Assembly: GCF_013284245.2 (NCBI RefSeq)
Contig: NZ_CP085876.1
Coordinates: forward strand, 1,729,501 to 1,793,500
DNA length: 64,000 nt
Origin: Brevibacillus sp. DP1.3A
GTDB taxonomy: Bacteria > Bacillota > Bacilli > Brevibacillales > Brevibacillaceae
Direction: 5' to 3'
Below are positions 1 through 64,000 of this stretch, one piece after another. The position numbers were made by a program, and so were the translations under genes. Positions within the stretch are counted from its first letter, which is position 1; every line of letters begins with the position of its first letter. Under the pieces are notes generated by a model. The model was given only the letters and a program-made list of their open reading frames with translations, had not been told where the DNA came from and did no database searches.

Positions 1-1
1 T

Positions 2-40
2 GGCTACATCAATGAAATGCAAACGTACAGACCGCCATGA
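2..40 (+). CDS. C-terminal end of an upstream gene (partial)
   Basis: Reading from base 2, the frame gives GYINEMQTYRPP followed by TGA at 38-40. It ends 43 bases before the next gene, as expected for the tail of an upstream operon member cut by the window edge. Twelve residues are too few to name a family. Confidence 0.3.
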   Translation, partial: GYINEMQTYRPP

Positions 41-83
41 TTGATATAGACATCAATCTGAAAATGGAATGGAGGAACGTTCA

Positions 84-2615
84 TTGAGTAAGGGGAAACT
101 TGCCAAGCTGTACACGATTACGACTGCAGCGGTGCTGGCTACGAGTCTGATTATGCCGGTAGCACCCGAGACGGCCCATGCAGACCGCGGGGTTGTCGAC
201 CTGTGGAAAGCCATCAAGCCGCTCACCACGATTGCCAGTGCGATGAACACCGGAGCACATCCGGACGATGAGCACAGTTCAATGCTCGCGTACTTGTCGC
301 TTGGCAAAGGGGTGGACACATCCAGTGTCATTGCGAACCGAGGCGAGGGAGGACAGAACGAGATAGGCAGCGAGCTAGGTAATGCGCTGGGGATCATTCG
401 TACCCGCGAATTGCAGGAAGCTTCCAAAATCACGAACATCCATCTGGAGAACCTCAGTGAAAAAATCGATGACCCTATTTTTGACTTCGGCTTTTCCAAA
501 AGCCCGGATGAAACCCTGCAAAAATGGGGCGAGGATGTCGCGTATGAAAAGCTCATCCGCCGTATCCGGACACTGAGACCCGATGTCGTGATTCCCGCAT
601 TTTTGAACGAACCTTCGACTCACGGTCATCATCGCGCGATTAATGTCATTACGGTACGGGCATTCAAGGATGCCGCAGATCCAAACGTTTTTCCACAGCA
701 TGCAAAAGAAGGCTTGGCTCCTTGGCAGGTGAAAAAACTGTATTTGCCTGCAAAGGAACAGGATTACTCGGTCAAGGTGCCTGTTGGCGACTATGACGAA
801 ATTTATGGTGCCTCTTACGTTCAACTCGGCGAAGAATCCCGTTTCATGCACAAGAGCCAGGGCATGGGACGTCACTATGACGAAGGGCCAAGCTTCAATT
901 ATTACAAGCTCGATCAAGCCATCGTAGAGACAAAAGACAAAGAGGCAGACTTTTTTGGGGGAATTGCCTATTCATTTGACGATTTAGCCAAAGAAGTGGC
1001 CAGCCAGTCTGGCGGGGGAAAAGTCGCGAGTGAACTGAAAAAGCTGCAAAAGGATGCCACAGAGGTCATTGCTGCGTACCCAAGCTTTGCCTCAGTAGCC
1101 AAGGAAGCGCATGAAATGCTGGCGGATGTGGAAAAAACGACGGCAGCAGTTGAATCATCCTCCTTGCCAGCTGACACGAAAACAGACTTGCGCCATCGTT
1201 TGGGAGTGAAGAAATCTCAGCTGAACAAAGCGAGTGCCGAAGCGCTCTCGCTCGTAACCAAAGTAAAGCCTGAGACAACTGAGTTGGTAGCTGGCCAAAC
1301 AACGAAAGTAACGGTTACGGCTTACAACGGCGGCCAAGCAAAAGTCGGGAAGATCAATCTCGCGCTGAATGTACCAAAAGGCTGGCAAGCCAAGCCGCAA
1401 ACGACCACCAGCTTCTCATCGCTCGGCTACAATCAGACGGTGAAAACGACATTTGATGTCACAGTTCCTTCTGATGCCGCTCTGTTCCAACCGTATGCCG
1501 CTCCAGCCATTACGGCAGACGTCAGCTACAACTTTGCAGGCTCGACGGCGAATAGCCATGTGACACCAGCAGATGCCATTGCAGTTCTTCCATCTTTTTC
1601 TATGGTGCTGAGTCCAAGTGCGACGGTTTTGAATACGCAGAAGCCAGAGGAGCCAATCCCGGTCAAGGTTACAGTGAAAAACTACAATCCAGGTGCAGCG
1701 AAAACCAACATCTCTCTCGATGTACCAAAAGGCTGGAGCGTAGAACCACAAGCAACAGCGCTCGCCTTTGAGGCCAAGGGAGAAACGAAGTCGGTTGCCT
1801 TTACGGTCAAAGCAGATGCTTCGGTCCAACCGGATAAGTATACGGTGACAGCAGTAGCGTCTGGCAGTGGTAAAGAGAGCCGACACGGAGCACAAGTGAT
1901 CCGTTACCCGCATATTGGCACGACATATTTTGTCCAACCTGCAACGCTTGCGATCCAGGCGTTTGACCTGAAGGTCCCGGAAGGCTTGAAGGTCGGTTAC
2001 GTGTCCAGTGGCTTTGACAATATCGATCAGTATTTGTCCCAATTGGGAGTCAATGTGACCAATCTGTCGGCAAAAGACATCGAGTCTGGCGATCTGGATC
2101 AATACGATACGATCGTGCTGGGCATTCGCGCTTATGGTTTCCGACCTGAGCTGATTCCTTCAAATGCCCGCTTACTGAAATACGTAGAAAACGGCGGAAA
2201 TCTGGTCGTGCAATACCACAAGCCAGAGGATAAATGGAAGCCAGAGCTGGCTCCTTATCCGATCAAAATCGGTGCTCCGCTGATTCAATGGCGTGTCACA
2301 GACGAAAACTCCAAAGTAACAGTACTGGCGCCTGATCATGCATTATTCCATTCGCCAAACAAAATCACGGAGGAAGATTGGGACAACTGGATTCAGGATC
2401 GTTCCGCTTACAATCCATCCGAGTGGGGCAAGGAATACACAGAGCTAATCTCCAATGGAGACGAAGGCGAGAAGGAATTTACGGGTACGTACCTCACTGC
2501 CAAGTATGGAAAAGGAACGTATACCTACAGCTCGCTCGTGTGGTATCGCGAAATTCCGTCACTCGTACCGGGTGCGATCCGATTGTTTGTCAACATGATC
2601 AGCCCACAGCAGTAA
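84..2615 (+). CDS. Secreted PIG-L family deacetylase with NEW3 domains and a C-terminal ThuA-like domain
   Basis: This is an exported zinc-dependent N-deacetylase of the LmbE/PIG-L family. I start it at TTG 84 because GGAGG at 71-75 lies 8 bases upstream; the in-frame ATG at 69 overlaps that ribosome site. The N-terminus is a signal peptide (Lys-rich, hydrophobic TTAAVLATSLIMPVA, ending AHA-D). The metal motif GAHPDDEHS follows at about residue 58. Two NEW3-type beta domains (about 400-500 and 510-620) resemble those of secreted glycosidases. The last 200 residues look like a ThuA/glutamine-amidotransferase fold (GYVSSGFDNIDQYL; TIVLGIRAYG; GGNLVVQYH). Family members deacetylate N-acetylated sugars. 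Its neighbours (lyase, sugar kinase, second PIG-L) suggest it trims an extracellular amino-sugar conjugate before uptake; this role is inferred. Confidence 0.85.
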   Translation: MSKGKLAKLYTITTAAVLATSLIMPVAPETAHADRGVVDLWKAIKPLTTIASAMNTGAHPDDEHSSMLAYLSLGKGVDTSSVIANRGEGGQNEIGSELGNALGIIRTRELQEASKITNIHLENLSEKIDDPIFDFGFSKSPDETLQKWGEDVAYEKLIRRIRTLRPDVVIPAFLNEPSTHGHHRAINVITVRAFKDAADPNVFPQHAKEGLAPWQVKKLYLPAKEQDYSVKVPVGDYDEIYGASYVQLGEESRFMHKSQGMGRHYDEGPSFNYYKLDQAIVETKDKEADFFGGIAYSFDDLAKEVASQSGGGKVASELKKLQKDATEVIAAYPSFASVAKEAHEMLADVEKTTAAVESSSLPADTKTDLRHRLGVKKSQLNKASAEALSLVTKVKPETTELVAGQTTKVTVTAYNGGQAKVGKINLALNVPKGWQAKPQTTTSFSSLGYNQTVKTTFDVTVPSDAALFQPYAAPAITADVSYNFAGSTANSHVTPADAIAVLPSFSMVLSPSATVLNTQKPEEPIPVKVTVKNYNPGAAKTNISLDVPKGWSVEPQATALAFEAKGETKSVAFTVKADASVQPDKYTVTAVASGSGKESRHGAQVIRYPHIGTTYFVQPATLAIQAFDLKVPEGLKVGYVSSGFDNIDQYLSQLGVNVTNLSAKDIESGDLDQYDTIVLGIRAYGFRPELIPSNARLLKYVENGGNLVVQYHKPEDKWKPELAPYPIKIGAPLIQWRVTDENSKVTVLAPDHALFHSPNKITEEDWDNWIQDRSAYNPSEWGKEYTELISNGDEGEKEFTGTYLTAKYGKGTYTYSSLVWYREIPSLVPGAIRLFVNMISPQQ

Positions 2616-2625
2616 TCATAATAGA

Positions 2626-2657
2626 AGGGAAGGCGATCGTTCGGCGGTCGCCTCCCT
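2626..2657. terminator. Intercistronic hairpin
   Basis: GGGAAGGCGA (2627-2636) pairs with TCGCCTCCCT (2648-2657), one mismatch. No U-tract follows, so it is more likely an mRNA-stabilising or attenuating hairpin between two operon genes than a full terminator. Confidence 0.45.
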
Positions 2658-2725
2658 CCTAAAAGAAGATCAGACGCAAAAATAGAAGCAGTTTACGAAT
2701 GGGTAGGGAAGGAGATGCAAGAAAG

Positions 2726-4234
2726 ATGAATTACAGAGATCGGATTTTTCAACAGGAGGGAGCCAGTTTCCCTGGCAAGACATACGTGGAGGCGGTTTTG
2801 GAGCCTGCATTTAACGAAGCGAAGCACCATCTGCTGCATCCAATGATGGCGATCAGCAAGGCACATTTGATCATGCTTCGTGAACAAGAATTGCTCACAG
2901 ACGATGAGGCCAAAAGAATTGCTGGTGCACTGTGTGGGATCGAAATGGAAGAGCTGCGCCAATCGCATTACACCGGGCAGTTTGAAGATTTGTTCTTTCA
3001 GGTAGAGAGCCGTTTGCTGGAACTGGCTCCTGATGTGGCAGGAAATCTGCATCTGGCTCGCAGCCGCAACGACATGGGGATTACCATATACCGCATGGTG
3101 CTGCGTGAAAAATTATTGGTGACCTTGGCTTCTGCCCTCTATCTGAAAGAGCATTTGCTCCTCTTTGCAAATGAGCATGTGGATACGATTATGATTGGCT
3201 ACACGCACACACAGCAGGCACAGCCGACGACAATGGCGCATTACATCATGGCGGCTACTGACATGCTCAGCCGTGATATCAAGCGACTGATCCAAGCCTA
3301 TCACACAGTCAATCGTTCACCGATGGGGGCAGCGGCCTTGACGACTTCTGGCTTTGCAATCAGCCGGGAGCGGATGCGCGAATTGCTCGGATTTGATGAG
3401 CTGGTGGAAAATTCCTATGATGCAGTCTGCGGCGCGGATTATTTGGGGGAAGTAGCGACAGCCGTACAATTGGCAGCCATTAATTTGGGGCGTACGGTTC
3501 AAGATATGCTGCTGTGGTGCACACAAGAGTTCGCGGGGTTAAAAGTCGCGAGTCCGTACGTGCAGATTAGCTCCATCATGCCGCAAAAGCGCAATCCGGT
3601 TTCCTTTGAACATATGCGCTCTCTGTTGTCCAGTGCAGCAGGAAATGCGACGACAGTGCTTACGATGATGCACAATACGCCTTTTGGCGATATCGTGGAT
3701 ACCGAGGATGACATGCAGCCATACGCCTGGCGGAGTATGGGCGTACTCGAGCAGATGTATCGCTTGATGGCGAGTGTTGTTGGTACGATGGAAGTGAACA
3801 AGGATGTCCTCTTGGAGCGGGCAAAGGGCAGCTTTGCGACCGTTACAGAGCTGGCGGATACTTTGGTGCGCACGGATCAGCTTTCGTTCCGCAAATCTCA
3901 TCACATCGTGAGTCGTGTGGTAAAAGAAGCGATGAGCGAGCAACTCGCTGCGAACCAAATCAGCTTGGAGCTGGTAAACCGTGCAGCCATGGAAGTAATC
4001 GGGCGAGAGCTGTCGCTCACAGCAGAAGAGCTCAGACTGGCGCTTGACCCTGTTCATTTCGTAATGATCCGCAAGCTTCCTGGTGGACCAAATCCAGAGG
4101 AAATGAAGCGCATGATCGCTGTTCGCCAAGCTGTTCTCCAGCAGGAAACAGAATGGCTGGCACAGAAAAAGCAGGAGATTGCGAATGTGATGAAAGGGCT
4201 TGATCAGATGACAGCTGAATGGAGTGTGGGGTAA
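2726..4234 (+). CDS. Argininosuccinate lyase-like protein (fumarase/aspartase superfamily)
   Basis: It belongs to the superfamily that breaks C-N bonds by beta-elimination, usually releasing fumarate. The lyase-1 signature SSIMPQKRNPV is present (about residue 285) and ARSRNDM matches the argininosuccinate lyase SRND motif (about residue 110). The length, 502 residues, is about 40 more than typical ArgH. I use ATG 2726, preceded by AAGGAG; ATG 2699 has no ribosome site. The gene sits between a PIG-L deacetylase and a sugar kinase and overlaps the latter by one base (TAATG), with no arginine genes nearby. I therefore doubt it is biosynthetic ArgH; it probably cleaves a succinylated or aspartyl-type adduct. 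The substrate cannot be read from sequence. Confidence 0.75.
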   Translation: MNYRDRIFQQEGASFPGKTYVEAVLEPAFNEAKHHLLHPMMAISKAHLIMLREQELLTDDEAKRIAGALCGIEMEELRQSHYTGQFEDLFFQVESRLLELAPDVAGNLHLARSRNDMGITIYRMVLREKLLVTLASALYLKEHLLLFANEHVDTIMIGYTHTQQAQPTTMAHYIMAATDMLSRDIKRLIQAYHTVNRSPMGAAALTTSGFAISRERMRELLGFDELVENSYDAVCGADYLGEVATAVQLAAINLGRTVQDMLLWCTQEFAGLKVASPYVQISSIMPQKRNPVSFEHMRSLLSSAAGNATTVLTMMHNTPFGDIVDTEDDMQPYAWRSMGVLEQMYRLMASVVGTMEVNKDVLLERAKGSFATVTELADTLVRTDQLSFRKSHHIVSRVVKEAMSEQLAANQISLELVNRAAMEVIGRELSLTAEELRLALDPVHFVMIRKLPGGPNPEEMKRMIAVRQAVLQQETEWLAQKKQEIANVMKGLDQMTAEWSVG

Positions 4235-5250
4235 TGGCAGTGGTGCGAATACCTCTTCTGGCAGTGGACGGAGGGGGCACCAAGTGTCTGGCGGTACTGG
4301 TGGACCGCTCCAGAAATGAAATCGGTGCAGGACGCTCCGGTTCATGCAATTATCAAGGGATCGGGGAGGAAGCGGCAGCTCGTGAGTTGGTTGCAGCGAT
4401 CAGCCAAGCTATAAACGATGCGATCGCTCGTCAAACAGTTGCCCCCTTTATGAGCGGCACTTCGACACTGGCTGGACCAATCGAATGGGAAATTGAGTGC
4501 GCGGTGTTCGGGATCGCTGGCCTGGACACGGAGTATGATCGACAGGTAATCTCGCGTATGGTGAGCAAGGTACTGCACCAGCTTGGTATTCGCGTCCAGC
4601 AGCTGATTGTGGAAAACGACGGGTTTGCGGCATTGCTCGGTGCGACCGGAGGCACCCCCGGCATTTTGGTCATCGCAGGCACAGGCTCGATTGCCTTTGG
4701 TGTAAACGATGAACAGGAAACGGCGCGAGCAGGGGGCTGGGGGCATCGGGTCGGTGACGAGGGCAGTGGCTACTGGATCGGCAAGCAAGCGATTATGGCT
4801 GTATTAAAAGCAGCAGATGGCCGCGGCGAGCCGACCATATTGAAGGAGCTGCTCCTCCCGCACGTTGGACTGGGACGCGTAGATGAATTGTTTAACTGGA
4901 CGTACAGTGAGCATTATTCCGTAGAGAAGGTAGGAGAGCTGTCGCCGTTGGTTAGTCAAGCGGCACTAGCCGGAGATAAAGTGGCAGTAGCTATTTTGCA
5001 GGTCGCAGGCGAAGAGCTCTTCGATGCTGCTCGGGCTGTCATAGATACGTTGCAAATGAAAGCCAAGCCGTTTCAGATGATCATGCAGGGAGGCGTTTTG
5101 CAAAACGATGATCGCGTGCGAGAAATTGTCGTAGAGCGCGTCCGAGAGTACGCATCGCAAGTCGTCATCGAAAATGCGCAAAACGATCCGATTTACGGTG
5201 TCATAGCAAAAGGATTGGCTTATTTAGAACGCCAATCGAGCGGCAAGTGA
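4234..5250 (+). CDS. BadF/BadG-type ATPase, N-acetylglucosamine kinase-like sugar kinase
   Basis: An ASKHA-fold kinase of the BadF/BadG/BcrA/NagK family, 338 residues. Phosphate-1 motif LLAVDGGGTKC is near the N-terminus, the phosphate-2 region is ILVIAGTGSIAFG (about residue 140), and GGWGHRVGDEGSGYWIG is the typical NagK/MurK signature. Start ATG 4234 overlaps the lyase stop (TAATG) and has GGAG 9 bases upstream, so translation is probably coupled. Family members phosphorylate GlcNAc, MurNAc or glucosamine. Here it most likely traps a sugar freed by the neighbouring deacetylases and lyase. GlcNAc versus MurNAc specificity is not decidable from sequence. Confidence 0.82.
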   Translation: MAVVRIPLLAVDGGGTKCLAVLVDRSRNEIGAGRSGSCNYQGIGEEAAARELVAAISQAINDAIARQTVAPFMSGTSTLAGPIEWEIECAVFGIAGLDTEYDRQVISRMVSKVLHQLGIRVQQLIVENDGFAALLGATGGTPGILVIAGTGSIAFGVNDEQETARAGGWGHRVGDEGSGYWIGKQAIMAVLKAADGRGEPTILKELLLPHVGLGRVDELFNWTYSEHYSVEKVGELSPLVSQAALAGDKVAVAILQVAGEELFDAARAVIDTLQMKAKPFQMIMQGGVLQNDDRVREIVVERVREYASQVVIENAQNDPIYGVIAKGLAYLERQSSGK

Positions 5251-5260
5251 GGTGCCAGTA

Positions 5261-5998
5261 ATGAAAAAAGTAATGGTTGTCTTTCCCCATCCGGACGATG
5301 AGTCTTTTGCCTGCGGGGGAACGTTGGCAAAGTGCAAGGACGCCGGACATGAAACGTGTTATTTGTGCATTACCTCCGGCTGCAAAGGACGCAGCGGTCC
5401 ATTCGATATCGATTGTCGAGAAAAGCTGGCAAAACATCGAGAAATAGAGCTGAAAACAGCAGCGGAAGTGCTCGGAATCAGTCGTCTCGACTTGTTCCGG
5501 TACGCGGATGGTTCCTTGCAAAATGCCGATCTGGATGAGCTGGTGGGTAAGATTCGGGAAGCGATAGAAGAATGGAAGCCCAATGTAGTCGTTACGTTTC
5601 CGCCGGACGGGGTAACGGGTCATCCCGATCATATCGTCACGTGCGAGGCAACGACGCGAGCGGTCGAACAAGCGGAAGCGAGCATGACTCCGGCAGAATA
5701 TCCTGATCTATACTATGTTTCGATCCCGCACTACTACGATCATTGCCCCGATCATGGTCCAAAGCCAGCGGTTCCGATTACAGGCAAGATCGATATTTCG
5801 GGCTATCGGATGCAAAAAGGAGAGGCACTGAAGGCTCACCTCAGTCAAGAGTATTCCGTGAATCGCGCTTATCCGGGTGTTATCGATGGGGACTTTGGTG
5901 TCATTGGCTGCTATGAGTACTATACTTTGGTGCGGTCAGCGGGCAAGGCAATCGAGCCGGTTAGTGCGGGTGGGAGTATTCCTATCATTGAGCTGTAG
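5261..5998 (+). CDS. Cytosolic PIG-L family N-deacetylase
   Basis: A small LmbE/PIG-L zinc deacetylase of 245 residues without a signal peptide. Metal-binding residues appear in VFPHPDDESFACGGTL (about residue 10) and in PPDGVTGHPDHI (about 115). ATG 5261 has GAGGTG just upstream and lies 10 bases behind the kinase, so it is the last gene of this operon before a strong terminator. It resembles BshB2-type deacetylases of bacillithiol synthesis, but the operon context favours deacetylation of a cytosolic amino sugar. Both readings remain open. Confidence 0.82.
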   Translation: MKKVMVVFPHPDDESFACGGTLAKCKDAGHETCYLCITSGCKGRSGPFDIDCREKLAKHREIELKTAAEVLGISRLDLFRYADGSLQNADLDELVGKIREAIEEWKPNVVVTFPPDGVTGHPDHIVTCEATTRAVEQAEASMTPAEYPDLYYVSIPHYYDHCPDHGPKPAVPITGKIDISGYRMQKGEALKAHLSQEYSVNRAYPGVIDGDFGVIGCYEYYTLVRSAGKAIEPVSAGGSIPIIEL

Positions 5999-6012
5999 GA
6001 TATAAAGTAGAA

Positions 6013-6051
6013 AGGGCTGACCAGCATATTTTTGCTGGTCAGCCTTTTTCA
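6013..6051 (+). terminator. Rho-independent terminator of the PIG-L operon
   Basis: GGCTGACCAGC (6015-6025) pairs perfectly with GCTGGTCAGCC (6034-6044) and is followed by TTTTT. Confidence 0.92.
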
Positions 6052-6140
6052 TTCGATAGCCCATCAGTCGGATTGTTTTGTCCTACTAGATTTGCTTACA
6101 ATGTGATCAAGTGCAATTGGAAATCAAAGGGAGAGAAGAC

Positions 6141-8666
6141 ATGTCACACAGAGTCTATGTATATAACGTCAGTGAACCTTCTCAAGCACAAGACAACGAC
6201 AAGATGATGGTGGAATGGGGCTATGAGGTCCCTCTACTCTTGCAACCGCTTTTCATAGAAGGTGGTTCGATCGCCGGCAACAATTACAACAACCATACCG
6301 AACCGGACAATTCCGGACTCTATTACGATGCGCAGTCAGGCATCGAAAATGTGAAGCGATTTTACGATTTCCTAGAGAGACAGGAAGGGTTAATCCAAAA
6401 CAAAGAAGCATTTTTGGAAGCGAGAAATCAGCTTCTCAGCTATCTGGAAAAACGAAAGCTTCCGTATTTTCACATCGATGCCTGGGACGTATTCAATATG
6501 GATGACATTCCTCATGACGAGCAGGCGGAAACTTTGCGCGCCAATATTGCCCATAACAACGAGATCATAACCAAGGCAATGGACAACGATGATATCTTGC
6601 TGCTGAACTACTCCGAATTGATGGACGTGAACCCGGGCTTTCGTTCATTTGCCGAGCTGCTCAATTATGAGGACTACCAATACGGCTGGGGACACATCTG
6701 GCAGCCTTATGAAGAACATCCCGACGTGGAGATATTTGAGGAAGCTGGCTTGCTTGGTCTCAAGGATGCAGAGGGAAACGTATTGCTCGCCCCTCAGTAC
6801 GATGCCTTTTACGATTTCGCTTCCGAAGATCTCGCCGTAGTCTCTAGAGATGGCAAATATGGCTATGTACATAAATCCGGGAGAATCGTCATTCCGTTGG
6901 AGTGGGAAGATGCCTACGATTTTGAATACGGCTCTGTTGGTGCCATTGTCAAACGAAACGGTCGATATGGTCTGATCAATCTGGAAGGCAAAATAATTGT
7001 CCCTACCCACTATGAAGAATTGGAACCGCTCGATTACCAAGGGTTTTATACGGCAAAGAAAGACGGAAAATGGGGCGTGCTGGGGGAAGCTGGTTCAGTA
7101 ACGATAGATTTTGAGCATGAAGAAGCTTTCAAGTGTGGGGACGGCTTTTACCATACGGCGGTCAAAGGCAGGAAAAATCAGAAAATCTTTAACGAATATT
7201 GGAAATACGTCGGGGAATTCCCTCTGACGGCGGTAGAACAGATTGACGCAGGGCTTATCCTCGTCAAACCACACAAGGATACAAGTCATAGCACCTTGTA
7301 CAAAAAAGATGGTACTGTCGGCGCATCCGGCTTCGATAAACTGAATCGGCAAACCCATTTTCCGAATTTGCTCGTCCTACGCAAGGGGAAGAAGTACGCT
7401 GCTTATGGCAAACAGCAGGAGAGCCTTCTGTTGCCGTACGAATACGATGAACTGATTGATTTACAGGTTTATACGGAGGCAAGGCAGGGAAATCAGGTGC
7501 TGGCGAAAAAAGATGGAAAGCTAGGCGTTTTTTATGGAGATGCCGATCAGCCAGCATGGTTATTCCCCTTAGACGATTATGAGAATATTTTTCGGCTGCA
7601 TAAGGATGCGCATGCTTTGAAGAAAAATGGATTATGGAGCATTGCCTTATCGCCGGAAAAGCGATGGAGTGATTTTGAATTCGATCTGGTGGTGAAAAAG
7701 GCATTTGTCGGGGGTTTTGCTTATGCCTTCAAGGGTCACGACGTTTATTTAGTAAGCGAGTACGGGCTGTCGAGGGCAGAGAAAACGCTCGTTCTGGAGG
7801 ATGTAGAAGATCGTTATTACAGCTATTATTTTGATGCCGAGGTTCGCAAGCGACTGCTGGTCTATGCCAAAGGGGAGCAATCCGATGTTGACAGCGTAGA
7901 TCAGTACACGCCAGTAGAAACGTTGTACAACCTGGGCATGGAAGCATATGAAGCAGGGGATTATGAGAAAGCCATTCTGTACGATACGCTTGCTGCTAAA
8001 AAGGGCTATCCCCCATCCATGAACAACCTTGCCCATATGTATTACAGTCTAGAAGGATTCGAGGATGTTGATAAAGCTTTTTACTGGTACGAAGTAGGGG
8101 CGACGGCAGGCAACCACCACGCTATGAACGGTTTGGGTTGCTGCTATCGACACGGGATAGGCACGGAGCCTGATGCCGATCAGGCAATGTACTGGATGGG
8201 CAAGGCGGCAGAACACGGTCATGCGCTGGCTCACAACAATCTTGGTGCCATCTATTATAACGGGGAACTGGTGCCGCAAGATTTGGACAAGGCTCTCTGG
8301 CATTATGAACAGGGGGAGTTATTGGGCTCGCCGGTTTATGATTGGCTTGGCTACCTGCACGATTCAAAAGGAAACTACGAAAAGGCGCTGCATTATTATC
8401 ACCAAGATTACGAAGCAGGCGGAGATATCAGCGCCTATAATTTAGGGATCTTCTACTATAATGGCTACGGCACAGCCAAAAATATCGACGCCGCCATTAC
8501 TTATTTTCAAGCTGCTTTGGAAAGAGACTACCCGCATGCGCATCTCGAGCTGGCAAGTATTTATAGGAACGAAGCACAATTTGCGGACGAGCTCCTGGCG
8601 AAAAAGCACATCGAAGAAGCGGAAAAGGCAGGTCTTGATATCCCTGAGGAGCTTACACAATCGTAG
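6141..8666 (+). CDS. WG-repeat and Sel1-repeat protein
   Basis: An 841-residue cytosolic protein with no signal peptide. Its first 200 residues are an unrecognised domain (SHRVYVYNVSEPSQ). About 210-590 hold WG-type repeats (GKYGYV, GRYGLI, GKWGVL, GKLGVF, NGLWSI), each beta-strand unit starting near a G-(K/R)-(Y/W)-G core. About 610-830 hold Sel1-like TPR repeats (MNNLAHMYY, MNGLGCCYRHGIGTE, HNNLGAIYYNGE, AYNLGIFYYNGYGTA). Both repeat types are protein-binding scaffolds, so a contact-mediating role is likely but the partner is unknown. ATG 6141 follows AAGGGAGAG. It is monocistronic between two terminators. Confidence 0.85.
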   Translation: MSHRVYVYNVSEPSQAQDNDKMMVEWGYEVPLLLQPLFIEGGSIAGNNYNNHTEPDNSGLYYDAQSGIENVKRFYDFLERQEGLIQNKEAFLEARNQLLSYLEKRKLPYFHIDAWDVFNMDDIPHDEQAETLRANIAHNNEIITKAMDNDDILLLNYSELMDVNPGFRSFAELLNYEDYQYGWGHIWQPYEEHPDVEIFEEAGLLGLKDAEGNVLLAPQYDAFYDFASEDLAVVSRDGKYGYVHKSGRIVIPLEWEDAYDFEYGSVGAIVKRNGRYGLINLEGKIIVPTHYEELEPLDYQGFYTAKKDGKWGVLGEAGSVTIDFEHEEAFKCGDGFYHTAVKGRKNQKIFNEYWKYVGEFPLTAVEQIDAGLILVKPHKDTSHSTLYKKDGTVGASGFDKLNRQTHFPNLLVLRKGKKYAAYGKQQESLLLPYEYDELIDLQVYTEARQGNQVLAKKDGKLGVFYGDADQPAWLFPLDDYENIFRLHKDAHALKKNGLWSIALSPEKRWSDFEFDLVVKKAFVGGFAYAFKGHDVYLVSEYGLSRAEKTLVLEDVEDRYYSYYFDAEVRKRLLVYAKGEQSDVDSVDQYTPVETLYNLGMEAYEAGDYEKAILYDTLAAKKGYPPSMNNLAHMYYSLEGFEDVDKAFYWYEVGATAGNHHAMNGLGCCYRHGIGTEPDADQAMYWMGKAAEHGHALAHNNLGAIYYNGELVPQDLDKALWHYEQGELLGSPVYDWLGYLHDSKGNYEKALHYYHQDYEAGGDISAYNLGIFYYNGYGTAKNIDAAITYFQAALERDYPHAHLELASIYRNEAQFADELLAKKHIEEAEKAGLDIPEELTQS

Positions 8667-8676
8667 AAAAAGCAAA

Positions 8677-8713
8677 AAAGCGGATCGACAGAAAAAGTCG
8701 TCGGTCCGCTTCC
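8677..8713. terminator. Bidirectional terminator between convergent genes
   Basis: AAGCGGATCGAC pairs with GTCG-(TC)-GGTCCGCTT around an AGAAAAA loop, A-rich on the left and T-rich on the right. It lies between the WG/Sel1 gene (+) and ridA (-). Confidence 0.8.
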
Positions 8714-8727
8714 AACTAACCAGCATG

Positions 8728-9108
8728 CTAAACAATAGCTTCCACTTCAATTTCAACGAGAAGACGCGGGTCAATCAGTGCCTTGACCTCAACCATCGTA
8801 GCGACAGGCTGAATCTCGCGGAAAAACTCCCCATGTGCTTTTCCGATCTCTTCCCACTTGCTGATATCCGTTACAAACATCCGCGTTCTGACCACATGAG
8901 ACAAATCAGCATCTAATTCTCGCAATGCTTTTTCAATCGTCTCAAGGATAAACCTTGTTTGTTCATAGGCATCGCCTACACCAACGACTTCTCCGTCCTT
9001 CATAGCAGTGGTGCCAGCCACTTCAATCCGGTCTCCTATTCGGATTGCACGGCAATAGCCCACGACAGGCTCCCAAGGTGAACCTGTGAATATTTTCTTT
9101 CGATTCAT
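8728..9108 (-). CDS. RidA family enamine/imine deaminase
   Basis: A 126-residue protein of the YjgF/YER057c/UK114 family, which hydrolyses reactive 2-aminoacrylate and related enamines. Visible family features are YCRAIRIGDRIEVAGTTA near residue 20, VVRTRMFVTDI (about 90) and DPRLLVEIEVEAI at the end, where the DPR arginine corresponds to the substrate-binding Arg. The length is standard for the family. It is transcribed alone, convergent with the WG/Sel1 gene. Confidence 0.9.
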   Translation of the reverse strand: MNRKKIFTGSPWEPVVGYCRAIRIGDRIEVAGTTAMKDGEVVGVGDAYEQTRFILETIEKALRELDADLSHVVRTRMFVTDISKWEEIGKAHGEFFREIQPVATMVEVKALIDPRLLVEIEVEAIV

Positions 9109-9178
9109 AATAGAAAGCCCCTCTCATCTCCGCAATAATTGGAATATACTACAAAAAAGAAGGGGAGTGGAGCGGTTT

Positions 9179-9436
9179 ATGAATTTTTTTCTCACTCTTT
9201 TTTCCAAGTACAAGTGCTTGATCCACACTGCGATTGGTCATCAAGAATACGTGCGTGCGGCATATAAACTGGAGGCTCATGGTATTCGTTTTCGGACACG
9301 TATTCACTCTCATGTGCTTCGTCATTTAGGGGGAGACATGGGGATGATTCCCCAAGAAGAAGACAATAAGCAATATGACATCTACGTGGCAAAAGAAGAT
9401 GAACACCAAGCACATTTGGCGATTCATTCCCGTTGA
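9179..9436 (+). CDS. Small conserved-looking protein of unknown function
   Basis: An 85-residue protein starting at ATG 9179, with GGGGAGTGGAG upstream. The sequence begins MNFFLTLFSKYKCLIHTA and ends in a charged stretch (EEDNKQYDIYVAKEDEHQAH). The layout resembles DUF2007-like signal-transducer proteins, in which a short protein recognises itself through YxVxV-type strands, but I am not certain of the family. The reading frame is supported by a clear ribosome site and codon use like its neighbours. No signal peptide. Confidence 0.6.
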   Translation: MNFFLTLFSKYKCLIHTAIGHQEYVRAAYKLEAHGIRFRTRIHSHVLRHLGGDMGMIPQEEDNKQYDIYVAKEDEHQAHLAIHSR

Positions 9437-9517
9437 TGGATACCTATACGATCATGACAACCTCTTATATAATGATTGGGATTAGTAAGAAAATGGTACA
9501 ACCGAGGAGGAACCAGC

Positions 9518-10075
9518 ATGATCGTAAGAGAGGCACTCAAAAGCAGAAGAGCCGTGCGTAACTATATTCCAAAAGAAGTAGAAACAGAGAAGATCCAGGC
9601 GCTGTTAGATTGCGCAGTGCTAGCCCCGAACGACCGCTTGCGTCAGCCGTGGCATTTTTATGTGATCAGAGGAGAAGCAAAGCTGCGGTTCGAGGAAATC
9701 GCGAAGGAATTTTTGCTGGAGCGTTTTCCGACCAAGCCGAATCTCGTGCAGGATTCCTTAGCTGTCCTAGAAAAAACACCACTCGTCATTGTCGCGACTG
9801 CTGATGTGATTCCAGGGGATGAAGCATCCTCAGAAGATAACGAATACGCGGTTTGCTGCGCGATTCACTCTATGTGGCTGGCAGCGAAGGAACTGGGACT
9901 GGGTATGGTATGGCGCACGAGAGGAATCGGTTTGGTTCGCGACGAGCGCTTGCTGCAATTCCTCGGATCGCCTGAAAATAAAAAGGTCGTGGGTACACTA
10001 TTCATTGGCTATCCCGAGGCAGATGCTCCAGAGACGAGTCGGGTAGCAGCGGAAGAAAAGACGACCTGGTTATAA
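9518..10075 (+). CDS. Nitroreductase family NAD(P)H:flavin oxidoreductase
   Basis: A 185-residue FMN-dependent oxidoreductase of the NfsB/YdjA class. SRRAVRNY at the N-terminus is the family signature for FMN phosphate binding; LAPNDRLRQPWHFYVI is the substrate-pocket helix, and ELGLGMVWRTRG provides the second flavin contact. ATG 9518 has GAGGAGG at a 7-base spacing; upstream in-frame starts lack one. Such enzymes reduce nitro compounds or quinones; the natural substrate is unknown. It stands alone. Confidence 0.88.
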   Translation: MIVREALKSRRAVRNYIPKEVETEKIQALLDCAVLAPNDRLRQPWHFYVIRGEAKLRFEEIAKEFLLERFPTKPNLVQDSLAVLEKTPLVIVATADVIPGDEASSEDNEYAVCCAIHSMWLAAKELGLGMVWRTRGIGLVRDERLLQFLGSPENKKVVGTLFIGYPEADAPETSRVAAEEKTTWL

Positions 10076-10172
10076 TCGATAGCATAGCAATCCAGAAGAA
10101 GCCTCCTATTACATCTGTCCTTTATCATAAAGTCAAGAAGCACCATCACTTTTTGGAAGCGGAGGACTATTG

Positions 10173-10520
10173 ATGAATCAGCAAGTAACGGATTATATCC
10201 AAAACATAACCAATGGATCTCAGGTAGAAGTGTGCAATCGGATTCGCCAGCTCATCCATGAAAACATCCCGAATGTAGAAGAGCAGGTGAAGTATAAACA
10301 AGCTTTTTATTCCATTCAGGGCAAGCAGGCATGTGTGTATTTTCCGGCAAAGGACTGGATTAACGTAACACTGTTTCAAGCGGCGAATTTGGATGCTCCA
10401 GCTGGCTTTTTTGAGAAGTCTGATCATGCTGACCGGAAGTCCATCAAAATACGGAACGGAAAAGAATTTGATTTTGATGTTCTTGCAGGCCTATTCAAAA
10501 AATTGGGTGAAGCACAGTAG
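10173..10520 (+). CDS. DUF1801 (YdhG-like) domain protein
   Basis: A 115-residue protein matching the DUF1801/YdhG/YjbR-like fold: a helical start (VEVCNRIRQLIHENIPNVEEQVKY) followed by strands in which a substrate or lipid could sit (QACVYFPAKDWINVTLF; HADRKSIKIRNG). ATG 10173 has GGAGG 7 bases upstream; the adjacent TTG at 10170 is less well spaced. The family has no proven function. Confidence 0.8.
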   Translation: MNQQVTDYIQNITNGSQVEVCNRIRQLIHENIPNVEEQVKYKQAFYSIQGKQACVYFPAKDWINVTLFQAANLDAPAGFFEKSDHADRKSIKIRNGKEFDFDVLAGLFKKLGEAQ

Positions 10521-10598
10521 TTGTTTGCAACTAAGTCCCTCCATCCACGTATAAATGGGTAAGGTTAGACCGTACATATCGAGGGGAGCTGTTTCATT

Positions 10599-11213
10599 AT
10601 GTTTGGAAAGCTTGCGGCAGATGCACTTGGTTTGAGCAATGTGGGAATCGTGGTAAAACCAGCAGATTACGATAAGGTGGACGCTGATGATTACATCATG
10701 CACGAGGACCATGAGAAAATTTATTTTTTGATCAAATCAAAGTCCGATGAGTACTGCTTCACCAATCTGGGGCTGGTTCATCTGGATGGAACGAGTGCCA
10801 CCAGCAAAAAACGAATGCTGCGCCGCTATTCCTACTATACACACCCGATCTCTGACGTGTATCTGGAAACAGCCGGAACCGTCGATTTGGATGTAGAAAT
10901 CAAGTTCACCATGGGCAATGAGCACTATTCGATCGATGTCAACAAAAAGCATTTGGAGGAGCTAAAAGACCTCTACAAAGCCCTTGTGAAGATCGCATCG
11001 ATTATGCACGATAACGAACTTGCGCTTCAGCATGCAAAAGAAAGCCTCCACGTTGCCCAAAGCACACTCGGCCGCGTAACAGGCCAGCAAGCAGACGTAG
11101 CTTCACAATTCAAGTCCATCAACCAATACACCTTCGATTGGCTGGAAGACGTTCGATACAAGTATGTCGTTAAAGACTTTGGTAAAGTCTTTGAAAAATA
11201 TATTCATAACTAA
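10599..11213 (+). CDS. yvbH: YvbH-like protein with bacterial PH domain and oligomerisation domain
   Basis: At 204 residues it matches Bacillus subtilis YvbH along its whole length: an N-terminal bacterial pleckstrin-homology domain (ADALGLSNVG, DYIMHEDHEKIYFLIKSKSDEYCFTN, SDVYLETAGTVDLDVEIKF) and a C-terminal YvbH oligomerisation segment (FTWL-like FDWLEDVRYKYVVKDFG). Bacterial PH domains form higher-order oligomers; the cellular role of YvbH is not established. It is monocistronic with its own strong terminator. Confidence 0.88.
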   Translation: MFGKLAADALGLSNVGIVVKPADYDKVDADDYIMHEDHEKIYFLIKSKSDEYCFTNLGLVHLDGTSATSKKRMLRRYSYYTHPISDVYLETAGTVDLDVEIKFTMGNEHYSIDVNKKHLEELKDLYKALVKIASIMHDNELALQHAKESLHVAQSTLGRVTGQQADVASQFKSINQYTFDWLEDVRYKYVVKDFGKVFEKYIHN

Positions 11214-11228
11214 AAAGTAGTAATGAAG

Positions 11229-11260
11229 AAAAAAGAGCCTCTTTAAAGAGGCTCTTTTTG
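11229..11260. terminator. Rho-independent terminator, bidirectional
   Basis: AAAAAGAGCCTCTTT is immediately followed by its reverse complement AAAGAGGCTCTTTTT. It closes yvbH and may also stop the opposing pucR-like transcript. Confidence 0.93.
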
Positions 11261-11330
11261 TATTCAAGCGAAATCTTTGGCACGCCTTCCTCCCGACCAC
11301 TACAGCAAGTTAACTAAGCTCTATCGAGCT

Positions 11331-13025
11331 TTACTCCTTGTGCAAAAGCTTGCCGATCTTGAGCGCCAGCTGGATTTGAAGCAGCTCCTCCGAGTTTTTC
11401 AAATCCATGTTCAAAATCTCTTTGATCTTCTCGATCCGGTAAATAAACGTATTGCGGTGAATGAACATCGCTTTCGCCGCTTCACTGACGTTTTGATTGT
11501 ACAGAAAGTAATTGTCCAAGGTCACCATGAGGCTCGTGCCGAACTCTTGATCATGCTCGTACAGCTTCCCCAGACGCTTCAAAAAGAAGTCTTCCAGTTC
11601 AATGTCCTTAATGTTGGAATCCAGGAAATGATAGACGGAGTAATCATCGAAATGGGAGACGTCGCCCTTGCTGTTGAACTTCTGCATCAGGCGGATCGCT
11701 TCATGGGCTTCGGAAAAACTCTTATGCAGCGAAGCGATGTTTTTATACTGACGACCGACCCCAATAAAGAACAAGGTTTTCTTGATTTTATCCACGAGAG
11801 CGCTGTACAGCTCATTGGCGAATTGCTTCGCTTCACTTACAGACACCACAGGGCGATGTTCATTTTGTCCAATGAGAATGATGATCCGATTGTTCCGATA
11901 AAAGCAGGTGATTTCTCCAGGGGCTTTGCTCGAATGGTCATAGACGAGATCGACGCATTTTTTTGCGATCCGATCCAGCTCATACTTGCGATCAATTATA
12001 TCCTCCAAATTTTCCAGCTCAACCGGCTCGATATTAATAACCATACAAAAATACATGTAGCTCGATTGCAGTCCGTGCAGATCACATAAGGTTTGCAGAG
12101 AGTCAGCCGAAGTGATTTTACCTGTGAGTAAGTCATCGAAAAAGTCTTGTCTGATCTTCAGCTTCACTTCCTCGATTTCCCTCGCCTTGATCCGCTCCAG
12201 CGCCACGATGGTGGACGCCTGTTCCAACACAATGTAGTCAAATTCAGTAAGCTCCCAAATGGTTTGCCAGACGACGATGTATCCGTAGATGTGATTGGCC
12301 ACAGCAACGGGTAGAATCCTGCATTTAACCTCATAATCTTTCGCATGGTAGATACGCTTGATCGATTTTTTGATCTGGCTAATATTTTTCGGGACGGACT
12401 CGGTGAAGTCCCGGGTAAAAACAGGTCTGTTTTTGCTTAAGGTCAGGCAGGAGTCAAGCGGAATCGGATTGTGCCAGATTTCCGTGTAATGAAGCAGATG
12501 CCAGTCCTGATCCAGAATAAGGATCGGATTGTTGATCGTCTCAGACAGCTCGGAGGCAATGCGATCCAGTCCGCCACCTTCCAGTGCAATGCGAAACAGG
12601 GCGTTGTGCATGTCCAATGTTTTGCGGTTCAACAAATCATAACGCCCAGAGGCTTTTTCGTTAATAATGGCAATCACTTTAGACAACGTGTATTCAAAAG
12701 GTAGGGCCAAAAGCGGGAGCCCATACTTGTTGGCATGATCAATCATGTTTTGCGGGATTTGATCGAAATAGCGATGCATCTTGATAACGAGCCCGGAGCA
12801 GTTGATTTCCGCCAGTTCTTTGATGATTTTATTTTGTAATTCAGGATTGTCTTTGAAAATATACCCGGTGGAGAGCAGCAATTCGTTGGAAGACAGCCAG
12901 TCAAAAGCATCCGGGTTTTCCATAATATTGACGATGGAGATAATGTTGTTGATGCCTTGCTCTCCGGCGATGATTTTGATGCCGTCTATGGATTGAATGG
13001 TAAGCAAATCTTTGATGGTCAGCAC
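11331..13025 (-). CDS. PucR-family transcriptional regulator
   Basis: A purine-catabolism-type regulator of about 565 residues. The N-terminal PucR domain (LTIKDLLTI, GEQGINNIISIVNIMENPD, NELLLSTGYIF) senses a ligand. The middle has a CdaR/GGDEF-like region (about 300-420). The C-terminus is the PucR-type HTH_30 (NQNVSEAAKAMFIHRNTFIYRIEKIKEI). I start at GTG 13025, where AAAGGAG lies 8 bases upstream on the minus strand; the longer ATG start at 13076 has no such site. Divergent orientation from the oxamate operon makes it the likely pathway regulator, inducible by a ureide intermediate. Confidence 0.88.
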   Translation of the reverse strand: MLTIKDLLTIQSIDGIKIIAGEQGINNIISIVNIMENPDAFDWLSSNELLLSTGYIFKDNPELQNKIIKELAEINCSGLVIKMHRYFDQIPQNMIDHANKYGLPLLALPFEYTLSKVIAIINEKASGRYDLLNRKTLDMHNALFRIALEGGGLDRIASELSETINNPILILDQDWHLLHYTEIWHNPIPLDSCLTLSKNRPVFTRDFTESVPKNISQIKKSIKRIYHAKDYEVKCRILPVAVANHIYGYIVVWQTIWELTEFDYIVLEQASTIVALERIKAREIEEVKLKIRQDFFDDLLTGKITSADSLQTLCDLHGLQSSYMYFCMVINIEPVELENLEDIIDRKYELDRIAKKCVDLVYDHSSKAPGEITCFYRNNRIIILIGQNEHRPVVSVSEAKQFANELYSALVDKIKKTLFFIGVGRQYKNIASLHKSFSEAHEAIRLMQKFNSKGDVSHFDDYSVYHFLDSNIKDIELEDFFLKRLGKLYEHDQEFGTSLMVTLDNYFLYNQNVSEAAKAMFIHRNTFIYRIEKIKEILNMDLKNSEELLQIQLALKIGKLLHKE

Positions 13026-13061
13026 CCTGTTCACTCCTTTGCCACAAAGGGATTCCTCTAA

Positions 13062-13078
13062 TTGTGCAATGTGCACAA
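13062..13078. promoter_or_regulatory. 17-bp perfect palindrome, candidate operator
   Basis: TTGTGCA-ATG-TGCACAA is a perfect inverted repeat (7+3+7). It sits 37 bases upstream of the pucR-type GTG start in the divergent intergenic region. The form is that of a dimeric repressor or activator site, so autoregulation or control of the divergent operon is plausible. No other copy was noticed in the window. Confidence 0.55.
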
Positions 13079-13155
13079 GTGAACCTCAATTTTTTTAGTT
13101 TCCATACACAATGACGATTCCATCCACCCTGTCTAAAATAATGATGTAAGTACGT

Positions 13156-13192
13156 GGTGCTTGTCTAATTGTTTTTTAAAAGAGCAAGCACC
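13156..13192 (+). promoter_or_regulatory. Leader hairpin upstream of the ankyrin/oxamate operon
   Basis: GGTGCTTG (13156-13163) pairs with CAAGCACC (13185-13192) around a 21-base loop containing T6 then A4. It lies 50 bases before the first gene of the operon. It could be an operator with two half-sites or a leader stem-loop. Confidence 0.35.
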
Positions 13193-13241
13193 GAGCCAAT
13201 CTTGGCGTGTTGTTCAATCACGAGATCATGGAGGGCTTACT

Positions 13242-13850
13242 ATGACAGACAAAAGCGTAGTACAAGCATTTCTCGAGGCAGCGGCTGAGGGGAATATCGA
13301 AGCACTGAAAAAGCATCTGGAGCAGGGCGTAGATATTAACGCAAGAAACAGACAAAAGCGTACAGCGATTCTGACTGCTGCCATGAACGACAAATTGGAA
13401 GCGGTATCGTTTTTGGTAGAAGCGGGTGCAGATGTAGATTTGCAGGATGAGACATGCTTCAACCCGTTCTTGTTCGGTTGCATCAACGGCAAGCTGGAGC
13501 TCGTCAAAATGATGATCAAGGCAGGAACAAATCTGGAGCTGTTGACTCGTTTTGGTGGAGTAGGGATTACCCCAGCGTCCGAAAAAGGTCATGTGGACAT
13601 CGTACGTGAGCTCGTAACGACGACTGACATCAATGTAAACCATACCAACTTTGTGGGCTGGACACCACTCATCGAAGCAATCATCTTAGGTGATGGCGGT
13701 GAAAAGCAACAAACGATCATCAAGCTGTTGATTGAGCATGGCTGCAATGTGCACATGGTAGATAAATACGGCGTAACACCGCTTGAGCTTGCGAGAAGAA
13801 AAGGCTACACCGAGATCGAAAACATTTTGCTGGAAGCAGGAGCAAAGTAA
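13242..13850 (+). CDS. Ankyrin-repeat protein, first gene of the oxamate operon
   Basis: A 202-residue cytosolic protein built of ankyrin repeats. Repeat cores are visible as GVDINARNRQKRTAILTAAMN, GADVDLQDETCFNPFLFGCIN, GTNLELLTRFGGVGITPASEKG, INVNHTNFVGWTPLIEAI and GCNVHMVDKYGVTPLELARRKG. There is no signal peptide or membrane segment. ATG 13242 has GGAGGG 7 bases upstream. The next gene, allH, begins only 8 bases after its stop and has a weak ribosome site, so translation may be coupled. Ankyrin proteins are binding modules; a role as assembly factor or regulator of the multi-subunit oxamate transcarbamylase is inference. Confidence 0.87.
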   Translation: MTDKSVVQAFLEAAAEGNIEALKKHLEQGVDINARNRQKRTAILTAAMNDKLEAVSFLVEAGADVDLQDETCFNPFLFGCINGKLELVKMMIKAGTNLELLTRFGGVGITPASEKGHVDIVRELVTTTDINVNHTNFVGWTPLIEAIILGDGGEKQQTIIKLLIEHGCNVHMVDKYGVTPLELARRKGYTEIENILLEAGAK

Positions 13851-13858
13851 AACGTCCC

Positions 13859-14770
13859 ATGTACATCCAGGCGTTGTCTGGCGATGCTGGTTTCCTTGAG
13901 CGTTTGGCAAGAGCAAACTTTAGCGGGACCGTACACAGTATTTTTGAGCGAACGATCAATCTGACATGCAGCGAAAACGGGGAATTGTACACCATTGGCA
14001 ACCATCAGCTAGACAATGCACCGAACACGCTCATCATTGATGTAAAGGGCTTTTCAGAGCTGGGGCTGTTCGTTAACGCTCCGGTCATTACGGAAGATAG
14101 CACGCTCGTTATTGGAGCGGATTTGCGAATATGGACTCAGCAAGCAACAAAGTGGGAAGGTGAGCTTCCTTCCTATCCTTGTGACATAGAAGGCGTAGAT
14201 GTATTGCGCAGAAATGTGGCGTTCACGAAAAACTACGTGGACGTATACGGCAAGATGGGGGGCATGAAAATGTCCTCCCAACCTGCCAGTCCGTTTGAGA
14301 AAGAGATGTCCCGTATGCTGATCCAGCGTGCAGGCATGCTATCCGACGATCTGGCGAACAACCGCATAGAGTCAGCTACTCAGCATGCGATAAGTCTTAT
14401 CGGACTGGGGCCGGGGTTAACACCCTCAGGCGACGATTTTTTAGTGGGATTGTGCAGTGTATACAAAATGCAAAACATTTCCTCTTGTTTGTCATGCCCA
14501 TTTTTCGATGAAATCGTCCGTTCGTCTCAAGCATTAACGAACGAAATCAGTGCGATCACGCTGAAAAAAGCAGCCCATGGACAAGTAAGAGAGTCGCTAA
14601 ATGACTTACTTTCATGCATGGTGTCCGGCTCCATGGCAGAGCTTGTCCCTGCTTTAGACAAAATCATCGGGATCGGCTCGTCGTCGGGGACGGATATCCT
14701 GCTTGGCATCCTATGTGGTTTGGAACGAAATCTAGAAGCTGGAGGTAATGTATGTCTACCAAAGTCGTAA
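13859..14770 (+). CDS. allH: Oxamate carbamoyltransferase subunit AllH (DUF2877, YlbF-type)
   Basis: A 303-residue DUF2877 protein. The family hallmark GLGPGLTPSGDDFLVG lies at about 180-195, and SSSGTDILLGILCGL near the C-terminus is also conserved. In E. coli the YlbF-type protein AllH, with AllF (FdrA) and AllG (YlbE), forms oxamate carbamoyltransferase, which converts oxalurate and phosphate to oxamate and carbamoyl phosphate. Here it lies directly upstream of allF and overlaps it by 19 bases, the same gene set as in E. coli. ATG 13859 has only a weak GGAG-like sequence within the end of the ankyrin gene. Confidence 0.88.
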   Translation: MYIQALSGDAGFLERLARANFSGTVHSIFERTINLTCSENGELYTIGNHQLDNAPNTLIIDVKGFSELGLFVNAPVITEDSTLVIGADLRIWTQQATKWEGELPSYPCDIEGVDVLRRNVAFTKNYVDVYGKMGGMKMSSQPASPFEKEMSRMLIQRAGMLSDDLANNRIESATQHAISLIGLGPGLTPSGDDFLVGLCSVYKMQNISSCLSCPFFDEIVRSSQALTNEISAITLKKAAHGQVRESLNDLLSCMVSGSMAELVPALDKIIGIGSSSGTDILLGILCGLERNLEAGGNVCLPKS

Positions 14771-16296
14771 TCAAGCAAAGCACGTATTTTGACTCGGTAT
14801 CCCTGATGTCTCTATCTACAAAAGCGAATCAAATTGAAGGTGTCGAACAAGCGGTTATCGCGATGGGCACCGACATGAACAAAGAGGTATTGAAAAACGT
14901 TGGTTTGCTCACACCTGAGCTGGAAGCAGCGAAAACGAGCGACTTGATGATCGTGGTGAAGGCGGCGACAGACGAGCTGTGCGAGAGCGCTCTCATCGCC
15001 ATCGAAGAACTGTTCAAGAAAAAAGGCGGCAGCAAATCTGCAACAGAGATCAAATACTCCACGATTGATTCAGCGGCAGCTAGCATTCCAGAGGCAAACC
15101 TCGCTGTCATCTCGGTAAACGGTGCATTCGCAGCGAGAGAAGCGAGAAAAGCATTGGAAAACGATCTGCACGTCATGCTGTTCAGCGACAACGTGAGCAT
15201 CGAGGAAGAGATCGCCCTCAAACAATTCGCGCATGAAAAAGGTCTGTTGATGATGGGACCTGACTGCGGTACAGCGATTATCGGCAATGTGGCACTGTGC
15301 TTCGGAAACGCTGTGAGAAAAGGCAACATCGGGATCGTAGGTGCATCTGGTACAGGTAGCCAAGAGGTGAGCGTGCGTATTCACGACTTCGGCGGCGGTA
15401 TCACGCAGCTGATCGGTACAGGTGGTCGCGACCTCTCCGAGCAAGTCGGCGGCATCATGATGCTCGACGGAATCAAAGCACTGGAAGAGGATGATGCGAC
15501 AAAGGTCATCGTGCTCATTTCCAAGCCACCAGCACCAAGTGTACAGAAAAAAGTGTTGGCGCAAGTGAAAAGCTGCAAAAAACCTGTGGTTGTGTACTTC
15601 ATTGGTGGAGAAGAAACGCCAGTTCTGGAAGCAGGCGGACATTTTGCCAAGACGAGCAAGGAAGCAGCCATCAAAGCAGTTGTGCTGGCTGGTACCAACG
15701 AAGACGAGCTTAACAAGCGCGCACTCAACTGGCCGCTGATTGAAGAAGTGCGGGCAAAGCTGACACCTGAACAAAAATACGTTCGCGGGCTGTTCTGCGG
15801 CGGTACGCTGTGCGACGAAGCAATGTACCTCGCGATGGACAAGTATGAAGACGTATACAGCAACATCCAAAAGAAAGCGGACTACAAGCTGAAAAACATC
15901 CATGAGAGCAAGGCTCACACTTTCCTCGACATGGGTGATGACGACTTTACAAATGGCAAGCCGCACCCGATGATCGATCCTTCCACGCGCATCGCGAGAT
16001 TTTTGGAAGAAGCAAAAGATCCTTCCGTCGGCGTCATTCTCATGGACTTCATCCTGGGCTTTGGTTCCCACGAAGATCCAGTAGGCGTGATGCTGCCTGC
16101 AATCATGGAAGCAAAAGCACGGGCTGCCAAAGAAGGCAGACATTTGGAAATCCTGGGTTACGTGCTGGGTACCGACCTCGATACACCGAACTTCGATGAG
16201 CAAGTGAAGAAGCTGATGGATGCAGGCGTAACGATTGCGAGCAGCAGTACGAACGCAGGTCTTCTGGCTAGAGAATTTGTCGCGAAAGGGGAATAA
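14752..16296 (+). CDS. allF: Oxamate carbamoyltransferase subunit AllF (FdrA family)
   Basis: A 514-residue FdrA protein with an acyl-CoA synthetase (succinyl-CoA synthetase-like) architecture. A Rossmann-like section covers about 110-180 (LMMGPDCGTAI), a glycine-rich ligand loop is GIVGASGTGSQEVSVRI (about 190-205), followed by GGRDLSEQVGG, and a second subdomain lies around 270-330 (VVVYFIGGEE). The ribosome site GGAGG at 14741-14745 is ideal for ATG 14752, and the gene starts inside allH. FdrA proteins were once linked to membrane dynamics; they are now known as the AllF subunit of oxamate carbamoyltransferase. Confidence 0.92.
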   Translation: MSTKVVIKQSTYFDSVSLMSLSTKANQIEGVEQAVIAMGTDMNKEVLKNVGLLTPELEAAKTSDLMIVVKAATDELCESALIAIEELFKKKGGSKSATEIKYSTIDSAAASIPEANLAVISVNGAFAAREARKALENDLHVMLFSDNVSIEEEIALKQFAHEKGLLMMGPDCGTAIIGNVALCFGNAVRKGNIGIVGASGTGSQEVSVRIHDFGGGITQLIGTGGRDLSEQVGGIMMLDGIKALEEDDATKVIVLISKPPAPSVQKKVLAQVKSCKKPVVVYFIGGEETPVLEAGGHFAKTSKEAAIKAVVLAGTNEDELNKRALNWPLIEEVRAKLTPEQKYVRGLFCGGTLCDEAMYLAMDKYEDVYSNIQKKADYKLKNIHESKAHTFLDMGDDDFTNGKPHPMIDPSTRIARFLEEAKDPSVGVILMDFILGFGSHEDPVGVMLPAIMEAKARAAKEGRHLEILGYVLGTDLDTPNFDEQVKKLMDAGVTIASSSTNAGLLAREFVAKGE

Positions 16297-16298
16297 TC

Positions 16299-17723
16299 AT
16301 GAGCAAAATCAACGAGCTGTTTAACGGAAAAATTCATGCGATCAACGTAGGGATCGAGTTTTTCAAAGACGATATCATCAAGCAAAATGCCAATGCTTCT
16401 CATCTGGATTGGAAGCCACCAGGCGGCGGAAAGCCTGAGCTGATCAACGCTCTCGACAGACTGGAAAACGCTGCTGTTGCAGAGAAAATTGCTGCGGCAA
16501 ACAAGCTGGCGGTAGAGCGCATCATCAACTCCCAGCCGATGCTCGTCGGCTTCGACCAAGCGATCAATGTGGTACCAGGCATGACGAAAACGACGATTCT
16601 GCACGCTGGTCCGCCGATCACTTGGGACAAAATGTGCGGCTCAATGAAAGGTGCTGTAACTGGAGCAATCGTATTCGAGGGCTTGGCAAAAGACATCGAG
16701 GAAGCTGAACAGGTAGCTGCTTCTGGCGCAATCACGTTCTCTCCATGCCACGAACACAACTGCGTAGGCTCCATGGCAGGTGTGACATCCGCTTCGATGT
16801 TCATGCATGTGGTGAAAAACAAGACGTACGGAAACGTCGCTTACACCAACCTCAGTGAGCAAATGGCTAAAATTTTGCGCATGGGTGCCAACGATGAAAG
16901 CGTCATCGCCCGTCTGAACTGGATGCGCGATGTATTGGGACCAATGCTGCGTGATGCGATGAAAATTGCTGGCGAAATCGATCTGCGTCTCATGCTGGCG
17001 CAAGCGCTGCACATGGGTGATGAATGCCACAACCGCAATAACGCAGGAACGAGCCTGTTGATTCAAGCGCTGACTCCGTACATTTTGGAGACAGATTTCA
17101 CAAAAGAACAGAAGCGCGAAGTATTCGACTTCGTCGCAAGCAGCGACTACTTCTCCGGCCCGACATGGATGGCTCTGTGCAAATGCGCACTTGACGCAGC
17201 GCACGGAATCGAGAACAGCACAATTGTCACCACGATGGCGCGTAATGGCGTTGAGTTCGGTATCCGTGTAAGCGGTATGGCTGGCAACACATGGTTTACT
17301 GGACCAGCACAAAAGGTTATCGGTCCGATGTTTGCAGGCTACAAGCCAGAGGATTCCGGTTTGGATATCGGAGACAGTGCGATCACCGAAACATATGGGA
17401 TCGGTGGCTTCGCGATGGCGGCAGCTCCAGCGATTGTTGCACTCGTAGGTGGAACAGTTGAAGAAGCCATCGGATTCTCCACCACGATGAAGGAAATTAC
17501 GACAGCAGAAAATCCAAACGTCACGATTCCTCTCCTGGACTTCCAAGGTGTCGCAACAGGAATCGATATTCGACAGGTGATCCAAACAGGTATTCTGCCG
17601 ATTATCAACACAGCGATTGCGCATAAAGACGCAGGTATCGGCATGATCGGTGCGGGTATTACGTATCCGCCAATGGAAGCTTTTGAAAAGGCATTGCTCG
17701 CAGTGACAGAAACGATTAGCTAA
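16299..17723 (+). CDS. allG: Oxamate carbamoyltransferase subunit AllG (DUF1116, YlbE-type)
   Basis: A 474-residue DUF1116 protein. Typical family stretches are GMTKTTILHAGPPITWDKMC (about 90-110), PCHEHNCVGSMAGVTS (about 150) and HMGDECHNRNNAGTSL (about 235), with conserved His/Cys residues that could bind metal or substrate. It starts 2 bases after allF with its own AAAGGGGA. AllG is the third subunit of oxamate carbamoyltransferase, so the complete set H-F-G is present in order. Confidence 0.92.
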   Translation: MSKINELFNGKIHAINVGIEFFKDDIIKQNANASHLDWKPPGGGKPELINALDRLENAAVAEKIAAANKLAVERIINSQPMLVGFDQAINVVPGMTKTTILHAGPPITWDKMCGSMKGAVTGAIVFEGLAKDIEEAEQVAASGAITFSPCHEHNCVGSMAGVTSASMFMHVVKNKTYGNVAYTNLSEQMAKILRMGANDESVIARLNWMRDVLGPMLRDAMKIAGEIDLRLMLAQALHMGDECHNRNNAGTSLLIQALTPYILETDFTKEQKREVFDFVASSDYFSGPTWMALCKCALDAAHGIENSTIVTTMARNGVEFGIRVSGMAGNTWFTGPAQKVIGPMFAGYKPEDSGLDIGDSAITETYGIGGFAMAAAPAIVALVGGTVEEAIGFSTTMKEITTAENPNVTIPLLDFQGVATGIDIRQVIQTGILPIINTAIAHKDAGIGMIGAGITYPPMEAFEKALLAVTETIS

Positions 17724-17743
17724 TAGCTTTTCATCCTAGGTGA

Positions 17744-17781
17744 CTCAGCTTTCGCAGCAAATGAAGGTTGCGAAAGCTGGG
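17744..17781 (+). promoter_or_regulatory. Intercistronic hairpin between allG and the permease gene
   Basis: CAGCTTTCGCA (17746-17756) pairs perfectly with TGCGAAAGCTG (17769-17779), extended by two weaker pairs, around a 12-base loop. No U-tract follows and the next gene starts 18 bases later. It is probably an mRNA processing, stabilising or attenuation element that separates enzyme and transporter expression. Confidence 0.6.
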
Positions 17782-17798
17782 TTGAATGAGGAAGGTGA

Positions 17799-19286
17799 AT
17801 GAACATGGGACAGGCAAACGTAAAGGAATCATATGAAGAATTCAAGTCCTATGGATACGCGGACGATATTTTGCCAAAGACTTCCGAAAATCGAGATTGG
17901 GGCACCTTTAACTACGTAACTGTGTGGATGGGCGCTGTGCATAATCTCATGTCATACATGACGGTAGCCGGATTCTTTGTCCTTGGATTATCCGTTCCGC
18001 AAGTCTTGTGGGCAGTCATGATTGCTGCCTTGATTGTCTCGGCGGGCTATGTGTTGAATGGCTATGCGGGACAGAAGTATGGGATTGGCTATTCGATGCT
18101 GTTGCGCAGCTCCTTTGGTGTAAAAGGCTCGATCATTCCTGCTATATGTCGTGGGCTTATCGCTGGGGTTGTGTTTTTTGGGACAAAAACAATTATTGGC
18201 GCACAATCCTTCAATGTCATTTTTGAGAAAATCTTCCCTGGCTATATGAATATGGTTCCAGGCTTTGATTTTCTCGGATTAGATTTCCCGACGATGCTTT
18301 CTTATGTGATCCTTTGGGTCATTACGGTTGGATTGTTTTTAGGTGGAATGAAAATTCTCAGTCTGTTTAGTAAATGGTCTTCACCGATCATCTATATTTT
18401 TATCGTGGGTGCAGCGATTTGGGCGATCAGTGTTGCTGGCGGATTTGGTCCGATTTTTGCCTATACTCCTGCCAAACCGATGGAAAATTGGCTTGTGTTT
18501 ATCGCATGTGTAAGTGCATTGGTATCGAACTGGGGTGGCCCGATTGTAAATATTGCAGACCTTACGCAACGGGCAAAACACCCGAAGGCTCCGATGATTG
18601 GTCTGCCGCTTGGAATGATTGCATCCTACATCCTGTTTGGAATTACGTGTGTAGGATTGTTGGTTGGAACGCAAATCGCGTTTGGCATCACAGACTTTAA
18701 TGTAGTCGTTGCCATTAATCAAATTGGGAATCCTGTTGCCGTCATTATCTTGTTGCTGGCACTGAATATAGGTTCGACGAGCTATGTTGTGTTTGGGAAT
18801 TTGCTTCCATCTGGATTGCAAATGACAGCACTTCTTCCGAAAATGTTTACAGTGAAATCAGCGGCTATCTTAACAGCTGTATTGGGGACTGTCATTTTAC
18901 CTTGGAAGCTGGTGAATGGCACAGCAGCACTGTATATGTTCTATAGCTTTATCGGCTCCATGTACGGTCCTATCACAGGGATTATGCTGGTTAGCTTCTT
19001 CATTGAAAGAAAAAGAAAGCTGGATTTATCTGGCATCTACGTAAAACCAGGTGAAAACGGAGAATACAAAAACGGCTTTAATATGGTGGCATGCGGCGTA
19101 TTGATCGTCAGCTTCTTGATTACGCTATCCGGCTCTTTCTTGCCAAATGTGCCACTATTGGCAAACATCAGCAAGTCAGCATTCCTCAGCGGGTCGATCA
19201 TATCCGGCGTTTTATATGCGCTGTGCTATAAATGGAACAAACCAAGCACGATCACGCAGAGTGAAACAGCTGCAAAAGTATCTTAA
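17799..19286 (+). CDS. NCS1-family nucleobase/ureide permease
   Basis: A 495-residue integral membrane protein of the NCS1 (cytosine/allantoin/hydantoin) transporter family, with about 12 hydrophobic segments. Recognisable parts are NWGTFNYVTVWMGAVHNL-like TM1 (residues 32-50), the long re-entrant TM3 region, and PIVNIADLTQRAKHP in the TM6-TM7 loop. ATG 17799 has GAGGAAGG close upstream; ATG 17805 is an alternative. Its place between allG and carbamate kinase suggests uptake of allantoin, oxalurate or a related ureide. Substrate is inferred from context. Confidence 0.87.
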   Translation: MNMGQANVKESYEEFKSYGYADDILPKTSENRDWGTFNYVTVWMGAVHNLMSYMTVAGFFVLGLSVPQVLWAVMIAALIVSAGYVLNGYAGQKYGIGYSMLLRSSFGVKGSIIPAICRGLIAGVVFFGTKTIIGAQSFNVIFEKIFPGYMNMVPGFDFLGLDFPTMLSYVILWVITVGLFLGGMKILSLFSKWSSPIIYIFIVGAAIWAISVAGGFGPIFAYTPAKPMENWLVFIACVSALVSNWGGPIVNIADLTQRAKHPKAPMIGLPLGMIASYILFGITCVGLLVGTQIAFGITDFNVVVAINQIGNPVAVIILLLALNIGSTSYVVFGNLLPSGLQMTALLPKMFTVKSAAILTAVLGTVILPWKLVNGTAALYMFYSFIGSMYGPITGIMLVSFFIERKRKLDLSGIYVKPGENGEYKNGFNMVACGVLIVSFLITLSGSFLPNVPLLANISKSAFLSGSIISGVLYALCYKWNKPSTITQSETAAKVS

Positions 19287-19304
19287 CAAAGGGAGAAGTG
19301 CCCA

Positions 19305-20255
19305 GTGGAAAAACTCGTTATTGTTGCTATCGGCGGCAACTCATTAGTGAAGGATAATGGTCGTAACACGATTCAAGACCAGTATGAAGCGGTATGTGAA
19401 ACCGCGGCAAATATAGCAGATATGGTGCAAGAAGGTTACAACGTTGTCGTTACTCATGGCAATGGACCGCAGGTTGGATTTGCTTTGCAAAGATGCGAAA
19501 TCGCCAATGAAGTGTCCGGAATGCCCACGATCCCGCTGGTCAATTGCGTGGCGGATACACAGGGGGGAATCGGCTACCAAATTCAGCAGGCACTCACTAA
19601 CGAATTCGCCAAAAGAGGAATCAACAAAAAAGTGGCGAGCGTCATCACACAGGTAGAAGTCAGCAAGGATGATCCGAACTTCGAAAATCCAACGAAGCCA
19701 GTCGGCTCCTTCTTCACGCTAGAGCAGGCGGAAGAGATGCGCAAAGAGCATCCGGATTGGGTATTTATCGAGGATTCCGGTCGCGGCTACAGAAGAGTGG
19801 TTCCTTCCCCTAAGCCAATCGACATCGTGGAAAAAGACGCAATCAAATCGTTGATCGAAGCGGGATATGTGGTAGTCGCTGTTGGCGGCGGTGGTATTCC
19901 GGTTGTGAAAACGGGCGAAAATACGTACGATGGGATTGATGCTGTCATCGACAAAGATTTTGCCACCAGCTTGCTGGCAGAGCAAATCGATGCACAGACA
20001 TTGATCATTACGACAGGTGTTCCGCAGGTATGCATTAACTTCGGCAAGCCGAATCAAAAGGCGTTGGAGCGCATCACGGTAGAGGAAACGAAGCAATACG
20101 TTCGTGAAGAGCACTTCGCAAAAGGCAGCATGCTGCCAAAAATCGAGGCAAGCCTGAGCTTCTTGGAGAAAAACGGGTCAAGCGTGATCATTACGAACCC
20201 GGAGAGCTTAAAGGATGCGATTACGAACAAAGCAGGGACACACATCGTAAAATAA
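19305..20255 (+). CDS. allK: Carbamate kinase (AllK/ArcC type)
   Basis: A 316-residue amino-acid-kinase-fold enzyme that converts carbamoyl phosphate and ADP to ATP and carbamate. Motifs include AIGGNSLVKD (start), VVTHGNGPQVG (about 47), VAVGGGGIPVV (about 188) and GIDAVIDKDFATSLLAEQ (about 205). GTG 19305 has GGGAGAAG upstream. Following the transcarbamylase subunits, it harvests ATP from the carbamoyl phosphate they make, as AllK does in E. coli. Confidence 0.93.
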   Translation: MEKLVIVAIGGNSLVKDNGRNTIQDQYEAVCETAANIADMVQEGYNVVVTHGNGPQVGFALQRCEIANEVSGMPTIPLVNCVADTQGGIGYQIQQALTNEFAKRGINKKVASVITQVEVSKDDPNFENPTKPVGSFFTLEQAEEMRKEHPDWVFIEDSGRGYRRVVPSPKPIDIVEKDAIKSLIEAGYVVVAVGGGGIPVVKTGENTYDGIDAVIDKDFATSLLAEQIDAQTLIITTGVPQVCINFGKPNQKALERITVEETKQYVREEHFAKGSMLPKIEASLSFLEKNGSSVIITNPESLKDAITNKAGTHIVK

Positions 20256-20282
20256 ACGCCTCTTGAGGGAGGATGCAAGTCG

Positions 20283-20735
20283 ATGGATTACATGAAGCTG
20301 GCAGTGGAAAAAACGATGGAAGGCATGAACAACAAGCTCGGGGGACCTTTTGGAGCAGCTGTCGTGAAAGGGGACGAAATCATCGCCGTATGCAGCAATC
20401 GCATGATGGCAGATATGGACCCGTCCCAGCACGCAGAGATGGTAGCCATTCGCGAAGCGTGCAAGACGCTGGGCACGATGGACCTGACAGGCTGCGAAAT
20501 TTACGCGACATGCGAGCCTTGCCCGATGTGCGTGGGCGCTATCATCTGGTCCGGCATCAAGGTCGTTCATTACTGCTCGACTGCAGAGGATGCGCATGAG
20601 AACGGTTTTTCGGATAAGCATCTTCGCGACTTTTTTTCCGGTAAGGATCAGAGTGTTTTGAACATGATCAAGGTCGAGAAGCGTGAGGACTGCGATCAGT
20701 TGTTTACGCACTTTCACAGGCTGAACAAAGAGTAG
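20283..20735 (+). CDS. Guanine deaminase-like nucleoside deaminase
   Basis: A 150-residue zinc deaminase of the cytidine/deoxycytidylate deaminase fold, close to the small GuaD of Bacillus subtilis. The catalytic HAEMVAIREA (His-x-Glu) lies at about 49 and TCEPCPMCVGAI (PCxxC) at about 79. GGGAGG is upstream of ATG 20283, 27 bases behind the kinase. Guanine deamination feeds xanthine and then allantoin, so this gene links purine salvage to the ureide operon. Other amino-purine or pterin substrates cannot be excluded. Confidence 0.87.
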   Translation: MDYMKLAVEKTMEGMNNKLGGPFGAAVVKGDEIIAVCSNRMMADMDPSQHAEMVAIREACKTLGTMDLTGCEIYATCEPCPMCVGAIIWSGIKVVHYCSTAEDAHENGFSDKHLRDFFSGKDQSVLNMIKVEKREDCDQLFTHFHRLNKE

Positions 20736-20779
20736 TAGGTAACTAAATAGCAGACAAGAAACACGGAAGTTCGGAGCAT

Positions 20780-20810
20780 GAAAAAAGGGCCTTATATGGG
20801 CCCTTTTTCT
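20780..20810 (+). terminator. Rho-independent terminator of the oxamate operon
   Basis: AAAAAGGGCC (20782-20791) pairs with GGCCCTTTTT (20799-20808) around TTATATG. Confidence 0.92.
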
Positions 20811-20864
20811 CTTTGTTATTTTCCCTAAATTCAACAGTAGTTGAACAAAGCTACTACCCCCTCT

Positions 20865-20912
20865 TCGACGAATGGCGAGTTTCTCGAAAGCATTATATTT
20901 ACCTCTAGACAT
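20865..20912 (-). pseudogene. 5' remnant of an IS-type transposase gene
   Basis: On the minus strand, a good ribosome site (GAGGGGAG, 7-base spacing) precedes ATG 20912. The encoded start MSRGKYNAFEKLAI resembles the first residues of IS3-like OrfA proteins. A one-base shift then gives VEEG and the frame soon stops. No inverted repeats of an intact element were found. The assignment rests on about 18 residues. Confidence 0.3.
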
Positions 20913-21097
20913 GAAAAAGCTCCCCTCACAATAGCAAGCTTTTTATTATTTCGCCTGTCTACCGTATGGGGAGCATATCAGACTTGAAAATAAAGTCTTA
21001 GTCTGCCGCTGTTTTATATTGAGATATCGATCCCGTTATGTCGCACGTCATGCGAGGACTAATCATCTGTTTGTGCTTGAGCCGCAAGCTTCCGTAG

Positions 21098-21283
21098 CTA
21101 CCCGCGTATTTGTTTGTACAGCGAGGCAGCCCCTTTGAATTTTCCGTGCATCCTGACGGCCGTGTTTGGATCCTTCCTCAATTTTAAAACAGAGGCTGAC
21201 ACATGGGTATACACAACCGTTGTCTTCACGTCCCTGTGTCCTAGCAACTCTTGAACTGCCCCGATGTCGTAGCCAGCTTCCAA
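21098..21283 (-). pseudogene. C-terminal fragment of a tyrosine recombinase/integrase
   Basis: The minus-strand frame contains [20 protein letters not shown] followed by TVVYTHVSA. This is the C-terminal catalytic core of phage or integron-type tyrosine recombinases (the LLGH box with the second His, and YTHV carrying the nucleophilic Tyr). Upstream coding sequence for the N-terminal and Arg-I regions is lost in other frames. It is a dead remnant of an integrated element. The surrounding 20816-21769 otherwise holds only the fragments listed separately. Confidence 0.7.
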
Positions 21284-21365
21284 ACAATGGCGAACAACCG
21301 ACGGAACATTGTGGCAGCTCGGTTGCCCGAAGGCGCATAGAGCCGCAACCTTTTGGAAATAGTAA

Positions 21366-21617
21366 TGTCATGTCCTGAACCACGGTTCTAAGGACGTCAT
21401 CACATACAGATTTCCTTCAACGATAAAGGATATTTATGCCCAAAGCGTGGAAAATAGCATCGAAATCAGTGCAAATGCTGATCGTTCCGGTAACAAAGAT
21501 AACTTGACCCTCTTTTTGGAGAACAAGAACGAAGGAGTCAATCTGTTAAAGAGTAAACTAGCGATGGTCCCGATTCCGTCATCCACAGAATTCAACGCTA
21601 AACATTTATCAGGGTAA
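21366..21617 (+). pseudogene. Degenerate open frame without a start codon
   Basis: An uninterrupted frame of 83 codons runs from stop to stop and encodes a protein-like sequence (KDVITYRFPSTIKDIYAQSV, IEISANADRSGNKDNLTLFL). There is no early start codon or ribosome site. It is probably the tail of a decayed gene. I do not recognise the family. Confidence 0.3.
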
Positions 21618-21683
21618 CAACTCTGTGGAAGATGTGTTTATCGCTGTGACTTGCGGGAAATGACAGAGGAGGTTTCTGCAAAG

Positions 21684-21726
21684 CCTGAACCGCAAGCTGC
21701 GCTGACTTGCGGGTCAGGTTGTTTTC
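21684..21726 (+). terminator. Hairpin with U-tract upstream of the nuclease gene
   Basis: CCTGA-CCGCAAG (21684-) pairs with CTTGCGG-TCAGG (ending 21718), followed by TTGTTTTC. It probably terminated the decayed gene upstream. An 11-base direct repeat TGACTTGCGGG occurs at about 21647 and 21702. Confidence 0.65.
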
Positions 21727-21769
21727 GATACGGAGTGATTAACATAAGTGAAAAGGTGGTAATAGGAGT

Positions 21770-23689
21770 ATGGGAACATCGAGTAGGAACAACAGACGCT
21801 GGCAAAAGCCGGCGCTGGCATTTTTGGTGCTTGTCGCTTCCGTCGCTCTGGTTGTGTTTCTGCGCCAGGGGGGCTTGGCGCCGCAAAATCGACTAAGCCT
21901 GCCCGAACCAGACCGGAACACTCCCGGAGACGTGACGCTGATGGCGGACACGGTCCGTATTCATGACATCCAGGGTGCGGCTCACCGATCGCCGCTTGAA
22001 GGGGCCGCGGTGAGCAACGTGGAAGGTATCGTGACAGCAGTGGTGAAGAACGGAAACAGCGTAACAGGCTTTTACATGCAGGACACCCAGCCGGACAGCG
22101 ATCCCCGCACGTCGGAAGGGATCTTTGTCTATGAACCAAATGTCCAGGTGAACGAGGGTGACAGGGTAAAGGTATCGGGCACCGTGAAGGAATACGTGAG
22201 CAGTAACAGGCAAGCGACGGATCTCACACTGACCGAGATTGATGCGTCAGCAATCAGCGTCACGGTGAATGGCCAGCCTCTTCCAGCACCTCTCGTTCTG
22301 GGTGAAGGAGCGTACCGCTACCCCTCGACCGTGATTGATAATGACAGATTTGCCCGTTTTGATCCCGAAGAAGACGGAATCGATTTCTGGGAAAGCGTGG
22401 AAGGGATGCTGGTGCAAGTAAAAAACCCGCGAGTGGTGGGGGAATCGAAGAGGTTTGCCAACCCGCCCAGTGTGGAGTTTGTCATCATTGACGACCAGGC
22501 GAATCCGGGAAAGGTACGTACCCCATCAGGAGGCATCATCATTGCGGAAGACAACTACAATCCGGAGCGCATAACCGTTGCCAACAAACTGACGGGCGAG
22601 GCGCCTATCGCAAAAGTTGGCGACAGGCTGGCAGAACCAGTTGTGGGTGTGATCGATTACAGCATTGCCAACTACAAGCTTTACAACACCAAGCCGCTGC
22701 AGCTGATCGACGGAGGATACCAACCGTTTGAGACAACGATTGAACCCGCGACAGATCAATTGACGATCGCGTCCTATAACATCGAGAATTTTTCAAGGGT
22801 CTCCGATTTGGAAAAGGTTAAGCGAATCGCCGCCTCTTTGGTACACAACCTGAAGAAGCCCGACATCGTCGGAGTGATTGAGATGCAGGACAATGACGGT
22901 CCGGCGGACACAGGCGTGACGGATGCCAGACTGTCCGCGCAGGTGTTGATCGATGAAGTGTCCCGGCAAGGAGGCCCCGCCTACCGCTATGTGGACATCG
23001 CTCCCGTGAACAACAACGACGGAGGACAGCTGGGGGGCAACATCCGTGTCGGATTCCTTTACAATCCAGAGCGTGTCCGTCTGGCGGACCGTCCTGCCGG
23101 GAATGCAAATACCGCCGTTCATGTAGTAACAGAGCAAGGCGTAGCTCATCTATCCCACAATCCAGGACGAATTGACCCGGGCAACGTGGCGTTCGAAAAA
23201 AGCCGCAAGCCGCTCGCCGCTGAGTTTTTGTTCCGCGGCAAACAGGTGATCGTGATTGCCAACCACTTCAATTCCAAAGGAGGAGATAGCGGCCTTTTCG
23301 GTTCCCAACAGCCCCCTGTGCTGACCAGCGAGGCGCAACGTGTGAAAATCGCCCAGGAGGTAAATGGATTCGTCAGGGAAATCAAGGCTGCCGACCCGGA
23401 CGCCAACGTGGTGGTACTTGGGGACCTGAACGACTTCTCCTTCTCCAAGCCGATCCTTACACTAAAGGAAGAAGTACTGGTCAACATGGTGGAACAACTG
23501 CCTGCAAGGGAGCAATACACCTACGTGTACGATGGCAACTCGCAGGCCCTGGACCACATCCTCGTCAGTCGTCATCTGGTCGACAACACGAAGGTCGATA
23601 TCGTGAACATCAACTCCGAATTTACGGAAGAGCACGGACGGGCAAGCGACCACGACCCTGTCCTAGTTAAGATCGACCTGCTCCACTGA
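21770..23689 (+). CDS. Secreted endonuclease/exonuclease/phosphatase-family nuclease
   Basis: A 639-residue exported protein. A basic N-terminus and hydrophobic segment (ALAFLVLVASVALVVFL, about 15-32) act as signal or anchor. About 60-200 resembles the OB-fold module found in ExeM/NucH-type extracellular nucleases (SNVEGIVTAVVKNGNSVTGFYMQD). About 330-635 is the EEP catalytic domain: IASYNIENF, GVIEMQDNDG, VVLGDLNDFSF, LDHILVS and the terminal ASDHDPV with the catalytic Asp-His. The likely role is scavenging extracellular DNA for phosphate or nucleosides. Codon use is more GC-rich than its surroundings, and it stands between decayed mobile DNA, so it may have been acquired. Confidence 0.85.
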   Translation: MGTSSRNNRRWQKPALAFLVLVASVALVVFLRQGGLAPQNRLSLPEPDRNTPGDVTLMADTVRIHDIQGAAHRSPLEGAAVSNVEGIVTAVVKNGNSVTGFYMQDTQPDSDPRTSEGIFVYEPNVQVNEGDRVKVSGTVKEYVSSNRQATDLTLTEIDASAISVTVNGQPLPAPLVLGEGAYRYPSTVIDNDRFARFDPEEDGIDFWESVEGMLVQVKNPRVVGESKRFANPPSVEFVIIDDQANPGKVRTPSGGIIIAEDNYNPERITVANKLTGEAPIAKVGDRLAEPVVGVIDYSIANYKLYNTKPLQLIDGGYQPFETTIEPATDQLTIASYNIENFSRVSDLEKVKRIAASLVHNLKKPDIVGVIEMQDNDGPADTGVTDARLSAQVLIDEVSRQGGPAYRYVDIAPVNNNDGGQLGGNIRVGFLYNPERVRLADRPAGNANTAVHVVTEQGVAHLSHNPGRIDPGNVAFEKSRKPLAAEFLFRGKQVIVIANHFNSKGGDSGLFGSQQPPVLTSEAQRVKIAQEVNGFVREIKAADPDANVVVLGDLNDFSFSKPILTLKEEVLVNMVEQLPAREQYTYVYDGNSQALDHILVSRHLVDNTKVDIVNINSEFTEEHGRASDHDPVLVKIDLLH

Positions 23690-23785
23690 TCGACGAGGAG
23701 GGTATAGATATATTGCCTTTCGTAATGTAAGCAATCTAATATATTCCAGATAAAGGCCGTCCTTGTTCATTGAATGTAAGAATAG

Positions 23786-23815
23786 AGTAGGCGCATGCAC
23801 ATACATGCGCCTACT
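23786..23815. repeat. Perfect 12-bp inverted repeat
   Basis: AGTAGGCGCATG (23786-23797), loop CACATA, then CATGCGCCTACT (23804-23815). No U-tract follows. It lies about 100 bases after the nuclease gene and may be its weak terminator or a leftover recombination site. 23690-23945 holds nothing else I can identify. Confidence 0.6.
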
Positions 23816-23945
23816 ACTTGACTTCACTAGCGTAGGGATAATAGTCCGGCAAAGGTTTAAGTAACACGAAGCACCTTTCCAAGGATGACTGGGAGTCGTT
23901 GCTGGACGTTTGGAATTACTTAGAAGTAGTTAGGAGTTGATAAGC

Positions 23946-24566
23946 ATGAGCTGGGAAAACGTAAGGCAGCAAATGATTAGTATTGCAAAGCAGGAATTCG
24001 AAGTGACGTGGAATAAAGGGACTAAAAAGGAAAATGATATGCATGCTCGGATACGTGAATATTGGCAACAAGGCGTTTATAAAAGTGTATCGGTTCAGAA
24101 TATATAACAATCCCAGGAAGCGCTTGGAGTGCTACCTTTATCTCGTGGGTTGTCACTCAGGCAGGCGGAGGCGATCGTTTTGGCAAGGTGCATGACGAAC
24201 CAAATTATCGGAATGAATTCGACAAGCCGGCCGCTCATTGGCGCTATACTGCGCCCGCCAATTAACCGACAAACGAGTAGTGCAATTAATCCCTTCTTGG
24301 CTTTCGCTATTGATGAGGTGACACCGCAAGAAGGTGATATTGTAGTAAAGAGTAGAAATGGCAGCGGTGCGACGTGGAACGACTTTATTTCTAAAGAGAC
24401 GCATGGTGACATTGTCATTGATGTGAGCCCTACTGATATAACAGTCATCGGCGGAAACGTATCAGATACTGTTAAGCAAAAAACTTTCCCTCTCAATGAT
24501 AATGGATTTGTCAATTCAACGGGTGGAGCAAACTCTCATTTCGCAATTGTCCGGATCAATGTATAG
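23946..24566 (+). pseudogene. DUF2272-domain protein gene broken by two frameshifts
   Basis: Three consecutive frames reconstruct one protein. Frame 1, from ATG 23946, gives SWENVRQQMISIAKQEFEV and stops at 24105. The frame continues as TIPGSAWSATFISWVVTQAG and AAHWRYTAPAN, stopping about 24264. The third frame resumes with FLAFAIDEVTPQEGDIVVKS and DIVIDVSPTDITVIGGNVSD, ending at 24566. The order WSAxFISW, AHxxYI, PxxGDIV, TVIGGNVSxTV matches DUF2272, a cysteine-peptidase-like domain found in phage and wall-associated proteins. The gene is inactive unless the shifts are sequencing errors. Confidence 0.75.
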
Positions 24567-24651
24567 CTGGTCAGTGGTTCTCAGGAGGTTCAACTATTTT
24601 TGTACTTTGCTGGATCGCGCCTGAATAACAGGATAATTACTGGAGGCCTAA

Positions 24652-24679
24652 AAAGGGACCATACTGGTTCCTATTTTTA
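24652..24679 (+). terminator. Terminator after the DUF2272 pseudogene
   Basis: AGGGACC pairs with GGTTCCT (one G-U pair) and is followed by ATTTTTATT. The remaining stretch 24680-24906 is AT-rich and presumably carries the promoter of the sensor-kinase gene; no clear -35/-10 pair stood out. Confidence 0.65.
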
Positions 24680-24906
24680 TTAAGCCAACTAATTCTACAT
24701 AATGATAATTATGGATAATAAACAATGATTATTTTCTACAGAATATTTACGGTTAACACTATATGGCGTAGTGTTAGTTAGTTTTTACTCTAAATCGGTC
24801 TAATACTTTAATTCATAGTCTACAACTTTATTTTCACGGAACAATACGCGCTTGAATTTCGATCAACAACACTTTATCCTTTTCAACAACAAGACGGTGA
24901 ACGGCG

Positions 24907-26952
24907 GTGCATAGCATGATTGGCGGAAAGAAAATAGGGATCGGGCTGATGCTCGGAGTGATTCTGCTCATGACTATTGGCATGTCGATCCCCAGCGAGG
25001 TACATCAGGAAAAAGTCATTCGCATCGCAGGGGACAATAATTTTCCGCCCTTCGAGTATTTTGCCCAGACTGGCGTTTACAGCGGCTTTAATGTAGACAT
25101 CATAAACGCCATTTCGATTGAGACGGGGATGCGAATTGAATTCGTGCCCTTGCCCTGGAATGTAGCTCTCGATGCCTTGCGAAACGGACATGTCGATGCC
25201 GTGCAAGGAATGAAATACAGTCCTGCGCGTGACAAGCTGTACGATTTCTCAGCTCCATACTTTTTAAGCTCCCAGGGGATATTCGTGCGAACAGACAATG
25301 TGCACATCTTCGGGATCGGAGACCTGACTGGTCGGAGGGTCGCCATCCAAAAAGCAGACATCGCGGCTGATCTTTTCCTTGAGCTTCAAAATACCAGCTT
25401 CATCGAGACAGACAGTCAGGAAGAAGCTGTGCAATTGCTCCTCGATGGAAAGGTAGACGCGTTTGTCGGGAATCGCATCACGGGGCAGTACTTCCTGCAA
25501 AAAAACAACCAGCAATCCCAAATCAAAATCGTAGGCGACCCGATCGATCCAACTGATTACGGAGTCGCGGTTCTTCCTAATAACGTGCAGCTACTGACTG
25601 AGATCAACAAGGCTATCACCAAGATCAAACAAAACGGAACATATGACAAAATCGAACGAAAATGGTTCGGACAGTACATCAGACCCAACACGCCTAACTT
25701 GGAGCGCCTTCGCCTCTATCTAGAGTGGGGCTCCGGCATTGGCCTACTGATCGTCCTCGGGATATTATGGTGGAATCGCATGTTGAAAAAGGAAGTGCAG
25801 AGAAGAACCTCCCAGATCCACGAAATCAATCGGGAGCTGAAAGAAAAAATGGCGCTGCTCGAGGAGAATCTGCAATTTCAACAGCAGCTGCTCAACAGCA
25901 CCTACAGCTTTTATGTCACACTCACCCAGCACGGCCGCATTTTTTTGATGAATCGAAAAGCAGTCGACTTTCTCGACGTCGATCACCATTTAACTGGCCT
26001 TCCCCTGAGCGAAACGATTCTTGCAGAGTTTATTCCCAATAATCAGGTCGAGGATGTCCTAATGCAGGGCAGTACGTATCTGGAGCAGGAGATCGTTTGG
26101 GAAAGGGAACGAGACGGGCAAGGCCAGCGGCTGATTATCCGCTACAATATTTTTCCGATTATTTCTCCTGCAAAGGAAATCACAGGAGCCATCATCAACT
26201 TTCATGACGTGACCAAGCAAAAGGACATGGAAAAGAAGCTGGAGAGCGAAAACAGATTGCGTTCGTTAGGGCAATTGATTTTGGGGATTGCACACGAAAT
26301 CCGCAACCCCCTGACCTCTATTCTCACCTATACCCAGCTTTTGCCGACCAAATTTGATAACCCGAAATTTCGGAATTTCTTCGCGCAGCAGGTGCCTGGC
26401 GAAATCCTGCGCCTGAATGATCTCGTGAATGATCTGTTGGAGTACGCCCGGCCAAAACCGCCGCATCCAGCCCGTTTCCGTGTCGCTGACCTGATGGAAG
26501 CGGTCCTTGCGCTGTGCAGCCAGAAGATCAAAGAGAAAAAGGTTCAGGTGTCACTCAGCCTTCCCCCTCACTTGTGTATCGAGGCTGACGTCAACCAAAC
26601 CAAGCAGATTTGGATCAATGTCGTGCTCAACGCCATAGAATCGATGGACGCGCAAGGCAAATTGAATATTCGCGGATTTACAGAGGGGCAGATGGTCGTC
26701 GTCGAAGTAGAAGACAATGGGCATGGCATGTCACCCGAAGACAAGTACCGCATTTTCGAGCCCTTCTTCAGTACCAAAGCAAATGGGGTAGGTCTCGGAC
26801 TCTCGATCACCTATCAATTAGTCAAAGAAAATGGAGGGGCCATCGACCTGCACAGTCAGCCTGGTCTCGGCACCACCATGATTATTCGCTTGCCGATGCC
26901 ACAGCAAGAAACAGAAGGGAAGGACTCTTATGCACCATCTGTTAGTCATTGA
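24907..26952 (+). CDS. Sensor histidine kinase with extracellular amino-acid-binding (SBP_bac_3) sensor
   Basis: A 681-residue membrane kinase. A signal/TM segment (about 8-24) is followed by a periplasmic-binding-protein-like domain (about 35-255; VIRIAGDNNFPPFEYF, GFNVDIINAI), homologous to the solute-binding protein of polar amino-acid transporters. A second TM follows (about 270-288), then a PAS region (about 325-440), HisKA with the phosphoacceptor in GIAHEIRNPLTS (about 460) and HATPase_c (NVVLNAIES, DNGHGMS, GVGLGLSI). GTG 24907 or ATG 24916 may be the start; neither has a strong ribosome site. It overlaps the regulator gene by 23 bases. The likely task is to sense the amino acid moved by the downstream ABC transporter. 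Confidence 0.9.
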   Translation: MHSMIGGKKIGIGLMLGVILLMTIGMSIPSEVHQEKVIRIAGDNNFPPFEYFAQTGVYSGFNVDIINAISIETGMRIEFVPLPWNVALDALRNGHVDAVQGMKYSPARDKLYDFSAPYFLSSQGIFVRTDNVHIFGIGDLTGRRVAIQKADIAADLFLELQNTSFIETDSQEEAVQLLLDGKVDAFVGNRITGQYFLQKNNQQSQIKIVGDPIDPTDYGVAVLPNNVQLLTEINKAITKIKQNGTYDKIERKWFGQYIRPNTPNLERLRLYLEWGSGIGLLIVLGILWWNRMLKKEVQRRTSQIHEINRELKEKMALLEENLQFQQQLLNSTYSFYVTLTQHGRIFLMNRKAVDFLDVDHHLTGLPLSETILAEFIPNNQVEDVLMQGSTYLEQEIVWERERDGQGQRLIIRYNIFPIISPAKEITGAIINFHDVTKQKDMEKKLESENRLRSLGQLILGIAHEIRNPLTSILTYTQLLPTKFDNPKFRNFFAQQVPGEILRLNDLVNDLLEYARPKPPHPARFRVADLMEAVLALCSQKIKEKKVQVSLSLPPHLCIEADVNQTKQIWINVVLNAIESMDAQGKLNIRGFTEGQMVVVEVEDNGHGMSPEDKYRIFEPFFSTKANGVGLGLSITYQLVKENGGAIDLHSQPGLGTTMIIRLPMPQQETEGKDSYAPSVSH

Positions 26953-28300
26953 TGATGAACCTGCCATCTGTCAGTCACTTGAATTTGCCTTGGAGGAAAA
27001 GTATCTCGTCAATACCTTCACTGACCCAGAAGCGGCGATGCCTTTCCTCCAGCAGGTAGAGATCGCTCTCGTCCTACTCGATTTAAAAATCGGGGCTCAT
27101 GACGGAACAGAAGTGCTCAAGGAAATCAAACGGCTGTCACCGGATACCGTAGTGATCATGATGACTGCCTTCGGAAGCATCTCTTCGTCCGTGGAAGCCA
27201 TGCGGCACGGTGCCTTCTACTATTTGACCAAACCCTTGATGATGGACGAGCTGGACATTTTGCTATCCAAAGCAGAAGAATTGTACCAGCTGCAAACGCG
27301 TGTCAAATGGCTAAGCGAAGAGCTGGATAAGCTGTCCGACAGCTACGGTCTAATCGGAAACAGCAAAGCCATGCAACAAATCCTTGATCTGATCGACAAG
27401 GTCAAAGACATTGACTCCAGTGTGTTAATCAACGGCGAAAGCGGAACAGGCAAGGAGCTGGTCGCCCGCGCGATCCACTACCAAGGACCACGCAGAAACA
27501 AGCGGTTTCAGGCAGTCAACTGCGCAGCTATTCCCGATAATTTGTTGGAATCCGAGCTGTTTGGATATGAAAAAGGGGCTTTTACCGGAGCTATGCAGAG
27601 CAAGCCTGGGCAGTTCGTGCTAGCTGATGGCGGCACGATCTTTCTCGATGAAATCGGGGAAATGGATATGTCCCTGCAAAGCAAGCTACTGCGGGTCATC
27701 CAGGAACGAACCGTGACCCCGCTGGGAGGCCTGGAAGAGAAATCAATCGACGTGCGGATCATCGCGGCGACCAATCGAGACCTTTGGAAGGAAGTCAAAG
27801 CAAACCGTTTTCGCGAGGACTTGTACTATCGGCTCAACGTCATCCCGATCCAGCTCGCTCCTCTGCGCGAACGAGAAGGGGACGTGCCGCTGCTCGTGCA
27901 TTCCTTTATCAAAAAAATTAGCGAACGAATGGGCAAGCCGATCGACGGTATCTCGCAGGAAGCGCTGCAAGTGATGGAAAGCTACGATTTTCCCGGCAAC
28001 ATCAGAGAGCTACAAAACATCGTAGAACGGGCGATTGCCTTGACGAGCTCATCCCTGATCGAAAAGCGAGATTTACCAAAGGAACTACAAGGGACGCAGC
28101 CTAAGCAGGTCACGAGCAAGCAAAAGCTGATCCCTGTCTATGTGGGGGATACGCTGGAGCAGATCGAAAAAAGGGTCATCCTGCACACCCTCGCCAATCA
28201 GGAAGGAAATCGCCGTAAAACAGCGCAAATGCTGGATATGGGCGAGCGAACCTTGCGGGATAAGCTGAAAAAATACCAAGATGAACAAGTAGAGGAATAG
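26930..28300 (+). CDS. NtrC-family sigma54-dependent response regulator
   Basis: A 456-residue activator with three domains. The receiver (about 1-120) has acidic pocket VIDDEP and phospho-acceptor Asp in LLDLKIG. The AAA+ domain (about 135-375) shows Walker A GESGTGKE, the sigma54-contacting GAFTGA loop, Walker B GGTIFLDEIGEM and the arginine-finger region NRFREDLYYRLNV. The C-terminal Fis-type HTH is RRKTAQMLDMGERTLRDKLKKY. It pairs with the overlapping kinase. A sigma54 promoter with an upstream inverted repeat directly follows the gene, so its target is very probably the adjacent transporter operon. Confidence 0.94.
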   Translation: MHHLLVIDDEPAICQSLEFALEEKYLVNTFTDPEAAMPFLQQVEIALVLLDLKIGAHDGTEVLKEIKRLSPDTVVIMMTAFGSISSSVEAMRHGAFYYLTKPLMMDELDILLSKAEELYQLQTRVKWLSEELDKLSDSYGLIGNSKAMQQILDLIDKVKDIDSSVLINGESGTGKELVARAIHYQGPRRNKRFQAVNCAAIPDNLLESELFGYEKGAFTGAMQSKPGQFVLADGGTIFLDEIGEMDMSLQSKLLRVIQERTVTPLGGLEEKSIDVRIIAATNRDLWKEVKANRFREDLYYRLNVIPIQLAPLREREGDVPLLVHSFIKKISERMGKPIDGISQEALQVMESYDFPGNIRELQNIVERAIALTSSSLIEKRDLPKELQGTQPKQVTSKQKLIPVYVGDTLEQIEKRVILHTLANQEGNRRKTAQMLDMGERTLRDKLKKYQDEQVEE

Positions 28301-28337
28301 ACGAGGCGGCAGAAATGGCCGGCGGCAATTTTCGCAG

Positions 28338-28362
28338 GGCGGCGGATTTTGCCGCCTTTTTT
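28338..28362 (+). terminator. Terminator of the two-component operon
   Basis: GGCGGC (28338-28343) pairs with GCCGCC (28351-28356) followed by TTTTTT. It isolates the regulatory genes from the transporter operon. Confidence 0.85.
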
Positions 28363-28388
28363 GTATTTACAAAAGACTCTCGTAACTC

Positions 28389-28434
28389 ATAGCAAACGAC
28401 CTGAGAATGGCGTTAGACAGCCCTCGTTTGCTAT
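28389..28434. promoter_or_regulatory. Inverted repeat, candidate enhancer (UAS) for the NtrC-family regulator
   Basis: ATAGCAAACGA (28389-28399) and its exact reverse complement TCGTTTGCTAT (28424-28434) are separated by 24 bases, with centres 35 bases apart. The repeat lies 31-76 bases upstream of the sigma54 promoter, where activator-binding sites are expected. Confidence 0.65.
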
Positions 28435-28464
28435 TGCTTCTACTTTTCCTCTTCGATTTCTCAC

Positions 28465-28481
28465 TTGGCACGATATTTGAA
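28465..28481 (+). promoter_or_regulatory. Sigma54 (SigL) -24/-12 promoter
   Basis: TTGGCACG-ATAT-TTGAA matches the consensus TTGGCACG-N4-TTGCA except for one base in the GC element, with the required spacing. It lies about 53 bases before the ATG of the solute-binding-protein gene. Confidence 0.85.
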
Positions 28482-28533
28482 TATAGATAATATTCGAAAT
28501 TACTAAAAATATATTTAATAGGGGGTCTACAAC

Positions 28534-29364
28534 ATGAAGGGATTTCGTAAGGGACTGTTCTCTCTGTGTGCACTGCTGGTCACCGGGGCTTTGATCGCTG
28601 GCTGTGGTGCCAAGCCTACAGAGCAGACAGCTGCGTCGGGCAATGGTAGTCAAGCTGCAGCACCAACAGATGAAGTGCTGCAAAAGATCAAAGACACCAA
28701 AACCTTGTTGGTAGGAACGGACGCTACTTTCCAGCCGTTCGAATACAAGAATGCACAGAACGAATATGAAGGCTTTGACATCGAACTTGTGAAAGCGATC
28801 GCATCTGAGCTGGGCGCGGAGAAAGTCGAATTCGTAGACACCGACTTCAAAGGCCTGATTCCAGGACTGCAAGGCAAGAAGTTCGATATGATCGTATCCG
28901 CGATGTACATCACGGATGAGCGCAAACAAACCATCGACTTCTCCCAGCCGTATTATCCAGGCGGTTTGACTATCATGGTGCAAAACGGAAATGACACGAT
29001 CAAAGGTGCTGATGATTTGAAAGGCAAAAAAGTAGCCGTCCAAATCGGTACCAAGTCTGCCAAATTCCTGAAAGAGAAATACCCAGAAGTAAAACTCGTG
29101 GAAGTCGAGAAAAACGTAGAAATGTTCCTCGAGCTGGAAAGCAATCGCGTAGACGCTGTTGTTACTGGAATGCCTGCTGCCAAGGTGTACGCAAAGCAGA
29201 GCCAAAAGGTAAAAGTTCTCGATGTTGAGCTGACGCAAGAATACTACGGTTACGGTGTACGCAAGGAAAACAAAGAATTTGTAGCTGCTCTCGACAAGGC
29301 ACTGAAAACCTTGAAAGAAAACGGCAAGCAGGAAGAAATCGTTAAAAAATGGTTTGGTGAATAA
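28534..29364 (+). CDS. Polar amino-acid ABC transporter, solute-binding lipoprotein
   Basis: A 276-residue SBP_bac_3 lipoprotein. The signal peptide ends in a lipobox (ALIAGCGAK), and the mature domain has LLVGTDATFQPFEYKN, GFDIELVKAIASELG and MIVSAMYITDERKQTIDFSQPY, all typical of amino-acid-binding proteins. It is first in a three-gene operon behind the sigma54 promoter, with AGGGGG upstream of ATG 28534. Its fold is the same as the sensor domain of the upstream kinase. The exact amino acid is unknown. Confidence 0.93.
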   Translation: MKGFRKGLFSLCALLVTGALIAGCGAKPTEQTAASGNGSQAAAPTDEVLQKIKDTKTLLVGTDATFQPFEYKNAQNEYEGFDIELVKAIASELGAEKVEFVDTDFKGLIPGLQGKKFDMIVSAMYITDERKQTIDFSQPYYPGGLTIMVQNGNDTIKGADDLKGKKVAVQIGTKSAKFLKEKYPEVKLVEVEKNVEMFLELESNRVDAVVTGMPAAKVYAKQSQKVKVLDVELTQEYYGYGVRKENKEFVAALDKALKTLKENGKQEEIVKKWFGE

Positions 29365-29384
29365 CAACATCAGGAGGTGCACCA

Positions 29385-30059
29385 ATGGCGCTTGATTTTA
29401 TGGTAATTTTTGAAGACAACAATTTATATGCGCTTCTGGAAGGGCTATGGGTTACGGTTTCGATGACTTTCATGGCACTGATTCTAAGTGCGGTTCTGGG
29501 TCTGATCATTGGTCTCGGAAGGATGTCCAAGCAAAAATGGATATCTATACTCTGCTCCTTTTATCTGGCATGGTTTCGCGGAACTCCGCTGTTGGTGCAG
29601 CTCATGATTCTCTACTATGGCTTGGCGATCGGCTTGCAAGTGGATTTGAGTGCATCTGTAGCCGGGGTGCTGGGACTCGGGATGTACAGCGCCGCTTACG
29701 TATCGGAAATCGTGCGCGGAGCGATTCAATCGATTGATAAAGGACAAATGGAAGCAGGACGCTCTCTCGGGATGAGTCATTTCCACACCATGGTGAAGGT
29801 TATTTTGCCGCAAGCTGTACGCCGCATGCTGCCGCCGCTGTGCAATGAATTCATCGCGTTGACCAAGAACTCTTCGCTTCTGTCCGTCATTACGGTGTCT
29901 GAATTGATGCGCGCAGGCAATCTGATCGTATCGAACAATTTCCGTTACTTTGAGATCTACATCGGCATCGCTCTTCTGTACTTCCTCGTCAACTACTCCA
30001 TCTCGGTCGGCATCGGCCGTCTGGAACGCAAATTGAGTGTAGAGGGGGCGCGTGCCTGA
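29385..30059 (+). CDS. Polar amino-acid ABC transporter permease
   Basis: A 224-residue HisM/GlnP-type permease with about five hydrophobic segments. The coupling-helix EAA motif is [22 protein letters not shown] (around 125-145). AGGAGG precedes ATG 29385 by 7 bases, and the stop overlaps the ATPase start (ATGA). Confidence 0.93.
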
Positions 30060-30817
30060 TGATATCCGTCAAACGAATCCACAAATCGTATGGAAGCCTG
30101 CATGTCCTAAAAGATGTGAGCCTCAATGTTAGTCAAGGCGAAGTCGTGGTAATGATCGGGCCAAGCGGTTCTGGAAAAAGCACGTTGCTGCGCTGCATGA
30201 ATTACCTGGAGCAGATTCAAGAAGGCTCGATTGAGATCGAAGGAAAGCCGATCGGATTGATTCAAAAGGACGGAAAGCTCGTGGAAATGCCCCAGAAAGA
30301 GCTGGACAAGGTTCGCGCTGAGGTAGGTATGGTGTTTCAAAACTTCAATTTGTTCCCTCATGTGAACGTGCTTGAGAACGTCATGATGGCCCCGATGACT
30401 GTGAAAAAAACAAAGCGGGAGGAAATCGAGAAACAGGCACGCGAGCTGCTGCGCAAGGTCGGACTTGCTGAAAAGGCAGATATGTATCCGGACCAATTGT
30501 CAGGCGGACAAAAACAGCGTGTGGCCATCGCTCGCGCCTTGGCAATGAAGCCGAAAGTAATGCTGTTTGACGAGCCTACCTCAGCCCTCGATCCTGAATT
30601 GGTAGGGGAAGTGCTGGCCGTCATGAAACAGCTGGCTGCAGAAGGGATGACCATGGTGGTCGTCACTCACGAGATGAGCTTTGCCCGAGAGGTAGCTGAT
30701 CGCGTAGTCGTGATGGACGGCGGTACGTTGATTGAAGACGGGCCACCGGAGAAGATCTTCTCCTCACCTGACCAACCTCGAACACAGGCATTCCTGAGCA
30801 AGGTCTTATCGCACTAG
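30059..30817 (+). CDS. Polar amino-acid ABC transporter ATPase
   Basis: A 252-residue ABC ATPase: Walker [10 protein letters not shown] (about 35), Q-loop [10 protein letters not shown], signature [15 protein letters not shown], Walker [14 protein letters not shown] and H-loop VVTHEM. The insert around [17 protein letters not shown] is characteristic of the GlnQ/HisP class. It completes the importer with the two genes upstream. Confidence 0.95.
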
Positions 30818-30835
30818 ACAAAAGGAGGACTCTAC

Positions 30836-31189
30836 ATGCTTTCGTAATTGACCCAACCTCCATTCCGGTTTACCCAGGGAAAAGGATACCCCTATGTCAC
30901 CCGTTTGTTTGAATGGGTCGAGCAGACCTTTCAACCGGGCGAAGCCTATGATTTTGCGGTCATTGGAGTACCTCTCTCGAAAAGCTCCATCAGCTTTTCC
31001 GGAGCGCATGCCCACCCGCTGCTATTCCGGCAGCTGCATAGCTCATTTACCACCTACAATGATGAGGATATCGATCTATCCAGCACGCGTGCTGTCGATC
31101 TTGGCGATGTCGCCATGCATGTTACTCACATTGCCTGCTGCCAGAAAAACATCGAATCCGCTCTCGAGGAAATCACCAACGCCTGGTAA
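30836..31189 (+). pseudogene. Truncated ureohydrolase (arginase/formimidoylglutamase family) gene
   Basis: A good site (AAAGGAGG) precedes ATG 30836, but codon 4 is TAA. The frame then encodes the N-terminal third of a ureohydrolase: YDFAVIGVPLSKSSISFSGA, FTTYNDEDIDLSSTRAVDLG. About 200 residues carrying the Mn-binding DxHxD motifs are missing, and the gene ends in a hairpin 13 bases after the last family-like residues. It is therefore broken at both ends. Its place behind the transporter suggests the original operon imported and degraded a guanidino or formimino amino acid. Confidence 0.75.
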
Positions 31190-31206
31190 CACGGGCGTTG
31201 GTGATT
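31171..31206 (+). terminator. Strong hairpin at the truncated ureohydrolase end
   Basis: AATCACCAACGCC (31171-31183) pairs perfectly with GGCGTTGGTGATT (31194-31206), a 13-bp stem. Only a short T-containing tail follows. It probably terminates the ABC transporter operon. Confidence 0.75.
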
Positions 31207-31305
31207 TGTGCGAGGGGGAAGTGTTGTGTGATAACATGGGAAATATTGCTGAGTCATTCTGTAGAGAAAAAATTACATTGGCGTATTTGGGAAGGGGAGA
31301 AGGAA

Positions 31306-32181
31306 ATGTCCACGATCGAACAGATTACCGAGCATATCTTGATTATGCATGCAAGTCATGACACGGATCGCCCCATCCTAGCAGCCATTACGGGGGCAAG
31401 AAAAACCCTCTTGATTGATGCTGGAAATTCACCGGCGCATGCCGCGTTGTTTCGTCAGGAGTTGCAAAGGCTAGGCGTTCGTCTTCCAGATCTGCTCATA
31501 CTGACTCATTGGCACTGGGATCATACATTCGGAATGTCAGCATGGGATCTACCTACTATCGCGCAGGCAAAAACCGCACATTCATTGAGCAAACTGATGG
31601 GGCTGGAATGGTCGGATGAAGTCATGGAACAGCTCTGTAAGGAGAAGATCATCAATGCCAGCACGATGGCGAACATCAAAAAAGAGTACGGAATGAACCG
31701 GGACTTGATCCGAATAGTCGAGCCGGATATCCTATTCGATGAATCGATCACGATCGACCTTGGTGGCGTGACATGTCAGGTGAACCTTGTCGGAGGAGAT
31801 CATTCGGAAGATTCGTGCTATGTGTACGTAAAAGAGGATCAAACGCTGTTCCTGGGAGATGCCTTGGGTCCCTCTGTCTATGGCGGGCCGCGCAGTTATA
31901 CAGCCTCCCGTTTTCTGCGCGTGTTGAAGCAAGCGTACCAGTCTGAAGCAATCCTTTTCGTGGAATCGCACGGCCGGCCATTGGATCGAGCTGCCTTTCA
32001 AAAAGAGCTCAGTGATTGGGAGAAGCTAGCTCTGCTCACAGAGCAATACGGGCAAAACAGAGAACGGATCGTAAGCGAGATGTGTACCTTCCTCCAGGTG
32101 TCAGAGCTTCCTCGTGAATTTTCAGAAGCTCTCGAATGGTTCATGGTCGGGGCTGCCTACCAAGGATCCGATACCTACTAA
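31306..32181 (+). CDS. MBL-fold metallo-hydrolase
   Basis: A 291-residue metallo-beta-lactamase-fold enzyme. The metal motif is LILTHWHWDHTFGM (HxHxDH, about 65), with a further ligand in VGGDHSEDSCYVY and the third in FLGDALGPS. ATG 31306 has GGAGAAGG immediately upstream; the in-frame upstream extension to about 31198 overlaps the hairpin and is unlikely. No subfamily-specific motif identifies the substrate. Confidence 0.85.
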   Translation: MSTIEQITEHILIMHASHDTDRPILAAITGARKTLLIDAGNSPAHAALFRQELQRLGVRLPDLLILTHWHWDHTFGMSAWDLPTIAQAKTAHSLSKLMGLEWSDEVMEQLCKEKIINASTMANIKKEYGMNRDLIRIVEPDILFDESITIDLGGVTCQVNLVGGDHSEDSCYVYVKEDQTLFLGDALGPSVYGGPRSYTASRFLRVLKQAYQSEAILFVESHGRPLDRAAFQKELSDWEKLALLTEQYGQNRERIVSEMCTFLQVSELPREFSEALEWFMVGAAYQGSDTY

Positions 32182-32190
32182 AACCCCTAC

Positions 32191-32238
32191 AACCGCAACT
32201 TCACGGCGAAGATCGACACCGTGAAGCTGCGGTTTTTT
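32191..32238 (+). terminator. Terminator of the MBL-fold gene
   Basis: ACCGC-AA-CTTCACGG pairs with CCGTGAAG-CT-GCGGT, followed by TTTTT. Confidence 0.88.
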
Positions 32239-32336
32239 GCATAGCCGAATACGTGCAATGTCCTGACGGTATTCGAAACTAAGGGGGTAAAGCTAATCCA
32301 AAATAAAAATTCTATTTATGCTAGCGTAGGGGTAAA

Positions 32337-32474
32337 TTGATAGTAAGGTATATTATTAGCAATATTGTACAAACTGATAATAGATACGGAATTGCAGATG
32401 TGTTTCCTATAACCAACGGCTGGTTAAGCCATACACAAGTAGTTAGGCCATTTGATTTCGTTCGTGACCCGTAA
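32337..32474 (+). CDS. Possible 45-residue small protein
   Basis: TTG 32337 with GGGG upstream opens a frame encoding RYIISNIVQTDNRYGIADVF and ending VRPFDFVRDP just at a terminator hairpin. The hairpin position supports a real transcript, but the start is weak and no family is recognised. It may equally be the last piece of a decayed gene. Confidence 0.3.
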   Translation: MIVRYIISNIVQTDNRYGIADVFPITNGWLSHTQVVRPFDFVRDP

Positions 32475-32500
32475 ATCTTATTGAATTATGGGTTTTTTCA
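32467..32500 (+). terminator. Rho-independent terminator
   Basis: ACCCGTAA pairs with TTATGGGT (one G-U pair) and is followed by TTTTTT. The following 32501-32817 is AT-rich; beyond presumed promoter sequence for ypsA I see nothing in it. Confidence 0.75.
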
Positions 32501-32817
32501 TGCTCAAATTTGTAGCTGGTTTCCATACTCCAAGTTGCTGCAAAGTCGTTTGTAAAGAAGGAGCAAACACAGAGTCTCATTTTCATTTCGCGACATATCA
32601 AAATAGTTGATGTAACAAACCAGGACAAGATATCTTTCTTGAGAGCATTGTGGGGCACCGTGGGTAGTGGAAAGAGAAACGAATCATCCGATTTATCCTG
32701 AGTCATTCAAATTTGTGATAATATAAGAAAAATATAAGACGTAATACTAATGACTAGACAGCAAGTGAAAAGAAATCTATTTTCTGCTAGAGCTTCTTTT
32801 AAACTAGAGGTGGCATC

Positions 32818-33378
32818 ATGTTAAAACGTTTATTTGTTTCAGGATACAAGGCTCACGAACTTGGCATTTTCAATGAAAAAAATCCGGGGTTAGCCATTAT
32901 TAAGAAAGCACTGAAGCGGGAACTCGTAAGATTCCTTGAGGAAGAATTGGAATGGGTCATCGTATCAGGTCAACTCGGGGTAGAAATGTGGGCAGCCGAA
33001 ATTGTTCTGGAATTGAAAAAGGAGTATCCACACCTAAAACTGGCGATTATTACTCCGTTTTTGAATCAAGAGGAAAAGTGGAAAGAAGAGACCCAGGATT
33101 ACTACCGAAATATTGTGATGCAAGCCGACTATATCAATAGTGTCTATCAAACACCTTACCAGGGAGTTTGGCAGCTTGGAGAGAAAGACAAATTCTTGTT
33201 ATCCAATTCAGACGGTATCTTGTTAGTTTACGATGAAGAAAACGAAGGCTCACCGAAATTTCTAAGTAAGCTCGCCGCAAAAAAAACGGATATGGGCGAT
33301 TATCAGTTATTTCGAATTAACGCATATGACTTACAGACCATTGCAGAGGAACAGCAGCAAGAATTATACAATGACTAG
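32818..33378 (+). CDS. ypsA: YpsA family protein (DUF1273, SLOG superfamily)
   Basis: A 186-residue DUF1273 protein with the family opening FVSGYKAHELGIF, the conserved VSGQLGVEMWAAEIV nucleotide-type binding loop, and SDGILLVYDEENEGSPKF. B. subtilis YpsA affects cell division and the oxidative-stress response; its SLOG fold suggests binding of a nucleotide-derived ligand. AGAGGTGG lies upstream of ATG 32818. It is monocistronic. Confidence 0.9.
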   Translation: MLKRLFVSGYKAHELGIFNEKNPGLAIIKKALKRELVRFLEEELEWVIVSGQLGVEMWAAEIVLELKKEYPHLKLAIITPFLNQEEKWKEETQDYYRNIVMQADYINSVYQTPYQGVWQLGEKDKFLLSNSDGILLVYDEENEGSPKFLSKLAAKKTDMGDYQLFRINAYDLQTIAEEQQQELYND

Positions 33379-33475
33379 TTTTAAACAAAGAAGCTAGCTA
33401 TGAAAAGCTGGTTTTTATTCTTGGATGGTCGCTCCCGTTTGTCAAACAATCATATTTATGCCACAACCTATCAAC

Positions 33476-33509
33476 AAAAGGGGACCTGTCGGGGTCCCTT
33501 TTGTTATTC
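33476..33509. terminator. Bidirectional-type terminator downstream of ypsA
   Basis: CAAAAGGG-(G)-ACC pairs with GGTCCCTTTTG, followed by TTATT. A weaker hairpin with a T-run at about 33393-33420 lies closer to ypsA. Confidence 0.8.
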
Positions 33510-34116
33510 CAGATAGATGCCAGAAAGCCAAATTATCCGCTGTCAACCACTTGGAATTCCTACTTATTTTTCCTCGATCAATTACATAAGACAAGTCACT
33601 TCTACTCAAATTTCTTTGCTCAAATGCTGACCAATGTGTTCATATTACACGTTCAAAGATTAATTGCAATTAAGTTATGAAGAGTATTGTTTTTATTAAG
33701 TTATAGACTAAATACCTAATTGTTCAATACGGAAAATATGCCATTATTCCCATTCGTGATATTAGCAAGTAATGATATCATGTTTACTCATAATAAAATA
33801 TGGAAAGTGAGGCAGTAATTGTGAAGAGAATCGCATTTGGTTAACAACAATAGTGAATCCTGTGTTTTTAGGCATTAGTCAGTGCTGCTCAATTCGGGTA
33901 GACAGTAGATTCAGTTGTAACAAAAGGCCTAACAAATTGATTTGGTAAGAGGGTACATTACAGCGAAGTTACATATTCGAGTAGGTGAATTTGAATATTG
34001 ATCGTGGAGCTATCATTGTTTCAGTTTGGGTTTATAAAATTTCGAAGTATTTTACTGAAATAGTGACTCTTTCTACTAAGCGCTGTAGTAGAAACCTAAC
34101 CAATGAGGAGAGCAAA
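33510..34116 (+). other. AT-rich intergenic region before the toxin gene
   Basis: No complete gene. A possible fossil of a tiny secreted protein starts at GTG 33822 (VKRIAFG, stop), with a signal-peptide-like continuation in the next frame (LTTIVNPVFLGIS). The rest is presumably promoter sequence for the large toxin gene. Confidence 0.4.
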
Positions 34117-37100
34117 GTGAACATTAACATGAAAAGATATTTGTCCGTGCTTCTAGTGCTGAGTGTGCTATTGAATATGGTAGTACCCCTTTCATATGCA
34201 TCTACGAATCTAGATAATCAAATGAACACAGCGGAAACAAATGAAAATACATCTTCAGAAGGTGTAACGAGTACAACAGAAATAGAAGGCGAAGGATCTA
34301 TAGATAGTAAGTTACCCTTAGGCGAGGGAAAGCAAGAAAACGAGGAAGAATTAGAAGCAGGAAACGAAATAGTAGAGTTATCGATCCTTCCAGATGGAAT
34401 TCAAATGGGAGTAGATGAATCTGTTGCATTACTTGTTAAGGCAATGTGGACAAATAAGGTTGTTGAAGATGTAACCCAATCTGTCACGTGGGAAATCGAG
34501 AACGAAGAATTGATTCGTATCGAAGAAGGCAAGGTCATTGCTCAAGCTCTGGGCAAAACCACGCTCACTGCTACTTACAAAGACAAAGTGACGAAAGTGA
34601 ATGTTGAAGTGGTAGATGCTTCTTCAGAAGAGCCTGCTGTAGATGAATTAACCGATGAATCACAAACCGACGAAATAGAAGAGGAAATCCCCAAGCTGAT
34701 GAGCCGAGTTGCGGGGGAAACATTCGAGCTAACCATTTCCGAAGGTGAGACTTATGTTTTTGAAAATAGTAATCCTAAATCAAGTTCTTCGTTGAAGGCC
34801 GATACTTCGAGAAGTGATGGTAGGACGTATGACTTTGCTGCGTACAATGCAGAGGGACAGGGCGTTGCTCATGACCTAGACTCCATCGCTACTTCGAGGT
34901 CGATCCCGCTAAATGGAAGGCTTGTTGTTACGGTTACTGGATTTCCTGTAACTTTTACGGGAGATGTAGAAAAGACAACCTATTATTCTGCATCAGAACC
35001 CGCTTTATTTAAAAAAACGTTGAGCAAAGATGAAACGTTTATTGCAGTAAATACAAGCTCACAAAGTGAGTCCATTCAATACACTGGTGCTACGAAAAAG
35101 AAATTCAGTTACCATATATTCAACAGTGATGGTTCGGTCTACAAACAGGCTGTCGATACGTCGACAGTTTCCTATTCCGTTCCAGCAGGTGGAAAGTTTG
35201 TAGCCACTTCGACATCTGATGATCCTGTAACATTTGGTGGTTATTATGACATCTTCAAAGAAGAGGATACCTCCGATGGAACTGTCATCAGTCACAAACT
35301 GAATCAAGGCGAGTCCTATCGTTTTGTCAATAATAGTGAAAAGACATTAAGGTTAGATACCGATGCTGCGTATTCGACAGATACGAGATTTGATTTTGCT
35401 ATTTACAAAAGCGATGGCACAGTACATTCCCAGGCTGCTAATTCATATGCAAGATCGAACGCTGTCTCCGCGGGTGGAGAGATAGTCGTAACGGTTAAGT
35501 CTAGTACGCCGATCACGTTCCAAGTATATGATCCTATCTTTGTCGGAACCCCAAGTGTTGATCCTGCTCTTTGGGAAAGAACTGTTGCCAAAAATGAAAC
35601 AGTCAGTGTGAGAAATACAAGCTCATTCGACCTTAAAGCTCTAACAGATGCTGGCCCAAATAAAGTATTTACTTACCAAGTTACAAGTCGTGATGGGTCT
35701 ATCGTGAGCCAACAGGACAATTCCTCCTTAAGAAGCATACCTGTTCCAGCTGGTGCGACGTTGACTGCAACAGTAACCAAAGATAATCCGGTAACATTTC
35801 ACGGATATTTTGATCATTTTAAAGAAGAACAGGTAGAAGATCTTCTATTCAAACAAGAAGTCAAACAAGGCGAATCTTATATCTTTACGAATGTTAGTGG
35901 AAAGATTCAAGAGATTGAAACAGATGCTTCTTCTTCAAATGGAAAACGATTTGAATACACCGTTTATAATAGCGACGGCACTGGCAATTCGTATGCCCTG
36001 GATACAACTTTGAGATCGAAGTATATTCCAGTCGGTGGAAAAATGGTCGTTACGGTCACGTCTTCCATACCTGTGACCTTCCAAGGATTTGAGAAAGGTG
36101 TAAAAAGAAGCCCCAGCGCAAATCCTGCACTATTTAAGCGCCAAGTGTTTAATGGTGAGACGGCAAGCTTTTTAAACACGAGCACGAAAGAATTGAAGAT
36201 TGAAACGAATGCGTCAAGTAGGAATAAATACAGTTATCAGATTGCCTCAAATACTGGTTCTGTCGTCAAACAGCAAAACGATGCAACTGCGACAAGCTTG
36301 GAGATACCAGCAGGTGGAAAGCTGACGGTTACCATTCCCTCCGATCAGAGCGTTACCTTTTATGGATATTATGACTTCTTTAAAGAAGATGGTTCTAGTT
36401 CGATACGATTTAAATTACAGCTGAACCAAGGCGAGTCTTATGTATTCACAAACACGAGTACGGACAAATACCAGTATATAGATACAGATGCTTATTCCTC
36501 TCAGGATAAGAAATACGATTATACCTTGTACTATCAAGGACTTCCAACACGTCAGTCTGCAAGTGATAATGGAAGACAAATTTCAATGCCTCCGGGCAGT
36601 AGAGTAGTGGTCACCGTCATATCTTTAAAACCTGTGACATTCGAAGGTTTTAAAGATGGATTGGAAGCAAGAGTGAGTCCTACCCCTGCTCTTTTCAAAC
36701 GAACAGCGGTAAAAAACGAAACAATTGGGATTCGGAATACAAGTCAAGATACCGTACAAGTTCTAACAGATGCAACCTACAACAAAAATCAATTTACCTA
36801 TCAAGTAATGAAGAGTGACGGTTCTATTGCTATGGAGGCCAACGACACTTCCCAGCTCCAAGTATCCGTGCCTCCAGGGGGTAAGCTGACAGCAACAGTG
36901 ACCACTGACCTGCCGGTTACGTTCGCAGGTTACTATGACATCTTAAAAGAAGAGTCAGCGGTTTCTTTAACATTTAACCAACAAGTACAACAAGGTCAAT
37001 CTTATGTTTTTGTAAACAAAAGTGATGTAACACGAGAAATAAAGACGAATGTTACATATGAGTCTGGGAATAAATTTGATTATGCCATGTACGAAGTAGA

Positions 37101-39687
37101 TGGAACCAGTCATAGTCTAGAACGTGATTTCTCTAAAGATATACTTGAAATTCCAGCGGGTGGAAAGGTAGTTGTAACTGTTACTTCGGCTTCTCCAGTG
37201 ACGTTCAGCGGATTTGAAAGCACTATAGCAAGAAGTGAAAGTTTGCAACCCGCCTTGTTAAAACGAACTCTTTTAAAGAATGAAAGTGTAAGCATTCTAA
37301 ATCAGAGTAAAAAAAGTTCGAAAATCAAAACAACTGCTACACGTTATGATCCCTATCGTTATGAAGTGAAGAGTCCAGACGGTAAGATCACGGATGATGA
37401 TGATAAAAGCACGTCAAAGAGTGAAACAATTAGGGCTGGTCATACCTTTACCGCGACAGTCATCAATGATAATCCCATTACTTTTTATGGGGCCTATGAG
37501 CATTTTGTCGTAACTTCAGATCCAGTCCCGATCATTGAGAATGTAGCGGTGAACACTTTTGTAGATGTGACGAAGAATACAAAAGAGGTCATCTATCAGT
37601 TCACCACAGAAAAAGAGGGATTGCATCGCTTGTTTACATCTCCGTATCAAGAGAACGGTGGAGAGGTAGACACGGTTCTTACCTTGTACAGCGATTCTGC
37701 CATGCAGAATGTGATTGTGCAAAATGATGATCATGATGGCCCTTTCGGTTCGCTATTCTCCATGGTGGAAGCAAAGCTTGCGCCGAATACGACGTATTAT
37801 GTAAAGCTTACAGCAAAGGCACATGCAAATTTATTGACCAGAATGACAGTAGAGTCAGATTTCGACAATTCTCGTGAAACAGCTACGGCAGCGGAATGGG
37901 ATGGGATTTATTCCGACCGTTTGTCTTCACCATACGATGTTGATTATTTCAAGCTTACGCTAGATGAGATTGCCGATATGAATTTATATGTCGACAACAA
38001 CATTCTAACGTTAGAAGATAAAGACGGAAATGAGCTCCAGACGTTTTATGCGAATCAGGAAGACGTGTTATTTATTCCAGGCGACATAGGCGTATTTTAT
38101 GCGAAAGTATGGAAGCAAAATCCAAGGAAAGAGAAAAGAGCGGCTCTACGCTCGTTACAGACTGCTCCAACTCCCATCTACCATACAAAGTTTCATAAAG
38201 TAGTACGGGATACGGGGTATATGGCTATAGATCCAGCCTTAAACATTGTCGGAACGATTTCATGGCAATACTACGAAGATCATCAGGAAACGGTCATTAC
38301 GGTAGCACCTAAAGATAATCCAACTCATGTAGTTTACCTAGAAACGAGAAGGTTTTTGGCGAAGAATGTGAAGCATACCTTTACGTGGGATGGTTCCATC
38401 AATATGCCGACTACCCAGCCAATCTTAAAAAATGGAACTTACATTGTAAAAATTCGAGCAAAAGACGTTGCAGAAAGGTATACAATTGATTCATGGTTTA
38501 GACTGGTCAGTGCAAAAGATACAGAAACTCTTAATATTGATGAACTAGTTGAGAAATACAATGGGGAAGTATCTACCGAAGACATTAAAACGATGCAAAG
38601 AACGCTTAAAAACATGAAAATGTATCATGGCAAACAAACAGGCTCTTACGATAAAGATTTACTGATGTCCGTAATTATGTATGAGGTAGTTACCAACAGA
38701 TGGAGCGGATTAGTTGCCCAACAAGAAATGGATGCAAAAAATAAAGGAACATACTATGAACCTATTACTGAAAGAGGAAAAATAACGAAGAGATTGGTTA
38801 GCAATTCTATTAAAGACGAACACCGAGACTACTCGGGGGCAAGAATTGAGTTTATGCTGGAAGGCGATGCAATCATCTTTTCGCTTGCAGGAGGGGCGGC
38901 CGCACGTGTCATGCGTGTCGGGTCTACCATCACTGTCAAACTAAGTAAAACCGCAAAGGAACTAATTGATGAAGCCATCGAGATGAGTGAATGCAATTGT
39001 TTTACTGCTGGAACAAAGGTTCTAACAGATGATGGGGAGAAAAATATCGAAGACATTGAAGTCGGTGATATGGTTCTCGCCAAGTATGAGAATAACCCTG
39101 ATGGAGAGTTGGCTTTCAAAGAAGTAACAGCTTTATATCGCAACGAACGTGACGATATTATTAAGTTACATGTTGGGAAGCAAATCATCGAGACCACAGA
39201 CAACCATCCGTTTTGGGTAGTTGGTAAAGGGTGGGTCTTCGCAGATGAACTTCAGATAGGCGACAAACTCGAAAAGGCTGACGGAAGCAAACTGACGATT
39301 GACAAGGTTGAGTTCGTTAAGCTAGATGAACCAGTTACGGTTTACAACTTTACGGTTGCTGAATTCCATACGTATTATGTATCGGATTTGGGCATTTGGG
39401 TGCATAATACAAAATGTACTTTCAGAGATGTTTCTAAATTGAATAGTTGGACAAAAACAAAGAATGGTCCTAAGGGAACATTAAAAGAACAAGGGTTTAA
39501 GTTTGTTGGGAGAGAGGTGCGAGGTAATGGACTTATCATTGATAAGTACGAGGATGGCAAAGGTAATTATGCACAACTTCATACAAATCAACTGAATAAT
39601 ACAGGAGCCCCTGGGAAATATGATCCACAACATTTTCACTATACAGATTCACAAGGAAATAGTATCGATAATAACCATTACTACTAA
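34117..39687 (+). CDS. Secreted polymorphic toxin: Ig-like domain, ten repeats, PPC/FlgD-like domains, HINT, C-terminal toxin tip
   Basis: An exported protein of 1856 residues. GTG 34117 has GAGGAG at 6-7 bases; the 44-codon upstream extension lacks a ribosome site and would bury the signal peptide (KRYLSVLLVLSVLLNMVVPLSYA). The domains in order are an acidic linker, a Big2-like Ig domain (about 85-165), ten beta-rich repeats (about 199-1132), a PPC-like domain (VIYQFTTEKEGLHRLFTS, DTVLTLYSD), a FlgD-like Ig domain (HTFTWDGSINM, GTYIVKIRA), and a pretoxin HINT domain (about 1624-1764; CFTAGTKVLTDDG, TTDNHPFWVV, FHTYYVSDLGIWVHN). A 92-residue tip of unknown fold ends the protein. This is the standard plan of contact-type polymorphic toxins, in which HINT self-cleaves to release the tip. 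An immunity gene follows 14 bases later. Base composition is more AT-rich than in the metabolic operons. Confidence 0.88.
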   Translation: MNINMKRYLSVLLVLSVLLNMVVPLSYASTNLDNQMNTAETNENTSSEGVTSTTEIEGEGSIDSKLPLGEGKQENEEELEAGNEIVELSILPDGIQMGVDESVALLVKAMWTNKVVEDVTQSVTWEIENEELIRIEEGKVIAQALGKTTLTATYKDKVTKVNVEVVDASSEEPAVDELTDESQTDEIEEEIPKLMSRVAGETFELTISEGETYVFENSNPKSSSSLKADTSRSDGRTYDFAAYNAEGQGVAHDLDSIATSRSIPLNGRLVVTVTGFPVTFTGDVEKTTYYSASEPALFKKTLSKDETFIAVNTSSQSESIQYTGATKKKFSYHIFNSDGSVYKQAVDTSTVSYSVPAGGKFVATSTSDDPVTFGGYYDIFKEEDTSDGTVISHKLNQGESYRFVNNSEKTLRLDTDAAYSTDTRFDFAIYKSDGTVHSQAANSYARSNAVSAGGEIVVTVKSSTPITFQVYDPIFVGTPSVDPALWERTVAKNETVSVRNTSSFDLKALTDAGPNKVFTYQVTSRDGSIVSQQDNSSLRSIPVPAGATLTATVTKDNPVTFHGYFDHFKEEQVEDLLFKQEVKQGESYIFTNVSGKIQEIETDASSSNGKRFEYTVYNSDGTGNSYALDTTLRSKYIPVGGKMVVTVTSSIPVTFQGFEKGVKRSPSANPALFKRQVFNGETASFLNTSTKELKIETNASSRNKYSYQIASNTGSVVKQQNDATATSLEIPAGGKLTVTIPSDQSVTFYGYYDFFKEDGSSSIRFKLQLNQGESYVFTNTSTDKYQYIDTDAYSSQDKKYDYTLYYQGLPTRQSASDNGRQISMPPGSRVVVTVISLKPVTFEGFKDGLEARVSPTPALFKRTAVKNETIGIRNTSQDTVQVLTDATYNKNQFTYQVMKSDGSIAMEANDTSQLQVSVPPGGKLTATVTTDLPVTFAGYYDILKEESAVSLTFNQQVQQGQSYVFVNKSDVTREIKTNVTYESGNKFDYAMYEVDGTSHSLERDFSKDILEIPAGGKVVVTVTSASPVTFSGFESTIARSESLQPALLKRTLLKNESVSILNQSKKSSKIKTTATRYDPYRYEVKSPDGKITDDDDKSTSKSETIRAGHTFTATVINDNPITFYGAYEHFVVTSDPVPIIENVAVNTFVDVTKNTKEVIYQFTTEKEGLHRLFTSPYQENGGEVDTVLTLYSDSAMQNVIVQNDDHDGPFGSLFSMVEAKLAPNTTYYVKLTAKAHANLLTRMTVESDFDNSRETATAAEWDGIYSDRLSSPYDVDYFKLTLDEIADMNLYVDNNILTLEDKDGNELQTFYANQEDVLFIPGDIGVFYAKVWKQNPRKEKRAALRSLQTAPTPIYHTKFHKVVRDTGYMAIDPALNIVGTISWQYYEDHQETVITVAPKDNPTHVVYLETRRFLAKNVKHTFTWDGSINMPTTQPILKNGTYIVKIRAKDVAERYTIDSWFRLVSAKDTETLNIDELVEKYNGEVSTEDIKTMQRTLKNMKMYHGKQTGSYDKDLLMSVIMYEVVTNRWSGLVAQQEMDAKNKGTYYEPITERGKITKRLVSNSIKDEHRDYSGARIEFMLEGDAIIFSLAGGAAARVMRVGSTITVKLSKTAKELIDEAIEMSECNCFTAGTKVLTDDGEKNIEDIEVGDMVLAKYENNPDGELAFKEVTALYRNERDDIIKLHVGKQIIETTDNHPFWVVGKGWVFADELQIGDKLEKADGSKLTIDKVEFVKLDEPVTVYNFTVAEFHTYYVSDLGIWVHNTKCTFRDVSKLNSWTKTKNGPKGTLKEQGFKFVGREVRGNGLIIDKYEDGKGNYAQLHTNQLNNTGAPGKYDPQHFHYTDSQGNSIDNNHYY
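34711..37512 (+). repeat. Ten tandem repeats of about 93 residues in two alternating types
   Basis: Type A units begin QGESYxFxNxS and contain FDYxxYxSDGT, IPAGGKxVVTVTS and PVTFxGF. Type B units begin KNETxxxxNTS and contain YQVxSxDGSI, PAGGKLTATVT and PVTFxGYYDxFKEE. They alternate A-B five times. The pairs are diverged at DNA level, so this is an old array. It probably forms a long beta-rich stalk. Confidence 0.85.
39409..39684 (+). other. Variable C-terminal toxin tip of the polymorphic toxin
   Basis: The 92 residues after the HINT terminus VHN begin TKCTFRDVSKLNSWTKTKNG and end GKYDPQHFHYTDSQG then NNHYY. The His/Asp/Tyr-rich end could hold catalytic residues of a nuclease-like toxin. 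I do not recognise the family, and activity is inferred only from position. Confidence 0.6.
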
Positions 39688-39701
39688 TGGAGGGGTGACA
39701 A

Positions 39702-40187
39702 ATGATATACTTTAAGGAATCTAGACCGTATTTTCTAATTGAAGATTCTATTTTACCTTTCCGAGCAGAATTATATTTCGAAATATTTAATTGCTTTCTA
39801 GATAAAGACGAATTTTTGTTATTTGCTGGGCCAGTAAAAACAACAGATAGAGAGTATATGAAATTTATAGAAGAGCGCAAGGTATTAATTGGTTCAATTG
39901 ATACATGGTTTTGGTGGCCAAAGTTAACTAGGGAAATTCTTTGGTTTAAGCCAAAAAATAATTTGGAAATCTTGAACGAGATAAAGGTTTTTTGTGCATG
40001 TATTGTCACTGAATCTGGAAATGAAAATATTAACAATTATAGTTTTGCTATGACGCTAGAAGAGACCGATGAAGGTATATGCTTATACATCTCTGAAAAG
40101 GCGAGAGGTAGCTTTTTATCTGAAGTATTCCCAAAAATGGAAAAGGTTATGAAAGATAATAAAGTTTCATATGAATCATTAATTTAA
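39702..40187 (+). CDS. Probable immunity protein for the polymorphic toxin
   Basis: A 161-residue cytosolic protein whose ATG lies 14 bases after the toxin stop, with GGAGGGG upstream; this position is diagnostic for the cognate immunity gene. No signal peptide is visible. Aromatic-rich stretches (WFWWPKL, ILWFKPKNN) and FCACIVTE followed by NNYSFAM are conserved in the gene at 41680-42207, so the two are paralogues. The family is not one I can name. Confidence 0.75.
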   Translation: MIYFKESRPYFLIEDSILPFRAELYFEIFNCFLDKDEFLLFAGPVKTTDREYMKFIEERKVLIGSIDTWFWWPKLTREILWFKPKNNLEILNEIKVFCACIVTESGNENINNYSFAMTLEETDEGICLYISEKARGSFLSEVFPKMEKVMKDNKVSYESLI

Positions 40188-40276
40188 CATTGCAGGTAAC
40201 TAATCTTTTCTTTGGTTTGTTTCGGAAATAACAAATTCAAAACTCCTTCTACTGTCATTAGGATCTATTAACTTAG

Positions 40277-40315
40277 CGCCACTCTGCGCCTTAACCGGCG
40301 TAGGGTGGTTCTTTT
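40277..40315 (+). terminator. Terminator of the toxin-immunity operon
   Basis: GCCACTCTGCGCC pairs with GGCGTAGGGTGGT (G-U pairs tolerated), followed by TCTTTTTG. Between here and 40462 I found no coding sequence. Confidence 0.8.
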
Positions 40316-40462
40316 TGAGCAAAATGAACTACCCAGTGCCGAATAAATTAGGCGGCACGTACTGAATGAACTTAACCCTAATCACCCCCGTATGATGTTC
40401 CTTTAATATGCCTGTACGCACATAAATGCTTGAATTTTAACGCATTAGTGTTACATATTACA

Positions 40463-40716
40463 GGTTCGAACAAAGGGAGCTTTGACAACGGCGAAGATTC
40501 GGCTGAATATCATTTCAAAAAAACGGCGCATCTGTAGGGGCGGAAACGTTGGAACAGTATGTAAGAAAAGCTTGGGAATTCGCTAGAACTGCGAGAAAAG
40601 GTTCTACTAAAAGCCCAGTTTCAGGAGCAGTAGAAGGAACTATTCGCTACAAAAAGAATGGGAAATATGTTGATATTGCCCCTGACGGTACAATTGTTTC
40701 GTTCGGCAGAACCTAA
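40463..40716 (+). pseudogene. Orphan toxin tip, frameshifted (displaced C-terminal toxin cassette)
   Basis: The frame gives GSNKGSFDNGEDSAEYHFKK and is interrupted in an A7 run at 40517-40523. Restoring one A continues it as NGASVGAETLEQYVRKAWEF, then VEGTIRYKKNGKYVDIAPDG and IVSFGRT, stop at 40714. The pattern of YHFxKHG-like opening, VGAxxxxxYxxKA and a closing basic strand with IAPDG resembles BECR-fold RNase toxin tips of Bacillota; this family call is tentative. It lacks its own start, secretion domain and HINT, so it is a silent cassette left behind by tip replacement. Confidence 0.7.
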
Positions 40717-40746
40717 TAGTTTAAGCCTTGAAAGGAGGAGCTTCTA

Positions 40747-41112
40747 CTGAATAATAAAGGGATCTTCTCAGAACTATTTAAGACACAAATGAGTAATCTA
40801 TTTCCTTATGAAGACATTGCTAAGATGATGGAGGATTTCAAAGAGGACTTCTCTCGAATCGATGATAGTTTTAGTGCCGATTTTAATGATTATTGTTCGG
40901 TCATTGCAGGATCGATTACCTATGTCATAAACAATAATGCAGGGGGCATACCTGAAAGGCAGGTAGATTTATTACACAAGGGATTCTTTGAACGATTTGA
41001 ACACTATAGCTTCCTTGAGGAAAGATTAATTCATTACCCACTTCTTTTTAATGAATACCTTTCTCATGAGAAGGCGAGAAAATTGATATTGGATTTTTTA
41101 AAAAATGAATAA
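40747..41112 (+). CDS. Probable immunity protein of the orphan toxin tip
   Basis: A 121-residue acidic helical protein (FPYEDIAKMMEDFKEDFSRI, ERFEHYSFLEERLIHYPLLF). The ideal ribosome site GGAGGAG (40734-40740) is placed for CTG 40747, giving 14 residues more than ATG 40789, which has no such site. A CTG start, or a mutated ATG, is therefore likely. It follows the frameshifted tip by 30 bases in the position of its cognate immunity gene. Family unknown. Confidence 0.65.
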   Translation: MNNKGIFSELFKTQMSNLFPYEDIAKMMEDFKEDFSRIDDSFSADFNDYCSVIAGSITYVINNNAGGIPERQVDLLHKGFFERFEHYSFLEERLIHYPLLFNEYLSHEKARKLILDFLKNE

Positions 41113-41118
41113 ACTTCA

Positions 41119-41147
41119 TTCGACCACAAGCGAGTATCCTTCGCTTG
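41119..41147. terminator. Strong hairpin between immunity genes
   Basis: ACCACAAGCGA (41119-41129) pairs perfectly with TCGCTTGTGGT (41137-41147). The tail is AGTGATTTGG, so it is a terminator without a proper U-tract or a transcript-stabilising element. Confidence 0.6.
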
Positions 41148-41229
41148 TGGTAGTGATTTGGCAGCCATTTGACGCTGATGGCATAAAAGCCAACTGCCAT
41201 TAAATAAGTTTTGGAGGTAGAATGCCAAA

Positions 41230-41517
41230 ATGAAGATCACAAAAATTAACGGTGAGGAATTTACTTCTAGGGATAATTTACACAGCATCCTGAGAAGCAA
41301 ACTAGTAGAACCTGAACATTATGACCATACGTATTGGGGAAATAATCTCGATTCGTTATGGGAATGTTTAACTGCATGGATTGAATTACCTCTAACGATT
41401 GAATGGTTGAATTATGAGAAAAGTGTTGAATATCTAGGTGATTATGCAGAAAAATTACTCCAAGTCTTTACTAATGCAGAGAAAAATGGCAGAGGATTTA
41501 AAGTGGTAGTAAAATGA
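41230..41517 (+). CDS. Barstar-family ribonuclease inhibitor (orphan)
   Basis: A 95-residue protein matching barstar across its length: INGEEFTSRDNLHSILRSKL, the central YWGNNLDSLWECLTAWIELP that carries the barnase-binding Trp/Asp surface, and QVFTNAEKNGRGFKVVV. TTTTGGAGG precedes ATG 41230. Barstar neutralises barnase-type RNases, but no barnase gene or tip is visible within the window. As part of this immunity array it probably protects against toxins of neighbouring strains. Confidence 0.9.
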   Translation: MKITKINGEEFTSRDNLHSILRSKLVEPEHYDHTYWGNNLDSLWECLTAWIELPLTIEWLNYEKSVEYLGDYAEKLLQVFTNAEKNGRGFKVVVK

Positions 41518-41548
41518 CAACTGGTTTGAGTTCGAATTAATATGAATG

Positions 41549-41581
41549 ACCTTGAGGTGCTTGTTATCTCAGGGTTTTTTC
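41549..41581 (+). terminator. Terminator after the barstar gene
   Basis: CCTTGAG pairs with CTCAGGG (G-U included), followed by TTTTTTC. Confidence 0.8.
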
Positions 41582-41679
41582 AATTGCAGGTGGGGCCGTC
41601 GTTCGATTGATTCGAATTATAGTAAAATAGGCTAAAGCTGGTCAAACAGGAGAGATGGCTTAGATTAGGAGATTACTAT

Positions 41680-42207
41680 ATGCAAATTAATCTGAAAGAA
41701 CCATATGGAATATTAAAGCATAGTGCGTCACCTGAGGATGTTGCTCACTTGCTTAGTCTATTCATTAAAAAAGACTCTTTATTGCTTTTTTCTTTCTATG
41801 AAAGAAATTTGCCATTAGTTGATACTGACATTCAAGAATTCATCAATGAAAGACGTCTATTTACTAATTCCAAATGGGTATTGCCGTGGGAAGAAACAAT
41901 TCCTCACTGGGACCAACCAAATAATACACCACCAAATATTATTTGGTTCTCAGTAAAGACAAAGGACGAGATTATAAAAGCGATAGATATCGACAGTTTA
42001 TTTCGATGTGTTGTAGTGAAGGAGGGCGACGACTTTAATAATTACTCGAATGTGATATTCCAACAAGAATATTATGCAACTTTTGACGAAGAAAATTTTG
42101 AGCATTATATTGGGTTTGCGAACAAGGTTGAATTTCTTAACGCCACATGGTCAGAATTAAAGAACCGATTTCATGTAAACTTAGTTGAACAGAGAAGAGG
42201 ACCTTGA
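41680..42207 (+). CDS. Second immunity protein, paralogue of the 39702-40187 gene
   Basis: A 175-residue cytosolic protein. It shares the order of conserved blocks with the first immunity gene: a central FI-x-ERR segment, W-rich stretch, NIIWFSVKTK, FRCVVVKEG and NNYSNVIF. No toxin tip lies next to it, so it is an orphan immunity gene, either left from a previous tip or protecting against sister strains. ATG 41680 has GGAG at 41666-41669 only loosely spaced. 42208-42358 shows nothing further. Confidence 0.65.
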   Translation: MQINLKEPYGILKHSASPEDVAHLLSLFIKKDSLLLFSFYERNLPLVDTDIQEFINERRLFTNSKWVLPWEETIPHWDQPNNTPPNIIWFSVKTKDEIIKAIDIDSLFRCVVVKEGDDFNNYSNVIFQQEYYATFDEENFEHYIGFANKVEFLNATWSELKNRFHVNLVEQRRGP

Positions 42208-42358
42208 TTGTGGACTCGCCTAGTACATTTTCGTAGGACATCCATCGTTACGAGATATAACATTTTAAGTTCTGCCAGTGCAGCCTGTGTCGCTCCAGAT
42301 GGGAGATAGTGGTATATTAGATCATAATGAAAATGGTAAGCGCTGGAGGGGACATGCC

Positions 42359-43246
42359 ATGGAGAAACGCCGCGTATTGTTGCTCGGGGCTAGCGGCTAC
42401 TTGGGAAGTCAAGTCTATCAGGAGCTTTTGCGGGATAATGCCATTGATCTGATGGGTACATGCTTTTCTGCACAAGCTGTCCATCAATTACTTCGGGTCG
42501 ATGTGACTGATACCCCTTCTTTTTCAGCGAAACTGCAAGAGTTTTCGCCGCATGTTGTCATTTGGGCGTTGATGAGTGCAACAGATGAACGAGAGCTAAT
42601 GGAAAAAGGCTTGGATGTTCTGCTTTCTCAGTTGCCGGAAAAGAGCAAATTCATCTTCATCTCCACAGACGGTATTTTCGGAGGAGGAACAGGCTCTTAT
42701 CGGGAAGAAGATCCGCCTGAGCCATTAGAGGAGAGAAACCCGATAGCAACTTATTCGAATGCCAAAATACGAGGGGAAGCACGCATTCGCGAGCGGCATC
42801 CCAACCATGTCATCGTGCGAGTGGGCCCAATCTATGGTCGCAATGTGGTTGGACAATGGGATAAACGCGTCGCTTCGATGTGTGCAGACTTGGAAGCTGG
42901 CAGAGAAGTAAGCCGGTCAGGTAATTTGTACAAGACGTTTGTCCATGTGGAAGACGTGGGAAAGGCCATTCACGAATTGCTGCACGGCTCTTACCTCGGA
43001 ACCCTTCATCTCGGTCCAGCAAAGAAAGAGAGTTATTATTCTTTTTTCAAAAAGATGGCTCTGGCATTAGGGCTGAATGCTGATGGTGTAAAAGAAACCT
43101 TGTTAAAAGAAGCGGAGGCGCTAGAACGAGGGATTCCGTTGGATACTTCGTTACGTACGAAAAAGGCGCATGAATTGCTACAGACCCGTTTTCGTCAGGC
43201 GGGATGGAAAAACGCGTATGGGAACGATAACGACAAAGGAGAGTAG
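42359..43246 (+). CDS. RmlD-like NAD(P)-dependent sugar-nucleotide reductase/epimerase
   Basis: A 295-residue extended short-chain dehydrogenase related to dTDP-4-dehydrorhamnose reductase. The dinucleotide motif is LLGASGYLGSQVY (about 9), the catalytic Ser/Thr region STDGIFGG (about 100), and the YxxxK motif TYSNAKIRGE (about 130). ATG 42359 has CTGGAGGGG upstream. The racemase gene follows after 6 bases, so they form a small operon. The substrate is unknown. Confidence 0.82.
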   Translation: MEKRRVLLLGASGYLGSQVYQELLRDNAIDLMGTCFSAQAVHQLLRVDVTDTPSFSAKLQEFSPHVVIWALMSATDERELMEKGLDVLLSQLPEKSKFIFISTDGIFGGGTGSYREEDPPEPLEERNPIATYSNAKIRGEARIRERHPNHVIVRVGPIYGRNVVGQWDKRVASMCADLEAGREVSRSGNLYKTFVHVEDVGKAIHELLHGSYLGTLHLGPAKKESYYSFFKKMALALGLNADGVKETLLKEAEALERGIPLDTSLRTKKAHELLQTRFRQAGWKNAYGNDNDKGE

Positions 43247-43252
43247 AGAACA

Positions 43253-43945
43253 ATGAAAACAATCGGATTAATTGGCGGCATGAGCTGGGAGTCCTCCTTG
43301 GTCTACTATCGTTTGATCAATGAAACCGTCAAGGAGCGGCTGGGCGGTTTGCATTCGGCAAAAAGCATCCTGTATTCTGTTGATTTTGCCGAGATCGAAG
43401 AAATGCAACGAGAAGGACGATGGGAAGAAGCCGGCGAGCGGATGGCGCTTGCGGCGAAAAGTCTGGAAGCGGCAGGAGCCGACCTGATCGTTCTCTGTAC
43501 AAATACGATGCACAAGCTAGCGTATGCTATCGAGGAAGCGACCAGCCTGCCATTTCTGCATATCGCGGATGCGACTGCCCAAGCGATCGCAAACCACGGG
43601 CATAAACGAGTGGCACTGCTTGCGACGAGATTTACGATGGAGCAGGATTTTTATATAGGGCGTCTGCGTGATGTACATGGATTGGAGGTACTGCTGCCGG
43701 ATGAACAAGAGCGAAAACTCGTCCATGACATCATTTATCATGAGCTCTGCGTCGGAACTATTCGCGAGGAATCCAAACGTACCTACCAGGCGATTATTGA
43801 GAGACTGGTCAAGGAAGGTGCAGAGGCAGTTATCCTTGGCTGTACGGAAATCGGTCTGCTGATCTCGGCCGAAGATTGTACGGTTCCGGTATTTGATACG
43901 ACTGCGATTCATGCAGAGGCGGCTGTAGAGGCTGCTTTGCGGTAG
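43253..43945 (+). CDS. Aspartate/glutamate racemase family protein
   Basis: A 230-residue PLP-independent racemase. Both catalytic cysteines are visible: VLCTNTMHKL (about 83) and ILGCTEIGLL (about 195). The N-terminal GLIGGMSWESSLVYYRLIN is typical of the RacD/YgeA subgroup. GGAG lies before ATG 43253. It may supply D-amino acids for wall or polymer synthesis. Confidence 0.9.
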   Translation: MKTIGLIGGMSWESSLVYYRLINETVKERLGGLHSAKSILYSVDFAEIEEMQREGRWEEAGERMALAAKSLEAAGADLIVLCTNTMHKLAYAIEEATSLPFLHIADATAQAIANHGHKRVALLATRFTMEQDFYIGRLRDVHGLEVLLPDEQERKLVHDIIYHELCVGTIREESKRTYQAIIERLVKEGAEAVILGCTEIGLLISAEDCTVPVFDTTAIHAEAAVEAALR

Positions 43946-43959
43946 ATGATAGGAAAAAT

Positions 43960-44015
43960 AAAAGACTGAGTTCATCCCATTTTCTACTTGAATGGATGAC
44001 TGAGTCTTTTTTTTG
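43960..44015. terminator. Bidirectional terminator
   Basis: AAAAGACTGAG-TTCATCC pairs with GGATGA-CTGAGTCTTTT, followed by a T-run. It separates the racemase gene (+) and the pentapeptide gene (-). Confidence 0.85.
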
Positions 44016-44033
44016 TACAAACGTGCATGTCCT

Positions 44034-44372
44034 TTATTTGTCCTTGAGTAAATCCGAGATCAAGATACCGTTTATTTTCAACCCAGTAATGTCGCAATCC
44101 GTTATCTCCACATTGGATAAATCACAATTTCTGAATTGCCCATGAGTAAGGTTACAGCGCTGAATGCCTAAGCCTGACAAATTTGCGTTGGAGATTTTGA
44201 TTCCACTCATATTCACATCATTCAAAGTCATTTGACTCATATTTACGTTGTTGATTTTGGTCTTTGCCAAGCTGACATTATCAATATCAAGTTCCTCAGC
44301 TCTAACCTCCTGCCATTTAGAACCTGATATATCCGCCATTTGCAAATCCAACGGCTCCACCTTTAGGTTCAT
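44034..44372 (-). CDS. Pentapeptide-repeat protein
   Basis: A 112-residue protein made of A(D/N)LxX-type five-residue repeats: VSLAKTKINNVNMSQMTLND, VNMSGIKISNANLSGLGIQR, CNLTHGQFRNCDLSNVEITD. It should fold as a right-handed quadrilateral beta-helix. I prefer ATG 44372, where GGGGG sits 8 bases upstream on the minus strand, over ATG 44378. Some such proteins mimic DNA to protect gyrase, but most have no known role. Confidence 0.85.
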   Translation of the reverse strand: MNLKVEPLDLQMADISGSKWQEVRAEELDIDNVSLAKTKINNVNMSQMTLNDVNMSGIKISNANLSGLGIQRCNLTHGQFRNCDLSNVEITDCDITGLKINGILISDLLKDK

Positions 44373-44447
44373 CCTCATATCCCCCTTTGAATTATGAATG
44401 AAGGTATTTTAACTTCGACATACGCCTTGTTTTTCCTTTATTACCCA

Positions 44448-44476
44448 GTTGTTTTGTATTCGTGTTAAAAAACAAC
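44448..44476. promoter_or_regulatory. Inverted repeat upstream of the phosphonate operon, candidate DeoR operator
   Basis: GTTGTTTT (44448-44455) and AAAACAAC (44469-44476) flank 13 bases, about 130 bases before phnS. It lies in the only regulatory region of the operon that ends with a DeoR-type gene. Confidence 0.3.
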
Positions 44477-44603
44477 AAAATGCAACCAAACACACATAAA
44501 AACAATCAATTTACGTTGCGTTCATATCCGCTTAATATTTTCCCCGTAAGATTGGTGTCGTAGGAACCAAGAAATGAACATTCCGCAAAGAGGAGAGGTT
44601 CTC

Positions 44604-45680
44604 ATGAAGAAATGGCATTATCCTTTACTTGCTTCCGTTCTATCAATCGCGTTTTTAGCAGGATGTGGACAAGCACCAGGGTCACAACCAAACACACAAA
44701 CTTCCACAAAGGAAAGTACAACCGCCTCAGGAGAGATTACGGTTTATACGGCGCTGGAGGATGACCAGATCAAAACCTATTTGGAATCCTTCAAAGCGAA
44801 ATATCCAGATGTAAAGGTCAATATCGTCCGCGATTCTACAGGAATCATCACAGCAAAGCTACTGGCGGAAAAAGACAATCCACAAGCAGACGTCGTATGG
44901 GGAACAGCAGCGACAAGCCTGCTTGTACTCGAACAGCAAGGCATGCTCGAAAGGTATTCGCCGAAAGGAATCGAGAAGGTATCCCCGGAGTTTAAGGATT
45001 CCAAAGAACCTGCAAGCTGGGTAGGAATCGACGCGTGGGAGACAGCGGTCGCGGTCAATACAAAAGAGCTAGAAAAACGCAATTTGCCGATCCCGCGCTC
45101 ATATGAAGACCTGATCAAGCCAGAGTACAAAGGATTGATCGTGATGCCAAATCCGGCGTCTTCTGGAACTGGGCTTCTCACCATCAACGGAATCATGCAA
45201 CTGAAAGGGGAGCAAGAAGGCTGGGCGTATCTCGACAAGCTGCATGAAAATATGGCGATCTACACGCATTCCGGCTCGAAGCCAGCGAAAATGGCCGCAT
45301 CCGGCGAATATCCAATCGGCATTTCCTTCGGCTACCGTTCGATTACTGAGAAGAAAAAAGGCGCACCCGTTGAAGTCGTCTTCCCAACAGAAGGCTCGGG
45401 TTGGGATGTAGAGGCGAATGCCTTGATCAAAAAGAGTGAGATCAAGCCAGAATCCAAGCTGTTCTTGGACTGGGCCATCTCCGATGAAGTCATGAAAGCC
45501 TATAACCAAAACTTCGCCATCGTCAGTGTTAAGCAAGAAGGCGCGACACTCCCGGAAGGCTACGCAGTAGATCCGATCAAGCAATTAATCAAGCTCGACC
45601 TGAATCAAGCCGCACAAAATCGTGACAACGTCTTGGCGGAGTGGGAAAAACGATACGGGACCAAGAGTGAACCCAAGTAA
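44604..45680 (+). CDS. phnS: 2-Aminoethylphosphonate ABC transporter, solute-binding lipoprotein
   Basis: A 358-residue SBP of the iron/phosphonate type. The lipobox is [10 protein letters not shown], and the mature domain opens [20 protein letters not shown] and includes [23 protein letters not shown] 44604 has AGAGGAGAGG; the upstream ATG 44574 does not. Family assignment to phosphonate uptake rests mainly on the phnT, fused permease, phnX and phnW genes behind it. Confidence 0.85.
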
Positions 45681-45697
45681 GCAGCGAGGAGAACAGC

Positions 45698-46747
45698 ATG
45701 ACACAATCCTATCTATCCATTCAAGGGGTCAGTAAACGCTTTGGTTTGTTTGCCGCATTGGAGCACATTTCCATCGAAATTGACGAGAATGAATTTGTTT
45801 GTCTACTCGGTCCCAGTGGCTGCGGTAAAACGACATTACTGAGAATGCTGGCTGGATTGGAACAGCCGACGACAGGCAAGATGATCCTGGGAGGCAGGGA
45901 GATTACTTCCCTGCCACCAGCAAAACGAAACATTGCGATGATGTTCCAATCGTACGCATTGTTTCCCAATTTGACGGCTGCCGAAAATATTGCCTTTGGC
46001 CTGCAAGAAAAGAAGCTAGGGAAAAAAGAGATCGCAGCCAAAGTAGAAGAGGCGCTAGACATGGTTGATTTGTCTCATGCCGCCGCCAAATATCCCAGCC
46101 AGCTCTCAGGCGGTCAACAGCAGCGAATTGCCTTGGCGAGAGCGATTTCTCTATCGCCGGATGTCTTGCTTTTAGATGAACCACTATCCGCATTGGATGC
46201 AAAAGTAAGACAAAAGCTGCGCCGGGAGATTCGGCGTTTGCATGAGCAGTACGGCATGACAACAGTGATGGTCACGCATGACCAAGATGAGGCATTGACC
46301 ATGGCAGACAAGATCGTCGTCATGGATCACGGCGAGGTCGTTCAGGTAGGCACACCCGAGGAGATCTATAACACCCCAGCCACTCCGTTTGTTGCTGATT
46401 TTATCGGAGCGATCAACTTTTTTGAGTACAGTCGCTTTGAGAATGAGCAATCTGATCCGAATCGCTTACTTGCGATCAGACCGGAGCATGTGCGGATTTT
46501 GCAGCAAGAATCCGAATGCGCCATACCTGCGACGATTTCCGAGATAGAATTTCGCGGTGCTTTTTACCGAATCTTTCTAGCGTGGCAAGAGGAAGGCCAG
46601 ATAAAAAAAGAGCTTCTGACAATCGATTTGATAGCGGCCGAGGCACAAAGAATTGGGATTGCCCGAGGCAAAAAGGTGTGGCTGGAGTTTCCGTTGGAGA
46701 ATTTGCTGACCTTTGAGCATGCGCCAGCCATAGAGGAACAGGGGTGA
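45698..46747 (+). CDS. phnT: 2-Aminoethylphosphonate ABC transporter ATPase
   Basis: A 349-residue ABC ATPase with Walker A GPSGCGKTT (about 39), signature LSGGQQQRIALARAI, Walker B VLLLDEPLSALD and H-loop VTHDQ. A C-terminal TOBE-like domain (about 245-340) is typical of the PotA/FbpC/PhnT group. It begins 17 bases after phnS, with GAGGAG upstream. Confidence 0.9.
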   Translation: MTQSYLSIQGVSKRFGLFAALEHISIEIDENEFVCLLGPSGCGKTTLLRMLAGLEQPTTGKMILGGREITSLPPAKRNIAMMFQSYALFPNLTAAENIAFGLQEKKLGKKEIAAKVEEALDMVDLSHAAAKYPSQLSGGQQQRIALARAISLSPDVLLLDEPLSALDAKVRQKLRREIRRLHEQYGMTTVMVTHDQDEALTMADKIVVMDHGEVVQVGTPEEIYNTPATPFVADFIGAINFFEYSRFENEQSDPNRLLAIRPEHVRILQQESECAIPATISEIEFRGAFYRIFLAWQEEGQIKKELLTIDLIAAEAQRIGIARGKKVWLEFPLENLLTFEHAPAIEEQG

Positions 46748-48462
46748 GCAGCATGAAGGAAATAACATCGCTCTTCGATGGAAAAGCCATGCAAAAGTGG
46801 TTCATCGCTCTCGTCGTACTTGGATTGTCAGCGAGTGTTCTGTTGCCACTAGGCCAGTTGTTTTCCAAAGCATTCTATAACAAGAACGGTCAGTTCATCG
46901 GCCTGGACAATTTCGTTACGTACTTTTCCACCCCAGCACTGGCAGGGTCACTGAATAATACCTTGTACATTTCTGCGATGACGACGCTGATCGCAGTCAC
47001 ACTCGCTTTTCTGTTCGCGTATGCCTTGACGCGCAGCGGGATTCGCGGAAAACGAGTCTTTCGGGCGATCGCGCTGTTGCCGCTGTTTGCGCCCACGATG
47101 ATGCACGGAATCGCCCTGACCTACCTCTTTGGGAATCAAGGGCTGGTGACGACGGGGATCTTCGGGTTGCTCCCGTTTCAATGGGACATCGATTTGTACG
47201 GCCAAGTGGGGATTATTTTGGCGGAGATCGTCTATGTTTTCCCGCAAGCGTATTTGATTCTCGCTGTTTCCCTTGCTTTTGCCGACTATCAGCTGTACGA
47301 AGCGGCGGATACGCTCGGGGCGAACCATTGGCGCAAATTTTTTGTAGTAACGATTCCTAGCGTGAAATACGGTATCGTCAGCGCCTGCTTTGTCTGTTTT
47401 ACTCTCTCGTTTACTGACTTCGGGGCACCAAAGGTTGTCGGCGGACAGTTTTCCGTAATGGCGACAGACGTCTACAAGCAGGTCATCGGTCAGCAAAATA
47501 TGACGATGGGAGCAACGGTTGGGCTGCTTTTGATCATTCCCGCTCTCGTGGCGTTTATCGTGGACCGGATTGTTGAGCGGAAGCAACACGCGGCTGTAAC
47601 AGCCAAGTCCAAACCGTATCGAATCAAGGAAAATCGTTTGCGCGACTTATTTTATTTCATTCTCTGTGTGAGCGTCAGCGGATTTTTGCTGCTTCTCATG
47701 GCTGCGGTGGTACTGGCTTCTTTCATCAAAGTATGGCCGTACAATCTGACTTTCGGCTTGGATCATTACGACTTTTCCAACGTAGCCGGAGAAGGGATCG
47801 AGCCACTGTGGAACAGTATTCTGGTCGCTTTGCTGACGGCAGTGATCGGGACGGCGGTCACGTTTATTACCGCCTACACCATTGAAAAATCCCAAGTGTG
47901 GAAGGGGCTTCGCCAAGCTGGATACTTCCTGTCGATTCTCCCCTTGGCATTGCCGGGGATGGTCATTGGACTAGCGTACATTTTCTTCTTCAATAATCCA
48001 TCAAATCCATTTCACGGCATGTACGGAACGATCTGGATTTTGATTTTGGCGAACGTCATTCATTTTTTCGCAGTTGGCTTCATTACAGCAACGAGCGCGT
48101 TGAAAAAGCTCGATCCCGAATTCGAGCAAGCGGCAGAGTCCATGGGGATCTCGCAGACAAAGCTATTGTGGCGCGTCACGATTCCCGTCTGTATGCCGGC
48201 GATTGTCGAAATGGTGGTGTACTTTTTCATCAACTCGATGGTGACGATTTCGGCGGTTGTTTTTCTGTACGCAGCGGATTTCAAGTTGGCATCTGTCTCC
48301 ATCATCAACATGGATGACGCAGGGGATGTGGCTCCGGCAGCAGCGATGTCGGTATTGATCGTTTTCCTCAACATCATCGCACGTGCTGGCGCAGAATGGA
48401 TCGCATCCAAACTTCGCAAGCGGACAACAGGGTCCTACCAAGAGAAAGGTCAGGTGGCATAA
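46744..48462 (+). CDS. 2-Aminoethylphosphonate ABC transporter permease, two fused permease units
   Basis: A 572-residue membrane protein in which two permease domains, each with about six TM segments and an EAA motif (YEAADTLGANHWRKFFVVTIP at about 180; FEQAAESMGISQTKLLWRVTIP at about 460), are fused. It corresponds to PhnU plus PhnV in systems that encode them separately. GTG 46744 overlaps the phnT stop; ATG 46753 is an alternative. Confidence 0.88.
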   Translation: MSSMKEITSLFDGKAMQKWFIALVVLGLSASVLLPLGQLFSKAFYNKNGQFIGLDNFVTYFSTPALAGSLNNTLYISAMTTLIAVTLAFLFAYALTRSGIRGKRVFRAIALLPLFAPTMMHGIALTYLFGNQGLVTTGIFGLLPFQWDIDLYGQVGIILAEIVYVFPQAYLILAVSLAFADYQLYEAADTLGANHWRKFFVVTIPSVKYGIVSACFVCFTLSFTDFGAPKVVGGQFSVMATDVYKQVIGQQNMTMGATVGLLLIIPALVAFIVDRIVERKQHAAVTAKSKPYRIKENRLRDLFYFILCVSVSGFLLLLMAAVVLASFIKVWPYNLTFGLDHYDFSNVAGEGIEPLWNSILVALLTAVIGTAVTFITAYTIEKSQVWKGLRQAGYFLSILPLALPGMVIGLAYIFFFNNPSNPFHGMYGTIWILILANVIHFFAVGFITATSALKKLDPEFEQAAESMGISQTKLLWRVTIPVCMPAIVEMVVYFFINSMVTISAVVFLYAADFKLASVSIINMDDAGDVAPAAAMSVLIVFLNIIARAGAEWIASKLRKRTTGSYQEKGQVA

Positions 48463-48465
48463 AGC

Positions 48466-49260
48466 ATGAAAGCAGTAGTATTTGATTGGGCAGGAACGAT
48501 GGTAGATTACGGATGTTTCGCTCCTTTAGCTGTCTTTTTGCAGGTGTTCAAAAACCGGGGGATTGAGCTGACAGCAGCAGAAGCGCGCGAACCGATGGGG
48601 ATGCTCAAGCGCGATCATATCCAGGCACTTTGCAAAATGGAGCGGGTAGCAGCGCTTTGGCAAGAGCGTTACGGTCGACTTCCGAATGAAGCGGATGTGG
48701 ACGAATTGTACGCTGACTTTGAACCGATGCTGATGGCGACGCTGCACGAGTACGCCACTCCTGTTCCGGGAGCAATTGAATTGGTAGGACGACTGCGCGA
48801 GCAAGGAATCAAAATCGGCTCGACCACAGGCTACACGAGAGAAATGATGAACGTCGTAGCGGCCTCAGCTAAACAACAGGGCTACGAGCCAGACGCACTG
48901 GTCACCCCGAGTGAAGTGCCTGCTGGACGTCCATATCCATGGATGTGCTATCAAAATGCGATCCTGCTGGATGTATATCCCATGAACGAGATGGTCAAAG
49001 TCGGTGATACGACAAGCGATATGAAAGAAGGAAGAAACGCCGGGATGTGGACCGTTGGTGTCCTGAAGGGTGGAAGCGAGCTCGGCTTGTCCTTGGAGGA
49101 AGTGATGAGTATGCCACAGGAAGAGCTGGATAAAAGGTTGGCTATCGCAACAGAACGACTGATGGCGGCGGGTGCGCACTACGTGATCGAGGAGATCGGA
49201 TGCTTGGATGAGGTGCTAAAAAACATCGAGATGCGTCATGCAGGAGGAGAGAGACCATGA
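48466..49260 (+). CDS. phnX: Phosphonoacetaldehyde hydrolase
   Basis: A 264-residue HAD-superfamily phosphonatase. The nucleophile loop is [12 protein letters not shown] (Asp at about 9), the Schiff-base Lys lies in [10 protein letters not shown] (about 52), and [12 protein letters not shown] carries the Mg-binding acids. It hydrolyses phosphonoacetaldehyde to acetaldehyde and phosphate, the second step after PhnW. It starts 3 bases after the permease stop and overlaps phnW by 4 bases. Confidence 0.95.
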
Positions 49261-50375
49261 ATCAGACACGACCAACCGACAATTCGTACTTGTTGCTCAC
49301 CCCCGGACCATTAACCACTTCATCAACCGTACGCGAGGCAATGCTGCGGGACTGGTGCACCTGGGATCGGGATTACAATGAACTGGTACAGGAAATCCGC
49401 CAAAAGCTCGTCCGATTGGCAACCTCGCAGGTAGAGGAGTATACGAGCGTTTTGGTGCAAGGCAGCGGGACCTTTTGTGTGGAAGCGGTGGTGAGCAGTG
49501 CGATTCCCGCAGACGGCAAGCTGCTCGTCCTGACGAATGGCGCATATGGGGATCGGATCGTGGAAATGGCACAAGTCCATGGAATCGCGACGGAGGTAAT
49601 TGATTTTGGCGAAGTGACAAAAGCCGATGTAGAGGCAGTGGAGCAGAAACTAGCAGCGGATGCAACGATCACGCATGTGGCTGTCGTGCATTCAGAAACG
49701 ACTACCGGCATGCTCAATCCCATCAAAGAAATCGGTGAAGTCGCCAAGAAGTACGGAAAAGTCTATATCGTAGATGCGATGAGCAGCTTCGGTGGCATTC
49801 CGATGGATGCAGCAGAGCTCTCGATCGACTTCCTGATCTCAAGCGCAAACAAATGCATCCAAGGTGTGCCTGGCTTTGGTTTTGTCATTGCCAAAACTTC
49901 TGCGCTCATCAAATGCAAAGGGATTGCCCGTACGTTGTCCCTCGATTTGTACAGCCAGTGGAAGACGATGGAGGAGCAAAACGGAAAGTGGCGCTATACT
50001 TCTCCGACTCATGTCGTGCGAGCTTTTTATCAAGCACTGATAGAGCTTGAGGCAGAAGGGGGAGTTGAAAAACGCTACGAGCGTTACCAGCGAAATCAGC
50101 AGCTACTCGCAGAAGGCATGGAGCGCATTGGTTTTCGCATCCTGTTGCCAAAAGAATCGCAATCGCCCTTCATCACTTCCTTTTATTATCCCGAAAGCGA
50201 AGCATTCACCTTTGCACAGCTGTATGAGCGGTTAAAGCAGGCAGGCTTCGTCATTTATCCGGGCAAAATCTCGCAAGCGGACACGTTTCGGATTGGCAAT
50301 ATCGGAGAGGTTTACCCAGAGGATATCGAGAGATTAATCGCTGCTATGGAAAACAATCGTTTCTGGCTGGAGTAA
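49257..50375 (+). CDS. phnW: 2-Aminoethylphosphonate-pyruvate transaminase
   Basis: A 372-residue PLP fold-type I aminotransferase. It opens [19 protein letters not shown] and has [15 protein letters not shown], the PLP Asp in VDAMSSFGG and the PLP Lys in [12 protein letters not shown] (about 194). It transfers the amino group of 2-aminoethylphosphonate to pyruvate, giving phosphonoacetaldehyde for PhnX. The ATG overlaps the phnX end (ATGA), with GGAGG upstream. Confidence 0.95.
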
Positions 50376-50394
50376 ATAAAGGGAGGCTATCGTG

Positions 50395-51558
50395 ATGAAA
50401 GTGTTTTGCTTGGGTGGAGCGGGAAATATTTGTCGAGAAGCTGTGCTCGATCTCGTGATGCATTCGGATTTTGAGCAGATCACGATCGGCGATTTTAATG
50501 AAGAAGAAGGTCGCAAGGTAGTCGAGTGGCTGAACGATCCACGCGTAGATTTTGTTCCGGTAAATGTACGCGATCATGCGGATACGGTCCAAAAAATGCG
50601 CGGTTACGACATCGTCATGGACGGAACCACGATCACGCTGAACGGCCTGTCTACTGCTGCGATTGCGGAGGCTGGCTGCCATGGCATCAATTTGAACGGT
50701 TTTGGGGAAGAAAACGCATCGGATGCGATCTTTCGCGACCATGGGAAGACTTGTCTGCCAGGCTTTGGCATGACGCCTGGACTGACCCAAATGATGGCGA
50801 TGCATGCAGCGAACCAGCTCGATGAAGTCGACGAAGTCCGCGTCAGCCACGGTTCCTTTCGCCCGATTGCCTTTTCCAAATCGATCACAGAGACGACGAC
50901 CTATGAGTATGATCCAGATTTGCCAGGGCGCGTCGTCTATGAAAATGGCGCATTCATTCAAGTCCCGCCATTTGCTCGCCCACGCGAAATAAAGCTTCCC
51001 GAGCCGTATGGAAAAACCATTCAGTACATCATTCCTCATGCAGAGACAAAAACGCTCGCACAGGCTTTGTCTCCAAAAGGGGTAAAGCTGATCGAGGTGC
51101 GGGGAACATGGCCGAAGCAAAACATGGAGCTGGTCAAAGCCCTCTATGATTATGGCTTTTTACGGAACGATCCCATCACGGTAGGCGAAACAAAGGTAGG
51201 AATCCTTGATTGTATCTCCCAATACCTCTACAATTCTAGGGAGGGAAAAGAGACGGAATTATACGGGTATTCTCTTCATGTCGAGGTGACAGGTACCAAG
51301 GACGGTTGCAAAGTAGGACACATCCTGTACCATACACATCCGGCATCTGACGGCTCTGTAGCTGACTGGGCTGGGCTGCGCGCCTATACCCGCAACGTAG
51401 GAATCCCGCTGGCGATTGCGACTGAGCAGATCGCAAAAGGAAACGTAAAAGCTATTGGCGTCATAACTCCAGAAGAAGCATTTGATCCGGCTGTGATTTT
51501 TCACGAGCTGGCAAAACGTCAGATTTACATCCATGGAGAGAAGATCGAAATGACGTAA
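50395..51558 (+). CDS. Saccharopine dehydrogenase-like oxidoreductase in the phosphonate operon
   Basis: A 387-residue protein with an N-terminal Rossmann fold (FCLGGAGNICREAVLDL, TIGDFNEEEGRKVV) and the C-terminal saccharopine-dehydrogenase domain (CLPGFGMTPGLTQMMAMHAA). Family members form or split secondary amines between an amino acid and an aldehyde or keto acid. I prefer ATG 50395 (GGGAGG 8 bases upstream) over GTG 50392. It lies 19 bases behind phnW and before the DeoR gene. This enzyme is not a known component of the PhnW/PhnX pathway. It may act on an N-substituted aminoethylphosphonate, or on the alanine or acetaldehyde produced; this is inference. Confidence 0.8.
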   Translation: MKVFCLGGAGNICREAVLDLVMHSDFEQITIGDFNEEEGRKVVEWLNDPRVDFVPVNVRDHADTVQKMRGYDIVMDGTTITLNGLSTAAIAEAGCHGINLNGFGEENASDAIFRDHGKTCLPGFGMTPGLTQMMAMHAANQLDEVDEVRVSHGSFRPIAFSKSITETTTYEYDPDLPGRVVYENGAFIQVPPFARPREIKLPEPYGKTIQYIIPHAETKTLAQALSPKGVKLIEVRGTWPKQNMELVKALYDYGFLRNDPITVGETKVGILDCISQYLYNSREGKETELYGYSLHVEVTGTKDGCKVGHILYHTHPASDGSVADWAGLRAYTRNVGIPLAIATEQIAKGNVKAIGVITPEEAFDPAVIFHELAKRQIYIHGEKIEMT

Positions 51559-51583
51559 AGTACGATATAGGGGGACATTCGTC

Positions 51584-52372
51584 GTGTCGTTGTTCGGGGA
51601 AGAGCGTAAGCAAATCATTTTGCAGTTGATCAATTCCAATGGCAAGGTGCGGACCAATGAACTGGTCGAAAAGCTGCAAGTCTCGTCTGAGTCGATCCGC
51701 AGGTATTTGGAAGAGCTGGAAGCGGAGAAAAAGCTGAAGCGGGTTTATGGCGGAGCCGTAAAGCTGACAGTGGAGCGCTCTGAGCCTTCTCATTTTGCCC
51801 GTGAAGTCTTGCGAGCGGAAGAAAAGAAACGGATTGGACGGTTGGCTGCAGACTTGGTGCAAGACAGCGATACCATTGTCATCGATGAAGGGACAACGCC
51901 TTTGAAAATGATCAGCTTTCTCGTGACGAAAAAAGATTTGACGATCCTCACTAGCTCGATCACAGCGCTGAATCGATTAATCGAGTACCAAAACAATGGA
52001 ATGCTTGCGGCAGACATCTATTTCCTAGGTGGAAAGGTGAGCGCCAAGCATCATCGGGTAAGCGGGACCTATGCAGAGAAGATGATGAAACAATTTTATG
52101 TGGACAAGGCGTTTATCGCGGCAGACGGCATCTTGCTCCATAAAGGCTTGACCTGCTATGAGCCGGATCGAACGGAACTCGCCCGTTGTTTCATCGAAAA
52201 TGCCAATGAAAGTATTGTGCTAGCGGACCACTCCAAGATCGGGGTAAGCACATTGTGCAAGATCGCAGACTTGGGAGAGGTCGACATCGTGATCAGCGAT
52301 ACGGCAGCACCAGCAGAATGGAATAAAGGACTCCAAGCAAAAAATGTAGCATGGATGGTAGCAGAGGAGTAG
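51584..52372 (+). CDS. DeoR-family transcriptional regulator
   Basis: A 262-residue regulator: the N-terminal winged helix is KQIILQLINSNGKVRTNELV then LQVSSESIRRYLEELE, and the C-terminal DeoRC sensor has VIDEGTTPLKM and KAFIAADGILLHKG. GTG 51584 is preceded by AGGGGG. As the last gene of the phosphonate operon it presumably controls the upstream genes; DeoR sensors usually bind phosphorylated metabolites. Confidence 0.88.
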   Translation: MSLFGEERKQIILQLINSNGKVRTNELVEKLQVSSESIRRYLEELEAEKKLKRVYGGAVKLTVERSEPSHFAREVLRAEEKKRIGRLAADLVQDSDTIVIDEGTTPLKMISFLVTKKDLTILTSSITALNRLIEYQNNGMLAADIYFLGGKVSAKHHRVSGTYAEKMMKQFYVDKAFIAADGILLHKGLTCYEPDRTELARCFIENANESIVLADHSKIGVSTLCKIADLGEVDIVISDTAAPAEWNKGLQAKNVAWMVAEE

Positions 52373-52379
52373 TAGTAAG

Positions 52380-52416
52380 CAGGCCAGCGATTCCCCACGA
52401 CAGGGAAGCTGGCCTG
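52380..52416. terminator. Hairpin between convergent genes
   Basis: CAGGCCAGC (52380-52388) pairs perfectly with GCTGGCCTG (52408-52416), followed by TTGGCTTT. It is shared by the DeoR gene (+) and the AraC-type gene (-). Confidence 0.8.
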
Positions 52417-52422
52417 TTGGCT

Positions 52423-54069
52423 TTAGGAAGAATGGCGCAGCAAAAGTGGCAGCATATGCAGCAATCTCTCTCTGGTAAGGGCAGCGCCATAATTCCATTT
52501 TTGCGCTTCTACAACATAGACATAGCCGTTCTGAACGGCAGGCAGACTGTGCCACCTATCACTTTGCATGAATGCGATGGTAGCCTGACGCGATTCGGGG
52601 TCTTCGGACAGCAGTATAAAGATCCGATCGCCTGCGTACAGGGGGATGTCCTCCTCTCGAATTTCAATAAAGCCGTAGCCAGCTTGCAATACTTCTTGAA
52701 TTTTATCCACAGGAGAAAAACCGTTTGGATGGTAGAGGGCGGAGGAAAGTCCTGAAGTGCCCATTACAAACAGTCGCCCGCCTTGCCCATGGATAAAGAC
52801 AGATGCAGTCTCACCCGGCACAAGCTCGGAACAGAGCTGATTCCACATAGCGGTAGCATTCGTGTGGTATTTCCTGAGCCATTCTCGCGCCTCGTTCTTT
52901 TTCCCCAGCCAGTCTCCCAGTGTATGCAACCGTTCCTCCAGCGAAGCAAATGAATTAAACGTGAGTGTTGGGGCAATCTGGCTCATCTGCTTGTATTTGT
53001 CTTCTTCTGCGTTTGCGAAAATGATCAGATCTGGCTTCAATGTCGTCAAATGATCATAGTCAACAGGAAAGGAGATATCGTGCATGTGTCTCACCCTGTC
53101 TCGATAGATCGTTCGTTCCATCCAGGTAAAATTCCCGCCGACGATATTTTCAACATGGAGCGCGAGCAAATCATTAAACGTCTCCCCAATATAAATGATG
53201 CGTTGTGGCTGAAGAGGGATCTCTACCTCATGCCCTGTCCAGTCCTGCACGAGCTCCATGCGGTGAGTCAGCCTGGAATATTGCCTTGGCGTGTAACCGG
53301 TCGTCTTTCGAAACCGACGATTGAAGTAATACTCATCCGTGAAGCCGACCTGCGAGGCGATGTCCCGCAATGAATCGTTCGAGCTTTTCAGGAGCTTTTT
53401 CGCATGATGAATACGCAGTGCGGTCAAATACTCCAAAGGCTTTTTACCCGTCAACTGGCGAAAGAGCAGCGTGTACTGCCACGACGGCACATTGGCCAGT
53501 TGTGCCAACTGCTTGACCGTCATGTTCTCTTGATAATTTTGTTGGATATAAGCAATGCTGTTCTCGACCTCTTTGCTCTTGCTAGGGATATGGTCAGGAG
53601 AGAGATTTTGCTCCAGCAAAAATCCGAGCAGCTTCTGGAACCGCAATTGCTGCCAAAAGCTGTCCATTTCAGAAGAAGTTGAACGGCCCAAGAGCAAAGC
53701 CTCACATAAGCGCAAGAGCCGGGCAGAAGGGTGAGCCGACAGCTCGATACGGCCATCAAGCAGTGCGTGTGGGTACGGTAGTGGTCTATTGTCTGCATCG
53801 AACTGAATGACGGTAAACGAGATTTGGTAGCAATCAATCGCGCTGTCGTACAAGGATTCGATAGCAAAAGGGGTAGACGGTAAAAGTAAAAAACACTTTC
53901 CTGCCAAAGGTGAAGTCGTTTGGTCGTCAATACGGAGGCTGCCGTAACCTTTTGTGAAGAAGAGCAGGGTATGGAAGGGAGTGGGTGAAGGACTAGCCGT
54001 CCGCTCTACTTTACACAACTGAAAATGAAGGGAACCGAGCGGGGGATGAGGTGGTATAGAGTGAAGCAT
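52423..54069 (-). CDS. AraC-family regulator with C-terminal siderophore-binding domain (Btr type)
   Basis: A 548-residue regulator. It has an N-terminal cupin-like region, an AraC double HTH (about 180-275; MTVKQLAQLANVPSWQYTLL, DIASQVGFTDEYYFNRRFRK), then a complete Fe-siderophore binding-protein domain (about 280-545; IPLQPQRIIYIGETFNDLLA). That domain closely matches the lipoprotein encoded just upstream at 54174-55160. In B. subtilis, Btr of this layout binds ferric siderophore and activates feuABC. ATG 54069 has AAAGGAGGG at an ideal distance. A Fur box overlaps the leader. Confidence 0.92.
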   Translation of the reverse strand: MLHSIPPHPPLGSLHFQLCKVERTASPSPTPFHTLLFFTKGYGSLRIDDQTTSPLAGKCFLLLPSTPFAIESLYDSAIDCYQISFTVIQFDADNRPLPYPHALLDGRIELSAHPSARLLRLCEALLLGRSTSSEMDSFWQQLRFQKLLGFLLEQNLSPDHIPSKSKEVENSIAYIQQNYQENMTVKQLAQLANVPSWQYTLLFRQLTGKKPLEYLTALRIHHAKKLLKSSNDSLRDIASQVGFTDEYYFNRRFRKTTGYTPRQYSRLTHRMELVQDWTGHEVEIPLQPQRIIYIGETFNDLLALHVENIVGGNFTWMERTIYRDRVRHMHDISFPVDYDHLTTLKPDLIIFANAEEDKYKQMSQIAPTLTFNSFASLEERLHTLGDWLGKKNEAREWLRKYHTNATAMWNQLCSELVPGETASVFIHGQGGRLFVMGTSGLSSALYHPNGFSPVDKIQEVLQAGYGFIEIREEDIPLYAGDRIFILLSEDPESRQATIAFMQSDRWHSLPAVQNGYVYVVEAQKWNYGAALTRERLLHMLPLLLRHSS

Positions 54070-54089
54070 CGGTTGTGCCCTCCTTTTTA

Positions 54090-54104
54090 TGAGAATCATT
54101 ATCA
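54090..54104. promoter_or_regulatory. Fur box upstream of the AraC-type regulator gene
   Basis: TGAGAATCATTATCA matches the 7-1-7 Fur consensus (TGATAATNATTATCA) at all but one position. It lies 21 bases before the minus-strand start. Confidence 0.8.
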
Positions 54105-54122
54105 TTCGTTCTATCCATCGTA

Positions 54123-54164
54123 TACAAAAGAAAGAAGCTTTTCAATCATTGTTGAAAAGCTTCT
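54123..54164 (-). terminator. Terminator of the siderophore-binding lipoprotein gene
   Basis: AGAAGCTTTTCAA pairs perfectly with TTGAAAAGCTTCT. On the minus strand the stem is followed by TTCTTTTG. Confidence 0.87.
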
Positions 54165-54173
54165 CCTATTTCA

Positions 54174-55160
54174 TTACTTCGCCAGGATTTCAGGAATCCT
54201 TTGCAGGAGCCATTCTCTTGTTGTCGCATCACTGCTAGATTTTTCGATGTCGATAAAGTAGACATATCCGTTTTTAACAGCAGGGAGGTCCTTCCAGATG
54301 CGTGATTTTAGCAGCTCCTGCGTTGATTTCTCCGCTTCCTCGCTCGCAGTATTCAGTATAAAGATACGATCTCCCGCTATTTCGGGCAAACGTTCCACAG
54401 AGATGAGTTCAAATCCTTTTTGTGCATCGAGTATTTCCTGAATGGGCGCAGTCGGCTTGAATCCATTTGTATCGTAGAGGACTTGGGAAAGCCCTGTTCT
54501 TGCCATGACAAACAGCCGATCACCCGGATAATAGGTAAAGACAGAGACGGTTTCTCCTTCTTTCATGATGCCAGACTCCTTCAGCTTCTTCCACATCTCT
54601 TCCGATTTGCGCTTGTAATCGGCAAGCCATTTGGTGGCTGCTTCGGGTTTTCCAATCATATCTCCGAGCTGGGTCATCCGCTCTTCCAACGGCGCGAATG
54701 TATCAAAAATGACGGTAGGGGCGATTTTGGATAGCTGTTCATATTCTTTTTCTTCGGTATTTGCATGGATGATCAGGTCGGGCTGTAATTCCAGGACCTT
54801 TTCGAGATTAATGGGAAAACCGACATTCTCGACATCGTGCAGCTGGTCCTCAAAGATTTGGTTGGCGTACCCGAATCCCCCAATCGGCTTCACGCCCAAC
54901 GCGAGCATATCGCCAAAGGTCTCACCGGAATAGATGATTCGTGCAGGGGAGACCGGGATGTTGCCTGCATGCCCGAGATAATCAGTATATGGACGCGTCT
55001 GGTTTTTCTGACTAGCCGCGCTGCTCGTTGTGCTCGTTGCTTCTTGTCCAAGCGTGGAAGCGGTAGTTGCTTGCGAAGCGGATGGACTGCATCCGATGAG
55101 CAAGCTGCTAGTCAGTATGAAGATTCCTAGTGTTCCGCTTATGTTGCGCATGTGTTTCAT
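54174..55160 (-). CDS. Iron-siderophore ABC transporter, substrate-binding lipoprotein
   Basis: A 328-residue FecB/FeuA-type protein. The lipobox is SSLLIGCSPS, followed by a Ser/Thr-rich linker, then the binding fold (PVSPARIIYSGETFGDMLAL, LQPDLIIHANTEEKEYEQLS, NGYVYFIDI). GGAGG lies on the minus strand before ATG 55160. A perfect Fur box is 43 bases upstream. It presumably delivers its siderophore to the two FecCD permeases at 58263-60352, although these lie 3 kb away. Confidence 0.92.
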   Translation of the reverse strand: MKHMRNISGTLGIFILTSSLLIGCSPSASQATTASTLGQEATSTTSSAASQKNQTRPYTDYLGHAGNIPVSPARIIYSGETFGDMLALGVKPIGGFGYANQIFEDQLHDVENVGFPINLEKVLELQPDLIIHANTEEKEYEQLSKIAPTVIFDTFAPLEERMTQLGDMIGKPEAATKWLADYKRKSEEMWKKLKESGIMKEGETVSVFTYYPGDRLFVMARTGLSQVLYDTNGFKPTAPIQEILDAQKGFELISVERLPEIAGDRIFILNTASEEAEKSTQELLKSRIWKDLPAVKNGYVYFIDIEKSSSDATTREWLLQRIPEILAK

Positions 55161-55203
55161 TTCTATTTTCCTCCAGTAGTCGTTTGAATCTGCTTGCTTT
55201 CAA

Positions 55204-55218
55204 TGATAATCATTATCA
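55204..55218. promoter_or_regulatory. Perfect Fur box
   Basis: TGATAATCATTATCA is an exact 15-base Fur palindrome, 43 bases before the minus-strand siderophore-binding gene. The strong match predicts tight iron repression. Confidence 0.92.
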
Positions 55219-55379
55219 GATATCGCTTAACAGCTCAATGGACAAACGTCATATAGCCATCATTGATTTTGTACAAAGGGAAGGATTTCACACGGACAGT
55301 TGTGGAGTTTGGACAAAAAATAATGGAGAAAATGCATTGTCAGATGGCGAGGAAACACATATGATCAGGATGCAAATAG

Positions 55380-55394
55380 TGAGAATGAGTATCA
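55380..55394. promoter_or_regulatory. Fur box upstream of the second binding-protein gene
   Basis: TGAGAATGAGTATCA fits the 7-1-7 pattern with mismatches, and a further GATAATCATC half lies at about 55399. The coding start is about 40 bases downstream. Confidence 0.65.
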
Positions 55395-55433
55395 ATTCGA
55401 TAATCATCAACAGATGCGAGAGAGGGTAGAAAG

Positions 55434-56408
55434 ATGGTAAGAACGGTTCGAAATGCAGGATTGGCATGGATGGCATTATTATTGATCATGATGCTCGTGT
55501 TAACTGCGTGTGCAGAAAAAGCAGCGGAGCCAACATCCACTGAGCAGAAAGCATCGACAGAGAACACCGCTGCAAAAACCAAAGTGGTTAAAGACGCCTA
55601 TGGCGATGTAGAAATTCCGGTAAATCCAAAGCGAGTAGCGGCGATTTATCAGGAGGACTTCTTGACAGCACTGGGTGTAACCCCGGTTGTCCAGTGGTAT
55701 CACCCGGCGTGGGGCAAACAGGATTACCTCGGGCTGGACGTGCCGCTTTTTGATATTACGGGAAGTATTGAAGCGTTACTTGCAGCCAATCCGGATATCA
55801 TCATTGTGGATGGCTACGCTGATCCTAAGAAATACGAGGAATTCAGCAAGGTAGCTCCTACGTACAAGCTGCCGGATGAACTCCGTAACGACACGATTGG
55901 AAGACTCAAGAAAATCGCCGAGGTGCTAGGCGTTCCAGAAAAAGCAGACGAAGCGATCCAAAAGTATAATGAGAAAATTGCGGATACCAAGGCAAAGCTT
56001 GAAAAGGCGATTGGCAACGAAACGGTGGCCGTCATTCGTTTGAACGTGGGAAATAAGCCGAATTTGGCCCTCTTCGGAGATGGCAATGTTTACACAGGCA
56101 TGCTCTATAAGGAGTTGGGCCTTACGCCATATTCCGCTGCCAAAAATCAAGAAACACACGTGGTATTATCAGAAGAAGCCATCCCGGCTATCGATGCAGA
56201 CCATATCATTGTGTTCCCGTCGAACGGCACGTGGACTTCCGAAGAAAACAAGGATGCGCTCAAGATTTTGGAGAGCCCGATCTGGAAATCTGTTCCTGCT
56301 GTGAAAAAAGGTCATGTCTACCCAATGGAGCGGACACATTGGCAATCCGGTGCCATGCTGGCCAATATGAAGAAGGCAGACGACTTGGTCAAAGCGTTTG
56401 TAAAGTAA
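55434..56408 (+). CDS. Second iron-siderophore ABC transporter substrate-binding lipoprotein
   Basis: A 324-residue FecB-type lipoprotein. Lipobox LVLTACAEK; binding fold with DAYGDVEIPVNPKRVAAIYQ, FLTALGVTPVVQWYHPAWGK and ANPDIIIVDGYADPKKYEEF. It is only distantly related to the first binding protein but closely matches the C-terminal domain of the AraC-type regulator immediately downstream. It belongs to an iron-regulated transcript with its own terminator. Confidence 0.92.
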   Translation: MVRTVRNAGLAWMALLLIMMLVLTACAEKAAEPTSTEQKASTENTAAKTKVVKDAYGDVEIPVNPKRVAAIYQEDFLTALGVTPVVQWYHPAWGKQDYLGLDVPLFDITGSIEALLAANPDIIIVDGYADPKKYEEFSKVAPTYKLPDELRNDTIGRLKKIAEVLGVPEKADEAIQKYNEKIADTKAKLEKAIGNETVAVIRLNVGNKPNLALFGDGNVYTGMLYKELGLTPYSAAKNQETHVVLSEEAIPAIDADHIIVFPSNGTWTSEENKDALKILESPIWKSVPAVKKGHVYPMERTHWQSGAMLANMKKADDLVKAFVK

Positions 56409-56420
56409 TCGAATTCAGTA

Positions 56421-56459
56421 GAGAAAGCGCGTCATTTCGGTTGATGCGCTTTCTTTTTT
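56421..56459 (+). terminator. Terminator of the second binding-protein gene
   Basis: GAGAAAGCGC-(G)-TCA pairs with TGA-(T)-GCGCTTTCTT, followed by TTTT. Confidence 0.88.
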
Positions 56460-56505
56460 ATTTGTGGAGCTTGTCGGCGGGATGTTTACTCATTATAATA
56501 TTAAA

Positions 56506-56520
56506 TGATAATCATTCTCA
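56506..56520. promoter_or_regulatory. Fur box upstream of the second AraC-type regulator
   Basis: TGATAATCATTCTCA has one mismatch to the Fur palindrome and lies 17 bases before ATG 56538. Confidence 0.85.
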
Positions 56521-56537
56521 CGAGAAGGGTGAGGGAG

Positions 56538-58130
56538 ATGAATAACGAAGCATCCGGGGCCAAGCTATCTCCACCATCATTTTTCGCAATGACGGCCATT
56601 CAAAAAGTAAATGTGGAAAGATGGCAGGACTATCAAGAGCCGGAAGACTACACGATGATTGTAGCAACAGACGGAGAAGGGCTCATTGAAATCGAATCAT
56701 CGACATATCGGTTTACGCGGGAGCGTTGCTGGATTGCATCACCGCGTCAGAACGTTCGGATCAGTTGCACGAGTCACGTTCTCGACTATTATTATCTGAC
56801 TTTTCGTGTCGTCCACACGGGAGCTCCGACGAAGGAACAAGCTTCTGAGGATTTTTTCTGTATGGGTGAGTTGACCTGCACGCCTTTTTCACGTGTCGTT
56901 GAATCGATTGCGGAGATTTACAAGCATCGCGATGCCACGGAGGCGCTGCAACGATTTTATAATCACGTGCGGTTTGAGGAATTGCTATGCGTTTTGGCCC
57001 AGCAAAATGTGCCAGGCAAAACTAGTTTGGACCCGAGGAGAGCTGTTGAGCGTTCAATTGCGTATGTAGAGGAGCATTACCAGGAGCCGCTGACCGTAGA
57101 GCAGTTGGCAGAGGAAGCGCATGTTGCACGTTGGCGATATACACAGCTCTTCAAAGAAATGACGGGACAACTACCACTTGATTACATCCATCATCTGCGG
57201 ATGAATCAGGCGAAGCAGCTACTGCTCATGACAGGTGATCGGATCCACGAGATTGCCCAAAATGTCGGATTCAACAGCGAGTATTATTTCAATCGTCGTT
57301 TTAAGCAGAGTGTAGGGCTCGCGCCAGGTAAATATCGCAACATTCATCGGGATGATTTACGAGTCGTCTCTCTTTATATGGAGGATTATTTGCTAGCCCT
57401 CGGCATTCGACCCGTCGTTCAATGGGCGCATACATATTGGGGGCAGCAGGACTATTTGGACCTTCATGATGTACCGGCGTACGATGTGCTGACAGATGAC
57501 GTGCAGCTCTTGTCCAGTCGTGCACCAGATGTCATTATGCTTCGGGAGTGTACAGGCTGGAAGGCGGATGTGTATGCCAAATGTGCCCGGATCGCCCTTA
57601 CATGCGTGATTCGGCAGTACGGACCTGAGTGGCGAAAAACATTGCGTACCCTCGGTGATCGGTTGGGTCGAAGTGAATTGGCAGAGCGGTCAATCGAGCA
57701 GTATGAACAGAAAGTAAGGGCTGCCAAAAATGTAATGGGACGTAGTCTCAAAGGGCAGAAGGTAGCCTTCTTACGCATATCGGCCGATCAAATCCTCGTG
57801 GAGAAAAACTACACATCGCAGGTGTTGTTTCAAGATTTGGAAATGGAGCCGGCTCCGCTGGTAAAAAAACAATTTGCCAAGCAGGTGAGAGAAGGGGTAT
57901 CGTGGGAAGAGTTGTCAACACTGGATGCCGATCACATTTTTTTCGCCTTTGACAAATGGCATCAGGGAAAAGCGGGTGCTGAACAGCTACAGCTCGACCA
58001 TCCCGTGTGGCATGCGCTTCCTGCTGTCCAAAATAAGAGGGCTTATCAGGTGGATTTCATGACCTGGATGAATCACGGTGTGATCGCCAACGGCAAAAAG
58101 GTCGACGATGTCTTGCGGGTGTTAGCGTAA
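56538..58130 (+). CDS. Second AraC-family regulator with C-terminal binding-protein domain
   Basis: A 530-residue Btr-type regulator with a cupin-like N-terminus, an AraC HTH (about 165-265; LTVEQLAEEAHVARWRYTQL, EIAQNVGFNSEYYFNRRFKQ) and a FecB-like domain (about 270-528; YMEDYLLALGIRPVVQWAHT). That domain parallels the lipoprotein upstream (FLTALGVTPVVQWYHPAWGK). ATG 56538 has AGGGTGAGGG upstream; the longer ATG 56505 frame start overlaps the Fur box. It probably senses the same siderophore as its neighbour and activates iron-uptake genes. Confidence 0.92.
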   Translation: MNNEASGAKLSPPSFFAMTAIQKVNVERWQDYQEPEDYTMIVATDGEGLIEIESSTYRFTRERCWIASPRQNVRISCTSHVLDYYYLTFRVVHTGAPTKEQASEDFFCMGELTCTPFSRVVESIAEIYKHRDATEALQRFYNHVRFEELLCVLAQQNVPGKTSLDPRRAVERSIAYVEEHYQEPLTVEQLAEEAHVARWRYTQLFKEMTGQLPLDYIHHLRMNQAKQLLLMTGDRIHEIAQNVGFNSEYYFNRRFKQSVGLAPGKYRNIHRDDLRVVSLYMEDYLLALGIRPVVQWAHTYWGQQDYLDLHDVPAYDVLTDDVQLLSSRAPDVIMLRECTGWKADVYAKCARIALTCVIRQYGPEWRKTLRTLGDRLGRSELAERSIEQYEQKVRAAKNVMGRSLKGQKVAFLRISADQILVEKNYTSQVLFQDLEMEPAPLVKKQFAKQVREGVSWEELSTLDADHIFFAFDKWHQGKAGAEQLQLDHPVWHALPAVQNKRAYQVDFMTWMNHGVIANGKKVDDVLRVLA

Positions 58131-58196
58131 ATATACAAAGATAAGTGCGCGTTTGTCCATTGACACTATTTTCATACATCGCCTAAAATTCTATTA

Positions 58197-58219
58197 TGAT
58201 AATAAGAATCAATATCATC
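58197..58219. promoter_or_regulatory. Fur-like site upstream of the permease operon
   Basis: TGATAATAAGAATCAATATCATC contains overlapping Fur half-sites (TGATAAT, GAATCA, ATATCA). It lies 44 bases before ATG 58263. Confidence 0.65.
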
Positions 58220-58262
58220 AAAAACAACTCAGCTCCATACTAACGAAAAAAAGGTGGCACGT

Positions 58263-59318
58263 ATGAGTCAACACGCACATTCCCTAAAAGAGGGGAATAA
58301 CGGAAAGCCGGTTGCGTTTCGCTCTCGCCCTTGGGCAGCGACGCTAATTTTGACCGGCGGAGTTTTCGCATTAATACTGGGGATGTTTTTATCTGTGTCA
58401 TTTGGAGCAGCGGACATCCACTTTGCTGTCGTATGGGAAGCTATTTTTCAATTTAATCCTGATATTACGCAACACCAAATTATTCAGGAGATTCGTTTGC
58501 CGCGCCTGCTCGGTGGTGCAATGGTCGGGGCCAGTCTAGCTGTTGCAGGTGCTATCATGCAAGGGATGACACGCAACCCGCTGGCAGATTCCGGATTGCT
58601 TGGTTTGAATGCAGGTGCCGGATTTGTTTTGGCTCTCTGCTTCGCTTTTTTCCCGGGTCTGCCGTTCATGTACCTGATTCTCTACAGCTTTTTAGGCGCT
58701 GGCATCGGGGCAGGTATGGTTTACGGGATTGGTTCCTTGGCAAAAGGTGGCTTGACTCCCGTGCGTCTCGTTTTGGCGGGTGCCGCATTGACCGCACTAT
58801 TGTCTGCGTTAAGCGAAGGGATTGCCCTTTACTTTAAAATTGGACAAGATTTGGCCTTCTGGTATGCAGGCGGTGTGGCGGGAACCAAATGGTTTCAGCT
58901 CGAAGTCATGTTTCCGTGGATTCTCGCTGCCCTTATTGGTGCCATGATGCTGTCGCGTTCCATCACGATGCTCAGTCTTGGAGAAGATGTTGCAAAAGGA
59001 TTGGGGCAGCGCACGGCGTTAGTGAAACTGGCAGGCATGATCATCGTTCTGATTTTGGCTGGATCAGCGGTTGCCGTTGTTGGGGCAGTAGGCTTTGTTG
59101 GATTGATCATTCCGCATATGACCCGCTTTTTGGTTGGGGTTGATTACCGATGGATCATTCCTTGCTCAGCCATTTTGGGCAGCTTGCTCGTCGTTTTCGC
59201 CGATTTGGCCGCAAGAATGGTAAATCCGCCGTATGAGACGCCGTTAGGGGCACTTATTGCGCTAATCGGTGTACCGTTCTTCCTTTACTTGGCGCGTAAA
59301 GAAAGAAGGGAGATGTAA
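58263..59318 (+). CDS. FecCD-family iron-siderophore permease (first)
   Basis: A 351-residue permease with about nine to ten TM segments. The family motif GMTRNPLADSGLLGLNAGAG lies at about 100-120, and GLGQRTALVKLAGM is the coupling-helix region. I choose ATG 58263, with AAGGTGG five bases upstream; GTG 58254 lies inside that site. The second permease follows after 2 bases, and the pair should form the membrane channel for siderophore import. Confidence 0.92.
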   Translation: MSQHAHSLKEGNNGKPVAFRSRPWAATLILTGGVFALILGMFLSVSFGAADIHFAVVWEAIFQFNPDITQHQIIQEIRLPRLLGGAMVGASLAVAGAIMQGMTRNPLADSGLLGLNAGAGFVLALCFAFFPGLPFMYLILYSFLGAGIGAGMVYGIGSLAKGGLTPVRLVLAGAALTALLSALSEGIALYFKIGQDLAFWYAGGVAGTKWFQLEVMFPWILAALIGAMMLSRSITMLSLGEDVAKGLGQRTALVKLAGMIIVLILAGSAVAVVGAVGFVGLIIPHMTRFLVGVDYRWIIPCSAILGSLLVVFADLAARMVNPPYETPLGALIALIGVPFFLYLARKERREM

Positions 59319-59320
59319 TC

Positions 59321-60352
59321 ATGCAGCATATTGTTTCCCTTTACCAAACCCGCAAGAGAAATAGAGCCTTTGCGGTTATGACGATACTCGCTATCCTCAT
59401 TTTCATCGCGTTTATCATCAGTATGAACACAGGCTACATACGGTTGTCACCAAGCGATCTGCTGATGACGCTGATCGGTTCTGGAACAGACAAACAAAGC
59501 TTGATCTTGTTTGAATTCCGCTTGCCGCGGATTGTTATCTCCCTCCTGATTGGGGTAGGACTTGCGGTATCCGGGTGTATTATTCAAGGGATTTCCCGCA
59601 ATGCATTGGCCGAACCCGGTATTTTAGGGATCAACGCTGGTGCTGGCTTGATGGTGATGCTGTTCATTTCGTTTTATCCATCCACGTCTGCCGCACCTGT
59701 TTTTTTGCTGCCGGTGTTGGCTTTGTTTGGAGCCAGCGTGACAGCAGCGCTGATCTTCGTATTGTCATATAAGAGACACAAGGGATTGTCTCCGACCCGT
59801 ATTGTATTGACGGGGATTGCCGTGGCGGCTGGGATGAGTGCCGCGATGATCGTCTTGACGCTGAAGCTGAGTCCGGATAAGTACCAGTTTGTGGCGACTT
59901 GGCTCGCCGGTAGTATTTGGGGGACCAACTGGAAGTTCGTTCTTTCGTTGCTGCCTTGGATCGCCATTTTAATCCCTTATGTTTTTTACAAAGCACGTGT
60001 TATGAACGTGCTCAATTTGGGAGAAGAGTTGGCAAAAGGCTTGGGTGCACCTGTTGCCAAAGAGCAATTGAAGCTGCTGGCTGCCGCAGTCGGGCTTGCT
60101 GCTTCCTGCGTGGCAGTGAGTGGAGGCATCGGTTTTGTCGGGTTGATTGGTCCGCATTTGGCCCGCAGACTAGTGGGGCCAAAGCATGAGATGCTTTTGC
60201 CTACATCAGCGCTGGCGGGTGCGCTATTGGTCATCGTGGCTGATACTATCGGACGCTGGATCATGCAGCCGTCTGAGATTCCAACTGGTATCGTTGTAGC
60301 CGTTATCGGTGCTCCGTATTTCTTGTACTTGCTGGCACGTTCAAAAGCATAG
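59321..60352 (+). CDS. FecCD-family iron-siderophore permease (second)
   Basis: A 343-residue permease. It has GISRNALAEPGILGINAGAG at about 85-105, GLGAPVAKEQLKLL in the coupling region and GIGFVGLIGPHLARRLVG near the C-terminus. GGGAGATG precedes ATG 59321. No ATPase gene follows, so the pair must recruit an ATPase encoded elsewhere, as FeuBC does with YusV in B. subtilis. Confidence 0.92.
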   Translation: MQHIVSLYQTRKRNRAFAVMTILAILIFIAFIISMNTGYIRLSPSDLLMTLIGSGTDKQSLILFEFRLPRIVISLLIGVGLAVSGCIIQGISRNALAEPGILGINAGAGLMVMLFISFYPSTSAAPVFLLPVLALFGASVTAALIFVLSYKRHKGLSPTRIVLTGIAVAAGMSAAMIVLTLKLSPDKYQFVATWLAGSIWGTNWKFVLSLLPWIAILIPYVFYKARVMNVLNLGEELAKGLGAPVAKEQLKLLAAAVGLAASCVAVSGGIGFVGLIGPHLARRLVGPKHEMLLPTSALAGALLVIVADTIGRWIMQPSEIPTGIVVAVIGAPYFLYLLARSKA

Positions 60353-60373
60353 TTTCGCAAATTGTGGATTTGG

Positions 60374-60415
60374 CGAGCGTTTTCCCGTCTAGTTACGAGG
60401 GAGACGCTCGTTTTT
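60374..60415 (+). terminator. Terminator of the siderophore permease operon
   Basis: CGAGCGT-TT-TCCC pairs with GGGA-G-ACGCTCG, followed by TTTTT. Confidence 0.87.
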
Positions 60416-60551
60416 GTATACAGCGAAGTAGAGATCAGGCAATTTGGGAATTGAAAAGAGGGAAATGTTGGAGGACAATGGGGAGAAGAAGCAAACGCCT
60501 TGTGTTTGCTATAATAACAGCATAAGCATGTATCGGGACGAGAAGGAGTAA

Positions 60552-61568
<1,017 letters not shown>

Positions 61569-61586
61569 TTGAGGAGTGAAAAAACC

Positions 61587-62666
61587 ATGTGGACAAACAA
61601 TCCTATCACTTCCCGTTTACATTTGAAATGGCCGATTATTCAGGCGCCAATGGCAGGCGGAGCGACCACACCTGCGCTGGTAGCCGCTGTCTCAGAAGCA
61701 GGGGGACTCGGAACGCTCGGTGCTGCGTATATGTCTCCTGAGCAGATTCGTGAGGCGATCAAGTCCATTCGGGCGCTAACGGACAAACCATTTGGCGTGA
61801 ATCTGTTTATTCCGGAAGATTTCGATACCGACCAGCCGATCGCAGAAGGCGTTGCCCAGGCAATGAATGATGTGCGAGATCGATTGGGCATCCCGCACAA
61901 TCCGCAGGTGACGCAATTTACAGAGCCGTTTGCTGAGCAGATGGCTGTCGTCTTGGAGGAACAGCCCGCCGTTTTTAGCTTTACCTTTGGAGTTCTCGAT
62001 CATCGCTTGATGGCAGAGTTGAAGCAGCGGGGAATCACTGTCATCGGAACAGCGACAACCGTTCGCGAAGCGATTGCATTGGAAGTGAGCGGAGTCGATA
62101 TGATTGCCGCTCAAGGCAGCGAAGCAGGCGGGCACCGTGGGTCCTTTTTGCCGGATTCGCCAAGCAATATGATTGGAACAATGGCGCTCGTCCCGCAAAT
62201 GGTGGATCGGGTCAAGGTTCCCGTAATCGCGGCAGGAGGGATCATGGATGGGCGGGGGATCGCAGCAGCACTCGCGCTCGGGGCACAGGCGGCACAGCTC
62301 GGAACGGCTTTTCTAACGTGCAAGGAGAGCGGAGCACATGCCCTGCACAAGAAAGCCATTCTGGAGACGCGTGAAGAGTCCATCGTGATGACACGTGCTT
62401 TCTCTGGAAAATGGGCAAGGGGCATTCAAAATGAGTTTATGACGACACTCGCCCCACATGATCCCGAGCTCCCGACCTATCCGGTACAAAATGCCCTGAC
62501 CAAAGACATTCGAGCCGCAGCGGGCAAGCAGCAGCAAAGTGCGTACATGTCGATGTGGGCGGGACAGGCAGCTCCACTCAGCCAGGAAATTAGCGCGAGT
62601 GAGCTCGTTGAAAAGCTGGCAGCGGAGACGACGAGGATTTGCAGCAATCTGGGGCAGCCCCAGTAG
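61587..62666 (+). CDS. Nitronate monooxygenase family flavoprotein
   Basis: A 359-residue FMN-dependent enzyme of the 2-nitropropane dioxygenase family. It has IIQAPMAGGATTPALVAAVS at the start, the catalytic His in AAQGSEAGGHRG (about 185) and PVIAAGGIMDGRGIAAALAL for FMN phosphate. ATG 61587 has GAGGAG at an 11-12 base spacing. The enzyme oxidises nitronates such as propionate-3-nitronate. It follows the fusion gene by 18 bases and may share its transcript. Confidence 0.9.
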   Translation: MWTNNPITSRLHLKWPIIQAPMAGGATTPALVAAVSEAGGLGTLGAAYMSPEQIREAIKSIRALTDKPFGVNLFIPEDFDTDQPIAEGVAQAMNDVRDRLGIPHNPQVTQFTEPFAEQMAVVLEEQPAVFSFTFGVLDHRLMAELKQRGITVIGTATTVREAIALEVSGVDMIAAQGSEAGGHRGSFLPDSPSNMIGTMALVPQMVDRVKVPVIAAGGIMDGRGIAAALALGAQAAQLGTAFLTCKESGAHALHKKAILETREESIVMTRAFSGKWARGIQNEFMTTLAPHDPELPTYPVQNALTKDIRAAAGKQQQSAYMSMWAGQAAPLSQEISASELVEKLAAETTRICSNLGQPQ

Positions 62667-62711
62667 AATAAACGCGCAAAGAAAGCCACGCTAAAGACGG
62701 AGGAAATCAAA

Positions 62712-63881
62712 TTGAACCAGGAATACGCTCTCAAAGGGAACCTTGTCGCAGATGGACAGGAATTGCATAATGGTCTCGTAGTCGTGGAAGATGGAACGAT
62801 CACCTATGCTGGCAAGGCAGATGAATATGGAAAAGCTTTGCCAGACCAGGTGGTGATAGTAGAGGATGGCTGGATTTGCCCTGGATTCGTCGATATGCAC
62901 ATGCATGGGATTGACGGATACGACACGATGGACGGGACACCGGAATCACTTCAGGCCATCTCAGCTGCACTTGCACGGCATGGGGTGACGTCTTTTTTGG
63001 CGACGACGATGACGGCTCCTTATGATCAATTGGAGCAGGTGCTGGTAAACATCGCGCAGAACTGCAGAGAAGGGCTTCCGGGGGCACAAGCGATCGGCAT
63101 CCATCTGGAAGGTCCGTGGATCAATCCTCGTTACAAGGGAGCGCAAAAAGAAGAAAACATTGCGACACCCAAGCTTGATGCCGTGCAAAAGCTTTACGGG
63201 CTTTCAGAAGGTCTGATCAAGGTCGTAACGATTGCGCCTGAACAACCGGAAGCACTCGAAGCGATTGCATGGTTAAAAGAACGCGATGTCATCGTGTCTG
63301 CTGGACATACAGGAGCTACGTTCGCCCAAGCGACGGAAGCGGTAGAGGCGGGCGTACGCCATTTTACACATTGCTTCAATGCCATGACAGGGCTGCATCA
63401 TCGAGAGCCGGGTGTAGTGGGCGCCGCGATGTATCATGAGCAGCTGAGCACCGAGCTGATCGCAGATGGCATCCATGTGCATCCAGCGGTCATGAAGATT
63501 TTGTATCGGGTCAAAACGGCAGAACGGCTCGCGCTCGTCAGCGATTCCATGCGGGCAGCCGCGATGGGCGAAGGGACGTACGACCTTGGTGGGCAAGAGG
63601 TTCACGTCCATGATAATCAGGCAAAGCTCGCGGATGGAACACTTGCTGGAAGTATCCTGACGTTGAATCGGGCGGTCGGCAATATGGTGACACTAAGCGG
63701 AGTCTCTTTGCCAGATGCAGTGGAAATGGCTTCCCTGACACCGGCAAGCATCCTTGGCTTTGGCGAGCGTAAAGGACGTCTGGCGGCAGGATATGATGCA
63801 GATATTACGGTATTGAATTCACAATTTGACGTGACCATGACGTACGTTGCGGGTAAAGAAGTCTATGACCAGTCAAAATAG
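62712..63881 (+). CDS. nagA: N-acetylglucosamine-6-phosphate deacetylase
   Basis: A 389-residue amidohydrolase: metal motif DMHMHGIDGYDTMDG (about 62), Glu ligand in GIHLEGPWIN (about 134), SAGHTGATFAQATEAVEAG, FTHCFNAM and the catalytic Asp in LVSDSMRAA (about 277). TTG 62712 has GGAGG at a good distance. It releases acetate from GlcNAc-6-phosphate for glucosamine-6-phosphate and glycolysis. No nagB or nagK is adjacent; the BadF-type kinase at 4234 could supply its substrate. Confidence 0.94.
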   Translation: MNQEYALKGNLVADGQELHNGLVVVEDGTITYAGKADEYGKALPDQVVIVEDGWICPGFVDMHMHGIDGYDTMDGTPESLQAISAALARHGVTSFLATTMTAPYDQLEQVLVNIAQNCREGLPGAQAIGIHLEGPWINPRYKGAQKEENIATPKLDAVQKLYGLSEGLIKVVTIAPEQPEALEAIAWLKERDVIVSAGHTGATFAQATEAVEAGVRHFTHCFNAMTGLHHREPGVVGAAMYHEQLSTELIADGIHVHPAVMKILYRVKTAERLALVSDSMRAAAMGEGTYDLGGQEVHVHDNQAKLADGTLAGSILTLNRAVGNMVTLSGVSLPDAVEMASLTPASILGFGERKGRLAAGYDADITVLNSQFDVTMTYVAGKEVYDQSK

Positions 63882-63892
63882 CTTCTTAATAG

Positions 63893-63931
63893 AAAAAAGC
63901 AGTCCAAGGTCGCTCTTGGATTGCTTTTTTA
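63893..63931 (+). terminator. Terminator of nagA
   Basis: AAAAAAGCA-G-TCCAAG pairs with CTTGGA-T-TGCTTTTTT. The last 60 bases of the window hold one more GC hairpin (CCCCGGAC... GTCGGGG region) but no gene. Confidence 0.92.
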
Positions 63932-64000
63932 GCATGAAAGAATAAAGATGTCCCCGGACGGTTGTGGTCGGGGAGAACCCCTGCCACATGTTTTCCAGTC

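Follow-up and report, generated by a model that had tools for sequence, protein, structure and literature searches.

A saccharopine-dehydrogenase-like protein of 2-aminoethylphosphonate operons in Firmicutes: a candidate NAD+-dependent source of phosphonoacetaldehyde

In the window, i.e., the 64,000-nucleotide stretch of the Brevibacillus sp. DP1.3A genome analysed here, the operon for 2-aminoethylphosphonate (AEP), the commonest natural phosphonate, carries a further gene whose 387-aa product belongs to the saccharopine dehydrogenase clan (Table 1). From its genomic associations, predicted fold and active-site residues, this protein is probably, though far from certainly, an NAD+-dependent amine dehydrogenase making phosphonoacetaldehyde, the likeliest substrate being N-methyl-AEP or else AEP itself.

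The open reading frame is intact and starts at an ATG (50395) that a GGGAGG ribosome site precedes by 8 bases, or at an alternative GTG (50392). Both domains of the clan score above the Pfam gathering thresholds, namely Sacchrp_dh_NADP (PF03435; 56.8 bits against 25.1) and Sacchrp_dh_C (PF16653; 68.8 bits against 31). The 6.66 Mb source genome has one copy of the gene, and the closest relatives found are those of Brevibacillus formosus and B. porteri. A preliminary description of this DNA had placed the gene 19 bases after phnW and ahead of a DeoR regulator, and the coordinates agree: 19 bases separate it from the phnW stop (50375) and 25 bases from the GTG start of deoR (51584), with gaps of -4 to +25 bases over the entire AEP operon. 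Such tight spacing, together with the hairpin 3' of deoR, suggests a single transcript. Visual inspection and folding revealed the hairpin; a scan for promoter and terminator consensus sequences gave counts no better than shuffles, and this hairpin is not among its entries. Downstream of the operon (window positions 52423-56408), the open reading frames read as two iron-siderophore-type binding proteins and as a regulator of AraC type that seems to be fused to a binding-protein domain.

Table 1. Features of the AEP operon (window positions) and microcompartment gene sets in related loci (locus:positions)
Feature	Location	Strand	Evidence or remark
PhnS2, AEP ABC transporter substrate-binding protein	44574..45680	+	TIGR03261 464 bits, cut-off 393
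PhnT2, AEP ABC transporter ATP-binding protein	45698..46747	+	TIGR03265 461 bits, cut-off 458
PhnU2, AEP ABC transporter permease	46744..48462	+	TIGR03262 741 bits, cut-off 593
phnX, phosphonoacetaldehyde hydrolase	48466..49260	+	TIGR01422 372 bits, cut-off 220
phnW, 2-aminoethylphosphonate--pyruvate transaminase	49257..50375	+	TIGR02326 598 bits, cut-off 400.8
Saccharopine-dehydrogenase-like gene	50395..51558	+	387 aa; PF03435 and PF16653 above cut-off
DeoR-family regulator, probable operon regulator	51584..52372	+	PF00455 and PF08220; 3' of the gene in 32/46 related loci
Strong hairpin after deoR, likely operon transcription end	52380..52418	+	MFE -29.2 kcal/mol, z -4.15 vs shuffles
Microcompartment set	L052:11240-15408
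Microcompartment set	L056:11218-15388
Microcompartment set	L054:7884-12092
Microcompartment set	L058:11251-15480
Microcompartment set	L049:11108-15221
Microcompartment set	L034:11020-15111
Microcompartment set	L076:11167-14835
Microcompartment set	L145:1136-5059
Microcompartment set	L151:10855-15013

When 84,980 species genomes were scanned, 46 loci came up with relatives at about 68-99% identity, 45 from Firmicutes (Brevibacillus, Aneurinibacillus, Paenibacillus, Pontibacillus and Bacillus-type genera) and one from a Verrucomicrobiales MAG. Forty-four lie inside an AEP cluster or at most about 16 kb from one; the two Brevibacillus reuszeri copies L036 and L038, at first sight unlinked to AEP genes, proved to share a contig with phnW, at distances of about 12 and 16 kb. 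Around the gene in Lederbergia lenta and in the Verrucomicrobiales MAG (2/46 loci), no AEP genes were found. As for gene order, phnW is directly upstream in 32 loci, and the gene is itself directly upstream of deoR in 32 and of phnX in 7. The survey of phnWX operons proposed in the preliminary description thus shows the association recurring across many genera, and the counter-case named there, an association confined to this genome, does not hold.

All 21 gene carriers among 398 sampled Bacilli genomes possess PhnW, which is found in 41 of these genomes overall (Fisher p about 6e-24, a nominal value as genomes share ancestry); outside Brevibacillus, six carriers out of six are PhnW-positive (p about 5e-8, nominal for the same reason). 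Within Brevibacillus, PhnW occurs in 17 genomes, and it is these 17, and no others, in which the gene or its decayed remnant is found. Decaying or frameshifted copies (G002:C1:144824-146359, G009:C21:36678-38009 and G013:C33; L014/L025, L074) stand beside a phnW that is intact in G002 and G013 and decayed in G009. Since collinear AEP operons without the gene exist as well, i.e., L149 and L150 in two genomes of another family and L152, a second B. reuszeri operon, the gene is accessory and not core: recurrent in phnWX clusters (44/46 loci) and dispensable for them, it is tied to AEP use yet not required. The earlier idea of an accessory AEP-catabolic enzyme with which the substrate range widens is supported, the substrate itself being predicted.

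The gene is more conserved than PhnW in every one of the 37 loci compared, with a median identity of 74% against 63% for PhnW and 59% for PhnX, and is by this measure evidently under strong constraint. The mirror-tree correlation between the gene and PhnW (0.74) is no higher than that of other operon pairs, e.g., PhnX-permease (0.74); it shows only joint inheritance of the operon. That a lysine- or polyamine-pathway enzyme would sit in the AEP operon by chance, as annotation by domain and a slight resemblance to carboxynorspermidine synthase (30.5 bits, cut-off 800) might suggest, is scarcely credible given the exclusive co-occurrence with PhnW, the recurrence in many genera and a score so far below the NCBIfam cut-off. 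The co-occurrence leads us to reject such a role as the main function, and it makes unlikely the other counter-case of the preliminary description, action on lysine-pathway substrates, the substrate range being predicted from context.

The AlphaFold model of the protein, built from 42 sequences (mean pLDDT 91), matches solved clan members over its whole length (Z 29-40 over 336-369 residues). The nearest fold is that of carboxyspermidine dehydrogenase (8DEB; Z 39.9), the lowest rmsd is obtained with L-lysine 6-dehydrogenase (3ABI; 2.4 A, Z 37.0), and against the predicted model saccharopine reductase gives Z 31-32 and homospermidine synthase about 25. The published active site of 8DEB comprises His228, Glu229, Glu230, Glu188 and Ser144, Glu229 being a second glutamate proposed to position the substrate (PMC10413350). 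By alignment, His228, Glu230, Glu188 and Ser144 correspond to H215, E217, E171 and T131 of the 387-aa protein, the first three invariant, and the position of Glu229 is occupied by Ala/Ser216, the motif H215-(A/S)216-E217 occurring in 42/42 sequences. On this alignment, the second, substrate-positioning glutamate is lost, and the proton relay is retained along with one substrate glutamate; a small partner amine (ammonia, methylamine) would fit such a site better than would an amino acid of the opine-like kind.

This loss bears on the opine-like substrates favoured in the preliminary description, i.e., on a saccharopine-like splitting of N-(2-phosphonoethyl)amino acids. Saccharopine is a conjugate of this sort and its reductase has the same fold, but with Ala/Ser in place of the second glutamate amino-acid conjugates appear the less fitting substrates, and we know of no natural phosphonate that is an N-(2-phosphonoethyl)amino acid; such a specificity is unlikely. 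Splitting of an N-substituted AEP was nonetheless right in kind, except that the regiochemistry of the clan, if it holds, would give phosphonoacetaldehyde and an amine (an amino acid for these conjugates), not free AEP and a keto acid.

Asp33, which closes the second strand, takes the place of Ser-Arg in the NADPH-using 8DEB and points to NAD as cofactor. A reductive role, in which phosphonoacetaldehyde or acetaldehyde is condensed with an amine, whether to detoxify or to build a phosphonate product, might be expected from the nearest characterised relative, carboxyspermidine dehydrogenase being a reductive condensing enzyme (PMC10413350); with an NAD-type aspartate and not an NADPH site, and with an uptake system and degradative enzymes as neighbours, we consider it very unlikely. 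The invariant residues R149, H152, R195 and R333, like most of the loop 313-HTHPxSDG-320, are absent or nearly so from 16 outgroup proteins. As a guess, these group-specific residues together with H313/H315, likewise invariant and specific to the group, could hold the phosphonate, and the loop, the least confident part of the AlphaFold model, could form an active-site lid, for which low model confidence would be expected.

Clan enzymes catalyse, in either direction, the joining of an aldehyde and an amine into a secondary or primary amine, and the carbon that changes redox state is that of the aldehyde. In an operon centred on phosphonoacetaldehyde, this chemistry makes oxidation of R-NH-CH2-CH2-phosphonate the natural reading; direction, NAD preference, product and substrate are inferred. 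NAD+ would take a hydride from the carbon adjoining the nitrogen of the AEP-type amine (R-NH-CH2-CH2-PO3), water would split the resulting imine into phosphonoacetaldehyde and R-NH2, His215 serving as general acid/base through a relay of Glu217 and Thr131, and PhnX would then free phosphate from phosphonoacetaldehyde. The predicted order of substrates is N-methyl-AEP (R = CH3) first, AEP (R = H) second and amino-acid conjugates third. N-methyl-AEP comes first because PhnW cannot use it, because it is converted by the known ancillary enzymes PbfC/PbfD, and because a motif screen found no PbfB/C/D-type FAD protein near the related loci; with PhnW in nearly all the same operons, direct oxidation of AEP would be redundant.

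The sub-case in which AEP replaces N-methyl-AEP, i.e., AEP + NAD+ + H2O -> phosphonoacetaldehyde + NH3 + NADH, would provide an entry to the pathway with no need of pyruvate, working when PhnW is limited. Lysine 6-dehydrogenase, the closest fold by rmsd, releases ammonia; this and the loss of the second glutamate are in its favour, as is a cluster with PhnX and without PhnW (L050). A precedent for replacement lies in pbfD2 genes, mostly found in clusters without phnW (PMC10590968, PMC12366243). Given that PhnW shares the operon in most loci (directly upstream in 32/46) and would make this activity redundant, AEP as the true substrate is possible but doubtful.

Several arrangements tie the gene to PhnX rather than to PhnW, as befits the preferred reading of a dehydrogenase supplying phosphonoacetaldehyde. 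In Bacillus sp. MUM 116, whose genome encodes three PhnX and two PhnW, one locus (L050) reads transporter-DeoR-MgtC-gene-PhnX without PhnW, the contig ending just after phnX, so that phnW possibly lies past its end; another (L145) has PhnW and PhnX without the saccharopine-dehydrogenase-like gene. In L058, the gene and phnX form a unit separate from a divergent phnW unit, and in Bacillus piscicola (L049) a second gene copy is accompanied only by DeoR and an AEP-type binding protein. The arrangements in L050/L145 and L049 support a product feeding PhnX directly, as a gene found with PhnX and without PhnW fits a cleavage to phosphonoacetaldehyde that bypasses PhnW. Distant relatives adjoin aldehyde dehydrogenases and polyamine transporters, neighbours suggestive of amine-to-aldehyde chemistry. 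No phosphonate genes were present in five contexts of plasmid-borne relatives (24-29% identity; haloarchaea and rhizobia), and only the close subfamily seems to have the phosphonate link.

A compact set of microcompartment genes lies directly or shortly 3' of phnX or deoR in about ten related loci (Table 1). These sets encode shell proteins of the BMC type (~165 and ~93 aa), a PduL-type phosphotransacylase, an acetylating acetaldehyde dehydrogenase (in the one scanned, TIGR02518 exceeds its cut-off), a conserved ~278-aa protein that Pfam does not recognise and a ~90-aa ORF with a homologue in a microcompartment locus of the source genome; genes for EutABC, including ethanolamine ammonia-lyase, are absent from the stretches read of these loci. 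The set looks like a metabolosome fed by the acetaldehyde of PhnX, for which no paper joining a metabolosome to PhnX/AEP clusters was found in the literature. The PhnX of these loci have no consistent C-terminal extension, sought as an encapsulation tail, and several have a longer N-terminus with uncertain start codons. Tentatively, and with considerable doubt, the dehydrogenase and PhnX might constitute a pyruvate-independent NAD+-linked route able to replace PhnW, coupled in about ten Bacillales loci to an acetaldehyde-capturing microcompartment (shell proteins, acetylating acetaldehyde dehydrogenase and PduL-type transacylase), i.e., a phosphonate-utilising metabolosome. The homologous microcompartment locus of the source genome lies elsewhere (G000:C1:421875-427000; L143, L144) among ORFs resembling, by eye, EutP, EutVW and EutABC, and appears to serve ethanolamine.

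Other neighbours recur. A ~180-aa MgtC-family membrane protein adjoins the dehydrogenase or the AEP operon in L034 (2235-2780), L050 (7277-7795), L056 (8185-8736) and nine other loci. Candidates for extra phosphonate carriers are an EamA transporter resembling, below cut-off, the phosphonate-utilisation associated membrane protein TIGR03340 (L036:15852-16718, L056:3621-4490) and a metabolite:H+ symporter in L052, L054, L056 and L058. PbfA, the R-1-hydroxy-AEP ammonia-lyase (NF049939), also occurs in Bacillales AEP clusters, scoring above cut-off in L068 (6510-7862) and L052 (15461-16816), the copy in L049 (124-780) being clipped by the locus edge.

If the proposed function is right, the enzyme would widen the phosphorus sources usable by soil bacteria, give a function to a protein group now labelled only "saccharopine dehydrogenase" and let the use of N-alkyl phosphonates in soil be followed by a genomic marker. 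The ancillary enzymes known to bring other phosphonates into the AEP pathway come mainly from Proteobacteria, which leaves a gap that a conserved NAD-linked Firmicutes enzyme of unrelated fold would fill.

Respective to known systems, PbfC and PbfD convert N-methyl-AEP, unusable by PhnW, to phosphonoacetaldehyde (PMC10590968, PMC12366243). The N-methyl-AEP oxidases PbfB/C/D are described as mainly proteobacterial, with some PVC-group members, and many Terrabacteria, cyanobacteria for the most part, have related FAD enzymes with phnWX/phnWYA clusters (PMC10590968), so that the PbfB/C/D type may yet occur in Firmicutes. Like PbfB, PbfC and PbfD, the 387-aa protein is encoded by an ancillary gene of such clusters, and it would share with them the product phosphonoacetaldehyde; they oxidise the amine adjoining the phosphonoethyl carbon (PMC10590968), a chemistry only predicted here. 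Whereas they are FAD proteins of the PF01266 fold, the Bacillales protein is of the NAD(P) Rossmann type and gives no PF01266 match, which places it in another family; it may work like PbfC/PbfD, though no member of them. PbfF, the 2-amino-1-hydroxyethylphosphonate racemase, is likewise NAD-linked, bears a dehydrogenase annotation and was recognised from its context in AEP clusters, but has a pfam02826 fold and occurs in Alphaproteobacteria, always with pbfA (PMC12366243). The present protein (PF03435/PF16653) is mostly found without pbfA, and identity with PbfF was rejected on the lack of a match to pfam02826 (D-isomer hydroxyacid dehydrogenase).

Within the clan, carboxyspermidine dehydrogenase (8DEB) shares the whole-length fold and, by alignment, the His/Glu/Ser-Thr relay and one substrate glutamate, but at 17-20% identity, and it is NADPH-dependent and reductive (PMC10413350); its Glu229 is replaced by Ala/Ser in the 387-aa protein, which has group-specific Arg/His residues in addition. 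Assignment as a carboxy(nor)spermidine dehydrogenase was rejected on the NF043000 score (30.5 bits, cut-off 800) and the missing His-Glu-Glu triad (H228, E229, E230). L-lysine 6-dehydrogenase (3ABI) resembles it in whole-length fold, with the lowest rmsd, and uses NAD to deaminate a primary amine oxidatively, yielding an aldehyde; it differs in its lysine substrate, at 21% identity, and is without phosphonate link. Saccharopine reductase (1E5Q/1FF9, human AASS) shares the fold and a C-N oxidation yielding an aldehyde, but is larger, 15-16% identical and of the lysine pathway. A literature search (subscription papers not covered) found no link between the saccharopine dehydrogenase family and AEP operons, and the protein would bring a new fold to an ancillary role in AEP clusters that has already been described.
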